From Nitriliruptorales bacterium (GTDB lineage: Bacteria > Actinomycetota > Nitriliruptoria > Euzebyales > Egibacteraceae), in contig WHTG01000005.1 of the NCBI GenBank assembly GCA_009377835.1, positions 1-44,011 of the forward strand: a stretch of 44,011 nucleotides of DNA. The letters are read 5' to 3'. This document shows, piece after piece, positions 1 to 44,011 of this stretch. Positions within the stretch are counted from its first letter, which is position 1; each line of letters begins with the position of its first letter. The notes under the pieces are model-generated. The model had not been told where the DNA came from. It searched no databases and saw only the letters and a program-made list of their open reading frames with translations. A program made the translations under genes and the position numbers.

Positions 1-43
1 CAGGCGCCGGCGACGACGCTGCACTCGCGCATGAACGATGCCC

Positions 44-72
44 TTGACACTGGATGCTACCTGATGGATATT
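44..72 (+). promoter_or_regulatory. putative promoter of the tetR-cupin pair
   Basis: A perfect -35 box TTGACA (44-49) is followed after 17 bases by GATATT (67-72). It lies 32 bases before the TTG start of the TetR gene in an unusually AT-rich stretch. The segment 91-105 is imperfectly palindromic (ATGA...TCAT ends) and could be the operator of the TetR protein. Function is inferred from position and consensus only. Confidence 0.5.
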
Positions 73-104
73 TATGAGGCGATTTTATTCATGAAAGGTT
101 CTCA

Positions 105-695
105 TTGTCTCCTCGGCGTTATCGGATGGCCGCGCGCGCCGAGGCTGTGGCCGACACGCGTCATCGCATCGTGGAAGCAGCCAAGGCCCTTCATGCTCAG
201 CAGGGCGTTGTGCGCACGAGTTGGGACGACATCGCCGAGCGCGCCGGGGTGTCAACGGCGACGACGTACCGGCACTTTCCCTCCCTGGCGGAGTTGATAC
301 CGGCGTGTGCGCGATCCGTGTTCGACATCATCGAGCCACCGGGCCTTGAGGAGGCCGAACTGCAGTTCCCATCGGATGGCTCCCCGGCGGATCGCTTGGA
401 GCACCTCGTGCGGGCGTCGTGCGTCTGCTACGCAAAGGGGCGCGGGTGGCTGCACGCAGCGCATCGCGAGCGCGACTTCGTCGCGGAGCTGGATGCCGCC
501 GTGGGGATCCTCGATGAGTCCCTGAAGGTCCTGGTCGCGGCGGCTGCGCATCGCGAGCTGCCCCGAGCGCAGCTGGGGTTGCTGTTCGCGCTGTGCGACT
601 TCCCGTTCTGGTGGTCGCTCAGGGCTGCTGGCCTTACCGACGCCGAAGCTGAAGAGCAGATCGTTCGCCTCGTACGCATTGCGAGCGCAGCCTGA
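105..695 (+). CDS. TetR/AcrR-family transcriptional regulator
   Basis: A 196-residue protein with the TetR layout. An N-terminal helix-turn-helix lies at about residues 15-65, with the motif DDIAERAGVSTATTYRHF where the last helices contact DNA. A divergent all-helical ligand-binding part follows. The TTG at 105 has an AAAGG stretch about 7 bases upstream; an ATG at 126 is an alternative start. Nineteen bases separate its stop from the cupin gene, so the two are probably cotranscribed, and the regulator may control itself and the cupin through the upstream AT-rich region. The C-terminal half gives no hint of the ligand. Family assignment is secure; target and ligand are unknown. Confidence 0.9.
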   Translation: MSPRRYRMAARAEAVADTRHRIVEAAKALHAQQGVVRTSWDDIAERAGVSTATTYRHFPSLAELIPACARSVFDIIEPPGLEEAELQFPSDGSPADRLEHLVRASCVCYAKGRGWLHAAHRERDFVAELDAAVGILDESLKVLVAAAAHRELPRAQLGLLFALCDFPFWWSLRAAGLTDAEAEEQIVRLVRIASAA

Positions 696-714
696 CAGAC
701 GAAAGGAGCACAAC

Positions 715-1188
715 GTGACGATGAAGCCCGTCGTGCTGCAGCTCGGCGAGGGTGAGGCGATCTGGCAACTGGGAAATCGCTTCACGTTGAAAGCGGCCGG
801 CGAGCAGACCCGCGGCCACTTCGCGATCCTCGAGCAGGTCTGCGCCGGCGCGCCGGCGCCGATGCACGTGCACGAGAATGAAGAGGAGACATTCTACCTC
901 TTGGCGGGAAGCATCGACCTGTATGTGGGCGATGACGTTCACGGCGTCGACGCGGGCGCGTTCTGCCTGGTCCCGCGAGGAACACCCCACACGTTCATCA
1001 CCACCAGCGCCGAACCAGCGCGGATGCTCGTCATCGTGTCACCGCCCGGTTTTGAGCAGTTCTTCGCAGACGTGGAGCGACAGTTCCCGGAGGCCAACGG
1101 GATGCCGGCGGCCGAAGACGTCGGTCCTGGCCTGACCGACATTGCGGCCAAGTACGGCTGCCACATGGTTGGACCGCCCCCCAAGTGA
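715..1188 (+). CDS. single-domain cupin protein
   Basis: A 157-residue cupin_2-type beta-barrel. The first cupin motif is seen around residues 43-60 (HVHENEEETFYLLAG, with two His and a Glu as metal ligands) and the second around residues 76-90 (VPRGTPHTF, with the third His). Such small cupins include quercetin-dioxygenase-like enzymes and sensory or storage proteins; the substrate cannot be told. The GTG at 715 is chosen because AAAGGAG lies 6 bases before it, although the frame is open further upstream into tetR; ATG 721 is close by. It follows tetR directly and is probably under its control. Confidence 0.85.
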   Translation: MTMKPVVLQLGEGEAIWQLGNRFTLKAAGEQTRGHFAILEQVCAGAPAPMHVHENEEETFYLLAGSIDLYVGDDVHGVDAGAFCLVPRGTPHTFITTSAEPARMLVIVSPPGFEQFFADVERQFPEANGMPAAEDVGPGLTDIAAKYGCHMVGPPPK

Positions 1189-1321
1189 GCATGTGATAGC
1201 GGCTGCCTTCGTAAGGGGTGGCTGCCTTCATGGCTAGAGCACTGACGAGTGTCACAGCCATCTGCCACCATGAGGGAACCAGTCGGCAACGAGGGGAACG
1301 AAGACCTGCGATGGGATCCAG

Positions 1322-2658
1322 ATGCAACCGGTGAGGCGGGACGAGGACATCGCCGCCGTGCTTGATCGTGCACGAGCGGATGTACGGAACGGTGACCCTC
1401 GCATCCGCCGGGCGGCGATCGAGATGTTCGTGCGCCACCGCGTCGATGTGGACACCGTCACCGACGCGGCACGTCACGATCTCAACCCATACGTGGGCCA
1501 GGCCGCGTTGGAGGGCCTTGCGAACTACCCGGTTACGGAACGCGTCGTCACGGCACTTCGCGATGCGTGGGATGAAGGCGATGATCACGATCGCCCATCG
1601 GTCGCTCTTGCGGTGGGCCTCCTTGGCGTGCACCAGTTCCGGATGAATCTGCGAACTGAGGTGACTGAGGCGCCGAGCCGCGTCGTGTCGCAGCGGCATT
1701 GCGCGCGCTCGGCCGTCTCTGGAACGAGAGTGATCTCGAGTTGCTCACCGGCGCGCTCACGCATGCGTACACGAACCGCAAGATTGCCGCCGCAGCGGCG
1801 CAGGGCCTGCAGGCGCTCGGTAGCCTAGGGCGGTGGCCGCGTTGCAGGCGGCAACACGGCGCATCCTCGCGGAGAAGCGTGTCGACGTTGGCGTTTGGCG
1901 AACCTCTGCTCTCGGCGCTCGACGCCTGTGCGGTCACGCCGGACGAGCGCACGCTCCTCATCGACGCGCTCGAAGCCCCCGGACTTCGCGGTGTGGCAGC
2001 TCGCATCTTGGCTAGAACGCCGCATCCGGCGGCGCCACCTCAACTGCGTGCACTGCTGACCGATCAGTCGCCGAAGACACGGCGAGCAGCACTGGTCGCC
2101 TTGGCCGCACACGGTTTTCCTGACGGTCTTCTTGACGCCGTCATATCCGCTGAAACAAGCGACAACCTTGCTGCCCTCGCAGCAGTCCGCCACGCGCCGG
2201 CAGTCGAAGACATCCACGCCCAGGTGGTCACACTGCTCGCGGCCCACCCGGTCCCCGACGTTCGCTCCGCGGCGCTGCGCACGGCGGCGCGCATTGACGG
2301 GCAGCTCGCGGTGCGGCTCTTGCCAGCCTTGTTGGCGGACCCGTCGGTGCGGGTCCGCGAGGACGCAGCCGCAGTCGCCGCCGAACTCCACCACGACCAC
2401 ATGGCAACATCAGGAATCGCGCCAACCCTCCCGCCGGCGATCGTAGAAGTCGCCGACGCATGCCATGCCGCCATCGAAGCTCAACGGCCTGTAGCACCAG
2501 CGACGGAATACATAACAGTGGCTTCCGCAGCGTTGGGCGACACCGCCAAGATGCTCGACGGCAGCCGAGTCGTGGCGGTCCGTCGCCGGCTCATCGAAGC
2601 GGCAGTTGCCTGTGTGCTTGCGGCTGAAGCAGTTGCGGGCGGCCAAACCACTGAGTAA
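1322..2658 (+). pseudogene. HEAT-repeat protein gene broken by frameshifts
   Basis: The conceptual product is a run of alpha-helical HEAT/PBS-lyase-like repeats, with pairs such as NGDPRIRRAAIEMF and DQSPKTRRAALVALAA that recur about every 30 residues. The reading frame changes three times. The frame of ATG 1322 stays repeat-like until about 1675. The repeats continue one frame over (NESDLELLTGAL) until about 1820, in a third frame (ALQAATRRILAEKR) until about 1890, and then again in the second frame to the stop at 2658. An intact version would be about 445 residues. Two of the three shifts compensate each other, so indel errors in the sequence are possible, but real decay fits the remnants nearby. 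HEAT proteins are binding scaffolds; no partner is evident. Confidence 0.7.
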
Positions 2659-2866
2659 TGCCCATGCCGCAGCGTCCAGCAGCCATCTGGTATCAGGCTG
2701 ATCGCGATATCCGTCTGCGCTCGACCTGACCTGCGGCGCGCGCTTGCCGGCGCTGGTCATGAGGATCGTTCCAGCGGCTCCGCATTCGGGATGCCTGTGC
2801 GTTGACTGGGAGCACCGGTCGCGCCTCGCCCTGAACAGTGCCGCCCGAGTAACGTCGGTCGTCACG

Positions 2867-2893
2867 CTGACGTGCGTTGCGGTGTCCTACAGT
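2867..2893 (+). promoter_or_regulatory. putative leaderless promoter of the VOC gene
   Basis: TACAGT at 2888-2893 fits the actinobacterial -10 consensus TANNNT and ends 6 bases before the ATG at 2900, so the transcript would start at or very near the start codon. CTGACG at 2867-2872 is a possible -35 box with a short 15-base spacer. The 240 bases between 2659 and 2899 otherwise show no gene. Confidence 0.4.
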
Positions 2894-2899
2894 CGGTGC

Positions 2900-3619
2900 A
2901 TGTTTCTGGAGAACCTCGTCTTCGACGCCGTCGAGCCGCAGAGGTTGGGGCGGTTCTGGGAGGCGGTGGTCGGCAGCGAGCGGCTTACCGATGAGCCCGA
3001 TGGTTTCGAGACACGGCTCAGCATCGAGGGCGGACCGGTGCTCGACCTGTGCTTCCAGCGTGTGCCCGAGCCACCATCTCCGCCGCCGAGACTCCACCTC
3101 GACTTGTTGGGCGGGGACAGACAAATTGAGGAGGTCGAGCGGCTCCTCGGGCTAGGCGCACGACACCTCGACATCGGTCAGCGTGATGTGCCCTGGGTGG
3201 TGCTGGCCGATCCGGAGGGCAATCCGTTCTGCGTCATGGAGGAGCGAGCGGTGTACGCCGACACCGGGCCAATCGCGGCGCTCCCGCTCGACTCGGCGGA
3301 CCCGGACAGGGACGCGGACTTCTGGTCCTGGCTGACCGGCTGGCCCGACGCGGCCGGCGACGCACCCCGGTCCCTGCGTCACCCGTCGCTGCGTGGTCCC
3401 TGGCTCGAGCTGTTTCCGGAGCGAGCGGGGGGCAAGTCGGCCAAGAACCGGCTACATCTCGACATCCGGCTGGAAGCGGCCGATGATCCCGACGGCGTCG
3501 CGGCGGGCATCGCCGAGCGCGGCGGCCGTGAGCTCCACCCGGAGTGGGGGGACCTGCCGTGGCGGGTCTACGCAGACCCGTCCGGCAATGAGTTTTGCGT
3601 GCTTCTAGCGCGCTCGTGA
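2900..3619 (+). CDS. two-domain VOC (glyoxalase-like) protein
   Basis: A 239-residue protein built from two glyoxalase/bleomycin-resistance-like (VOC) halves, roughly residues 1-112 and 118-239. Each half ends with the typical pattern ADPEGNPFCVM or ADPSGNEFCVLL, where the Glu or equivalent is a metal-ligand position in catalytic members, and each contains the LHLDL or LHLDI strand. Proteins of this type are common in Actinobacteria and are often annotated as glyoxalase-like; the substrate is unknown. I chose the ATG at 2900 because the family begins with the strand MFLENLVFDA and a -10 box sits just upstream. The frame is open further upstream but that part is not protein-like. Confidence 0.85.
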   Translation: MFLENLVFDAVEPQRLGRFWEAVVGSERLTDEPDGFETRLSIEGGPVLDLCFQRVPEPPSPPPRLHLDLLGGDRQIEEVERLLGLGARHLDIGQRDVPWVVLADPEGNPFCVMEERAVYADTGPIAALPLDSADPDRDADFWSWLTGWPDAAGDAPRSLRHPSLRGPWLELFPERAGGKSAKNRLHLDIRLEAADDPDGVAAGIAERGGRELHPEWGDLPWRVYADPSGNEFCVLLARS

Positions 3620-3711
3620 GCTCGGGTAGCCGCTGAGATCAGCAGGCGTGTCACCACGGGTCTTCGATGCGCGAACCGGCGAACGAACGCTGGGCCCGGC
3701 CGTTGTCGCGG

Positions 3712-3999
3712 TCAGCCGGCAGTTGGCGAGACTGCGCTTCGGGCGTCCTGGACCGTGAGCACGATGACGCGGTCGTCCTCTTCCTCGTAGCGGTAGACGA
3801 TGATCATCCATCGCCATGGTCCGAGCAGGGAGCGAAGGCCGGTCCAGCGGCCGTGCAGTTCTGGGCCGAGGCGCGGCAGGCGCTCGAGGACGCGTAGTCC
3901 GCGACTCACGCGGTCTCGCGTATCGGTGGGCAGGCTGAGTACGGCGATCAGCCGGTCGAGGTCCTCGATGGCGTTGACCGTTAGCTCGACGACGGCCAC
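3712..3999 (-). CDS. RelE/ParE-type toxin
   Basis: A 95-residue protein with the RelE/ParE fold pattern: an N-terminal helix pair rich in Leu (AIEDLDRLIAVLSLP), then beta strands with PELHGRWTGLRSLLGPWRW and a central MIIVYRYEEEDDRVIVLTV strand pair. These toxins cleave mRNA on the ribosome or poison gyrase; which one cannot be told here. The GTG at 3999 starts 4 bases beyond the antitoxin stop codon, the usual antitoxin-first arrangement. It lies within the accessory region, consistent with a mobile stability module. Family-level confidence is good. Confidence 0.75.
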   Translation of the reverse strand: MAVVELTVNAIEDLDRLIAVLSLPTDTRDRVSRGLRVLERLPRLGPELHGRWTGLRSLLGPWRWMIIVYRYEEEDDRVIVLTVQDARSAVSPTAG

Positions 4000-4003
4000 G
4001 CGT

Positions 4004-4258
4004 CTACAGGTCGTCGAGTGTGATGGTCTGGCCTCGCGCGGCCTGCTCCAAGCCCTGCTGAGCTCGCCCGAAAGCGCCGGGGATGGCGTCGAGGAGCATG
4101 ACGACGTTCTCGGGGTCCGGGTCTGCTTCGTCGATGGCGCTGGCAAGCAACGAGCGAGCGAGGGTGCCCTCGTTGACGTGCACCCTGGCAGCCAGCTGGG
4201 TGAGCTTGGCGGCTCGCTCGGTGTCGAGCGTGATGTTGAGACGCTGTGAATCCGGCAT
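4004..4258 (-). CDS. ribbon-helix-helix antitoxin
   Basis: An 84-residue protein that begins with a ribbon-helix-helix DNA-binding domain (QRLNITLDTERAAKLTQLAA then VNEGTLARSLL) at about residues 5-45. A tail ending in GQTITLDDL follows, the short segment that in RHH antitoxins commonly wraps the partner toxin. Four bases separate it from the RelE/ParE-like gene. Antitoxins of this class repress their own operon; a short palindrome lies just before the start codon. Together the pair is a complete type II toxin-antitoxin module. Confidence 0.8.
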   Translation of the reverse strand: MPDSQRLNITLDTERAAKLTQLAARVHVNEGTLARSLLASAIDEADPDPENVVMLLDAIPGAFGRAQQGLEQAARGQTITLDDL

Positions 4259-4263
4259 AGGTC

Positions 4264-4272
4264 GTACGGTAC
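4264..4272 (-). promoter_or_regulatory. possible operator and -10 of the toxin-antitoxin operon
   Basis: The sequence GTACGGTAC is two GTAC palindromes flanking one base, 5 bases upstream of the antitoxin ATG. Read on the minus strand, TACCGT (4272-4267) fits a -10 box 8 bases before the start, so the operator would overlap a leaderless promoter. Both assignments are inferences from position. Confidence 0.3.
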
Positions 4273-4367
4273 ACGGCGCAACGCGGGCCGTGTAGTCCCG
4301 GGTTCTCCGCCGGACGAAGGAGGACCGTGGTCAACCTTCGGCTATCGGCTGTACGCACGGCGTGGCT

Positions 4368-4988
4368 TCAGCGACCGCGGCCCGACTGGCGGTAGGTGAG
4401 GTGCGTGACGTGGGGCGTCGAACGCGCAGCGACGACGTCGAAACCGATGGGCGGGACGCCATCGAAGATGCGCGAGCCACCCACGGCCCCCGCCACGAAC
4501 GGGACGACGTGCAGCCGGAGCTCGTCGATCAACCCTGCGCCCAAGTACTGGTTGATGGTCGTGGCACCCCCGGCGATGGCGACATTGCCCAAGCCGGCGG
4601 CCACGCGCGCATCGTCCAGCGCGGACGCGATGCCGTCGGTGACAAAGTTGAACGTCGTGCCGCCCTGCATCGGCAGCGGCTCACGCTCGTGATGCGTGAG
4701 CACAAACACCGATGCGTGATACGGGGGATCCTCGCCCCACCAACCCTTCCACGTCAGGTCCCAGTCGCCGCGACCGGGACTGAACATGTTGCGGCCCATG
4801 ATGTAAGCGGACGCCTCGGTGATAGCGGCGATCTCGGCAGCGCTCTCTTCGGCGTGGTCGAACATCCAGCTGTGGAGACGGCCCTCGTCGAGGTCGCCGA
4901 ACGGGGCCTTCAGGCTTTGGTTTGGCCCGGCGCCGTACCCATCGAGGGTGACCGAGATGTCAGCAGTCACGATGCCCATGGCGGTCAT
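4368..4988 (-). CDS. dihydrofolate reductase-family (RibD C-terminal) protein
   Basis: A 206-residue reductase of the RibD C-terminal/DHFR-like superfamily. The N terminus VTADISVTLDGYGAG corresponds to the first strand and substrate loop. ASAYIMGRNMF is the conserved MGRxTF-like helix start. NVAIAGGATTINQYL is the Gly-rich NADPH-binding segment, followed by GLIDELRLHVVPF, the typical DE-containing strand. These stand-alone proteins are NAD(P)H reductases of unknown substrate. The ATG overlaps the stop codon of the upstream homologue by four bases (ATGA), so the two are translationally coupled. Another start, ATG 4979, exists (the MGIV position). Confidence 0.85.
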   Translation of the reverse strand: MTAMGIVTADISVTLDGYGAGPNQSLKAPFGDLDEGRLHSWMFDHAEESAAEIAAITEASAYIMGRNMFSPGRGDWDLTWKGWWGEDPPYHASVFVLTHHEREPLPMQGGTTFNFVTDGIASALDDARVAAGLGNVAIAGGATTINQYLGAGLIDELRLHVVPFVAGAVGGSRIFDGVPPIGFDVVAARSTPHVTHLTYRQSGRGR

Positions 4989-5575
4989 CGCCGCGGCCGG
5001 TAGCGACAGATCTGCACACCGGTCTTGGCCGTCTGCGCTGAGATGAGATCGAACTTCCGTGCCTCGCCATCAGCGGGAAACAGGGTCTTGCCGCCACCCA
5101 GGGTGATCGGCTCGATCATGAGCACCAGCTCGTCGACCAGCCCATCTGCCAAGAGGGCTCGCACCACGGACAAGCTGCCGTAGACGTAGATGTCTCCGCC
5201 GGGCTGCTCGCGCAGTGCCGCTACCTTCTCTACGAGCTCGGATGGACGGATGATCGTCGCCGGCCCCCATGCCAGGTCGGACTCCGACAGCGTGGCCGAC
5301 ACCACGTACTTCTGTGCGCTGTTGATCCAGTCCCACAACGTGTCGCCACTGCGTTCGGGCCAGGCAGCGGCCGAGACCTCGTACGTGCGCCGGCCCTGCA
5401 GGAGAGCCTCGCTGCGCTGGGCGTATTCGTCGACGGCCGCGCCCATCACCGACGGATCGAAGAACTCGAACGACCAGCCGCCGTGAAGGAACCCGCCGCT
5501 CGCGTCCTCTTCCTTGCCTCCCGGCGCCTGCACCACGCCATCGAGACTCATGAATTCGCTGACGAGAACTCGCAT
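4985..5575 (-). CDS. dihydrofolate reductase-family (RibD C-terminal) protein
   Basis: A 196-residue member of the same superfamily as its downstream neighbour. It opens with MRVLVSEFMSLDGVVQAPGG, has EALLQGRRTYEV in the conserved helix, DIYVYGSLSVVRALL as the cofactor-binding glycine segment, and GLVDELVLMIEPITLGGGKTLF near the end. It is the first gene of a two-gene operon. The sequences are similar in layout but clearly divergent, so a recent duplication is unlikely. A TATACG box at 5612-5607 (minus strand) could be the -10 element, with a GAGG just before the ATG as ribosome site. The substrate is unknown. Confidence 0.87.
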   Translation of the reverse strand: MRVLVSEFMSLDGVVQAPGGKEEDASGGFLHGGWSFEFFDPSVMGAAVDEYAQRSEALLQGRRTYEVSAAAWPERSGDTLWDWINSAQKYVVSATLSESDLAWGPATIIRPSELVEKVAALREQPGGDIYVYGSLSVVRALLADGLVDELVLMIEPITLGGGKTLFPADGEARKFDLISAQTAKTGVQICRYRPRR

Positions 5576-5713
5576 CGCCTCACCGTCTTTCGTCGGGCTT
5601 TGGAACCGTATAGACGCCCTGCTCGCGTGGAATTCATCGCAACGCTCGGGCGGGGCGATGAGTTGTGGAATCCCGAATGGTCATCATGGGTAGCCGTCCA
5701 GAATGGAGCACCG

Positions 5714-6082
5714 GTGACAGATCCCATCACTTCCACCGTCCACGCGCCTGGTGCCGTGTTGGCCTTCGACGTTCGCGAACCGCAGACGCCGAGCGACCAC
5801 CGACCCGTGTTCATCTTCGGATCACCGATGGGGGCGTCGGGCTTCGAGCAGCTGGTGCGTCACTTCGATGACCGAACAGTCATCACCTACGACCCGCGCG
5901 GCATGGAGCGCAGCACGCGGGAGCCCGAAAGCGAGCTCACCGCCGAGGTGCACGCCGACGACTACCACCGCGTCGTCGAGGCAGCGGGGCTCGGCCCGGT
6001 GGATGCGTTCGGCTCGAGCGGCGGCGCCATGTGTGCCCTGGCTTGGGTCGTCGCCCACCCCGAGGACGTCGCCACTTCCTGA
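5714..6082 (+). pseudogene. alpha/beta hydrolase, truncated after the nucleophile elbow
   Basis: The 122-residue product matches only the first half of an alpha/beta hydrolase. It has a strand and oxyanion region (VFIFGSPMGASGF), TYDPRGMERSTRE, and the nucleophile elbow FGSSGGAMCALAW. It then stops abruptly after HPEDVATS, so the lid and the acid and His of the triad are missing; relatives are about 270-290 residues. GTG 5714 has GGAG five bases upstream. The reading frame runs straight into the first of two inverted-repeat units (6074 onward), which supplies the stop codon, so the 3' part was lost by rearrangement at that unit. Confidence 0.75.
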
Positions 6083-6117
6083 CAGAACCGTGACAGTTCG
6101 CGGATTGGTCAGGAAGT
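6074..6117. repeat. 44-bp inverted-repeat unit, copy 1
   Basis: A perfect 10-bp inverted repeat ACTTCCTGAC (6074-6083) / GTCAGGAAGT (6108-6117) encloses 24 bases. The whole 44-bp unit recurs 72 bases further on with four differences. The unit begins inside the truncated hydrolase frame. Confidence 0.8.
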
Positions 6118-6145
6118 TGCCGGTCGCCGACAGTTGCGGCGTTCG

Positions 6146-6189
6146 ACTTCCTGATGGAACCGCGACAGTTCGCGGATTGGTCAGGAACT
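6146..6189. repeat. 44-bp inverted-repeat unit, copy 2
   Basis: The second copy of the unit at 6074-6117 has the same length and an identical core (GACAGTTCGCGGATTGGTCA). The outer arms are ACTTCCTGA and TCAGGAACT, so the right arm has lost one match. The 28 bases between the copies are unrelated. Possible explanations are transposon-end or MITE remnants, or tandem binding sites; see the half-site array at 6276-6306. Confidence 0.8.
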
Positions 6190-6270
6190 TTGTGGGAGCG
6201 GCTGATCTCGGCCGGTTAAGCGAAGGGATAAGCCTGGGGGCGACCGCCGCCACCTCGGGCTGCCCCTTCG

Positions 6271-6306
6271 TTGATAGGAAGTAGTAGCGGAAGTATGGTA
6301 GGAACC
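6271..6306 (+). promoter_or_regulatory. antitoxin promoter with three phased AGGAAGT-like sites
   Basis: TTGATA (6271-6276) and TATGGT (6294-6299), separated by 17 bases, form a good sigma-70-type promoter 34 bases before the antitoxin ATG. Overlapping it are three direct copies of a heptamer at an exact 12-base period: AGGAAGT (6276), CGGAAGT (6288) and AGGAACC (6300). The position over the promoter suggests an autoregulatory operator of the downstream Xre-type antitoxin. Confidence 0.55.
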
Positions 6307-6332
6307 TAGTCGGCCGTGGAAGGAGCCAATCG

Positions 6333-6683
6333 ATGGCGATGACACTGGACCGGGCCGTGGAAGCCGGCGAGATCGTCTCGGCACTGCGAGGCTACGGATT
6401 CACGCAGGCCGACGTGGCGCGGGCAGTCGGCGTGTCTGACAGGGCGGTGCGCAACTGGTCGGGCCAGGTTGCTTTGCGCCGAGGCCACGAGGAGCAGCTC
6501 CAGACCCTTAGGCAGATCGTCCTGCTGCTGAGCGACTCACTCACCCCACGCGGTGTGGGGCAGTGGTTCCGCGCGCACAACCGGACGCTGGACGGCCGAC
6601 GCCCCCTCGATGTGCTCGCCGACGGCGACGCCGAAGCGGTCCGCGGCGCGGCTGCCGCTTTCGCCGACGGCGCGTACGTCTGA
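6333..6683 (+). CDS. Xre/MbcA/ParS-family antitoxin (partner toxin decayed)
   Basis: A 116-residue protein. The N-terminal half is a helix-turn-helix (GYGFTQADVARAVGVSDRAVRNW). The C-terminal half is the toxin-binding DUF2384-type domain, with the usual segment WFRAHNRTLDGRRPLDVL followed by the small helical end. It has a strong ribosome site, AAGGAG, and an ATG at 6333. In this family the antitoxin is followed by a RES-domain toxin that degrades NAD+. That partner is present just downstream but wrecked, so this gene is probably an orphan antitoxin. It may still repress its own promoter. Confidence 0.8.
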   Translation: MAMTLDRAVEAGEIVSALRGYGFTQADVARAVGVSDRAVRNWSGQVALRRGHEEQLQTLRQIVLLLSDSLTPRGVGQWFRAHNRTLDGRRPLDVLADGDAEAVRGAAAAFADGAYV

Positions 6684-6717
6684 GCCTGTCGAACCTGGGC
6701 TGAGTCCGCATCAAGGG

Positions 6718-7124
6718 GTGATGAACGATCTCTCGCGTCGCCGGCTGCCCCGGCCGTCTGGCATCAGACCCGTCCCCGCAACGCCCTGCTGCAATTCGAA
6801 GACCCCGCGAGCTACGACGGGCGCTACCACCGCGCCGGAAGCCCCGGCGGCTGGTACGCGTCGCTGACCGAGCGCGGGGCGTGGGCCGAGTTGTTCCGCC
6901 ACTGGGACCAGCACGAGATCTCCCGTTCGAGGTGCGGCGTCGCGCCGGACGCGCGCATCACCGACCTCGTGGTCCTCGACCTCACCGATCCCGCCGTTCG
7001 GAACCAGTTGGAAGTCACGAAAGCGGACCTCACGGGCGACAACCTAGCCACGTGCCAAGATCTTGCCGAGCAGGCCCGCGCCGCCGGCGGCCCAAAGGCC
7101 GCGGCAGGTGCTCTTGGCCCGTGA
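6718..7124 (+). pseudogene. RES-domain toxin gene, frameshifted and 3'-truncated
   Basis: RES toxin features are readable but scattered over frames. The start GTG 6718 / ATG 6721 gives MNDLSRRRLP. From about 6756 another frame reads VWHQTRPRNALLQF, SYDGRYHRAG and GGWYASLTERGAWAELFRH. Around 6920-6957 the expected LPFEVRRRAGRA lies in a third frame, then RITDLVVLDLTD and ADLTGDN return to the second frame. The protein then breaks at about 7090 and ends with unrelated residues at 7124. Family members are about 200 residues and hydrolyse NAD+; at least three indels and loss of the C-terminal third should make this copy inactive. Confidence 0.75.
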
Positions 7125-7132
7125 CCGCCCAC

Positions 7133-7309
7133 CTGCTCTTCGAAACGGTGCCCGACCGGTTGACCTGTCGCGGGATCTGTTCCGGGCTGGCCCGACACAA
7201 ACTCCAGCCCCTCGGCTCGGACGGCTTGTGAGTAGGGCCCTGGCGCCACCGCGAGGATCGTCTGGAGCGTGAACTCCGCGCGGTGGACGCCGGTGGGAAG
7301 CCGACGCAC
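7133..7309 (-). pseudogene. RidA/YjgF-family protein fragment
   Basis: About 45 residues on the minus strand match the N-terminal part of RidA enamine/imine deaminases: APGPYSQAVRAEGLEFVSGQ followed by DPATGQPVGHRFEEQ. The match ends near 7133, where the sequence passes into the remnant RES gene, and the C-terminal half with the catalytic Arg region is missing. RidA proteins are about 130 residues. The fragment and the truncated RES gene meet head to head, marking a rearrangement junction. Confidence 0.65.
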
Positions 7310-7432
7310 GGTCCTTCACCACGGCGCGGGACTCACCCGACGAACCCGGTAGTGGCAGCGGAGTTCAGGCCACGGACATGGTCCGATCGCAGTTACGATC
7401 GATCGCGAACGCCGGATGTCTCGGGAGATGAC

Positions 7433-9046
7433 GTGGGTGAGTACGAGCAGGAACTGGAGCAGGCCCGGCAAGCCTTCGCCGAGCAGGACTGGCCAGTTGC
7501 TGCCGACCACTATGGGATGGTGCCTTTCGACGAGCTGACGTCCGACGATCTCGTGGCGCTTGGTCAGGCCGAGTGGTACCTCGGGCGCTTCGATGAGTCG
7601 GCACGAGCCAACGCTGCTGCGTTCGAGGAGCTGGTGACTGCCTCGAGACCTGCGGAGGCTGCCGAGGTCGCTCTGCTTCAGGCGTACATCTTCCTGGTGC
7701 GGGCTGACGAGCCGCAGATGGTCGGCTGGATCGGGCGTGCGGGACAGCAGTTGGAGGGCCTCCCGGAAGGGCCGTCTCACGGGCACCTCCTCTTCTTCAC
7801 CGAGGTGCTTTCGAACCTCCTGGACCGACCAGCTTCGGCAGTCGATGCAGCCCGGCGTGTCCAGGACCTGGGCCACCGCCACGATGCCCCTCGACTGCGG
7901 GCACAGGGGATCAGCGCCGAAGGCTGCGCCCTGGTGAGGATGGGGCAGATCGTGGACGGCATCTCGCGGCTGGACGAGTCACTGGTTGCCGTCCGAGATG
8001 ATCGCATCTCTCCCCTGTTCGTTGGACAGGTGTACTGCTTCGCCGTTGAAACGTGTCGCGCGGTCGGGGAGTTCGGGCGCGTCGCCCGCTGGACCCAGAC
8101 CACAGAGGAGTGGCTGAGCGAGCAGGCCGCGGCCTTCCAGTGGGGTGGCATGTGCCGGCTCTCCCGCGCTGCTCTGGACCTGCTGCGGGGTGCGTGGGAG
8201 AAGGCTGAACATGCTGCTCTTGAGACGGCCGAGGAGTTCGACGGCAAGTACGTGTTGTTCTGCGCAGAGGCCTGGTATCTCGTGGGTGACGCGCGCCGTC
8301 TACGCGGGGACGCGACTGCCGCCGAGGCGTACGACGAAGCGCACGCCCGGGGGCGCGATCCGCAGCCAGGCCGGGCCCTGCTCCAACTCCAGCAGGGCGA
8401 CGAGCGCGGCGCGGCAACATCTGTGCAGACGGCCCTTGCCGCCGCTGGCGACAATCCGTTCGTGCGTGCTCCGATCTGTGCTGCCGCGGTGGAGATCAAC
8501 CTTGCGGCGGGCAGGCCGGATCTGGCTGCCGCCGCCGAGTCCGAGCTGGCGGAGACGGCCGCCGGATGCGCCACCTCCGGGCTGCAGGCCATGGCTGCCT
8601 CCGCCAGGGGTGCAATGCTGCTGGCCCAAGGCCATGCCGAGCAGGCCCTGCCCGTGCTACGCGACTCGTGTCGCCGTTGGTTGGACCTGGGAGCGCAGTA
8701 CGACGCCGCCGGGACCTGTCTCCAGCTGGCGAAGGCGTACCGGGCACTCGGGGACGAAACGTCCGCAGCAGCCGAGATCGCACGGGCGCAGAAGACCTAC
8801 CAACGGCTGGGGTTGGAGTGGTCGGCACCGGAGCAGCCGGCACCAGATGGGCTCACCGAGCGTGAGTGCGAGGTGCTGGCGCTGGTGGCGGACGGACGCA
8901 CCAACAAGCAGATCGGCGAAGAGCTGTTCATCAGCAACCGCACCGTGGGCCGCCATCTCACCAACATCTTCCACAAGATCAACGTGACATCGCGGACCCA
9001 GGCAGCGCGCTACGCCCTCGAGCATGGGATTGCATCGACCCCCTGA
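7433..9046 (+). CDS. TPR-containing LuxR-type transcriptional regulator
   Basis: A 537-residue protein. Most of it (residues 1-460) is helical and Ala/Leu-rich with TPR-like repeats, for example AEQDWPVAADHYGMVPFDEL and AYRALGDETSAAAEIARAQ. The C-terminal 60 residues are a LuxR/NarL helix-turn-helix (LTERECEVLALVADGRTNKQ, then FISNRTVGRHLTNIF). The P-loop ATPase found in full-length LAL regulators is absent, so this is the ATPase-less form. GTG 7433 is chosen because GGGAG lies 6 bases upstream; the frame is open before it but is not protein-like. The alpha/beta hydrolase 167 bases downstream is a plausible target or operon partner. Confidence 0.85.
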   Translation: MGEYEQELEQARQAFAEQDWPVAADHYGMVPFDELTSDDLVALGQAEWYLGRFDESARANAAAFEELVTASRPAEAAEVALLQAYIFLVRADEPQMVGWIGRAGQQLEGLPEGPSHGHLLFFTEVLSNLLDRPASAVDAARRVQDLGHRHDAPRLRAQGISAEGCALVRMGQIVDGISRLDESLVAVRDDRISPLFVGQVYCFAVETCRAVGEFGRVARWTQTTEEWLSEQAAAFQWGGMCRLSRAALDLLRGAWEKAEHAALETAEEFDGKYVLFCAEAWYLVGDARRLRGDATAAEAYDEAHARGRDPQPGRALLQLQQGDERGAATSVQTALAAAGDNPFVRAPICAAAVEINLAAGRPDLAAAAESELAETAAGCATSGLQAMAASARGAMLLAQGHAEQALPVLRDSCRRWLDLGAQYDAAGTCLQLAKAYRALGDETSAAAEIARAQKTYQRLGLEWSAPEQPAPDGLTERECEVLALVADGRTNKQIGEELFISNRTVGRHLTNIFHKINVTSRTQAARYALEHGIASTP

Positions 9047-9213
9047 CAATCGGCGGTCCATTCGCCGCCCGTGTGGGCACTACGGGGTATTGCGTAGTCA
9101 CGCTGTGAAGGTTGGCAAGGTGCGCCGATGCGGTACAGGGGGTTGCCGTTGTCCCATGACCCCGGACGCACCAGGAGACCGCCTCCAGCGCCTGCGTCCA
9201 GGGAGTGATCATC

Positions 9214-10041
9214 ATGACGAAGGCGAAGCAACGTCCCACCATCCCGGTCCTGGAGAACCCGACGAACACCGTTCGGGTCTCCCAGCAGGACGAACTCGAT
9301 GTCTGGGTCACCGGCGAGGGAAGTCCTGTCGTGCTCAGCCACGGTGCCAACTGGCCCGATCTGCTCGTTCCCCTCCGGGACGAACTCGTCGAGCGTGGGT
9401 ACCAGGCCATCTACTACCACCGCCGCGGATACAGCGGCCGGCCCTCGACTCCTTTCGACTACTCCGCCAATGCCGTGGACATCGTGAAGATCCTCGATGC
9501 GCTCGGAATCGAGAAGGCCCACGTGATCGGGCATTCCTACGCAACGGACCTGGTGCTCGACCTTGGGGCGGAGTTCCCGGAACGTGTGCGCTCCGTTGTC
9601 GCCATGGAAGGGCTGGCCGGCGCACCCGAGGAGGTCCTGCAGGCTGCCTATGCGAGGGGTCCCGAGCTCGTCGCGCGGTATCAGGGCGGCGACGGCAATG
9701 GTGCGGTAACCGACCTGCTCGCCGGCCTTGGCATCGTCGCCGACGACCTCGTCGAGCAGCTCACGGCCGAAGGTGTCGCCAACTTCTTCGAGGTGGATGT
9801 GCCAACGGGCGCAACGCTCCAGGTCGACCTGGCCAAGTTGGGACAGAACGGGTCATCCGTTGCGGCGATGCTGTCGTCCGAGGCCGGTCCATTGTTCGTG
9901 GAGGCAAGCGCGGGCATCACGGCGGCAGCGCCCCAGACACGGCAGATCGTCATGCCTGACTCGGATCACATGTTCCCGATCAGGAAGCCAGCCGAGACCG
10001 CTGCGGTGCTCGACGAGTGGTTCCGGAGTCTGGACGCCTGA
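9214..10041 (+). CDS. alpha/beta hydrolase
   Basis: A 275-residue alpha/beta hydrolase-fold enzyme. It shows VVLSHGANW near residue 50 (oxyanion-hole His-Gly), [11 protein letters not shown] after the third strand, and the nucleophile elbow IGHSYA with Ser108. A C-terminal His lies in [13 protein letters not shown]. The elbow ends in Ala rather than the usual Gly, a tolerated variation. The ATG at 9214 has GGGAG at good spacing, whereas GTG 9205 would have none. The substrate is unknown. It follows the TPR-LuxR regulator on the same strand. Confidence 0.85.
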
Positions 10042-10047
10042 CCGATC

Positions 10048-10251
10048 ATATGGGTCTCGAGCCTGGTGGGTCGGGAGCGGGAGCGGGTCGAGGTCGCCGA
10101 GCTTGTTGGGGAGGGTCGTCTGGTCACTCTCACCGACTCGCACGTCCGCGAACCACTGCCGGGCGTCGGACACTATGCGCCCTCGACCGCACCCGAGCCC
10201 CTCCCCGAGGAACTGATCTCCTTCTTCGGATCCGTCCGACGAACCACCTGA
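10048..10251 (+). pseudogene. chimeric remnant: LuxR-type ATPase start joined to a hydrolase end
   Basis: One open frame joins two unrelated family signatures. The first about 25 residues ([20 protein letters not shown] then RLVTLT) are the typical beginning of the AAA-type ATPase of LuxR/SARP regulators, directly before where the Walker A loop should be. Then comes [20 protein letters not shown] and ELISFF, the usual last strand, catalytic-His loop and final helix of alpha/beta hydrolases. Neither part is functional alone. The arrangement indicates a deletion that fused two former genes near 10130. Confidence 0.5.
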
Positions 10252-10283
10252 CCGGCCGTGTTGGTGTGCCCTACGTTGGGGGC

Positions 10284-12362
<2,079 letters not shown>

Positions 12363-12495
12363 ACCTGAATCTCGCTGTCCTGCGCCGGCGGGACGTCACC
12401 TGGCGGACGTCGGCGGGAGGGGTGTTCTTCGCTTGGAGGCGCTCAGGCGGGTGCATCCGGGGACCTGTCGCAGTCGCCGGTTACCCTGCGGTGTC

Positions 12496-14577
12496 ATGCC
12501 GACCCCGCCCTGGCTCGCCGACCTGAACGACGAGCAGCGCGTCGCCGCCGAGGCCGTCCACGGCCCGGTGTGCATCATCGCCGGCGCCGGCACCGGAAAG
12601 ACGCGGACCATCACGCACCGCATCGCGCACCAGGTCCACAGCGGCGCCGCGGTACCGTCGCAGATCCTCGCCGTCACGTTCACTGACAAAGCCGCGGCGG
12701 AGCTTCGCGGGCGACTGCACAGGCTCGGGCTGCCGGCCCCGGTGCGCGCCGCCACGTTCCACGCGGCGGCCTGGGCACAGTTGCGCTGGTTCTGGCACCG
12801 CCTCGACGAGGGGCCGCTGCCCGACGTCCTGCCGTCGAAGATGCCCCTGCTGATCCCCCTCGCACGGCGCACACGCGTAGAGGCGAAAGACCTGGCGTCG
12901 GAAATCGAGTGGGCGAAAGCCCGCCGGCTCTCGCCGCTGGACTACGCCGCCGCAGCGGACGGCCGCGACGCGCCGCTTCCGCCGCAAAGGATGGCCGCGG
13001 TGTTCGAGGAGTACGAGCGAAGCAAGGCCGTGCAGGGACTGCTCGACTACGACGACATGCTGCTGCGAACGACCTCGATGCTGGAGTCGCACGACGACAT
13101 CGCAGCGGAGGTGCGCAGCCGCTACCGACACGTCACCGTGGACGAGTTCCAGGACGTCAACCCCGCGCAGTTCGCTTTGCTGCGCGCATGGCTGGGCGAT
13201 TCCGACAACGTGTGCGTGGTGGGGGACGAGGACCAGACCATCTACTCCTTCACCGGCGCCACGTCGGACTACCTGCGGAGGTTCGAGCGGCACTTCCCGG
13301 GCGCGCGACGGGTGACACTCACTCGCAACTACCGTTCCACGCCGCAGGTGCTCGCCCTGGCCAACCGCGTGTTGTGGACCAAGCCGGTCCAGGCTCGCAA
13401 GCACCTCGCCACCACGAGAACTGACGGGATGGCGCCCTCGTTCACCGCGTACGCAGACGACGCGGCCGAGATCGCCGGCGTCGTCCGCGACATCAAGACC
13501 CTGCTCGCCGCCGGGACGCCCGTCGGTGAGATCGCCGTGCTGTATCGCGTCAACAGCCAGTCCGAGCCGCTCGAGGCAGCGCTGGGTGCCGCCGGCATCC
13601 CGTTCGTCGTGACAGGCGTCGGGGGGTTCTACGACCACGCAGAGGTCCGCCAGGCGCTCAGGGTGGTCGCCGCGGCCGCGGTCAAGAACGATCCGGCTCC
13701 CCTTGGCCTGGAGCACACGACGCGCGCCGTCGAGCGCGGCGTCGCGGATCGGGTGCGACGGGCGCTGAAGCAGCAGATGGGCTGGGACGGGGGCAACGAG
13801 CCGCGCGGTGAGGCGGCGCGGGAGCGCTGGCGCAACATCGGAGTGCTCGTCGAGATCGCCACTGCGGAGGCGGAGGCGGAGCCGGACCTGACGCTGGACG
13901 ACCTGGTCCAGCGGCTCCAGGCGCGTGCCGCGGGGGGCGCCGACGCGGCAGGCGACGCCGGGGCCGTGACCCTGTCGACCCTGCACCGCGCGAAGGGCCG
14001 TGAGTTCGAAGCCGTGTTCCTCGTCGCGGCCGAGGAGGGCCTGCTTCCGATCTCCCACGCGAAGACCGACGAGGCGGTCGAGGAGGAGCGGCGACTGCTG
14101 TACGTCGGGGTGACGCGGGCACGCCGGCACCTGTCGATCTCCTGGGCGCAGCGGCGCCCGGGCTACAGCGGGAAGGTCGTCACGCGGCGGCCCTCTCGAC
14201 TGCTCTACAACCTCGGCGCCGGCGCCCCCACCAGCGGCGGGCAGCAGAAGCCTCCGACCTCGAAAGCTGCGCCGGCACGGGAATGCACCTGCGGCCGGCC
14301 GCTGGTCGCAAGCGCCGATCGCAGACGCGGGCGTTGCTGGTCGTGCTTCTCGGACGGGGCCAGCCCACAGGTCGCGGAACGTCTGCGCGCCTGGCGCCAG
14401 AAGCGTGCCGCGACCGACGACGTGCCTGCATTCGTCGTCTTCAACGATGTCACGCTGGCAGAACTCGCGCGGGTGCAGCCGCGCACGCCGCGCGACCTGC
14501 TCACCGTGACCGGCATCGGTCCCGCGAAGGTCGAGCGGTACGGCGAGGCGCTGCTGGACCTGCTCGGCGCCGAGTGA
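12496..14577 (+). CDS. uvrD2: UvrD2-type superfamily 1 DNA helicase
   Basis: A 693-residue ATP-dependent 3'-5' helicase. Walker A is AGAGTGKT (residues 29-36), motif II is VDEFQDVN, motif III is GDEDQTIYSFTGA, motif V is LSTLHRAKGREFEAVFL and motif VI is LLYVGVTRARRHL. After the helicase core come four cysteines (CTC and CWSC, residues about 597-617) that form the probable zinc knuckle known from mycobacterial UvrD2. A short HRDC-like end follows (LARVQPRTPRDLLTVTGIGP). It acts in DNA repair and replication. TACCCT lies 8 bases before the ATG. The stop overlaps the start of the next gene (GTGA), so it heads the uvrD2-nrtR-pncB operon. Confidence 0.92.
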   Translation: MPTPPWLADLNDEQRVAAEAVHGPVCIIAGAGTGKTRTITHRIAHQVHSGAAVPSQILAVTFTDKAAAELRGRLHRLGLPAPVRAATFHAAAWAQLRWFWHRLDEGPLPDVLPSKMPLLIPLARRTRVEAKDLASEIEWAKARRLSPLDYAAAADGRDAPLPPQRMAAVFEEYERSKAVQGLLDYDDMLLRTTSMLESHDDIAAEVRSRYRHVTVDEFQDVNPAQFALLRAWLGDSDNVCVVGDEDQTIYSFTGATSDYLRRFERHFPGARRVTLTRNYRSTPQVLALANRVLWTKPVQARKHLATTRTDGMAPSFTAYADDAAEIAGVVRDIKTLLAAGTPVGEIAVLYRVNSQSEPLEAALGAAGIPFVVTGVGGFYDHAEVRQALRVVAAAAVKNDPAPLGLEHTTRAVERGVADRVRRALKQQMGWDGGNEPRGEAARERWRNIGVLVEIATAEAEAEPDLTLDDLVQRLQARAAGGADAAGDAGAVTLSTLHRAKGREFEAVFLVAAEEGLLPISHAKTDEAVEEERRLLYVGVTRARRHLSISWAQRRPGYSGKVVTRRPSRLLYNLGAGAPTSGGQQKPPTSKAAPARECTCGRPLVASADRRRGRCWSCFSDGASPQVAERLRAWRQKRAATDDVPAFVVFNDVTLAELARVQPRTPRDLLTVTGIGPAKVERYGEALLDLLGAE

Positions 14578-15260
14578 GCCCGCTTCCCGCCGCCGCCCAC
14601 CGCGTCGCCGTCGACGTCGTGACCGTGTCGCTGAGGGACGACGGAGCAGGAGCCGGTACGCCGGTGTTCCTCGCGCTGCGCCGTCCGCGCCCGCCATTCG
14701 CCGGCGATTGGGCCCTACCAGGCACGCTGGTGCGCGAGGGAGAGGAACTCGAGCAGGCCGCGCTGCGGATCCTCGCCGACGGCGCCGGTCTGGCACGGCC
14801 ACATCATCTCGAGCAGCTCGCGACCTTCGGGACGCCCGATCGCGACCCCCGCGGACGGGTGGTTTCGGTCAGCTACCTTGCGCTGGTTCCTCGGCCGGCG
14901 CCCGTCCACGAGTCGGCGGCGTGGTGGCCGGTGTCGCGGCCGCCGCCGCTGGGCTTTGACCACACCGTCATCCTCGCCAGTGCCATGGACCGGCTGCGCG
15001 CGAAGCTGACGTACTCCAACGTGGCCTACGGCCTGCTGCCGGCCACGTTCACGCTGTCGGAGCTGCAGGCCGTCTACGAGTCGGTGCTCGGTCAGGCGCT
15101 GGACAAACGGAACTTCCGCAAGAAGGTGCTCGCGCTGGGGCTGGTGACCGAGACCGAAGGGCAGCGTCGCGGCCCCCACCGACCTGCGCAGCTGTATCGA
15201 TTCCGCGATGCTGCACTTGTGGTTCTCGACGACGTCATCGCCACCTCGGCGGGGCCATGA
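14574..15260 (+). CDS. nrtR: NrtR-type NAD-biosynthesis regulator (Nudix-like domain plus winged helix)
   Basis: A 228-residue protein. The first about 140 residues form a Nudix fold (FLALRRPRPPFAGDWALPG) in which the catalytic Nudix box is degenerate: GEELEQAALRIL lacks the REUxEE glutamates, as in NrtR repressors that sense ADP-ribose or related NAD metabolites. The C-terminal part (LTYSNVAYGLLPATFTLSEL then LDKRNFRKKVL) is the characteristic winged helix. It sits between uvrD2 and pncB with four-base overlaps on both sides, and PncB is a known type of NrtR target. Start GTG 14574. Assignment combines sequence and context. Confidence 0.85.
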   Translation: MSPLPAAAHRVAVDVVTVSLRDDGAGAGTPVFLALRRPRPPFAGDWALPGTLVREGEELEQAALRILADGAGLARPHHLEQLATFGTPDRDPRGRVVSVSYLALVPRPAPVHESAAWWPVSRPPPLGFDHTVILASAMDRLRAKLTYSNVAYGLLPATFTLSELQAVYESVLGQALDKRNFRKKVLALGLVTETEGQRRGPHRPAQLYRFRDAALVVLDDVIATSAGP

Positions 15261-16570
15261 GCGACGCGCTGTTCACCGATCTGTACGAGCTGACGATGAT
15301 GGCCGGCTACCACGCCGCCGGTCGCGCGGGCGAGGAGGCGACGTTCGACCTGTACTTCCGCCAGCCTCCGGCGGGAGTGGACCTGGTGGTCGCCTGCGGA
15401 CTGGACCCCGCCCTGGACTACCTGTCCACCCTTCGTTTCACACCGGAGGACCTCGAGCACCTGCGCACCCTGAAGCTGTTCGCCGACGACTTCCTGGCCT
15501 TTCTGGAGGGGCTGCGGTTCACGGGCGATGTGTGGGCTATTCCGGAGGGCACACCCGTGTTCGGCGACGAGCCGCTGCTGCGCGTTACCGCGCCACTGGC
15601 GGAGGCGCAGCTTGTGGAGACAGCGTTGCTGAACACGATCTGCTACAGCTCGCTGGTCGCCAGCAACGCCGCCCAACTGGCCGCAGCGGCGCGAGGCAAG
15701 TCGATCCTGGAGTTCGGGGCGCGTCGCGCTCACGGGCGTAACGGCGCACTCACGGGTGCCCGCGGCGCGATCATTGGCGGGTGCACGGCCACCTCCAACG
15801 TGGAGGCGGGACGGCAGCTCGGCGTTCCTGTTTCGGGCACGCAGGCGCACGCCTGGATCATGGCCTTCGACTCGGAACTGGAGGCGTTCCGCGAGTACGC
15901 ACGCACCTTCCCCGAACACTGCGTGCTGCTGGTTGACACCTACGACACCCTGCTGACGGGTGTGCCGAACGCCATCACGGTCGCGCGTGAACTCGCCGAG
16001 GACGGCTGCTCGCTTGCCGGGATCCGGCTCGATTCCGGCGATCTCGCGGCACTGGCCACGCAATCGCGCCGCATGCTGGACGCGGCCGGGTTCAGCGACG
16101 TCGAGATCCTTGCGTCGGGAGACCTGGACGCTGTGCGCGTGGCCGAGCTGGAGACGATGAACGCGCCGATCGACGCATACGGGGTCGGCACGTCGCTCCT
16201 CACTGCCCGGCAGGATCCCGCGCTCTCGGGTGTCTACAAGCTCGCCGAGATCCACGGCAGCCCGGTCATGAAGCTCAGCTCGTCGGCGGCCAAGACCACC
16301 AGCCCGGGCCGCAAGCAGGTCTGGCGTTCCAAGCACGGCGACGTCATCGGGCTCGCCGACGAGCAGCGAGACGGCGAACCGCTGCTCATCGAGGCGATGC
16401 GCTCCGGGCGGCGGCTGCTCGACCGCGAGCACGTCACCGAAATTCGCCGCAGGTGCCTGGAGAAGACCGGAAACGTCCGACCGCACGTCGTCGGTGGCGT
16501 GTGGACCGTGCGCCGTAGCCAGCGCCTGGAGGAGCTGCGCGCGGCGACGATGCAACGGCTCAGGACATGA
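15257..16570 (+). CDS. pncB: nicotinate phosphoribosyltransferase
   Basis: A 437-residue enzyme of the NAPRTase family. It joins nicotinate and PRPP to nicotinate mononucleotide in the Preiss-Handler salvage route of NAD, with ATP use. Diagnostic segments are TDLYELTMMAGY at the N terminus, EFGARRAHG (about residues 151-159) around the substrate-binding Arg-His, VSGTQAHAW, GIRLDSGDL and the VGTSLL phosphate-binding loop. The ATG overlaps the nrtR stop codon (ATGA), so regulator and enzyme are translationally coupled. A strong hairpin begins 2 bases after the stop. Confidence 0.95.
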   Translation: MSDALFTDLYELTMMAGYHAAGRAGEEATFDLYFRQPPAGVDLVVACGLDPALDYLSTLRFTPEDLEHLRTLKLFADDFLAFLEGLRFTGDVWAIPEGTPVFGDEPLLRVTAPLAEAQLVETALLNTICYSSLVASNAAQLAAAARGKSILEFGARRAHGRNGALTGARGAIIGGCTATSNVEAGRQLGVPVSGTQAHAWIMAFDSELEAFREYARTFPEHCVLLVDTYDTLLTGVPNAITVARELAEDGCSLAGIRLDSGDLAALATQSRRMLDAAGFSDVEILASGDLDAVRVAELETMNAPIDAYGVGTSLLTARQDPALSGVYKLAEIHGSPVMKLSSSAAKTTSPGRKQVWRSKHGDVIGLADEQRDGEPLLIEAMRSGRRLLDREHVTEIRRRCLEKTGNVRPHVVGGVWTVRRSQRLEELRAATMQRLRT

Positions 16571-16571
16571 C

Positions 16572-16603
16572 AAACGGGCCGCCCCGTAAGGGACGGCCCG
16601 TTT
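16572..16603. terminator. bidirectional hairpin terminator between pncB and the small lipoprotein gene
   Basis: Arms AAACGGGCCGCCCC (16572-16585) and GGGACGGCCCGTTT (16590-16603) pair over 14 positions with one non-Watson-Crick pair and a GTAA loop. A-rich and T-rich ends on either side make it usable in both directions. It separates the convergent pncB and lipoprotein genes. Confidence 0.85.
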
Positions 16604-16621
16604 CGGAAGTCTGAAAACCGC

Positions 16622-16762
16622 TTAGGAGACGGTCTCCTCGGTGGCAGCGCCGCCGCCCTCTGTGGCGGTCCCGCCCGTGTCTCCCGTATCACCGTCGCCG
16701 CACGCAACGGCGCCGAGGGCGAACATGGCAGCGAGCACGATGGCAAGCATCTTGTTCTTCAT
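16622..16762 (-). CDS. 46-residue putative lipoprotein
   Basis: A very short gene. The product begins MKNKMLAIVLAAMFALGAVA followed by Cys21, a clear type II signal peptide with lipobox LGAVAC. A 25-residue Gly/Thr/Asp/Glu-rich acidic tail follows (GDGDTGDTGGTATEGG...). A GGAGG ribosome site (complement at 16769-16773) stands about 6 bases before the ATG, and the gene ends at the bidirectional hairpin, which together argue that it is real. The mature part has no recognisable domain; at this size it may be a surface-anchored peptide. Function unknown. Confidence 0.65.
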   Translation of the reverse strand: MKNKMLAIVLAAMFALGAVACGDGDTGDTGGTATEGGGAATEETVS

Positions 16763-16883
16763 GTGGTTCCTCCGTACATCTCGGAAAAGATCCGACCCAA
16801 TGCGGCAGATCGTGCGGCCCTCCTACCCATGTAGGAGACTGGTGAATCCTTGCACAACGAGACCCCCTCATGCCAATCCGGTG

Positions 16884-17975
16884 TCAGACCCGCCGAAAGC
16901 GCCGTCCCAACGACCTCGGTTCCCGCTCAACCAGCCCGACTTCGCTCAAAGCGTGCAAATCCCTCCAGGCGGTCTCGCGGCTGACCGCACACCGCTGCGC
17001 ATACTCGGCGACCGTGATGCTCTGCCCGGGATCCAGCTCCGCGACCGCCGCTGCAGCGCGGCTCGGCAGCGAGGGGGCCGGTGACGGGCGCGCGGCGCGC
17101 AGCGCCGTGGTGAGCGCCTCAACCAGCGCCTCCGTGTGCCGCTCGACCCATGGGGTGAGGTCGCCGCGCCGGCGGATCGTCGCCGCAACCTCGGTGTAGT
17201 ACCCGCCGACATCGCGTGCCCAGTGTTGTTCCGGCACCGCCACGCCGTGGGGGTCGAATCGGCGCGCACGCAGCACCAGCCGGGCTGCCGCGCGGGCCAC
17301 ACGCCCGTTGCCCGCCTCGTAGGGCTGCCACTGCAGCAGCAGTTCATGGACGACGGCGGCGACGACCGGAGCGCTGAAAGCGGTGCTTCCTTCAGTGCCG
17401 TCGCCCCGCAGCCACGCCTCCAGGTCTCCCAGCAGCTCAGGTAAGCGCGCGGGGTCCGGCGCGTTGAAGATGACCCACCCCTGCGCGCCGTCATGGATCG
17501 CCTGCTCCGTCGTGCGCAGCCGCCCCACCACGTCCGGCTCCACCAGCCCTTGGCAGATCAGGCCGTGCAGCCGAGCCAGCGTGGGCAGCGGCTGGTCGAA
17601 GAACTGCGACGCCAGCAGTGGCTCCTCGTCGTGCGTCGCCAGCAGGTTGGCGTACTCAACCGCCGCCACATCCTGGGTCGCCATCCCGTCCAGGCGCAGG
17701 GCGGCGGCCCACCCACCTGCGGAGCCCCCAGCGAGCACGGCCAGCGGGCGTTGCCATTCCCCGGCGTCCACCGCGTCGGCCGTCGACCGCTCCAGCGGGC
17801 TCCCGTCAAGTTGCGCCGACAGTCGCGCCGCCTCGCGGCGTGCCTGCGAGACCAGCGCGTCGCGCTTCCCGTGCACGTCGAGCAACCTCCCAGCGATCAG
17901 GGAGGCGTCGGTCAGGAGCGAGACGAGGTAACTGGTGTGCGCGACGCGGACGTTTATCGAGCCCGCCGGGCTCAC
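16884..17975 (-). CDS. Fic-like protein with degenerate catalytic motif and C-terminal winged helix
   Basis: A 363-residue protein. The middle shows a Fic-domain core: HELLLQW followed by QPYEAGNGRVARAAARL, aligning with the Fic motif HPFxxGNGRxxR. The catalytic His is Gln217 and the acidic residue before Gly is Ala221, while GNGR is kept, so AMP transfer by the usual mechanism should be lost. The last about 55 residues form a winged helix-turn-helix (ITVAEYAQRCAVSRETAWRD). The N-terminal part resembles other Fic proteins only weakly. The GTG at 17975 overlaps the stop of the HAD gene (GTGA), so the two are coupled. A DNA-binding or regulatory role is possible. Confidence 0.7.
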   Translation of the reverse strand: MSPAGSINVRVAHTSYLVSLLTDASLIAGRLLDVHGKRDALVSQARREAARLSAQLDGSPLERSTADAVDAGEWQRPLAVLAGGSAGGWAAALRLDGMATQDVAAVEYANLLATHDEEPLLASQFFDQPLPTLARLHGLICQGLVEPDVVGRLRTTEQAIHDGAQGWVIFNAPDPARLPELLGDLEAWLRGDGTEGSTAFSAPVVAAVVHELLLQWQPYEAGNGRVARAAARLVLRARRFDPHGVAVPEQHWARDVGGYYTEVAATIRRRGDLTPWVERHTEALVEALTTALRAARPSPAPSLPSRAAAAVAELDPGQSITVAEYAQRCAVSRETAWRDLHALSEVGLVEREPRSLGRRFRRV

Positions 17976-18778
17976 GCTCGTCGCACGCGCAGCCGCCGCG
18001 CGCGGGCGAGGTCCTGCGCCTTGCGTTCGTGGTGCACCCCGGCAGCCCAGCCGCCCGCCGCGCCACCGACCGTGAATGCCGCCGCGGCTGACAACTTGGC
18101 CACCTGCTTGGCCTGCCGGTTGAACTCCACGATCGGCCATCCCCGCCGGTGCGCGACCGACTCCATGGCCCGGTCCGGGTTCACCGCCACGGGATGCCCG
18201 ACGATCTGCATCATCGGCAGGTCGCTGGCCGAGTCCGAATACGAGTAGCAATGGGCGAGGTCGTAGCCCTTCTCTGCGGCGAGCTTGCGGATGTGCTCAG
18301 CCTTGCCTTCGCCGTAACAGAAAGGTGCCGCGAGCCTGCCGGTATATACGCCGTCGACGATCTCGCTCTCGGTACCCATCGCGCCGGCGATGCTGAGCGC
18401 CTTCGCAAGCTCGCCAACGATCTCGATCGGACTCGCGGAGATGATGTAGACGTCGCGGCCAGCTTCTTCGTGCATGTCCAACAACGCCTGGGCCTCAGGG
18501 CGGATCTTGCGCAGCAGCTCCTCGGTGACGGCCGGCGCCAGCTTGATCAACGTCTCCGCCTCAGTCCCGGCGACGCTCTCCAGGATGCGGTCGCGTACCT
18601 GTTCGGACTTCTCGTCGGACGCACCGAACAGTTTGAACATCAGGCCGTTGAAGCCGTCGGCAAGCAGCCGCGGCAGGGGCAGCAGCCCCTCGCGGTACGC
18701 GGCACGGCCGAAATAGAAGGCGCTGCTGCCGGACATCAGCGTGCGGTCGAGGTCGAAGTACGCCGCGGAATTCGTCAT
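17972..18778 (-). CDS. HAD-IB family phosphatase (SerB-like)
   Basis: A 268-residue HAD superfamily hydrolase of subfamily IB. Motif I is YFDLDRTLMSGSS with the nucleophile and acid Asp pair, motif II lies in VYIISASP, and motif III/IV is in YSYSDSASDLPMMQIVGHPV. The C-terminal 45 residues are Ala/Gly- and Arg-rich (AAAAFTVGGAAGGWAAG), perhaps a membrane-associating end. Relatives dephosphorylate phosphoserine or other small phosphates, and the SerB-like annotation covers several substrates. It is the first gene of a two-gene unit with the Fic-like gene. A good leaderless promoter stands directly upstream. Confidence 0.88.
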   Translation of the reverse strand: MTNSAAYFDLDRTLMSGSSAFYFGRAAYREGLLPLPRLLADGFNGLMFKLFGASDEKSEQVRDRILESVAGTEAETLIKLAPAVTEELLRKIRPEAQALLDMHEEAGRDVYIISASPIEIVGELAKALSIAGAMGTESEIVDGVYTGRLAAPFCYGEGKAEHIRKLAAEKGYDLAHCYSYSDSASDLPMMQIVGHPVAVNPDRAMESVAHRRGWPIVEFNRQAKQVAKLSAAAAFTVGGAAGGWAAGVHHERKAQDLARARRLRVRRA

Positions 18779-18785
18779 GCCGTCG

Positions 18786-18815
18786 AGTATGAAGACCCAG
18801 CGCCTGCTGTGTAAA
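18786..18815 (-). promoter_or_regulatory. leaderless promoter of the HAD/Fic-like operon
   Basis: Read on the minus strand, TTTACA (18815-18810), an 18-base spacer and CATACT (18791-18786) precede the ATG at 18778 by exactly 7 bases. This would place the transcription start at or next to the start codon. No ribosome site is visible. Confidence 0.55.
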
Positions 18816-18838
18816 ACCCCGCTCCGTGCGTCGCTGCA

Positions 18839-19306
18839 TCAGTCCGCGGGTGGACCGGGTCCGTTGCGGCGGATGTCGACCACTTCGACATCTATGGGGT
18901 CCTCGGTCGCGCGAACCCTTCGCGGTGTTCCTCTCGCCGGGCCCAGACCGAACGAGTGGCGGACGCGCGACCGTACCGCCCGGTTCGCCAGCGCCCGGCT
19001 GGGCGGAATCACCAGCGCCAGCCCTACGGCATCGGTGAGGAAGCCTGGCGTGAGCAGCAGTGTTCCGCCGATGAGCACCAGTGCTCCGTCCACCACCTCG
19101 ACGGTGGGAACCCTCGCCCCGAGGGCCTCGCGGAAGCGGCGCCACGCCGCCCGTCCCTCGCGCTTCACAAGCCACGCGCCGGCAACGGAAACCGCGAGCA
19201 GGATCACCAACGTCGCGGGCAGACCGATCCAGCCGCCGACCCGTGAGATCACATACAGCTCGGCGAGCGGGACGACGATGAAGGCAACGAACAGGGCCGC
19301 GGGCAT
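18839..19306 (-). CDS. fxsA: FxsA family membrane protein
   Basis: A 155-residue protein of the FxsA family. Membrane segments are seen at about residues 2-20 (ALFVAFIVVPLAELYVI), 25-47 (IGLPATLVILLAVSVAGAWL) and 75-100 (ALVLIGGTLLLTPGFLTDAV, the family signature). The C-terminal tail is charged and cytoplasmic-looking. In E. coli FxsA affects exclusion of phage T7 from F-plasmid cells; its role elsewhere is unclear. A TAAGAC box ends 7 bases before the ATG. It precedes ku on the same strand's complement with only 27 bases between, ku being upstream in transcription, so the two may be cotranscribed. Confidence 0.85.
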   Translation of the reverse strand: MPAALFVAFIVVPLAELYVISRVGGWIGLPATLVILLAVSVAGAWLVKREGRAAWRRFREALGARVPTVEVVDGALVLIGGTLLLTPGFLTDAVGLALVIPPSRALANRAVRSRVRHSFGLGPARGTPRRVRATEDPIDVEVVDIRRNGPGPPAD

Positions 19307-19333
19307 GGTCGCCGTCTTATCCCGTCACCGCGG

Positions 19334-20167
19334 TCACGACGCCTTCTTGCGCGACCGGGGCTTGGGCTTGTCCGGCTCCTGCGCCGGCCCGCGCGTCTTC
19401 GACGCCTCGACCGAGGCTCGCAGCGCCTCCATCAGATCGACGACGCCGGTCGGCTCCCCAGCATCGTCGACGACGGTGACCTCCTGGCCCTCGACCTTCG
19501 CCCGCACCGCGTCGAGCAGCTTTTCCCGGTACGTATCGGTGTACGCCGTCGGGTCGAAGTCCTCGGTGAGGTTTTCGATCAGCGCCTCGGCCATGGCGAC
19601 TTCCTGCTTGCGCGGTTCCGGGATCTCACCGATGTCCAGATCCTCGATCGACAGCGACCGGATCTCATCGGGCCAGTACATGGTCTCCAGGACGAAGACG
19701 TCGTCCCGCAGCCGCAGCGTGGCCAGATGCTCCTTGTCGCGCAGGGTGATCTTGCACACGGCGACCGTCGATTTGTCGCGCATCGCCTGGGACAGCAGCC
19801 CGTACGCCTTGGCCCCGGCAGTCTCGGGCGCCAGGTAGTAGGAGCGCTGGAAGTAGATGGGGTCGATCTGCTCCAGCGGCACGAACTGGAGGATGTCCAC
19901 GGTGCGGCTGGACGGCGGTTTCAAGGCGTCGAGTTCGTCGCCGTCGAACACCACGTAACGGTCCGGCTCGTACTCGTAGCCCTTGACGATCTCGTCGTAC
20001 GGCACCTCCTCGCCGTCGGCCTTGGCCACGCGCTGATACCCGATGCGGCTGTGGTCGGACGCCCGCAACTGGTTGAACGAGACCGACTTCTCCTCGGTCG
20101 CGGGATACAGCCGGACCGGGATCGTCACGAGCCCGAACGACAGCGAGCCCTTCCACATGGTGCGCAT
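19334..20167 (-). CDS. ku: Ku homodimer, non-homologous end joining
   Basis: A 277-residue bacterial Ku. It begins MRTMWKGSLSFGLVTIPVRL, the hallmark start, contains HSRIGYQRVAKADGEEVPYD and IDPIYFQRSYYLAPE, and ends with a Lys/Arg-rich tail (KPKPRSRKKAS) of the type that helps DNA threading and LigD contact. It binds double-strand ends and recruits LigD, which is encoded about 0.8 kb away in the opposite direction. A GGAGG ribosome site lies before the ATG. Length is normal. Confidence 0.96.
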   Translation of the reverse strand: MRTMWKGSLSFGLVTIPVRLYPATEEKSVSFNQLRASDHSRIGYQRVAKADGEEVPYDEIVKGYEYEPDRYVVFDGDELDALKPPSSRTVDILQFVPLEQIDPIYFQRSYYLAPETAGAKAYGLLSQAMRDKSTVAVCKITLRDKEHLATLRLRDDVFVLETMYWPDEIRSLSIEDLDIGEIPEPRKQEVAMAEALIENLTEDFDPTAYTDTYREKLLDAVRAKVEGQEVTVVDDAGEPTGVVDLMEALRASVEASKTRGPAQEPDKPKPRSRKKAS

Positions 20168-20278
20168 TCGGCCTCCATTCGGCGCGGGGGAAACACGCCT
20201 GCGACGCAGGATCTACCGCCATCCTGCCGCGGTCAACCAGCGCACCGGGAGAAAAGCCGCAGAAATTTCCGTTGGGAC

Positions 20279-20326
20279 TTGATCGCACACATAGGAGGTG
20301 AGGTATACTGAGCGCATCGTACTCAG
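20279..20326 (+). promoter_or_regulatory. hsp20 promoter with HAIR-like (HspR) operator
   Basis: A near-perfect -10 box TATACT is at 20304-20309; TTGATC at 20279-20284 is a possible -35 with a long 19-base spacer. Overlapping the -10 box is CTGAGC-N7-ACTCAG (20308-20326). It has the spacing of the HspR-associated inverted repeat (TTGAGT-N7-ACTCAA) and matches 4 of 6 and 5 of 6 half-site bases. This would let HspR repress hsp20 outside heat stress. Confidence 0.5.
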
Positions 20327-20361
20327 GTTTCTCCTCTGTGGTCGAAAGGAGGCCCACACCC

Positions 20362-20823
20362 ATGGCAGTGATGCGCTGGGACCCGTGGAACGAACTCGCG
20401 CTGTTGCAGCGTGACGTGAACCAACTGCTGGGGCGGCCGGCACGCCGCTCCGATTCGCTCATCCCTCCGATGGATGTGTTCCGGACGCCTGAGGGCTTGA
20501 CAGTCCGTATGGAGCTGCCGGGCCTGCGGCCCGGGGAGGTCGACATCTCCGTCAACGACGGGATGCTGACGATTTCGGGCGAGCGCAAGCTCGACGCAGG
20601 CGTCGCGGAGGACGCATGGCTGCGCCGCGAGCGTCCCGTGGGTCGCTTCGAACGCGGCTTTGGCCTGCCCGAGGGGACCGATCCCGCCGCGGTCACCGCG
20701 GACTTCGAGGCGGGCGTGCTCGAGCTGCACATCCCGGCACCGCCGGAAAGGCGCCCGCACAAGGTGCAGATCGGCACCGGCGACGAGACCGCGAGCGAGA
20801 CGGTCGACGTCAAGGAGCAGTAG
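20362..20823 (+). CDS. Hsp20 small heat-shock protein
   Basis: A 153-residue alpha-crystallin-type chaperone that binds unfolding proteins without ATP. The N-terminal arm MRWDPWNELALLQRDVNQLL is typical. The alpha-crystallin domain spans about residues 37-130 with VRMELPGLRPGEVDISV, LTISGERK and the GRFERGFGLPEG and DFEAGVLELHIP segments. The C-terminal IxI-like contact is weak. An AAAGGAGG ribosome site precedes the ATG at 20362 by 9 bases. It stands between the divergent ku and ligD genes. Confidence 0.93.
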   Translation: MAVMRWDPWNELALLQRDVNQLLGRPARRSDSLIPPMDVFRTPEGLTVRMELPGLRPGEVDISVNDGMLTISGERKLDAGVAEDAWLRRERPVGRFERGFGLPEGTDPAAVTADFEAGVLELHIPAPPERRPHKVQIGTGDETASETVDVKEQ

Positions 20824-20927
20824 TCGCAACGATCGACGGGGGGCGGCCGAGCCGGGGCGCCCCCCGTCGTGCGTCCAGGGCCGCGGGCGCTGCCTACGAT
20901 GGAACCGCCGTCGCACACCGAGGTGCC

Positions 20928-23483
20928 CTGATCGACGCTCCCACGACCATCGACTTTCCCGAGCAACTGCCGCTGCGGGCGCAGAAGCGCGACCTGTTCG
21001 TCGATGTCGACGGCGTGCCGATCAAGGTCACGAACCTCGACAAGCTGTACTGGGAGCCGGAGGGGTACACCAAGGCCGACCTGCTGACCTACTGGTTCAA
21101 CATCGCACCATGGACGCTGCCGTACCTGGAGGGGCGACCACTCACGCTGAAGCGGATGCCCAATGGCGCCGACGCGGAGTTCTTCTACGCCAAACAGGCG
21201 CCGGGTCACACACCGTCATGGATGCACACCTCGCCCGTCACGTCACGCGACGGCAAGACCGTCGACTACCTGATCGCCACCAGCCGGGCGTCGCTGGTCT
21301 GGCTGGCCAACCTCGGCTGCATCGAGCTGCACCCGTGGCACAGCCGCGTGGACGACATCAGCCATCCGGACTACGCATTCTTCGACCTCGACCCGATGGG
21401 CGACGCGACGTTTGACATGGTGCGCGAAGTCGCCCTGCTGGTGCGCACCGTGCTCGACAGACTGGGGCTGAAGGGCTACCCCAGGACGTCGGGCGCCACG
21501 GGGATGCAGATCTACGTCCCCATCGAGCGGGTCCACACCGCCGCACAGGTGCGGGAATGGGTCGGCCGGGTCTGCCGGCTGATCAACCGCGCCGACCCCG
21601 ATCGGACCACGATGGAGTGGTCCGTCGACCGCCGTGGCTCGGAGGTGTTCCTGGATCACAACATGAACACGGAGGGCAAGAACATCGCCGTCACCTACTC
21701 CCCTCGTCCCGAGCGTCATGCGTCCGTCGCGACGCCGCTGCGCTGGGAGGAGGTCGAGCAGCCCTTCTTCCCCCGTGACTTCACCATCGCCACGATCTGG
21801 CAGCGTCTGGCGGCAGTCGGGGAACTCTTCGGCCCCGTCGTCGGCGGGGGGCAGGACCTCAGCGAGGCGATGCGCGCCCTGGGGATGGACCCGGCCGCGC
21901 GCAGCGACGAGCAGGCGCACGTCGCCGGGCCCGCGCGCCCGACGGCGTCCCCGCCGGCGCGCCGGACGGCGTCACCACCACAGGCACCGCAACCGGAATC
22001 CGCCGCCGACGTCGTGACACGGCTCGAGGAGTACGACCGCAGACGCGACTTCAACAAGACTCCGGAGCCGGCGGGTCGGCGGGATGGCGAACCGGGCCGC
22101 GACGGGCCGCGCTTCGTGCTGCAGCACCACCTCGCCACGAGGCTGCACCACGACCTGCGCCTCGAACGCGACGGCACCGCGCCGTCGTGGGCGCTGCCCA
22201 AGGGACTTCCCGACATCAAGGGTGTGCGGCATCTGGCGGTCCAGACCGAGGACCACCCGATCGAGTACATGAGTTTCAGCGGCCAGATTCCCTCCGGTGA
22301 GTACGGCGCCGGCCCTGTACGGATCTGGGACGAGGGCACATACGACCTGCTCGAGTGGACCGACCGAAAGGTGACGTTCCGCCTCAACGGGCGGCGCCAC
22401 CACGGCGAGTACCACCTGTTTCGAACGGGCCGCGACGACCCGTCGCAGTGGCTGGTGATCCGTGCCGACGAGGACGCGCTCGCGGAGGTCAGCGACCTGG
22501 TTCCGCCGCCCCCCCAGATCGCACCGATGCTCGCCACCGACGGCGGGACCGCCTTCGACGACCCGCACTGGATGTTCGAGATCAAGTGGGACGGGGTCCG
22601 CGCCATCGCCACAGTCGTGCGGCCCGGGGCCGGGGGTGACGGCACCACCACCCTGGTCAGCCGCAACGGCAACGACATCACCGCGGGCTATCCGGAGCTG
22701 CGGCCCCTGTGGGAGCGGGTGCTGGCGCGCAACGCCGTGCTCGACGGGGAGATCGTGGCGCTGGACGAACAGGGCAGGCCATCCTTTCAGCGGCTGCAGC
22801 ACCGAATGCACTCGCGGGACGCCACTGCCGTCGCGCGTGCTGTCAAACGCACCCCTGTGACCCTCGTCATCTTCGACGTCGTGGCGCTCGACGGCGATCT
22901 GATCTGTGACGAACCGCTGGCGCGGCGCCTGGAGGTCCTCGACGAGCTGCTCGTCCCCGGCGGCCCGTTCGTGCGCAGCAACGCGATCCGCGGAGACGGG
23001 ATCGCGATGTACCAGGCCGCTCAGGCGCAGGGGCTGGAAGGCTTGATCGCAAAGCGGGCCGACTCGACGTACAAGCCCGGCAGGCGCAGCCGCGACTGGC
23101 GCAAGCTGAAGGTGCGCCGCGAAGTGGAAGCCGTCATCGGTGGGTGGCTTCCCGGCGACGGAAACCGCACGAACCGACTGGGCGCGCTGCTGGTGGGGCT
23201 GTACGACGAGGGTGTGTTGCGCTACGTCGGCCGGGTCGGCACGGGATTCGACGACTCCGAACTGAAGCGCCTCGGCGCGCTGCTGGACAGACACTCGGTT
23301 GCGTCGTCGCCGTTCTCGACGGCTCCCAATCCGCAGGGGCGCTGGGTCGAGCCGATCATGGTCTGCCGCGTGGAGTACGGCGAGGTCACCGAGGACGCAA
23401 AGCTTCGCCATCCTTCGTACAAGGGAACCGTCCCGGACGCGGACCCGCGGCAGTGCCTGGTGGACGATCTGCGCCATGCTTGA
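20928..23483 (+). CDS. ligD: multifunctional ATP-dependent DNA ligase LigD (Pol-PE-Lig)
   Basis: About 851 residues with three NHEJ domains in the mycobacterial order. The primase-like polymerase (about 20-310) has the metal-binding DLDP in YAFFDLDPMGD. The 3'-phosphoesterase (about 365-540) has HHLATRLHHDLRLERDG. The ligase (about 530-851) has nucleophile Lys553 in EIKWDG, DGEIVALD and the OB-fold end. It works with Ku to fill, trim and seal double-strand breaks. The start is uncertain: no ATG, GTG or TTG occurs in frame between the hsp20 stop and the conserved RAQKRDLFVDVDG segment. I chose CTG 20928; TACGAT at 20895 could be its -10 box. Confidence 0.9.
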   Translation: MIDAPTTIDFPEQLPLRAQKRDLFVDVDGVPIKVTNLDKLYWEPEGYTKADLLTYWFNIAPWTLPYLEGRPLTLKRMPNGADAEFFYAKQAPGHTPSWMHTSPVTSRDGKTVDYLIATSRASLVWLANLGCIELHPWHSRVDDISHPDYAFFDLDPMGDATFDMVREVALLVRTVLDRLGLKGYPRTSGATGMQIYVPIERVHTAAQVREWVGRVCRLINRADPDRTTMEWSVDRRGSEVFLDHNMNTEGKNIAVTYSPRPERHASVATPLRWEEVEQPFFPRDFTIATIWQRLAAVGELFGPVVGGGQDLSEAMRALGMDPAARSDEQAHVAGPARPTASPPARRTASPPQAPQPESAADVVTRLEEYDRRRDFNKTPEPAGRRDGEPGRDGPRFVLQHHLATRLHHDLRLERDGTAPSWALPKGLPDIKGVRHLAVQTEDHPIEYMSFSGQIPSGEYGAGPVRIWDEGTYDLLEWTDRKVTFRLNGRRHHGEYHLFRTGRDDPSQWLVIRADEDALAEVSDLVPPPPQIAPMLATDGGTAFDDPHWMFEIKWDGVRAIATVVRPGAGGDGTTTLVSRNGNDITAGYPELRPLWERVLARNAVLDGEIVALDEQGRPSFQRLQHRMHSRDATAVARAVKRTPVTLVIFDVVALDGDLICDEPLARRLEVLDELLVPGGPFVRSNAIRGDGIAMYQAAQAQGLEGLIAKRADSTYKPGRRSRDWRKLKVRREVEAVIGGWLPGDGNRTNRLGALLVGLYDEGVLRYVGRVGTGFDDSELKRLGALLDRHSVASSPFSTAPNPQGRWVEPIMVCRVEYGEVTEDAKLRHPSYKGTVPDADPRQCLVDDLRHA

Positions 23484-23504
23484 CGCTGGTCACACCGCTG
23501 ACCC

Positions 23505-23534
23505 CTGACGTAATCCCCAGCCAGGAGTTATCGT
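23505..23534 (+). promoter_or_regulatory. leaderless promoter of clpS
   Basis: CTGACG (23505-23510), an 18-base spacer and TATCGT (23529-23534) precede the ATG at 23542 by exactly 7 bases. Transcription would start at the start codon or within a base or two of it. A GGAG at 23524-23527 lies too far upstream to be a normal ribosome site. Confidence 0.5.
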
Positions 23535-23541
23535 CGATCAC

Positions 23542-23835
23542 ATGGCCTCCGCCCCAGTCGTCGTCCCCGAGCGCACCGAGTCCACTGACGAGGTGCGCGA
23601 GCTCGACCAGGTCTGGAACGTCATCGTCTGGAACGACCCGGTCACGTTGATGTCCTATGTGGTGTTCGTGCTGCGCAAGCTGTTCGGGCACGACGAGGCG
23701 ACCGCCACGAAACTGATGCTGCAGGTGCACAACGAGGGCAAGGCTGTCGTCGCGAGCGGCCCGCGCGAGAAGGCCGAGTCGGACGTGGCTCGGCTGCACG
23801 CACACGGCCTCCAGGCGACGCTGGCGCGTGACTGA
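23542..23835 (+). CDS. clpS: ATP-dependent Clp protease adaptor ClpS
   Basis: A 97-residue adaptor that delivers N-degron proteins to ClpAP or ClpCP. The core [20 protein letters not shown] carries the conserved Asn-Asp-Pro loop that binds the N-terminal residue, and the later [20 protein letters not shown] helix-strand contacts the chaperone. The length fits an actinobacterial ClpS with a short tail. It overlaps the DUF2017 gene by 8 bases, a pairing common in Actinobacteria, for example Rv1331-Rv1332. Confidence 0.95.
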
Positions 23836-24337
23836 CAAGATGCGGGGCATCGTTGCGCGCGCCGACGGCGGCGTCACCGTGCATCTGTCCGCACGGGAAC
23901 GGGACCTGCTGCGTTCATTGCCAGGGCAACTCCGGCCGCTGCTCGCCGGCGAGGCCGAGGCGCCCACGGTGTCTTCGCGCCTGTTCTCCAGGGGCTACGA
24001 GGACAACGAGCTGGAGGCCGAATACCACAGCCTGGTCGCCGAGGACGTGGTTTCGCAGCGCCTCGCTGCGATGGACGCCTTTGCGGTCACGCTGGAGGAA
24101 GGCTCGCAGCGCGGTGGGCGATGGCGCACGGAGCTGGACGCCGAGGCGGCCACCGCGTGGCTGTCCGCGATCAACGACGGCCGCCTCATCCTCGGCGCGT
24201 TGCTCGGCGTGACCGACGAGTCCGCCTGGGAGCAGCACGCCGACGACGAGAACCCGACCAGCATCGTCCTGTACTACCTCGGATGGCTGCAAGAGGAGTT
24301 GGTCGCGGCCCTGACGACGGCATTGCCGGAAGACTGA
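23828..24337 (+). CDS. DUF2017 family protein
   Basis: A 169-residue protein of the actinobacterial DUF2017 family. It opens with a strand pair ([20 protein letters not shown]), is mostly helical, and ends with [20 protein letters not shown] and [20 protein letters not shown], segments typical of the family. It has no catalytic signature. GTG 23828 lies within the end of clpS, so the two are translationally coupled; the fixed pairing suggests a role tied to Clp proteolysis, but this is inference from context. Confidence 0.85.
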
Positions 24338-24344
24338 TTTCGTG

Positions 24345-24360
24345 GTTACCGTGGGGTAAC
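24345..24360. promoter_or_regulatory. palindromic operator upstream of the TetR gene
   Basis: GTTACC-GTGG-GGTAAC is a perfect 6-4-6 inverted repeat ending 11 bases before the ATG at 24372. Its right arm overlaps TAACTT (24357-24362), a possible -10 box. Size and place fit autorepression by the TetR protein. Confidence 0.5.
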
Positions 24361-24371
24361 TTTACGGGCGC

Positions 24372-24974
24372 ATGCGCGAACCCCGTATTCGTCTCTCAGC
24401 TCCGCAGCGGCGTACCCAGTTGCTCGCCGTGGCTGGTCGGCTGTTCGCGGAGCAGGGGTACCACGGCTTGTCCATGGAGCAGCTGGCGGACGCGGCCGGC
24501 GTGAGCAAGCCGGTCCTGTACCAGCACTTTCCCTCCAAGCACCAGCTGTACCTGGCACTGGTCAACGACGCGACCGAGGAACTGCAGTCACAGGTCCGCA
24601 AGGCGCTGGAGGGGACGGCGGACAACGAGGCACGGGTCCACGGGGCAATCGCCGCGTACTTCGACTTCGTGGAGGACCAGCGCTTCGCGCTCGTGTTCGG
24701 TACCGCCCAGTCCAGCGACGACGACGTCCGCCGTGCCATCGACAGCGCCTTCACGCGCATCGCGGACATCGTCGGCCGGCTGATCGCGGACGACGCGGGC
24801 CTGTCAGAAGAGGCAGCGAATTTCCTCGCGTCGGGCGTCCGCGGTCTGGCGACGGAGGGCGCTCGATGGTGGTTGGAACACCGCGAGGTCGACAAGGACG
24901 AAGCCGTTGCGCTGCTGTCGCTGTTGGTCTGGCGCGGCCTTGGCGCGTTCGGTCCCGGGCCTCGCCGAACCTAG
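24372..24974 (+). CDS. TetR/AcrR-family transcriptional regulator
   Basis: A 200-residue TetR protein. The N-terminal DNA-binding domain is at about residues 10-58 (AQRR-like start, LFAEQGYHGLSMEQLADAAG, VSKPVLYQHFPSKHQLY). The helical C-terminal half has a long DFVEDQRFALVFGTAQ segment resembling TetR proteins in lipid metabolism, but the ligand is not known. It is a lone gene on the plus strand. Its stop overlaps the stop of the convergent acyltransferase by four bases, and a palindrome lies over its probable promoter. Confidence 0.92.
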   Translation: MREPRIRLSAPQRRTQLLAVAGRLFAEQGYHGLSMEQLADAAGVSKPVLYQHFPSKHQLYLALVNDATEELQSQVRKALEGTADNEARVHGAIAAYFDFVEDQRFALVFGTAQSSDDDVRRAIDSAFTRIADIVGRLIADDAGLSEEAANFLASGVRGLATEGARWWLEHREVDKDEAVALLSLLVWRGLGAFGPGPRRT

Positions 24975-25642
24975 TCCCGCGGTTTCCCGTCAGGGTCGGT
25001 GGGAACCCATCCCCGGTCCGGCAGGTAGCGCCTGACGATTCGCGCGGGCGCGCCGACCACGACGGAGTAGTCGGGAATCTCGCCGGTCACCACCGAGCCG
25101 GCCGCCACGACCACGTGTCGCCCGATCGAGGCGCCGGGCAGGATGATCGACCCGTGGCCGAGCCAGCAGGCAGGCCCGATTCGCACCGGCGCGTTCTTCC
25201 ACATCTGCCTGCCGATCGGCACGTCGATGTCGCTGTACCCGTGGTTCTGGTCCGTGATGTACACGTAGTGCCCTGCAGCGGTGTCGTCGCCGATCTCGAT
25301 GTGTTCGTGGGCGACGATCGACACCCCCTTGCCGAACACGCAGCGGTCGCCGATCGTCAGCAGCGGGTCGCGCCCGTGGTCGAGCGGCACGAGCATCCCG
25401 GCACTGAGGGTCGCGTGCGGCCCGATCGTCGTCCTCGCTCCGATCTGGATCCGCTCGACACCGTGCAGCGCGGCAGGCGGAAATCCGATGACGCTGTCCG
25501 CGCCGAAACGGGCGAACCGCCGTGCCCGCCGTGTTCCGTGCAGCACCCGACCGGTGCGTTCGACACGGCGCCACACCCAGCCGATGACGTCACCAGCGAC
25601 GCGTTCGACACGACGCACTCCGTCGTTGGGATCGGTGGGCAC
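24971..25642 (-). CDS. hexapeptide-repeat acyltransferase
   Basis: A 223-residue left-handed parallel beta-helix acyltransferase. Hexapeptide turns are visible from about residue 75 on: RIQIGARTTIGPHATL, LTIGDRCVFGKGVSIVAH, IEIGDDTAAGHYVYI, and VRIGPACWLGHGSIILPGAS. The catalytic-type His is in VAHEHIEI or DQNHGYSD, and the end (VVVGAPARIVRRYLP) is the usual cap. Relatives acetylate sugars or antibiotics using acetyl-CoA; the substrate is unknown. GTG 25642 is preferred because TATCTT ends 7 bases before it and the upstream extension is Arg/Pro-rich noise. Confidence 0.85.
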   Translation of the reverse strand: MPTDPNDGVRRVERVAGDVIGWVWRRVERTGRVLHGTRRARRFARFGADSVIGFPPAALHGVERIQIGARTTIGPHATLSAGMLVPLDHGRDPLLTIGDRCVFGKGVSIVAHEHIEIGDDTAAGHYVYITDQNHGYSDIDVPIGRQMWKNAPVRIGPACWLGHGSIILPGASIGRHVVVAAGSVVTGEIPDYSVVVGAPARIVRRYLPDRGWVPTDPDGKPRD

Positions 25643-25691
25643 GCGCGGGAAGATAGCGCGACACCGCCGCCCGCCAGATTCCCTCGGTGGA

Positions 25692-25895
25692 CTACGCCAG
25701 GGCGTTCCGCAGGTCCCCCGCCAGTGCCATCGTTTCGTCCCAGGACTTCCCCGCACTCTTGGCATACTCCATCGCGCCGCGGATGAACAACCGCCTCACG
25801 ATTTCGTCGTCCGTCCACACCTCGCAGTTGCCCTCCACTGCGGTAAACAGCGGGCGCAGGACCTCGAGCAGATCTTCGTTGACCGACAGGTTCAT
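25692..25895 (-). CDS. small hypothetical protein coupled to the DUF885 gene
   Basis: A 67-residue, acidic and helical protein (MNLSVNEDLLEVLRPLFTAV start, DDEIVRRLFIRGAMEYAKSA middle). No family is recognised. GGAAGG lies 7 bases before ATG 25895, and the start overlaps the DUF885 stop codon (TGATG), so it is translated by coupling. A GTG at 25898 is an alternative start. The close linkage suggests a helper or companion of the DUF885 protein, which is inference only. Confidence 0.6.
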   Translation of the reverse strand: MNLSVNEDLLEVLRPLFTAVEGNCEVWTDDEIVRRLFIRGAMEYAKSAGKSWDETMALAGDLRNALA

Positions 25896-27562
25896 CACGC
25901 AGCCTTCCCGAGCAGTGCCCGGCGCAGCACCGGGAATGGTGGCGTGCCCTGGGCGAGCACGTCCGCATGGAACGTGGCGGCGTCAAACGCGGCGCCGTGC
26001 TTGCGCTCGACGTCACGCCGCAGATCGTTCATCTCCTCGCCGCCGACGAAGTACGTCGACAGCTGCCCCGCGGTCGTCTTTGCCCGGATGAGCTTCGCCT
26101 GCGCCTCGGCGTGCTCCTGGTACGCCTGGTCAACCATCAGGGTCATCGCGTCGTCGTCGGACCAGCCCCGAACGTGCAGCCCCTGGTCGAGCAGTGCGTT
26201 GGCGATCGACCGAAGGGACATCTTCGCGCTGATCAGCCGCATGCGGTCACCGTTGGCCGTCATCACCTCACCGAAGCCGCCGTCGACCAGTTGGCGCTCC
26301 ACGTAGCACGCCCAGCCCTCGGCGAACGCCGAGTTCCACAACACGCGGCGCAGCAGGCGCGGATGGCGCTGCGCCGCAGCGAGCTGCACGTAGTGGCCGG
26401 GATACGCCTCGTGGATACCAACCGACCGCAGGGCGTACGCGTTGTACTCGCGCAGGAACGATTGTGCCTGCACATCGTCCCAGGACTCGGGAATCGGCGA
26501 CAGGTAGTACGTGTGGGCGGCCGCCGTCTCCAGTAGGGGTGCGGGGACGATGTAGGCCACCGCCGCGCCCTGCATGAACGGCGGCACCTCCTCCACGCGC
26601 AACGCGTCCGGTTCCGGCAACTCGAACTGGCCGGACTGGCGCACGAACTGCTTGACATCGCTCAGCACTGCACGGGCGTCGGGAACCAGTGAAGTGCGTG
26701 GGGAGTGGTCGGCGGATGCGACCGCCACACCTGCGCGGATCAGCTCGTGACCACCCAGTCCCGTGGCGTCCCCGCCGAGCACCGATCGGGCGAGTTCCAC
26801 CAGTTCGTCATGACCGGCACTCAATTGCGACTCTGCCCGCTTCCACAGCTCGTCCGCGGGCATGCGCACCCCCAGCGCCAGACGCAGCGCGTCCGCCCAC
26901 AGTTCGCCGCCCAGACGCCAGTCCGGGGCGGGTTCCTCGCGCTCCTCCAGCCATGCGCCGAACGACTTGCACGCATCGACCGCCGCGGTTGCGCCCTCAG
27001 CAGCGTCGGGCGCGAATCGCGGCAGCACATCGCCGAACAACGACGTCGCGCCCGGGAGGCGCAGCAGCGTCAATTCTCGGTGCGGCTGCGGCACCTCGAT
27101 CAGGTTCCGCCGCGCCTGGTCCAGAAGCCGGGGCACCTGCGCAACCCGCGCCCCGGCAGCGGCAGCACGCGGCGCGGCGGGTAGGTCGTCACGGCGCACC
27201 AACTCGTGCACCGACTGGGTGGCGAGGCCCAGGTAGAAGAGGGGGTCGCGCTCGTGGGCCCGCTGCAATCCAAGCTCGAACCGGATTCCGTCCAGCGCGT
27301 CGCCCAGCAGCAGTACGTCCCCACCGGTCTCGTCGTCGCACTCGTCCACGTCGATTCCGTCCAGCTCCTGGCGCAACTGGTCAACCCGGCGCAGCCGCCT
27401 GTCCGCTTCGCCCGGTGCCCAGTCGTCAAGCTCGGCGTCACGGCTGTGGTCCCCCACCTGAGTGGCGGCGACCGGCGAGGACTCGACGAGATAGGCAAGC
27501 AGCTGCGCGAAGACCTGCTCGACACGCACCGACGGGGCGGTGTCCTGACGGGGTGCATCCAA
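25895..27562 (-). CDS. DUF885 family metallopeptidase-like protein
   Basis: A 555-residue protein of the DUF885 family, related in fold to zinc carboxypeptidase-type M32/M3 enzymes. The probable metal site is HEAYPGH at residues 384-390, where the two His flank Glu as in an HExxxxH motif, with a second Glu in the following SAFAEGWACYVERQLV segment. Other family segments are YYLSPIPESWDDVQAQSFLR and the C-terminal YFVGGEEMNDLRRDVE. Family members include presumed lipoproteins, but here no signal peptide is seen, so it is likely cytoplasmic. The start is TTG 27562, 7 bases after a weak -10 box. Its substrate is unknown. Confidence 0.85.
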   Translation of the reverse strand: MDAPRQDTAPSVRVEQVFAQLLAYLVESSPVAATQVGDHSRDAELDDWAPGEADRRLRRVDQLRQELDGIDVDECDDETGGDVLLLGDALDGIRFELGLQRAHERDPLFYLGLATQSVHELVRRDDLPAAPRAAAAGARVAQVPRLLDQARRNLIEVPQPHRELTLLRLPGATSLFGDVLPRFAPDAAEGATAAVDACKSFGAWLEEREEPAPDWRLGGELWADALRLALGVRMPADELWKRAESQLSAGHDELVELARSVLGGDATGLGGHELIRAGVAVASADHSPRTSLVPDARAVLSDVKQFVRQSGQFELPEPDALRVEEVPPFMQGAAVAYIVPAPLLETAAAHTYYLSPIPESWDDVQAQSFLREYNAYALRSVGIHEAYPGHYVQLAAAQRHPRLLRRVLWNSAFAEGWACYVERQLVDGGFGEVMTANGDRMRLISAKMSLRSIANALLDQGLHVRGWSDDDAMTLMVDQAYQEHAEAQAKLIRAKTTAGQLSTYFVGGEEMNDLRRDVERKHGAAFDAATFHADVLAQGTPPFPVLRRALLGKAA

Positions 27563-27569
27563 GGCCGGA

Positions 27570-27616
27570 AATCCTCGACTGGTAGGGTTGAACGGACAAC
27601 CTCAAGACCTTACTCC
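27570..27616. promoter_or_regulatory. divergent promoter region between DUF885 and RNA helicase genes
   Basis: Plus strand: TTGAAC (27588-27593), 17 bases, then TACTCC (27611-27616), giving the helicase a leader of about 40 bases. Minus strand: TTGTCC (27599-27594), 18 bases, then AGGATT (27575-27570), 7 bases before the TTG start. The -35 boxes overlap within an inverted repeat GGTTG-N6-CAACC (27586-27601), a candidate shared operator. Confidence 0.4.
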
Positions 27617-27663
27617 GCTGTGGTCGCCTTTCTTCCAGGCCAGGTGGAGATCGGAACATTCGC

Positions 27664-29472
27664 TTGACTGACACCACGGCACCCGCTGCCACGCCCGCTC
27701 TCAAGACCTTCGCCGACCTGGACGTGGACAGCCGCATCTGCGCCGCGCTGACCGCCGCCGGCATCGACAACCCCTTCCCGATCCAGGAGCTGACGCTCCC
27801 GCTGGCACTGACCGGAGCCGATCTCATCGGACAAGCGCGCACCGGCACGGGCAAGACGCTCGCCTTCGGGATCCCACTCCTGCAGCGCGCCCTCAAACGC
27901 GACGGCCCGCATCCCTCCGCGCTGGTGATCGTCCCGACACGGGAACTGTGCCTGCAGGTGCGCGACGACCTGGCCGCCGCCGCCGCGCGCACCGACGTCC
28001 AGGTCGTAGCCGTCTACGGCGGCAAGTCCATCGACGTCCAGGTAGACGCGCTGGAAAAGGGCACCGAGGTGGTCGTCGGCACGCCAGGTCGGCTGCTGGA
28101 CCTGCTGCGCCGAGGCTCATTGATCCTGTCAGGTGTGTCTGCGCTCGTGCTCGACGAGGCCGACGAGATGCTCGACCTGGGGTTCCTTCCCGACGTGGAG
28201 CAGCTCATCCAGGCGACAGCCGAGCAGCGGCAGACGCTGCTGTTTTCGGCGACCATGCCGTCGGCCGTCGTCGCGCTCGCACGCCGCTACATGAACAAGC
28301 CGACCTTCATGCGCGCGGACGTCGAGGAGGTCCGGATCGGCCCCGACACCGTGCAGCATTTCTTCTCGTGCCACCGGATGGACAAGCCCGCGGTGCTGGC
28401 GCGTATCCTGCAGTCGCCCGAGCGCGGCCTGTGCGTCGTGTTCAGCCGCACGAAGCGCATGGCGGACGTGCTCGTCGAGGAGCTGCGGGCACAAGGTGTG
28501 AACGCGGCGGCGATCCATTCCGATCTGCGGCAGGACGCGCGCGAGCGGGCGCTGCGTTCCTTCCGGACCGGCAAGACCGACGTCCTGGTCGCGACCGAGG
28601 TCGCGGCGCGTGGGCTGGACATCACGGACGTGACGCACGTCGTGAACTACGACTGCCCCGACGACGAGAAGATGTACTTGCATCGCATCGGCCGCACGGG
28701 ACGGGCGGGGGCAGCGGGAATCGCCGTGACCCTGGCGGTGTGGAACGAACTCGCACGCCTGGAGATGATCAAGAAGGCGCTGGGCATCACCGATCCGACG
28801 CACGAGGTGTTCTCCACGTCACCGATCCTCGAGGAACTGTTCAACCTCCCGCCGCACGACACAGCCCGGCGCGCGCAGCCCGCGCTGCGCGGCGAGGAGG
28901 CGGACGAGACGCCGTCGGCGGCCGACGCTGCAGCTCGGCAGCCAGCGACCGCGCGGCGTACGGGGCGCCGGCGGGCGCGCGGATCCCGCAGGACCCAGGC
29001 GAGTGCAGCCGCACCGCAGGCGGAGACACGCGTCGCAGCGGCCGAAATTTCTGAAGTCACCGAGGCCATCGGCGCTGACTCGGCCGTTCGCGCACCTATC
29101 GACACAGAACCTCCGGCGGATGCGGCCTCGGCGGGCGTTGTCCGCCGCGTGCGCACCCGTCGCCGCAGCGGCACCTCGCGTCCGCCGGCGGCCCCGCCCT
29201 CACGACCGCAGACGAGCGAGGAGGAACCGCAGCCGGCACGACGTTCGAAGCCGTCGGCCCAGGAAGCGGCACCAGCGGCCGCCGATGAGGAGTCGCCCGC
29301 CGCGCGACGCTCCGGCCGGCGCGACGGCCGGCGGTCGCGGGAACGCAACACGGTGCGCTCGTCGGACCGACGCCCGCCCGACCGGCGCACGGCTCCGGTG
29401 GACACGGAGGCGGCCCGCGGCAGCGGGCGCCCACGCCTCGCACGGCCGTTGGTGATTTCCTACTTGCCCTGA
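27664..29472 (+). CDS. DEAD-box ATP-dependent RNA helicase with long charged tail
   Basis: A 602-residue protein. The helicase core (about residues 10-390) shows the Q motif (PFPIQELTLP), Walker A TGTGKT, PTRELCLQV, TPGRLLDLL, the DEAD box in LVLDEADEMLDLGF (about residue 164), SAT, ARGLDI and HRIGRTGRAG. The last about 200 residues form a low-complexity tail rich in Ala, Arg, Pro and Glu, with RRRSG- and RRSGRRDGR-like basic patches suited to RNA binding. It probably acts in RNA unwinding, decay or ribosome assembly. The start is TTG 27664, with no clear ribosome site close by. Confidence 0.92.
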   Translation: MTDTTAPAATPALKTFADLDVDSRICAALTAAGIDNPFPIQELTLPLALTGADLIGQARTGTGKTLAFGIPLLQRALKRDGPHPSALVIVPTRELCLQVRDDLAAAAARTDVQVVAVYGGKSIDVQVDALEKGTEVVVGTPGRLLDLLRRGSLILSGVSALVLDEADEMLDLGFLPDVEQLIQATAEQRQTLLFSATMPSAVVALARRYMNKPTFMRADVEEVRIGPDTVQHFFSCHRMDKPAVLARILQSPERGLCVVFSRTKRMADVLVEELRAQGVNAAAIHSDLRQDARERALRSFRTGKTDVLVATEVAARGLDITDVTHVVNYDCPDDEKMYLHRIGRTGRAGAAGIAVTLAVWNELARLEMIKKALGITDPTHEVFSTSPILEELFNLPPHDTARRAQPALRGEEADETPSAADAAARQPATARRTGRRRARGSRRTQASAAAPQAETRVAAAEISEVTEAIGADSAVRAPIDTEPPADAASAGVVRRVRTRRRSGTSRPPAAPPSRPQTSEEEPQPARRSKPSAQEAAPAAADEESPAARRSGRRDGRRSRERNTVRSSDRRPPDRRTAPVDTEAARGSGRPRLARPLVISYLP

Positions 29473-29525
29473 TGCACCTCTGCCTCGGCGAAGACGTCGG
29501 CGAGAATGGTGCCGCCGGCCGACCT

Positions 29526-29539
29526 CGACGCTAGCGTCG
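29526..29539. promoter_or_regulatory. 14-bp perfect palindrome upstream of the ABC operon
   Basis: CGACGCTAGCGTCG is a perfect palindrome 68 bases before the ATP-binding protein's start codon, in the 135-base gap after the helicase gene. It could be a regulator's operator; no -10 box in a convincing position was found. Confidence 0.35.
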
Positions 29540-29564
29540 TGGGTGGCGGCGGGATGCATGAGTC

Positions 29565-29592
29565 GGGCAGACGTGGCGGGGCAGACGTGGCG
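29565..29592 (+). repeat. two tandem copies of a 14-bp sequence
   Basis: GGGCAGACGTGGCG occurs twice without spacing (29565-29578 and 29579-29592), followed by the AGGAGGGG ribosome site of the ABC gene. It may be a slippage duplication in the leader. Confidence 0.7.
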
Positions 29593-29607
29593 GAGCAAGG
29601 AGGGGGC

Positions 29608-30351
29608 ATGGAGCAGGCCGAAACGCGTGATGACATCCTCGTTGCCTGCGGCGTGCGGAAGATCTACCGCACGGGCGCGCTGGAGGTCGAGGCGCTGCGG
29701 CGGGTGGACCTGACCGTCACGCGCGGCGAGTTCGTCGCGGTGATGGGTCCGTCGGGCTCCGGGAAGACGACGCTGCTCAACTGCCTGTCGGGGCTGGACG
29801 ACATCGACGAGGGAACCGTTGCCGTCGAGGGGCAGGACCTGCACGCAATGCGAGACGGCGCTCGTACAGCCCACCGCGCCCGCCGCATGGGCTTCATCTT
29901 CCAGGCGTTCAACCTCATCCCGGTGCTCTCCGCGGTGGAGAATGTCGAGTTGCCGCTGCTGCTGAACAGTTTCTCGTCGAAGGACGCGCGCCGGCGGGCG
30001 CAGGACGTCCTCGACCGCGTCGGGTTGTCCCACCGCTACGACCACCGGCCCACGGAACTGTCGGGAGGCGAGCAGCAGCGGGTGACTGTCGCGCGCGCGC
30101 TGGCGATCGAGCCGGCGCTGGTGTGGGCGGACGAACCCACCGGCAACCTCGACACCCAGACCGCGGACAACGTGCTGGAGCTGCTGTCCGAACTGCACAG
30201 CGAGGGCTTGACGCTCATCCTCGTGACCCACGATCCCGCGATCGGCGGGTCTGCGCAGCGGCTCATCGCGATGACGGACGGGGCGATCGTCAGCGACCGG
30301 CGGCTGGGTGACGAGGACCTGCCGTATCACCAGCCGGCGCAGCGCTCATGA
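29608..30351 (+). CDS. ABC transporter ATP-binding protein (MacB/LolD type)
   Basis: A 247-residue ATPase with Walker A GPSGSGKTT, Q-loop FIFQAFNLIPVLSAVENVEL, signature LSGGEQQR, Walker B ALVWADEPTGNLD and H-loop LVTHDP. The NLIPVLSAVENV and PTGNLD wording is typical of ATPases that pair with FtsX-type permeases (MacB/LolD group). The ATG at 29608 follows a strong AGGAGGGG; the frame is open upstream but carries repeats. The permease gene starts inside its stop codon (ATGA). Confidence 0.95.
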   Translation: MEQAETRDDILVACGVRKIYRTGALEVEALRRVDLTVTRGEFVAVMGPSGSGKTTLLNCLSGLDDIDEGTVAVEGQDLHAMRDGARTAHRARRMGFIFQAFNLIPVLSAVENVELPLLLNSFSSKDARRRAQDVLDRVGLSHRYDHRPTELSGGEQQRVTVARALAIEPALVWADEPTGNLDTQTADNVLELLSELHSEGLTLILVTHDPAIGGSAQRLIAMTDGAIVSDRRLGDEDLPYHQPAQRS

Positions 30352-33224
30352 CCGCACTGGCTGCTGCCGCGGGGATCGTCCTCGCGGTAGTCGTGTTCAT
30401 CGCTGTGCGGCGCAGGTCGCTTGCCAGGATCGCGCTGCGCTCTCCGGCGCGACGCCTGGGCGAAAGCGCGCTGGTGATCCTCGGGTCGTTGCTCGGGACC
30501 GCGATCATCACCGGGTCATTGATCGTCGGCGACACGCTCAACGCGTCGCTGCGCGCGATCGGTGAAACCTCACTCGGCCCCACGGACCTGATGGTCCGCA
30601 CCGCGGACGACGACGCGGGCGAACGGACGCTCGACGCGCTTGACGGGTTCTCCTCCGACGACGTGGACGGGATCCTGCCGATTCGCGCCGCCACCGCCCC
30701 GGTCGCGACGCCATCCACGGCGGACCGCCTCGCCCACCCGACGACGACGCTGATCGAAGTCGATTTCGCTCAGGCGGGGGCGTTCGGCGGAGCGCCCACC
30801 GCCACCGGAATCAGCGGTGCGACCCCGCCTGACGGCCATACGGTCATCAGCGAGAACCTCGCCGCCGATCTCGACGTCGAGGTGGGCGACACGATCGTCG
30901 CCTACACGTACGGGCAGACGACGGAGTTCATCGTCGACGCGACGCTGCCGCGCGTGGGCCTGGCCGGCCTCGACGTGGGGCGCAACCCGCTGAGCTTGGA
31001 ATTCCCGCGTAACGCGTTTGTCGCCCCGGGGACACTGGACGACCTGGCGGGGGCAGTCCCGCCCGAGGCGGCCGGGACGGCGCAGCCGCCGCGGGACGTC
31101 GTACTCGTCTCCGCCACCGGCGGTGTCTATACCGGTGTCGACCGTACGGGGGTCGTGACCACCCAGCTACGGGACGCGTTGCGTGGCATCGCGGGCGTCG
31201 ACGTGGAGCCTGTGAAACGCGATGTCCTCGACGACGCCGAGGAGCAGGGCGACTCGTTCCGCGAACTGTTCATCACCGTTGGGTCATTCGCGGTGATTGC
31301 GGGCGTGCTGCTGCTGGTGAACATTTTCGTGATGCTGGCCGAGGAGCGGAAGTCCGAACTCGGGGTGCTCCGTGCGGTCGGATTGAAGCGGCGCGATCTC
31401 GTCCGCATTTTCGTCATCGAGGGCTCGCTGTACGCGGTCGCCGCCGCCGTGCTGGGTGCGCTGCTCGGGATCGTCGTCGGGCGGATCATCATCATCGTGA
31501 CGAGCGGCATCTTCGAGTCGTTCGGCGACCTGAGCCTGACATTCAGCGCGCCGGCCTCGAGCATCGTCACGGGCGGGCTCGTCGGGTTCCTCATCGCGAT
31601 GATGACGATCATCGGCACGAGCCTGCGCAACAGCCGCCTGAACATCATCCGCGCGATTCGCGACCTCCCGGAGCCGGCGGGTCGGCGGCCGCGGTTGATC
31701 GTCACGGTCCTGCAGGTGCTCGCGCTGGTCGCGTTCGCGGGCCTGGTTGCGGTGTCGATCCGCAACGAGGATCTCATGGGTGGGCTGGCCTTCCCCGCGC
31801 TGGCGGGGCTCGCGCTGGCCTCGCTGCTCAGCCGGGTGTGGCCGCGGCGAATCGTCGTGTCCGTCATTGCCGTGGGCGTGCTGGTGTGGGCGATCTTCGC
31901 CGAGGAGTTCGCGACATTCTCCGGCGGCGACGTGAACGTGTTCATCGTCCAGGGCGTTGTGCTGACCGCAGCGGCCGTGGCGCTGGCGAGTCAGAACCAG
32001 GAGACGATCGGTGCGGCCATCCGCCGTGTCGGCGGTAACAGCAGCCTGGTTGCCCGTATCGGGTTGGCCTACCCACTCGCGCGGCGGTTCCGCACGAGCA
32101 TGACGCTGGCGATGTACAGCCTGGTCGTGTTCACCCTTGTGTTCATCTCGGTGCTGTCGCACATCCTGGGCAGCCTCACGGACAAGACCATCGCCGATGA
32201 GGGCGGCGGCTACGACATCCTGGCGTCCGTGTCGCCGACGAATCCCGTTTCACAGTCGCAGCTGAAGCAGGTCGCCGGGGTTTCGGACGTCGCGACGATG
32301 ACCGTGGGGCAGGCCCAGTACAGGCGGCCGTTCGACGACGACTTCTCGGTCTGGGGGATCGGCGGGGTCGGCGAGGAACTGGTCGACGGTGGCCCGCCGG
32401 CGCTGAACGAATGGGCGCCGGAGTACGCCGACGCCGACGCGGCGTGGCGTGGGGTGCTCGACGATCCGTCGCTGATGATCGCGGATGCGTTCTTCCTGCA
32501 GGGCGGCGGCGGGCCGCCGGAGGAGAACGTCAAGGTCGGCGATGTCATCGAGATCCGCGACCCGACGACAGGCGAGGTCAGCGAGCGCACTGTGGCAGCG
32601 CTGGCCGCGGCCGGGCAATCGCTGACGGCCTGGATGTCCGAGGAATCGGTGGCCGACGCCGTGGTGCAGGTCGCGCCCACGCGCGTGTACGTCGCCGTCG
32701 ACGAGGACGCGGATGCGACGGAGGTCGCGCTGCGCCTGCAGGGCGAGTTCATCGTCAACGGCATGCAGGCGGACAGCTTCCGCGACATAGCCGTCGAACA
32801 GACACGTGTGAACACGCAGTTCTTCAGGCTGATGCAGGGGTTTCTCGCGTTGGGTCTGGTCGTCGGCATCGCCGGCTTGGGCGTGATCATGGTCCGCGCC
32901 GTGCGGGAGCGGCGGCGCGACATCGGCATGCTGCGCAGTCTCGGGATGCAAGGCCGCAAGGTGCGCAGCGCCTTCCTCCTGGAGAGTGGGTTCGTCGCGT
33001 TCGAGGGGATGATCATCGGGACGGCGCTCTCACTGGTGACCAGCTATCAACTGGTGCTCAAGTCCGACATCTTCGGAGAGCTCGACGTACCGTTCTCGGT
33101 GCCCTGGTTGCAGCTGGGAACGCTGTTGGGGATCGCGTTGCTGGCCTCGCTGCTCGCCACCGCCGGCCCGGCGCAGCAGGCGGCCAAAATCAAACCCGCC
33201 GTCGCCCTCCGCATCGCCGACTGA
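30348..33224 (+). CDS. FtsX-like ABC transporter permease with two FtsX domains
   Basis: A 958-residue membrane protein. It has an N-terminal membrane helix (residues 1-20) and a second at about 45-65, a large extracytoplasmic domain, a membrane cluster at about 305-430, further helices at about 450-560 and 580-610, a second extracytoplasmic domain, and three C-terminal helices (about 825-955). The FtsX signatures MLAEERKSELGVLRAVGLKR and VRAVRERRRDIGMLRSLGMQ each mark one permease domain. Such proteins couple ATP hydrolysis in the cytoplasm to movement of lipoproteins, peptides or lipids outside the membrane, as mechanotransmitters. Substrate unknown. It is translationally coupled to the ATPase. 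Confidence 0.93.
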   Translation: MTALAAAAGIVLAVVVFIAVRRRSLARIALRSPARRLGESALVILGSLLGTAIITGSLIVGDTLNASLRAIGETSLGPTDLMVRTADDDAGERTLDALDGFSSDDVDGILPIRAATAPVATPSTADRLAHPTTTLIEVDFAQAGAFGGAPTATGISGATPPDGHTVISENLAADLDVEVGDTIVAYTYGQTTEFIVDATLPRVGLAGLDVGRNPLSLEFPRNAFVAPGTLDDLAGAVPPEAAGTAQPPRDVVLVSATGGVYTGVDRTGVVTTQLRDALRGIAGVDVEPVKRDVLDDAEEQGDSFRELFITVGSFAVIAGVLLLVNIFVMLAEERKSELGVLRAVGLKRRDLVRIFVIEGSLYAVAAAVLGALLGIVVGRIIIIVTSGIFESFGDLSLTFSAPASSIVTGGLVGFLIAMMTIIGTSLRNSRLNIIRAIRDLPEPAGRRPRLIVTVLQVLALVAFAGLVAVSIRNEDLMGGLAFPALAGLALASLLSRVWPRRIVVSVIAVGVLVWAIFAEEFATFSGGDVNVFIVQGVVLTAAAVALASQNQETIGAAIRRVGGNSSLVARIGLAYPLARRFRTSMTLAMYSLVVFTLVFISVLSHILGSLTDKTIADEGGGYDILASVSPTNPVSQSQLKQVAGVSDVATMTVGQAQYRRPFDDDFSVWGIGGVGEELVDGGPPALNEWAPEYADADAAWRGVLDDPSLMIADAFFLQGGGGPPEENVKVGDVIEIRDPTTGEVSERTVAALAAAGQSLTAWMSEESVADAVVQVAPTRVYVAVDEDADATEVALRLQGEFIVNGMQADSFRDIAVEQTRVNTQFFRLMQGFLALGLVVGIAGLGVIMVRAVRERRRDIGMLRSLGMQGRKVRSAFLLESGFVAFEGMIIGTALSLVTSYQLVLKSDIFGELDVPFSVPWLQLGTLLGIALLASLLATAGPAQQAAKIKPAVALRIAD

Positions 33225-33232
33225 TTACCCAA

Positions 33233-33290
33233 ATCCGAAGATCTTCGGGTGCGCTTCCTTGAGAACACCGATCCGAAGATCTTCGGGTTT
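33233..33290. terminator. two identical palindromes between convergent genes
   Basis: ATCCGAAGATCTTCGGGT occurs at 33233-33250 and again at 33271-33288. Each contains the perfect 14-bp palindrome CCGAAGATCTTCGG, able to form a 5-bp stem with a GATC loop. The copies lie between the ends of the convergent permease and inositol phosphatase genes. The second is followed by GTTTGT in the plus direction and the first by ATTTGG in the minus direction, so each may stop one of the two transcripts. Confidence 0.5.
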
Positions 33291-33293
33291 GTG

Positions 33294-34073
33294 TCACGTT
33301 TGTCGCGCCTGGTGGAGGGCGCCGCACAGCGGGTCGATCAGCGCCCGGCCGGCGGCGACGATGCCGTCGCCGTACGTGCGCACTGCCGCACCGGCTTCCG
33401 CCGCGATCAACGCGCCCGCCGCCCTGTCCCAGATCGCGGTGGTGTCCTCGTAGTACGCGTCGACCATCCCGCCGGCGACCATGCACAGGTCGAGGGCGGC
33501 AGACCCCAAGCGTCTAACGTCGCGGACCTGCGGCAGCAACGACGCGAGCACCGCTGCCTGACGGCGTCTGTCGCCGGCGTCGTAGGAGAAGCCCGTGGCG
33601 ACCAGGGCCCGTTCCAGTGGCACCGGGTCGTTCACGGTCAAGCGGACCCCGTCGAGGAACGACCCTGCGCCGCGCACGGCCGAGTAGACCGCTCCGGTCA
33701 GCGGCTGGTGGACAACACCGACGACGGCACCGTCGTCATCGGCGCAGGCGATGCTGATCGACCAGGCGGGAATGCCGTACAGGTAGTTCACGGTGCCGTC
33801 GAGGGGGTCGACGATCCAGCGCAGGCCGCTGGCGCCCTCTCGGTCGGCGCCCTCCTCACCCAGGATCCCGTCCTGCGGGCGCTCGGCGAGCAAGGCCGTC
33901 GTGATCAGGCGTTCCGACGCCTGATCCGCCTCGCTGACAGGGTCTGTGGCGGTGGTCTTGTACGTGACCTTCCCAGCGTCGCCCCGGCGGTCCGCCAGCG
34001 CGGCGCCGGCCTGGTGCGCCATGCGGAGCGCGAGGTCGAGGAGTTCGGCAGTCACACCAAAACGCGCAGCCAT
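33294..34073 (-). CDS. inositol monophosphatase family protein
   Basis: A 259-residue Mg-dependent phosphatase of the IMPase family. Metal ligands are visible in GEEGAD, in WIVDPLDGTVNY (the family's DPLDGT signature) and in WDRAAGALIAAEAGA near the end. Substrates in the family include inositol, histidinol or fructose phosphates and PAP, and cannot be told here. ATG 34073 lies 22 bases inside the end of the upstream zinc-ribbon gene, so the genes are cotranscribed. It is the last gene of the parA operon and ends next to the paired palindromes. Confidence 0.92.
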   Translation of the reverse strand: MAARFGVTAELLDLALRMAHQAGAALADRRGDAGKVTYKTTATDPVSEADQASERLITTALLAERPQDGILGEEGADREGASGLRWIVDPLDGTVNYLYGIPAWSISIACADDDGAVVGVVHQPLTGAVYSAVRGAGSFLDGVRLTVNDPVPLERALVATGFSYDAGDRRRQAAVLASLLPQVRDVRRLGSAALDLCMVAGGMVDAYYEDTTAIWDRAAGALIAAEAGAAVRTYGDGIVAAGRALIDPLCGALHQARQT

Positions 34074-34354
34074 GACCTGGCGCCGCACGCCGGACACACA
34101 GCGAACACGGGGTGGTCCCTCCACGGAGCCAGCAGGAACAGCGGCACCGCCATCCGCACCGCGGTGCGGCCATCGACACGGGTGGTGTTCCCACAGCGGC
34201 TGCAGTGGACCCTGAAGCCCTCCGGCGGCCCCACTTTCGCAGTGTGCACGGCCCGGTCGACGCCGGTGAACAGCGCCGCCCGGCCCACCGGGTCCTGTGG
34301 CTGCTCGCGCCGCGCCCATACGTCGGGCGCCTTGATCCGGTCGAATTCGCTCAC
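34052..34354 (-). CDS. hypothetical protein with a C-terminal zinc ribbon
   Basis: A 100-residue protein not recognised as a named family. Two CxxC knuckles, HCSRCGN (about residue 51) and VCPACGA (about residue 86), frame a strand pair and should bind one zinc ion. The region between them is hydrophobic and aromatic (VRMAVPLFLLAPWRDHPVF). GTG 34354 overlaps the parA stop (GTGA), and its own end overlaps the phosphatase start by 22 bases. The compact overlap supports a real gene. It may bind nucleic acid or protein. Confidence 0.7.
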   Translation of the reverse strand: MSEFDRIKAPDVWARREQPQDPVGRAALFTGVDRAVHTAKVGPPEGFRVHCSRCGNTTRVDGRTAVRMAVPLFLLAPWRDHPVFAVCPACGARSWLRVLV

Positions 34355-35157
34355 CTGAGCGCCTCGCCGGCGTGCTGCCGCCAGGCCGGCTCAACCTCGA
34401 TGCCCGCCAGTTCCGCCGCGATCACCCGGTAGGCGTCGGCACCCCTGGGCTGGGAACCCGCGGCGAGGATGGAGCGGCCGTCGTGCGGGGCCTCGGCGAA
34501 CCGCACCGATTTCCGCACCGGAACGCCCACCAGCCGCAGGTCGTAGCGCGACTGCACATCGGCCAGTACGGCCCGTGAGTGGCGTGTCCGGCCGTCGAAC
34601 ATCGTGGCGACGAAACCGGCGATTTCCAACTCTCGGTTCGTCAGTCGCTGGATGTCAACAATCGTTTCCAGCAGTTGCGACACCCCGCGGTGCGACAGCG
34701 TCTCGCACTGCACCGGGATGAGCACCCGATCAGCCGCCGTGAGTGCGTTCAGCGTGAGCACACCCAGGGAGGGTGGACAGTCGATGAGGATGGCGTCATA
34801 GCTGTCAGCCAGTGGCTCCAACTCGTACCTGAGCGCGTACTCCCGGCCCGTCCGGGTGAGCAGGACCACCTCCGCGCCGGCGAGGTCAATGTTGGCAGGC
34901 GCGATGTCCATCTCGTCGTGCTGAAGGATCGTCTTCTGCAACGGTGCCCGCCCGACCAGCACGTCGTGGACGGTGGGATCGATCGAGTCGGGGTCGTAGC
35001 CGAGGCTGAAGGTCAGGTCGGCCTGCGGATCCAGATCCACGACCAGGACGGCCTGCCCGCGCTCTGCCAGCGCCGCAGCGACCGACAGCACGGTTGTCGT
35101 CTTCGCCACGCCGCCCTTCTGGTTGGCAACGGCGTAGACGGTGGCACTGGAACGCAT
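34351..35157 (-). CDS. ParA/Soj-family ATPase
   Basis: A 268-residue partition-type ATPase. The deviant Walker A is VANQKGGVAKTTT near residue 10, Walker A' is VVDLDPQADLTFSLG, and Walker B is AILIDCPPSLGVLT. It lacks an N-terminal DNA-binding helix-turn-helix, as in chromosomal Soj/MinD-like proteins. No parB partner lies beside it, so it may be an orphan positioning ATPase rather than the chromosome-segregation ParA. A TACCCT box ends 7 bases before ATG 35157, the expected place for a leaderless transcript. It heads the operon with the zinc-ribbon and phosphatase genes. Confidence 0.9.
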   Translation of the reverse strand: MRSSATVYAVANQKGGVAKTTTVLSVAAALAERGQAVLVVDLDPQADLTFSLGYDPDSIDPTVHDVLVGRAPLQKTILQHDEMDIAPANIDLAGAEVVLLTRTGREYALRYELEPLADSYDAILIDCPPSLGVLTLNALTAADRVLIPVQCETLSHRGVSQLLETIVDIQRLTNRELEIAGFVATMFDGRTRHSRAVLADVQSRYDLRLVGVPVRKSVRFAEAPHDGRSILAAGSQPRGADAYRVIAAELAGIEVEPAWRQHAGEALR

Positions 35158-35177
35158 CCGCAGCAGGGTACCCGCCC

Positions 35178-35321
35178 GCCTGTGAACAGAGGGTCCTGGA
35201 TACGGACCCCCTGCGCGTGCAGGACGGCCGGATCGTCGAGATCGCCGATTTTTCGAAGTTCGGCGATCTGGCTGTGGCCGTCGCATCCGCGACAAAGGAC
35301 GACTGCCCGTTGGAGCTGTAG
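35178..35321 (+). pseudogene. possible SnoaL-like protein remnant
   Basis: A short plus-strand frame reads VLDTDPLRVQDGRIVEIADF SKFGDLAVAV, which resembles the last strand and helix of SnoaL/NTF2-like proteins (the RVxDGRIVEIxDF pattern) and then stops at 35321. No start codon or N-terminal part is found upstream; that space is the leaderless promoter of the divergent parA. It looks like a leftover of a deleted gene. The match is short, so confidence is low. Confidence 0.3.
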
Positions 35322-35356
35322 GACGTCGCCACCATGGCCGGTCGCGAACAGCACAA

Positions 35357-35380
35357 GGGCGGGACACCCAGGTCCCGCCC
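35357..35380. terminator. 9-bp GC hairpin
   Basis: GGGCGGGAC (35357-35365) pairs perfectly with GTCCCGCCC (35372-35380) around a 6-base loop. In the minus direction it is followed by TTGTGCTGTT, so it could terminate transcription coming from the FHA-LuxR operon 265 bases upstream, or a short RNA from the gap in between. Confidence 0.5.
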
Positions 35381-35644
35381 TCCGGTACAAGCCCGTCTCA
35401 GAGCGGATTATCCACTCCAGAGGCATAACCGGCGCGGCCACGCCGCGTAAACCGGTCAGGGGCATCCAGTATGGGGTCTCTGGCACCGGTCGCCGCGGTG
35501 ACCCGAAGGTCTGCGGCGAGGAGCACCGACGTCGACCCGCTGGTTCGTGTAAGTCTCCGAGCGGTTGTGGTGGAGGACGGGGCCTGGACGGCCCGACCTT
35601 GTGCAACGTCAAGCGTACCTGGGAGGGGGCGGTCAGTCACCCCG
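35381..35644. other. 264-base gap without a convincing gene
   Basis: No frame on either strand has protein-like composition together with a start. The minus-strand frame ending at 35398 uses many codons that are rare elsewhere in the window, such as AGA, ACA and ATA. A small hairpin, GAGTGGA-TAA-TCCGCTC on the minus strand, lies near 35402-35418. The gap could be a long 3' leader or hold an RNA; nothing can be assigned. Confidence 0.4.
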
Positions 35645-36229
35645 TCACTCGTCGGACAACAGTCCCATCCGCATCGCCGCCGCGACCGCAGCTGTGCGAT
35701 TCCGCGCACCGAGCCGGTCGAACACTTCCTGGCAGTGGGCTTTCACGGTGCGCTCCGTGACGCCGAGCTTGACCGCGATCTCCGGATTGGTCAGGCCTTC
35801 CTGCAGGTAGCTCAGCACCTCCTGCTGTCGTGGCGACAGCACCGGCTTGTCCTCGACGGGCGGCAACTCGATCATCTGCGTCGCTTCGTCGGCACTCGCC
35901 ATGGAGCCGCGATCCTCGAACCTGGTCTCGACGGTGCCGAATCTCACCACGTCGCCGTGGCGCAGCGCCTGGGATCCGGTCACTGGTTCATTGTTCACGA
36001 TCGTCCCGCCGGTGGAACCGAGGTCCTCCAGCCACACGGCCCCACTGGACTTGCGGATCACCGCATGCGAGCGGCTGACGTGCGGGTCGGGCAGCAGCAG
36101 GTCACTGCCCTCGCGGCGGCCCAGGACGAGTTCGTCGTCGTCGACGACGAGAATGCGTCCGCGCAGCGCCCCTTCGCTGGTGACCACGAACATGGGGAGC
36201 GGGGTGAGACGTTTCGCCTGGCCTACCAC
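35645..36229 (-). CDS. FHA-domain protein with C-terminal LuxR-type helix-turn-helix
   Basis: A 194-residue fusion. Residues about 14-108 are a forkhead-associated domain that binds phosphothreonine: VLGRREGSDLLLPD, HVSRSHAVIRK and LEDLGSTGGTIVN carry the Gly-Arg, Ser-x-x-His and Asn signature positions. After a linker, residues about 128-190 are a LuxR/NarL helix-turn-helix (LSPRQQEVLSYLQEGLTNPE, then VTERTVKAHCQEVFDRLGA). There is no receiver domain, so activity may be switched by a Ser/Thr kinase rather than a histidine kinase. GTG 36229 has GAGGAGG at good spacing within the end of the PHP gene (7-base overlap); ATG 36193 lacks a ribosome site. Confidence 0.88.
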   Translation of the reverse strand: MVGQAKRLTPLPMFVVTSEGALRGRILVVDDDELVLGRREGSDLLLPDPHVSRSHAVIRKSSGAVWLEDLGSTGGTIVNNEPVTGSQALRHGDVVRFGTVETRFEDRGSMASADEATQMIELPPVEDKPVLSPRQQEVLSYLQEGLTNPEIAVKLGVTERTVKAHCQEVFDRLGARNRTAAVAAAMRMGLLSDE

Positions 36230-37110
36230 TGGGCCTCCTCGGTCTCGCCGGCAGCTGGTCTCGCCGCCAGGTGCAGCAACGCATCGACGACGGCCGGGTC
36301 TGTGACGGCTGCCCCGATGCCAGTGTCTTTCCTCGTTCCGTGAAAATCACTCCCGCCGGTGACGCGCAGATCACGCTCGGCGGCGGCGCGGCGCCAGAAC
36401 CATCGTGCATCATCATCATGCGCGGCGTGGTCAGCTTCCACCCCCCGCAGTCCGGCTGCCACCAGTCGGTCAAGCAGAGCCAGGTCGACGGCGGCGTCCC
36501 GCGTCGACACCCCCGGGTGCGCCAGCACCGCGACGCCGCCGGCGGCGGCGATCAGTGCGGCACCATCTTCCGGCGCCAGCGCGTGCTTGGGGACGTACGC
36601 CACCGCACCATCGCCGAGATATTCGTCGAAGGCCGTGTCCAGATCCGGCACCCTTCCGGCGTCCACGAGTTCAGCGGCGACGTGGGGACGCCCGATCGGT
36701 GCTCCCCCTGCCCGCCTCAGGACGTTCGCCAGCGGGATGTCGATGCCGAGGTCACGCAGCTTGTCCAGCATCACCTCGGCACGGCGCAGCCGCTCGTTGC
36801 GCAGGCGATCGCATTCCGCGACCAGCGGTGGGTAGGTCGGGTCGACGTAATAGCCCAGGACGTGCACGCTGCGACCGCACAACTCCGTCGACAGCTCGAT
36901 ACCCGGCACGAACCTGATACCCAACCGCGCAGCGGCGCCCGCCGCCTCCGCCCAGCCCTGCATCGTGTCGTGGTCGGTGAGCGCCAGGCCCGCGAGTCCG
37001 GCCTGAGCGGCCAATACCACCGTCTGGGTGGGCGTCGTCGTGCCGTCCGAGCACCTGGAGTGAGTGTGGAGGTCGATGCCGGCCACGCGCTTACGCTCAG
37101 ACGAACGCAT
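36223..37110 (-). CDS. PHP-domain phosphoesterase
   Basis: A 295-residue PHP protein of the YciV/RNase AM type. Metal ligands are in IDLHTHSRCSDGTTTP (motif I), ALTDHDTMQGW (motif II), VPGIELSTE (motif III), and the C-terminal VLAHPG and GGSDFHG segments. Relatives hydrolyse 3',5'-bisphosphonucleotides or trim RNA ends. It overlaps the acyl-CoA dehydrogenase gene by 14 bases and the FHA-LuxR gene by 7, so the three are one operon. Confidence 0.9.
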   Translation of the reverse strand: MRSSERKRVAGIDLHTHSRCSDGTTTPTQTVVLAAQAGLAGLALTDHDTMQGWAEAAGAAARLGIRFVPGIELSTELCGRSVHVLGYYVDPTYPPLVAECDRLRNERLRRAEVMLDKLRDLGIDIPLANVLRRAGGAPIGRPHVAAELVDAGRVPDLDTAFDEYLGDGAVAYVPKHALAPEDGAALIAAAGGVAVLAHPGVSTRDAAVDLALLDRLVAAGLRGVEADHAAHDDDARWFWRRAAAERDLRVTGGSDFHGTRKDTGIGAAVTDPAVVDALLHLAARPAAGETEEAQW

Positions 37111-38248
37111 TTTCGCCCGTGAGGTGGCGGCCCAGCAGGAGGCGGTGGATCTGGCTGGTGCCCTCGTACAGGGTCGTCACGCGGGCGTCGCGGAGATAGC
37201 GCCCCACGGGATACTCGTCGGAATAGCCGTAGCCGCCGTGCACCTGAACGGCGCGGTCGGCATTGCGCACCGACGCCTCCGAACAGAACGCCTTTGCCAC
37301 CGATGACTCGACGGTGTGGCGTTCGCCCTTGTCGTGCTTCCACGCGACCTTCCAGTACAGCGCGCGGCTGGCCTGCAAATCCAGGTAGATGTCGCTGATC
37401 AGTTCCTGAACCAGTTGGAAGCTGGAGATCTTGCGCCCGAACTGTGTGCGTTCGTCGGCGTAGCGGATCGCTGCGTCCAGGCACGCCTGCGAGATCCCCG
37501 TCGCGCCGGCGGCAAGCGAGAATCGTCCCGAGTCCAGCGCGTTGAGCGCGATCTTCAGCCCCTCGCCGACCTCACCCAGCCGGTTCCCATCCGGTATCCG
37601 GACGTCGCGCATCGATATCTCGGCAGTGTCGCCGGCTCGCAGTCCGAGCTTGCCGTGGATGGGCCGCCCCTCGTAGCCGGGTGAGTCCTGCGGGACGAGG
37701 AACGCGGTTATGCCCTTCGCGCCCGAGCCGTGATCGGTCTGCGCGAAGATGACCGTGAGGATCCCGCGGCTGCCGTTGGTGATCCACATCTTCGAACCGT
37801 TGAGGATCCAGTCGTCACCGTCGCGGCTCGCCCCGCTGTTCATCGACGCGGGGTCGGAGCCGGCATTGGGCTCCGTCAGGCCGAAGGCACCCAGGCCCTC
37901 GGAGGTCAATCGCGGGAGCCATTCCCGCTTCTGCTCATCGGTCCCCCAGTTGAGCAGACAAGTACAGACCAGGCCGCTGTTGACGCTGACCAACGAGCGG
38001 ATCGACGCGTCCGTGCGACCCAGTTCCTCCACGATGAGCCCGTACGAGAGGTAGTCCAGCCCCATGCCCCCGAACTCCTCGGGAACCGACGCGCCGAGGA
38101 AGCCCATCTCGAACAGTTTCGGCAGCAGCTCGTCGGGAAACGCCTCGGTCTTGTCCAGCTCGCGCGCGTGCGGCGCGACCTCCTTGTCGCAGAAGTCCCT
38201 GGCGAGGCTGCGAATCTGCTGTTGCTGCTCGGACAGGTCGAAGTCCAC
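37097..38248 (-). CDS. acyl-CoA dehydrogenase
   Basis: A 383-residue FAD-dependent acyl-CoA dehydrogenase that makes the trans-2-enoyl-CoA in fatty- or amino-acid breakdown. Hallmarks are AFGLTEPNAGSDPASM, WITNGS, YADERTQFGRKISSFQLVQ and the end segment AVQVHGGYGYSDEYPVGRYLRDARVTTLYEGTS, here named by positions: its catalytic-base Glu falls in LYEGTS. The start is GTG 38248, with AAGGAG upstream at normal spacing. First gene of the operon with the PHP and FHA-LuxR genes. Specificity (short- or branched-chain) cannot be told. Confidence 0.94.
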   Translation of the reverse strand: MDFDLSEQQQQIRSLARDFCDKEVAPHARELDKTEAFPDELLPKLFEMGFLGASVPEEFGGMGLDYLSYGLIVEELGRTDASIRSLVSVNSGLVCTCLLNWGTDEQKREWLPRLTSEGLGAFGLTEPNAGSDPASMNSGASRDGDDWILNGSKMWITNGSRGILTVIFAQTDHGSGAKGITAFLVPQDSPGYEGRPIHGKLGLRAGDTAEISMRDVRIPDGNRLGEVGEGLKIALNALDSGRFSLAAGATGISQACLDAAIRYADERTQFGRKISSFQLVQELISDIYLDLQASRALYWKVAWKHDKGERHTVESSVAKAFCSEASVRNADRAVQVHGGYGYSDEYPVGRYLRDARVTTLYEGTSQIHRLLLGRHLTGENAFV

Positions 38249-38393
38249 CGTGATGCTCCTTGGCTCCAGTTGTCGGGCCGCTGCCGCTGCGTGCTGTGAC
38301 GGCGGGAGGCGACACTGTACGGCCCAGGGCCGGCGCGCCGCCCCGGATGGCTACGCTTGCGCCGCCACGTGACACTGAGCCGGGGGCTGGGGA

Positions 38394-39839
38394 TTGGACG
38401 ATCTTGCGACGCAGGCCCTGGACGACGCCATGGCGGCCGGCGCCGAGTACGCGGACGTGCGGGCGGTCCACGAGGACAGGGAGTCGCTGACAGTCCAGGA
38501 CCAGCGGGTCGAGGGGGTCGCGCGCGCGACCAGCCGGGGCGTTGGCGTGCGGGTTCTGGTTGAGGGATCGTGGGGCTTTGCGGGTACTGCGCGGCTGGAC
38601 CCGGCGCACATCGCCGAAGCGGCGCGATCCGCCGTCGCCATCGCCCGTGCCGGCGCCTCGCTGCGGCGCCGCAGCATCGAACTTGCGCCGCTGGACGTCG
38701 AGGTCGACCGGTATGTCACGCCGCACTCCACCGACCCTTTCGACGTGCCGGTGGAGGACAAGCTCGAGCTGCTCCTGAACGCGACCGCTGCGGCGAACTC
38801 CGTCGACGGATTGGCCTTCGCCAAAGCGTCGTGCGACGCCTGGAGGATCACCAAGTGGTTCGTCTCGTCCGACGGCGCCCGCCTGAACCAGACCCTGCTT
38901 CAGGTGGCCGGGGGCGTCGAGTGCGTCGCCGTCGACGACACACAGGTGCAGGCGCGCTCTTTTCCGAATTCCTTCCGCGGCTACTGCGGAACGGGGGGCT
39001 GGGAGGACATCGTCGCGCTCGACCTCGCAGGTCGCACCCCGCGGTATGCCGAGGAGGCTGTCGCGCTGCTGAGGGCGCCACCGCTGCCCGAGCACACCGG
39101 CACCGTGATCCTCGACGGCAACCAGGTCGCGCTGCAGGTGCACGAGAGTGTCGGCCACCCCCTGGAGTTGGACCGGATCCTCGGCTACGAGGCCGCCTAT
39201 GCCGGGACGTCGTGGGTCGCGGTCAACGACGTCGACCGCCTGCGCTACGGGTCCGAGCTGGTGAACCTGACGCTGGACAGCACAACCCCCAAAGCCCTGG
39301 GCACGTACGGCTACGACGACGAGGGCGTCCCCGCCGGGCGCCATACTCTCGTCGAGCAGGGCATGCTGCGCGGCTTTCTCAGCAGCCGCGAAACGGCACC
39401 GGGGCTTGGCGGGGACGTCCGCAGCAACGGGACGATGCGGGCGGAGTCGTGGGGCGCAATCCCGCTGATCCGGATGTCGAACATCCACCTGGAACCCGGT
39501 GAGGGGTCGCTCGAGCAGCTGCTCGACGACACCGGAAATGGCATCTTCATGACGACGAACCGCTCGTGGTCCATCGACGACAAGCGCCTCAACTTCCAGT
39601 TCGGGTGTGAGGTCGCGTACGAGATCCGCGGCGGTCGGCTGGGGCGCATGTACCGCAACCCGACCTACACCGGCCGCACCCCGGTGTTCTGGGGCTCGTG
39701 CGACGCGATCGCGGGCGCCGAAGCGTGGGAGGTGTACGGGACGCCCAACTGCGGCAAGGGTCAGCCGAGCCAGCTCGCACGGGTGGCGCACGGGGCCGCA
39801 CCCACCCGCTTCCGCGACGTGCGCATGGGCGTACGGTGA
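38394..39839 (+). CDS. tldD: TldD-like metalloprotease subunit
   Basis: A 481-residue protein of the TldD/PmbA family. The zinc site HESVGH (residues 250-255, HExxxH) follows QVALQVHE, and the typical C-terminal segments GRHTLVEQGMLRGFLSSRET and GNGIFMTTNRSWSIDDKRLN are present. TldD carries the metal site, while TldE/PmbA closes the chamber. Together they degrade unfolded peptides and, in some species, cut leader peptides of modified peptides. The start TTG 38394 has GGGGA upstream. The second subunit starts inside its stop codon. Confidence 0.92.
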   Translation: MDDLATQALDDAMAAGAEYADVRAVHEDRESLTVQDQRVEGVARATSRGVGVRVLVEGSWGFAGTARLDPAHIAEAARSAVAIARAGASLRRRSIELAPLDVEVDRYVTPHSTDPFDVPVEDKLELLLNATAAANSVDGLAFAKASCDAWRITKWFVSSDGARLNQTLLQVAGGVECVAVDDTQVQARSFPNSFRGYCGTGGWEDIVALDLAGRTPRYAEEAVALLRAPPLPEHTGTVILDGNQVALQVHESVGHPLELDRILGYEAAYAGTSWVAVNDVDRLRYGSELVNLTLDSTTPKALGTYGYDDEGVPAGRHTLVEQGMLRGFLSSRETAPGLGGDVRSNGTMRAESWGAIPLIRMSNIHLEPGEGSLEQLLDDTGNGIFMTTNRSWSIDDKRLNFQFGCEVAYEIRGGRLGRMYRNPTYTGRTPVFWGSCDAIAGAEAWEVYGTPNCGKGQPSQLARVAHGAAPTRFRDVRMGVR

Positions 39840-41200
39840 TCGCCGAGCCACAGTTGGGCCAGACGGCGTGCGAGCAGCTGGCCGACGCCGCCTTCGACGC
39901 TGTGAACGAAGCCGCCGTCGACGTCGAAGTCGTCATCCACCACAACGTGGAGGGCCTGACGCGGTTCGCAAACTCGCAGGTGCACCAGAACGTGGCGCGC
40001 GACGACCTCGCCGCAGCCGTTCGTGTAGTGCTCGACGGTGGTCGCTCCGGCGTGGTCAACGTGCACACGGACGGGCCGGGCGTCGTCGCGCGTGCGGCAA
40101 GGGACGCCATGGCGCTGGCGCGTATGGCACCACCCGATCCGGAGTTCCCCGGCCTGGCACCGGCCGCGCCCACGGTCGCAGTGCCCGTCGACGAGGCGAC
40201 GATCGCCGCCTCGCCGGAGAATCGGGCCGGCGCCGTTCGTGACGTCCTGTCGGAGATTCCGGACGAGTACGAGGCCGCGGGGGCGTATCGGACCGTCGCG
40301 TCCGAACTTGCCGTGTTCACTTCGGCGGGACAGCGGATCTACGCACCGGGGTCGGTAGCGACCCTCACGATGGTCGTCATGGGCCCAACCTCGTCCGGCT
40401 ATGCCGAGGGGGGCGAACGTGCCATGGCCGACATTGACGCCGCGGGCACCGCGGCGTCGGCGGTTGCCAAGGCCGCTGCGGGACACGACCCGGTCGACGT
40501 GCCTGCCGGCTCCTGGCCGGTGGTGCTCGAACCTCCCGCGGTCGCGACGATGGTCCAATTCCTGGCGTACCTCGGATTCGGGGGCCGCGACTACCTCGAG
40601 GGACGCTCCTTCACCGCCGGTCATCTCGGCGAGCGGTGCGTCGACCCGCGGCTGACGGTGGTTGACGATGCCCTGTCGCCGTTGGGCACGGGTCTGCCGT
40701 TCGACTACGAGGGCACGCCAAAGCAACGCGTCGAACTCATCCGCGACGGGGCCGCGGTCGGGATCGTGCACGACCGCCACTCCGCCGCGAAAGCGGGGAC
40801 GTCAAGCACCGGCCATGGTCTGCCTGCGCCGAACACCCACGGGCCGCTGTCGATGAACCCCGCGCTGCTGGCGGGCGACGGCGGCGCGTTCGACGACGTC
40901 ATCGGAGGGTGCGAACGCGGATTGCTGGTGACGCGCTTCCACTACACCAACGTCGTACACCCCAAGGAAACGTCGATCACGGGCATGACGCGCGATGGCA
41001 CGTTCCTGGTCGAGGACGGCCGCATCTCTGCCGCCGTGAAGAACCTGCGGTTCACACAGTCGATCCTGGCCGCGCTCGAACATGTGGAAGCGATCAGCTC
41101 CCAGACGGCCTACGCCACCGAAATCTTCGAAGAAGGTGGGCACTTCCCGTCACTGCGGCTGCCGACGTTCACGTTCAGCGGGGCGACCAGCTTCGGCTGA
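39836..41200 (+). CDS. TldE/PmbA-like protease subunit
   Basis: A 454-residue member of the TldD/PmbA family without the HExxxH zinc motif, so it is the TldE-type partner. Family segments include the N-terminal VEVVIHHNVEGLTRFANSQV, GPLSMNPALLAGDG and LVTRFHYTNVVHPKETSITG. GTG 39836 overlaps the tldD stop codon (GTGA), as usual for the heterodimer. A perfect hairpin 22 bases after the stop ends the unit. Confidence 0.92.
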   Translation: MIAEPQLGQTACEQLADAAFDAVNEAAVDVEVVIHHNVEGLTRFANSQVHQNVARDDLAAAVRVVLDGGRSGVVNVHTDGPGVVARAARDAMALARMAPPDPEFPGLAPAAPTVAVPVDEATIAASPENRAGAVRDVLSEIPDEYEAAGAYRTVASELAVFTSAGQRIYAPGSVATLTMVVMGPTSSGYAEGGERAMADIDAAGTAASAVAKAAAGHDPVDVPAGSWPVVLEPPAVATMVQFLAYLGFGGRDYLEGRSFTAGHLGERCVDPRLTVVDDALSPLGTGLPFDYEGTPKQRVELIRDGAAVGIVHDRHSAAKAGTSSTGHGLPAPNTHGPLSMNPALLAGDGGAFDDVIGGCERGLLVTRFHYTNVVHPKETSITGMTRDGTFLVEDGRISAAVKNLRFTQSILAALEHVEAISSQTAYATEIFEEGGHFPSLRLPTFTFSGATSFG

Positions 41201-41222
41201 CGCCTGGCACCGCAACGTGGCG

Positions 41223-41244
41223 ACCGCCGGAGAGACCCGGCGGT
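41223..41244. terminator. hairpin terminator between convergent genes
   Basis: ACCGCCGG (41223-41230) pairs perfectly with CCGGCGGT (41237-41244) around AGAGAC. It stands 22 bases after the TldE-like gene and 21 bases after the end of the oppositely oriented small membrane-protein gene, so it may serve both. Confidence 0.7.
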
Positions 41245-41265
41245 GACCCTTCCAGGATCGGGCGG

Positions 41266-41505
41266 CTACCCGTCCACCTCGACCTCCGCGTTCGGATCGA
41301 CGTTGACGCCCCCGCCTTCCTCGGCTGCGTCGCCGAAGATGTTCAGCGCCTGCAGCAGGAACCATGCGAGTATCAGCACCAGCAATACAGCGACGATCGC
41401 AGCGATGGCCCCGCCACCCCCGCCGCGGCGGGGACGGTCGTCGACGACGACTTCCCGCTCGGTGGCGACAGGCTCGGATTCGCGGACAACTTCCCGTTCC
41501 TTCAT
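41266..41505 (-). CDS. small single-span membrane protein
   Basis: A 79-residue protein. It has a charged N-terminal part (MKEREVVRESEPVATEREVV), an Arg/Gly stretch, one membrane helix at about residues 33-57 (AIAAIVAVLLVLILAWFLLQ), and an acidic Gly/Val tail. The positive charge before the helix suggests a cytoplasmic N terminus. ATG 41505 lies 9 bases after AGGAGG and is preferred to the TTG at 41514, which abuts the ribosome site. No family function is known; relatives of this shape are widespread in Actinobacteria. Confidence 0.75.
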   Translation of the reverse strand: MKEREVVRESEPVATEREVVVDDRPRRGGGGGAIAAIVAVLLVLILAWFLLQALNIFGDAAEEGGGVNVDPNAEVEVDG

Positions 41506-41561
41506 GATCGTCAACCTCCTGTGGGCCGCATGAGCGCGGCGTTACGAGGCCTATACCCACG

Positions 41562-42002
41562 GTGAACTCGGACACAACCGGCAGCACGCCCGTCCAGCCG
41601 GAAGGGGCACCAGTGATCGCCGTCGGCGCGGTGTGCGTGAGCGGGGCGAGACTGCTGCTGGTGCAGCGCGGCCGCGGGGTCGCGATCGGGAGCTGGTCAC
41701 TTCCCGGGGGGCGCGTCGACCACGGGGAGACGTTGCAGGACGCCGTCCGCCGGGAGCTGTTGGAAGAAACGGGTCTGGACGTCCGGGTCACAGGGCTGTG
41801 CGGCATCGCAGAGCGCATGTTCGACGAGCACCACTACGTCATCCTCGACTACTGGTGCGAGGTCGACCACGGCCGCGCAGCGGCAGCCGACGACGCCGCC
41901 GACGTGATGTGGGCGTCGCGCGAGGATCTCGAGCGGTTGCCGCTGGTGCCTCGGCTGCTGGACTTCCTGGACGAGCACGGCGTGCTGGAGAGGCTGCGTT
42001 GA
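41562..42002 (+). CDS. Nudix hydrolase
   Basis: A 146-residue Nudix enzyme with an intact catalytic box: [20 protein letters not shown] followed by TGL (GX5EX7REUXEEXGU). The N-terminal strand [20 protein letters not shown] and SWSLPGG fit ADP-ribose- or MutT-type enzymes that hydrolyse nucleoside diphosphates linked to another group. The start is GTG 41562; TATACC a few bases upstream could be a -10 box. The substrate is not deducible. Confidence 0.9.
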
Positions 42003-42062
42003 CGGCTGGACCCGGAACGAAGGCGCGTGGAACGAGCTCCTCGACTCAGGCGTCCTACTGGC

Positions 42063-42854
42063 ATGCGACGTACGACGATCCTCGTTGCCCTGCCCCTGGC
42101 GCTCATGCTCGGTGCGTGCGGCCAGGATCCCGACGCTGCCGGCGGTGGATCCGGTGGCGGCGCCGACTACGACGGTGAATGGCGGCTGGTCGAAGGGCGG
42201 GGGCCGTCAGGCCGCATCCCTGTCCCGTCGAAGGTGACCCTGACCATCCAGGGCCGGACCATCTCGGGCGTGTCTGCGTGCAACCACTACAGCGGCACCG
42301 CGACGATCGACGGGACGTCCTTCGCGGCCACCGACGTCGGGGGGACGGAGATGGGCTGCCCCGGCAGGCGCGCGACGGCCGAGACCCGTTACCACGAGGC
42401 GCTGCTGGCCACGCACTCGATCGAACGCGCCGGCGACACGCTGCTGCTCGGCGGCGAAGGGGTCGACCTCGAGTTCGCGCCGGTCCCGCCGCCGGAGCCG
42501 GCGACGCTGGAGAACACGCAGTGGCACCTCGACGGCCTCATTCTGGGTCGCGGCCAGGACGGGAGCGTGATGAGCAACGACCCGGCCACGCTCACGCTGC
42601 ACCGCGACGGCACACTCACGGGATCGACCGGGTGCCGCACGATCACCGGCCGCTGGGGCCAGGCAGCCGGTGAGCGCTACACAACGTCCGATCTCGCCCC
42701 TCAGGGAGAGCTGCGGTGCGACGAGCACGTCCACGGGCAGGACGACCACGTCCTCGCGGTGCTGGGTGGGCAGTTCACCGCCCAGGTCGACGTCACACAG
42801 CTGACGCTGTTCCAGGCAGACGGGGAGCTGGGACTGACATACAGCGCCGACTGA
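42063..42854 (+). CDS. META-domain lipoprotein
   Basis: A 263-residue secreted protein. Residues 1-19 form a type II signal peptide with lipobox MLGAC, so Cys19 is probably lipidated. Two META/HslJ-type beta domains follow: the first at about 38-150 (WRLVEGRGPSG, SGVSACNHYSGTATIDG, MGCPGRRA), the second at about 160-263 (NTQWHLDGLILGRG, GSTGCRTITGRWGQ). These domains occur in heat- or antibiotic-response lipoproteins such as HslJ; their exact role is open. A Gly/Ser linker joins the anchor to the first domain. Confidence 0.88.
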   Translation: MRRTTILVALPLALMLGACGQDPDAAGGGSGGGADYDGEWRLVEGRGPSGRIPVPSKVTLTIQGRTISGVSACNHYSGTATIDGTSFAATDVGGTEMGCPGRRATAETRYHEALLATHSIERAGDTLLLGGEGVDLEFAPVPPPEPATLENTQWHLDGLILGRGQDGSVMSNDPATLTLHRDGTLTGSTGCRTITGRWGQAAGERYTTSDLAPQGELRCDEHVHGQDDHVLAVLGGQFTAQVDVTQLTLFQADGELGLTYSAD

Positions 42855-42863
42855 CGAACACCC

Positions 42864-43730
42864 CTACATCAGGTGCTTGCGCAGGAACTGCGCGACCTGG
42901 GGCACCAGCGCCTCGGGATGCTCGAGCAACAGCTGGTGGCCGCCGCCGGGGAGGACCCACAACTGGCTTTCGCACGTGAGGCGCGAGACGAACGCGCGCG
43001 AGGCGGTCTCCGGCAGGACCCGGTCGCCGGTTCCCACCGCGACGAACGTCGGGGTGGTTTGTGCCTCGACCGCCGGCTTGTCCTCAGGCGTCAGAAACAG
43101 CGCCGTGAGGCTGCCCATGTCGTAGCTGCGCACCGACTGGTCGTGGCGCCGCAGCACCCGTGACAGGTCGGGGTCGGCAGCGAGGTCCGACGCGGCCACG
43201 ACCGCCGATGTTGGCACGCGCACGTACTCGGGCAGCGCCTCCCAACGACGTAGCCTGCCGGCCAGCGGCAGCAGCAGGCCCTGGCGAGTCCGCTGCAGCA
43301 CCGGATGCACGTCCCGCAGGTCGAGGACGTTGTGACACGCGACCGCCACGACCCGCTCGTCCTCCAGCGCGGCGTAGAAGCCGAGAACGCCGCCCAGGGC
43401 GGTGCCGAACACCCCGACCGGGCCGCCCCACTCGCGCGCCGCGGCGTCACCCGCGTCAGCCACCGCGTCCATCGCCAGGCGGTACGTCAGCCGCCCCCGC
43501 CGCCCTCCGCTGCGGCCGTGCCCGGGCCAGTCCATGCCGACGACGTTGAAACCCTCTGCGGCAATGCGCGCGAACGGGTCGAACCCGGGGACGGCGTCGC
43601 GCAGCACATCGACCGCTGTGCCCAGCCCGTGCAGGGCCACCACCGTCGGACCGCCGCGGCCGGCGCCTTCATAGAAGCGCAGCCGCAGCGGCACCTGGCG
43701 GCTGGCGATCCAGCGTTCCTCCTGGCGCAC
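42864..43730 (-). CDS. alpha/beta hydrolase-fold protein lacking the nucleophile serine
   Basis: A 288-residue alpha/beta hydrolase-fold protein: ALHGLGTAVD (oxyanion loop), GMDWPGHGRSGGRRG, the elbow position VFGTALGG, and the C-terminal LPGGGHQLLLEHPEAL with the catalytic-type His. At the elbow the G-x-S-x-G serine is Ala111 (GTALG), so ordinary Ser hydrolase chemistry should not work. The frame is intact and codon use is like its neighbours, so this is not obvious decay. The start is GTG 43730, 17 bases after the upstream EamA gene. Confidence 0.82.
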   Translation of the reverse strand: MRQEERWIASRQVPLRLRFYEGAGRGGPTVVALHGLGTAVDVLRDAVPGFDPFARIAAEGFNVVGMDWPGHGRSGGRRGRLTYRLAMDAVADAGDAAAREWGGPVGVFGTALGGVLGFYAALEDERVVAVACHNVLDLRDVHPVLQRTRQGLLLPLAGRLRRWEALPEYVRVPTSAVVAASDLAADPDLSRVLRRHDQSVRSYDMGSLTALFLTPEDKPAVEAQTTPTFVAVGTGDRVLPETASRAFVSRLTCESQLWVLPGGGHQLLLEHPEALVPQVAQFLRKHLM

Positions 43731-43747
43731 GGCGTCCCCATCAGCTC

Positions 43748-44011
43748 CTACGGCCCCGTGGATGCTACGTCCGCATGGGCGATCCGCGCCTCGCCCGAGG
43801 TCCGCGACCCGAGGACACTGAGCCAGACCCCCCCGACCAGCAGCGGGGCCGCCAACCAGAACCGAGGCGACGGCGCCTCGTCCAGCAGCAGGTACGCGAG
43901 GATCGTCGAGCCGACCGGCTCTGCTATCACGACAACGGCGATGACTGTCGGCGGTACGGCGACCAGCAGCGAGTTGAAAACCGTGTGCCCCAGCAGCTGC
44001 GGTCCTACCAC
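43748..44011 (-). CDS. EamA/DMT-family transporter, C-terminal part (runs off the window)
   Basis: The last 87 residues of a drug/metabolite-type transporter. Membrane helices are seen at LLVAVPPTVIAVVVIAEPV, GSTILAYLLLDE and FWLAAPLLVGGVWLSVLGS, the usual ends of an EamA domain (the EP-STILAYLLLDE pattern). The 5' part lies beyond position 44011. It is on the minus strand upstream of the alpha/beta-fold gene with only 17 bases between them, so both may be one transcript. The substrate is unknown. Confidence 0.85.
   Translation of the reverse strand: MVGPQLLGHTVFNSLLVAVPPTVIAVVVIAEPVGSTILAYLLLDEAPSPRFWLAAPLLVGGVWLSVLGSRTSGEARIAHADVASTGP

Follow-up and report, generated by a model that had tools for sequence, protein, structure and literature searches.

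A putative 12-bp direct-repeat operator of an MbcA-like antitoxin and a neighbouring duplicated palindrome in a Nitriliruptorales genome

Seven AGGAAGT-like heptamers lie between positions 6074 and 6306 of a 44,011-nucleotide stretch of contig WHTG01000005.1 (Nitriliruptorales bacterium, assembly GCA_009377835.1; hereafter, the window), upstream of a gene for an Xre-type antitoxin. Four of them are arms of inverted repeats and three are direct copies next to the antitoxin gene. This arrangement raises the question of whether one protein, perhaps the antitoxin itself, binds both kinds of site, as a preliminary description of this DNA proposed, or whether two features share a heptamer by chance. 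Most likely, the locus combines the operator triple of an MbcA-like antitoxin with an unrelated pair of palindromes at a rearrangement junction. The features are as follows.

5714 to 6073, forward strand: 5' part of an alpha/beta-hydrolase gene, about 120 of about 290 codons, cut at the first palindrome.
6074 to 6117, no strand: first copy of an imperfect 44-bp palindrome, with arms ACTTCCTGAC and GTCAGGAAGT.
6146 to 6189, no strand: second copy of the 44-bp palindrome, 72 bp downstream of the first.
6271 to 6299, forward strand: sigma-70-like promoter, TTGATA-17-TATGGT, which the repeats overlap.
6276 to 6282, forward strand: putative operator repeat 1, AGGAAGT, assigned from the 12-bp triple, mycobacterial operators and an independent weight matrix.
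6288 to 6294, forward strand: putative operator repeat 2, CGGAAGT, within the top single site of the mycobacterial matrix (12-mer at 6285).
6300 to 6306, forward strand: putative operator repeat 3, AGGAACC, degenerate, weak in the matrix when alone and strong within the triple.
6333 to 6683, forward strand: Xre/MbcA-type antitoxin of 116 amino acids, recognized by its Pfam domains, a structure match to MbcA and mycobacterial homologues.
6684 to 7121, forward strand: relic of a RES-domain toxin (PF08808, E 2.3e-9), with the C-terminal core missing.

All seven heptamers are present, each with zero to two mismatches to AGGAAGT. The exact word occurs in reverse at 6074-6080 and 6146-6152 and in forward orientation at 6111-6117 and 6276-6282; CGGAAGT (6288-6294) and AGGAACT (6183-6189) each depart from it by one mismatch, and AGGAACC (6300-6306) by two. 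Three of the arm positions first reported (6074, 6111 and 6146) are correct, and the fourth, given as 6182, lies one base too early, the true start being 6183. The spacing of the direct copies at 6276, 6288 and 6300 is exactly 12 and 12 bases, as had been described. The heptamer is also denser than in random sequence, with AGGAAGT found 8 times in the 44-kb window against 1.70 expected, and at least 8 copies in none of 100 shuffles. Half of these exact copies (4/8) sit in the seven-heptamer region. Three of these four belong to a single duplicated palindrome, as its arms, and because the arms copy one another by symmetry and duplication, they amount to about one independent event.

The antitoxin has an N-terminal helix-turn-helix domain (PF13384, E 1.8e-5) and a C-terminal, toxin-binding Xre_MbcA_ParS domain (PF09722, E 4.2e-5; 23.9 bits, 0.6 under the cut-off of 24.5), with a RES gene adjacent, the combination expected of the Xre/MbcA class. 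Moreover, it matches M. tuberculosis MbcA (PDB 6fkg chain C, E 1.1e-9), with homology over residues 11-116. Its homologues were obtained by whole-genome search; the mycobacterial ones are 58-60% identical to it, and the recognition helix VSDRAVRNW reads VSDRAVRGW or close to it in these proteins (SDRAVR/TDRAVR). Peptide patterns retrieved no relatives of the antitoxin in a genome-wide scan and in a viral scan.

The RES relic begins directly 3' of the antitoxin frame, and its first in-frame ATG, GTG or TTG does not come before 6891. It shares 43% identity with the pMYCCH.02 RES protein of M. chubuense over the first 129 residues. When compared with L081, its N-terminus, middle and C-terminus are out of frame or missing, with several frame breaks and a scrambled middle. 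To judge from these frames, the toxin looks decayed, unless the assembly carries several errors, and the locus does not hold the intact, translatable RES toxin of a functional Xre-RES system. The antitoxin had been called an orphan, which is only partly right, since a decayed toxin adjoins it. Relic 6684-7121 (forward strand) would count as intergenic for an ORF caller.

The promoters of homologous antitoxin genes provide the main evidence on the direct copies. Our close group consists of eight mycobacterial homologues (L042, L062-L067 and L079). All eight have three CCGG[T/A]AGT-like repeats with a 12-bp period, about 18-47 bases 5' of the ATG, and two of them (L063 and L066) have a fourth repeat, AGGAACT, another 12 bp on. 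A RES gene follows the antitoxin gene in 7/8 and was not detected after it in L067. When periods from 8 to 20 were scanned in the antitoxin promoters, period 12 was the only outlier, both in the close group (summed -log10 p 19.6; runner-up 3.4) and in the MbcA-like group (17.5; runner-up 6.1). The MbcA-like proteins have the recognition helix ASPRSVARW and the repeat core GACA[T/A]A, and their loci carry three copies with a 12-bp period; one of them (L075) shows an 11-bp period instead.

Within the window, the 12-spaced triple was found once against 0 expected, and the promoter-like hexamers match at 9/12 positions, a level for which shuffling the 401-base region gave an expectation of 0.0. 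Across the 3.34-Mb genome, the triple has one exact match and one match with three mismatches, and a reversed-pattern control gave 7 matches at the three-mismatch tolerance. The mycobacterial-type operator pattern had no match in the viral contigs searched. We also built a weight matrix from the mycobacterial operator sites alone, with the window sequence left out. In the 44-kb window, the matrix scores highest at 6285 for single sites (15.4 bits) and at 6273 for triples (21.6 bits); the runner-up among non-overlapping triples has -0.2. AGGAACC on its own scores poorly (rank 780).

Because both the recognition helix and the three 12-bp repeats are shared with the mycobacterial homologues, the antitoxin very likely binds the three direct copies. 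The triple at 6276-6306 is most likely the autorepression operator of the 6333-6683 antitoxin, binding being predicted from this comparison. With its 12-bp period over the promoter, common to the homologues, the candidate operator appears to be a further case of the known MbcA-type direct-repeat design, as in mycobacteria. Antitoxin molecules, alone or together with the RES toxin in relatives that keep it intact, would sit adjacent to one another on successive GGAAGT-like half-sites. The half-sites span the -35 to -10 region, so that RNA polymerase would be blocked and the antitoxin would repress its own operon. As the RES toxin gene has decayed here, what is left is probably an antitoxin that represses itself.

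Repression of this kind has been documented for M. tuberculosis MbcA, which acts via a pair of GACAAA repeats in direct orientation, "separated by 12 bp", and mutating one of them relieved repression (PMC7291234). The M. tuberculosis Xre-RES system MbcTA, in which MbcA is Rv1990c, resembles the present locus in an antitoxin homologous over residues 11-116, a RES partner and the 12-bp direct repeats through which MbcTA represses itself (PMC7291234). It differs in the repeat core (GACA[T/A]A, against CGGAAGT here) and the recognition helix (ASPRSVARW, against VSDRAVRNW), and its toxin is functional whereas the one here is decayed. Also similar are the plasmid Xre-RES modules of Mycolicibacterium chubuense (pMYCCH.01 and pMYCCH.02) and their mycobacterial chromosomal homologues. 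Their antitoxin is about 60% identical, its recognition helix is the same, and the three 12-bp repeats end in CCGGAAGT. Unlike at our locus, the RES gene of pMYCCH.02 is annotated as complete, and these modules have no 44-bp palindromes upstream. Pseudomonas putida Xre-RES belongs to the same toxin-antitoxin family and is repressed through repeats in the xre promoter, where a 4:2 complex binds an imperfect inverted repeat (PMC12204516), as opposed to the 12-bp direct repeats here.

If all seven half-sites formed one regulatory array, the antitoxin would also bind the inverted arms, which would serve it as accessory sites or for looping. Three of the four arms contain exact AGGAAGT, the arms rank 15, 49, 53 and 89 when about 88,000 positions are scored with the mycobacterial operator matrix, and the palindrome units lie 72 bp, or 6 x 12 bp, apart. 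However, no such inverted palindrome with the heptamer occurs within 320 bp in the promoters of the homologues (0/8), the arms are single half-sites without a 12-bp partner, and the distance from the arm at 6183 to the operator at 6276 is 93, which is no multiple of 12. In addition, the four arms represent one duplicated palindrome and hence about one chance event, the probability that an arm of 20 bases and the operator have a 7-mer in common being 1.3% (window) to 3.6% (local composition) per arm before the post hoc choice of motif. We consider a single array improbable. The earlier proposal of one protein for inverted and direct sites is thus upheld for the direct copies, by the helix and repeats of the homologues, and finds no support for the inverted units. 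The 7-mer common to arm and operator is probably a chance match, although the moderate matrix ranks leave room for weak binding of the antitoxin to the arms. It was the comparison of homologous promoters that allowed operator and palindromes to be told apart; a chance heptamer in a palindrome can pass for part of an operator.

The two palindrome copies are in direct orientation and 91% identical over 45 bp, and their symmetry is nested, with an outer pair ACTTCCTGAC/GTCAGGAAGT and an inner GAAC-n7-GTTC. Copy 1 starts exactly where the hydrolase reading frame ends. Hydrolase homologues of about 290 residues align up to 6070-6076 and not beyond; the 3' part of the gene was not found in the window, nor in the genome by a single search without a positive control. 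Since the homology ends there and the 3' part was not found, 6074 is a junction, and the palindromes, which begin exactly at the truncation, most likely mark a rearrangement scar. They are a duplicated inverted repeat at the junction that truncates the hydrolase gene, most likely the ends of a lost insertion. The alternative offered in the preliminary description, namely ends of a vanished element and a heptamer match that is partly chance, fits this start at the hydrolase cut better than a shared binding protein does.

The further sign once proposed for a mobile element, many genomic copies flanked by target duplications, is absent, the 44-bp units occurring only here in the genome. No other copy was found in this genome by BLAST and degenerate patterns, in 100 relatives by BLAST, in GTDB species genomes and IMG/VR by degenerate patterns, or in plasmids and phages by blastn. 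Of the hallmarks of an insertion element or MITE, the units show gene disruption at the boundary, but they lack the additional copies, whether in this genome or in the relatives searched, that these elements and REPs would have. Pfam scans of the larger reading frames of the window identified no transposase or integrase, and no target duplication supports a lost insertion. Candidate further units (L003-L009) were rejected, their weak matches being short chance similarities, and when relatives were searched for transposon ends resembling the arms of the units, only scattered two-mismatch matches came up.

The palindromes could also be operators or recombination sites of another protein, such as a TetR-type regulator or a site-specific recombinase. 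Their nested symmetry and their two direct copies with 91% identity would suit such a role, as would the recurrence of GACAGTT at 6092, 6129 and 6164. We regard this explanation as unlikely, given that the units have no relatives in any collection searched and that the Pfam scans of the larger reading frames showed no recombinase. As regards GACAGTT itself (forward strand), its steps of 37 and 35 bp amount to a rough 36-bp rhythm, with one copy inside the 27-bp spacer.

Also unlikely is a hairpin pair formed by RNA or by single-stranded DNA, be it a terminator, a REP-like element or a transposon hairpin. Segment 6066-6200 does fold better than 200/200 shuffles (z -6.1 as RNA, -5.0 as DNA), but such a fold is expected from any two copies of a palindrome. 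Moreover, there is no U-tract terminator, Rfam gave no match up to E 1, and the units are not multi-copy, unlike REPs. A separate long stem, AGCGAAGGG ... CCCTTCGTT, lies in 6190-6275 (forward strand), between the palindromes and the operator, and its fold is only mildly better than that of shuffles (z -1.8).

The candidate operator, together with the promoters of its relatives, suggests a wider pattern. Tentatively, and with some doubt, we propose that Xre-RES antitoxins of the MbcA branch follow a common grammar of three half-sites at exactly 12 bp, in which the core drifts with the recognition helix (CGG[T/A]AGT, GACA[T/A]A, GCAA[C/G]T and others) and the repeats may match the three-fold assembly of MbcTA, with one of its arms on each repeat. 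If this fit were true, the repressor would be a length-measuring one. MbcA has been described with two repeats, and three half-sites with helix-following cores go a little further than that. Among more distant Xre-RES loci, the same period is found with other cores in some, and the 12-bp triple is absent in the RES-linked loci L045, L046, L048, L014, L053, L055 and L056, so that the rule does not hold throughout the family. Pairs of recognition helix and half-site, as collected here, could allow the binding code to be read, and the present locus supplies a testable operator for the Xre-RES antitoxin branch outside mycobacteria.

Two further sets of repeats were observed 5' of antitoxin genes. 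In another lineage of the phylum (L057, L058 and L059), three GGGCATT-like repeats recur with an 11-bp period. In another branch (L083 and L069), three ACGCAA[C/G]T-like repeats have a 12-bp period and a different core.

Finally, two short frames lie at 3715-4258 on the reverse strand of the window. By eye, one resembles a toxin of the RelE/ParE type and the other an antitoxin of the ribbon-helix-helix type, the latter frame having no Pfam match. They represent a possible second toxin-antitoxin pair, 2 kb from the first.

What the first reader, a model, noticed from the sequence alone, without database searches (positions are those of the whole stretch)
16884..17975. Fic-like protein with Gln in place of the catalytic His
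The core reads QPYEAGNGRVAR instead of HPFxxGNGRxxR. Both the His and the acidic residue are replaced while GNGR is kept, and a winged helix is attached. The gene is intact and coupled to a phosphatase gene, so the protein is probably maintained for a role other than standard AMP transfer, such as nucleotide sensing coupled to DNA binding.
Basis: partly seen in the sequence, partly recalled or inferred. Interest (0 to 1): 0.58.

Follow-up and report, generated by a model that had tools for sequence, protein, structure and literature searches.

The report
Fic-fold protein lacking its catalytic residues
This bacterial gene makes a protein with the shape of an AMP-attaching "Fic" enzyme but without the residues that do the chemistry, and what look like counterparts of it sit beside the same phosphatase gene in many other actinobacteria, including next to a well-known regulatory RNA of mycobacteria, so it is probably a kept binding or regulatory protein rather than a broken enzyme.

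Summary
Window 17975-16884 (minus) encodes a 363-aa class-II-like Fic protein with QPYEAGNGRVAR where HPFx(D/E)GNGRxxR is expected; the alignment is not shifted. It is an orthologous family, not an isolated mutant: 57 of 66 genomes of the class have a match. In a motif-masked tree all 68 family rows stand on one side (100*) and the 23 canonical Fics used on the other. 0 of 68 keep the metal-binding acid; 24 of 68 keep the His. Selection is purifying (dN/dS 0.06-0.34). 58 of 68 have a HAD-IB phosphatase gene beside them, against 0 of 46 canonical rows. Profile comparison, reciprocal ranking, predicted fold and locus place the actinomycete "oxidoreductase" next to Ms1 sRNA (the Rv3662c/SCO3559 locus) in the same family, although Pfam hardly sees it. 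Best reading: a Fic pseudoenzyme kept as a ligand-binding or scaffold partner of the HAD phosphatase pathway. "Coupled to DNA binding" is weak: the winged helix is ordinary for such Fics, poorly conserved here, and missing in actinomycetes.

The parts
16884..17975 (-). Fic-like pseudoenzyme gene, 363 aa, GTG start
   Evidence: ORF, Pfam Fic, confident model (pLDDT 93.9) matching Fic structures up to Z 29.8
17292..17327 (-). degenerate FIC motif QPYEAGNGRVAR (residues 217-228)
17802..17819 (-). inhibitory-helix motif S-x-x-L-D-G (residues 53-58), Glu replaced by Asp
   Evidence: Asp in all 48 rows of the class that have a letter there
17487..17495 (-). HDG in the flap region (residues 161-163), His in 46 of 49 rows of the class
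   Evidence: strands 159-161 and 168-171 in the model
16887..17063 (-). C-terminal winged helix (residues 305-363), poorly conserved
17972..18778 (-). HAD-IB family phosphatase gene, partner upstream; its stop overlaps the Fic start (GTGA)
   Evidence: TIGR01490 166 bits, cut-off 98.3; linkage

Best explanation
A Fic-fold pseudoenzyme, held as one orthologous family in the window's class and probably also in mycobacteria-like and streptomycete-like genomes. Its ancestor was a class II Fic (N-terminal inhibitory helix, Fic core, winged helix). The Mg-binding acid of the motif was lost once, before the family spread; the catalytic His was then lost several times (Gln, Arg, Lys, Ala, Met). What stays is the fold and, in the window's class, the phosphate-binding Asn and two Arg plus an inhibitory-type helix with Asp for Glu. 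I infer that it no longer transfers AMP and works as a binding protein: its pocket holds a phosphate-bearing ligand (nucleotide or the like) without metal, and the protein regulates or scaffolds the HAD-IB phosphatase encoded with it, or its pathway. Shown here: predicted fold, loss pattern, conservation, selection, linkage. Inferred: loss of activity, ligand binding, action on HAD.
For: Motif by clade and one-sided tree, also with the motif masked: the position-5 acid changes once, the His state at least three times within the family. Presence in 57 of 66 class genomes, 32 of 33 good ones. dN/dS 0.063-0.339 in 10 pairs. HAD-IB neighbour in 58 of 68 family rows against 0 of 46 canonical rows, kept through a change from same-strand to convergent order. 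19 of 48 same-strand pairs can have a 4-base stop/start overlap. The motif region is the best conserved part (69% against 53% for the core), so the pocket is under constraint. hhalign of actinomycete against window family E 1.4e-24; reciprocal ranking; predicted Fic fold of the Pfam-invisible mycobacteria-like protein, Z 26.5, rmsd 2.3 over 237 residues.
Against: No activity or binding datum exists. 24 of 68 rows keep the His, and Asn plus both Arg stay in nearly all of the class, so chemistry is not excluded. BepC has Lys in place of the acid and binds AMPPNP without a divalent cation (passages of PMC8401265), so acid loss alone does not abolish nucleotide binding. 10 of 68 family rows lack a full HAD neighbour: L016, L056, L136 and L137 lie at contig ends or in short slices and L007 holds a partial HAD frame, but L059, L077, L080, L082 and L100 lack it in the DNA held. 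Gene adjacency is indirect evidence of joint function. The canonical control is strong only for about 25 rows with flanks up to 4 kb; the others had about 1 kb.
Confidence: 0.62

Rival explanations
1. A rewired but still catalytic Fic protein: the pocket carries out another transfer or a hydrolysis, helped by the acid at motif position 4 and by the conserved flap His-Asp, or keeps weak AMP transfer.
For: Glu or Asp at position 4 in 47 of 49 rows of the class, flap His161 in 46 of 49, Asn 47 of 49, R1 and R2 49 of 49; 24 of 68 rows keep the motif His. PMC4454073 (section 6 read) argues that Gln-for-His Doc proteins may not be dead.
Against: Position-5 acid lost in 68 of 68; the His is swapped repeatedly for residues of different chemistry (Gln, Arg, Lys, Ala, Met); in actinomycete rows R1 is also lost and the flap columns are largely gaps. 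No model coordinates were available to measure distances.
Confidence: 0.2
2. A nucleotide sensor that binds DNA through its winged helix.
For: HTH_DeoR match over cut-off in the window protein; basic C-terminal tail; pocket residues kept.
Against: The recognition helix differs widely even inside the class and actinomycete members lack the domain; no one Pfam HTH model sees more than 4 of 60 members. Canonical Fics of the same phylum carry similar C-terminal HTH matches.
Confidence: 0.1
3. A Fic-type toxin or anti-phage defence protein (SoFic type) that only looks odd.
For: PADLOC SoFic profile matches at E 2.4e-19.
Against: The profile match reflects the fold; the catalytic residues are gone. 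The gene is near-universal in its class and syntenic, unlike a mobile defence gene.
Confidence: 0.03
4. A decaying relic or an assembly error.
For: Two relatives (L147, L148) have the frame broken.
Against: Open in nearly all relatives, dN/dS well below 1 in 10 of 10 pairs, motif region the most conserved part.
Confidence: 0.02

Closest known systems
Class II Fic proteins (4rgl Dde_2494; FICD; SoFic 3eqx/3zcn; M. marinum 7cb8)
   Same: Fold over residues 6-297 (Z 29.8, rmsd 2.0 over 251 residues for 4rgl) and inhibitory-helix position before the core
   Different: His and Mg-binding acid of the motif gone; inhibitory Glu is Asp; kept next to a HAD-IB gene
Protein gene flanking Ms1 sRNA in Mycobacterium and Streptomyces (Rv3662c, SCO3559 'oxidoreductase', in some genera 'Fic')
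   Same: Same family by profile, reciprocal rank, tree, predicted fold and HAD-IB neighbour; locus named in PMC9130861, PMC8539372, PMC3207917 (passages, and one section of the first)
   Different: Convergent to HAD with Ms1 between (Rfam match in 3 loci); no winged helix, R1 lost, flap reduced. I did not fetch the named proteins themselves; the link is by locus
Doc clade D2 with Gln in place of His (PMC4454073, section 6 read)
   Same: Gln for the catalytic His in the Fic/Doc family
   Different: D2 motif is Qx[F/Y]x[D/E][G/V]NKR in mostly single-domain Doc proteins, with the acid and NKR; here the acid is lost, GNGRxxR is kept and the layout is class II
Other degenerate Fic proteins: EcFicT (Leu for R1), BepC (Lys for the acid, no activity found, binds GEF-H1), Bep8 (passages of PMC5033356 and PMC8401265)
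   Same: Fic fold with altered motif and a probable non-AMP role
   Different: Each keeps or loses other residues; they belong to toxin-antitoxin or host-targeted proteins, not to a syntenic chromosomal orthologue group tied to a phosphatase

Membership tests
Fic/Fido fold family (PF02661) | Fic domain by curated profile and by fold | tested here: met
   34 bits, cut-off 24; Z up to 29.8, predicted model
Fic AMP transferase | HxFx(D/E)GNGRxxR signature motif | tested here: not met
   QPYEAGNGRVAR; position-5 acid absent in 68 of 68 family rows, His absent in 44 of 68
Fic AMP transferase | transfer of AMP to a target | not testable with these tools
   needs a biochemical assay
Class II Fic | inhibitory helix [S/T]xxxE(G/N) N-terminal to the core | tested here: inconclusive
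   position and S/T kept, Glu replaced by Asp in all 48 rows of the class with a letter there; aligned to SLAIEN of 4rgl
Class II Fic | C-terminal winged helix (common, not universal) | tested here: met
   for the window protein; absent in actinomycete members
Doc clade D2 (Gln for His) | Qx[F/Y]x[D/E][G/V]NKR, single-domain Doc | tested here: not met
   GNGRVAR, no acid at position 5, three-part protein
SoFic-type defence protein | SoFic profile | tested here: met
   E 2.4e-19
SoFic-type defence protein | catalytic Fic motif | tested here: not met
Ms1-flanking gene family | HAD-IB gene as neighbour | tested here: met
Ms1-flanking gene family | Ms1 sRNA between the two genes | tested here: not met
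   the two genes overlap; no Rfam Ms1 match in the window or in 8 class loci

The most novel reading that the evidence does not exclude
A Fic pseudoenzyme dedicated to a HAD-IB phosphatase and spread over distant parts of the actinobacterial phylum. The ancestral state is a HAD-Fic operon, as in the window; in actinomycetes the Fic gene turned round, shed its winged helix and most of its flap, and the Ms1 sRNA gene came to lie between the two. The 'oxidoreductase' beside Ms1 in Mycobacterium and Streptomyces would then be a non-catalytic Fic regulator of the phosphatase.
Probability: 0.4. Interest if true: 0.68.

Novelty: new variant of a known kind. Interest (0 to 1): 0.52.

Why it matters
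Degenerate Fic proteins are known, but those in the papers read here are toxin-antitoxin or host-targeted proteins. Here a motif-dead Fic family is a near-universal, syntenic gene of one bacterial class and, by profile and predicted fold, of mycobacteria-like and streptomycete-like genomes too, mostly tied to one phosphatase family. It would correct the "oxidoreductase" label of the gene beside Ms1 and makes a clear experiment possible in harmless model species: does this protein bind a nucleotide, and does it act on the HAD phosphatase? It also warns that profile tools would call it a SoFic defence protein.

Tried and rejected
Shifted alignment: rejected. Isolated mutation or pseudogene: rejected. 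DNA-binding regulator as the main role: weakened. Ms1-like RNA in the window or in 8 class loci: no Rfam match of that family at the thresholds used (only weak chance hits), which does not exclude a diverged RNA. A scan of genome contigs with the single sequence found nothing; with alignment A1 it gave 12 loci of Nitriliruptoria MAGs. Literature: held no paper with all terms; one search showed nothing relevant in its listing; so I found no description of this family as a pseudoenzyme, in a library that lacks most subscription journals. The UvrD query of the script was cut from the window at a length that is not a multiple of three, and its rows are not used.

Rows dropped before counts: in the tree I left out 29 second copies of loci already present; six rows that are fragments, frame-broken or not of the family (L032, L147, L148, L150, L149, L146); and L005, a same-genus relative of L004 with the motif QPFEAGNGRLAR. 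L117 (YPFEDGNGRTGR) falls on the canonical side and keeps the acid. The tree uses all 68 family rows but every second canonical row (23 of 46). Alignment A2 holds 60 rows, 10 of them actinomycete-type; L059 (MPFSSANGR) was set aside from the per-group counts, giving 23 + 26 rows of the class. One search prints 50 same-strand loci; three of them (L005, L147, L148) are not tree rows, so 47 + 11 = 58 of 68 are counted. One search takes, for 48 same-strand loci, the in-frame start nearest to the HAD stop, which favours short distances. In one search, a few of the 39 matching genomes have only a weak match (G002 at 2.4e-5) that is probably another Fic.

Full report
What was checked. The ORF lies at 16884-17975 on the minus strand with a GTG start, and reads QPYEAGNGRVAR at 17327-17292. 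Pfam gives Fic (34 bits, cut-off 24) and HTH_DeoR (24 bits, cut-off 21). The gene upstream is a HAD-IB hydrolase (TIGR01490, 166 bits, cut-off 98.3); its stop and the Fic start share GTGA at 17972-17975. A profile search of the PDB aligns the family to 4rgl and FICD through the motif without a gap. The acid that is lost is motif position 5; the Glu seen is position 4, a variable position.

Is it one protein or a family? 39 of 41 near genomes have a match (a few of them weak) and 57 of 66 genomes of the class do at 1e-8, 32 of 33 of the good ones. Named MAGs fetched with alignment A1 are Egibacteraceae, Euzebyaceae, Euzebyales and Nitriliruptorales, so the window comes from a Nitriliruptoria-like actinobacterium (inference from names). 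The closest family codes f1-f3 read QPFEAGNGR, QPFEAANGR or RPFEAGNGR (one, L059, MPFSSANGR); codes f4 and f5 read mostly HPF(D/E)AANGR, with Gln in a few.

Evolution. In a tree of 115 rows, 46 carry the canonical motif and 68 form the other side (99*); one odd row, L117 with YPFEDGNGR, sits among the canonical ones. With the motif masked and 23 canonical rows, the 68 family rows are one side with 100*. The position-5 acid changes once on that tree, the His state at least three times within the family. 0 of 68 rows keep the acid and 24 of 68 keep the His. I read this as loss of the metal site first and repeated loss of the now idle base later. The canonical rows were those that a search with the family profile brought in, so the sample is not neutral.

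Constraint. Ten pairs of relatives give dN/dS of 0.063 to 0.339. In the window's own families the motif region has 69% mean pairwise identity, the Fic core 53%, the winged helix 40%. In 49 rows of the class R1 and R2 of the motif are invariant and Asn stands in 47; the inhibitory-helix motif [S/T]xxLD(G/A) has Asp in all 48 rows with a letter there, where known Fics have Glu (known motif from PMC5033356, passages). A flap His161 stands in 46 of 49. In ten actinomycete-type rows R2 is kept in 10 of 10, but R1 is Val, Leu or Ile in 10 of 10, Asn becomes Asp in 4, and the flap columns are largely gaps. [quoted passage not shown]

Fold. The window protein's model has pLDDT 93.9 and pTM 0.92 and matches 4rgl with Z 29.8, rmsd 2.0 over 251 residues, and many FICD and SoFic entries at Z 25-27 (Foldseek also ranks these first). 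It is a class-II-type Fic by architecture.

Wider family. A profile of 14 actinomycete proteins compares with the window family at E 1.4e-24 (29% identity) and with 16 canonical Fics at 4.7e-17 (15%). Used as a query on 396 genomes of the phylum (70 with a match at 1e-10), it ranks the window-type gene ahead of the canonical Fic in each of the five class genomes that show both (G026, G037, G039, G357, G375). Pfam sees Fic in only 4 of the 14, and in neither the mycobacteria-like L087 nor the streptomycete-like L090 protein tried first. The model of L087's protein (pLDDT 82.1) matches a M. marinum Fic, 7cb8, with Z 26.5, rmsd 2.3 over 237 residues.

Neighbourhood. 58 of 68 family rows have a HAD-IB gene (47 same strand, 11 convergent); 0 of 46 canonical rows do in the DNA held, about 25 of these with flanks up to 4 kb. 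19 of 48 same-strand pairs can have a 4-base overlap of stop and start. In three convergent loci (L087, L089, L091) Rfam Ms1 lies between the two genes, and 6C RNA lies near HAD in those three and in five other convergent loci; L100, which has no HAD, has 6C as well. Ms1 flanks are, in the literature, Rv3661 and Rv3662c in M. tuberculosis (PMC3207917, passages) and SCO3558 and SCO3559 in S. coelicolor (PMC9130861, PMC8539372, passages); the second gene is annotated oxidoreductase, or Fic in some genera, and PMC9130861 treats the two words as synonyms. I did not fetch those named proteins; identity is by locus. Rv3662c rises 5.8-fold when whiB1 is under-expressed (PMC5741622, table passage), and SCO3559 is listed in a sigma-E regulon table (PMC6767563, passage), which speaks of regulation, not function. 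PMC9130861 (section 27 read) speculates on a link of the HAD gene, CicA-like, to cell size and shape.

What it most likely does. I put first a non-catalytic binding protein: the pocket keeps its phosphate-binding Asn and Arg in the window's class, the metal site is gone, and the partner is a phosphatase. It may hold a phosphorylated ligand and regulate or scaffold HAD. This last step is inference. A rewired enzyme is the main rival (BepC binds AMPPNP without metal; PMC8401265 passages). DNA binding as the output is weak: canonical relatives have similar HTH matches, no one HTH model sees more than 4 of 60 members, and actinomycete members lack the domain. A SoFic defence label reflects the fold only.

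Novelty. Gln-for-His Doc proteins and other degenerate Fics are in print (PMC4454073, PMC5033356, PMC8401265). A syntenic pseudo-Fic family tied to a HAD-IB gene and to the Ms1 locus I did not find. I call it a new variant of a known kind.

Noticed in passing
window 16622-16762 (minus): A 46-aa lipoprotein-like ORF (signal, Cys, Gly/Thr/Glu-rich tail) directly after the Fic-like gene; of nine related loci checked only L027 has something alike.
   Followed up: partly
L122 1205-1869 (contig C47 of the same genome): The genome's only other Fic/Doc match is a 125-aa Doc-type protein (HALVDGNKRLGL) with a small ORF overlapping its start that looks like a ribbon-helix-helix antitoxin (the pair reading is recalled knowledge).
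   Followed up: no
L147, L148: Two relatives carry the gene in pieces in different frames; this may be assembly error or decay.
   Followed up: no
L077, L080, L082, L100: Four actinomycete members lack the HAD neighbour within about 4 kb; L100 still has 6C RNA close by.
   Followed up: partly
L117: A Fic with YPFEDGNGRTGR, Tyr for the catalytic His, inside the canonical clade.
   Followed up: no
window 19334-23483: Ku-like and LigD-like ORFs flank a small heat-shock-like ORF close to the Fic-HAD-FxsA genes; the Ku-like gene also stands near in several relatives. The names Ku, LigD and Hsp20 are recalled from the sequence, not scanned.
   Followed up: no
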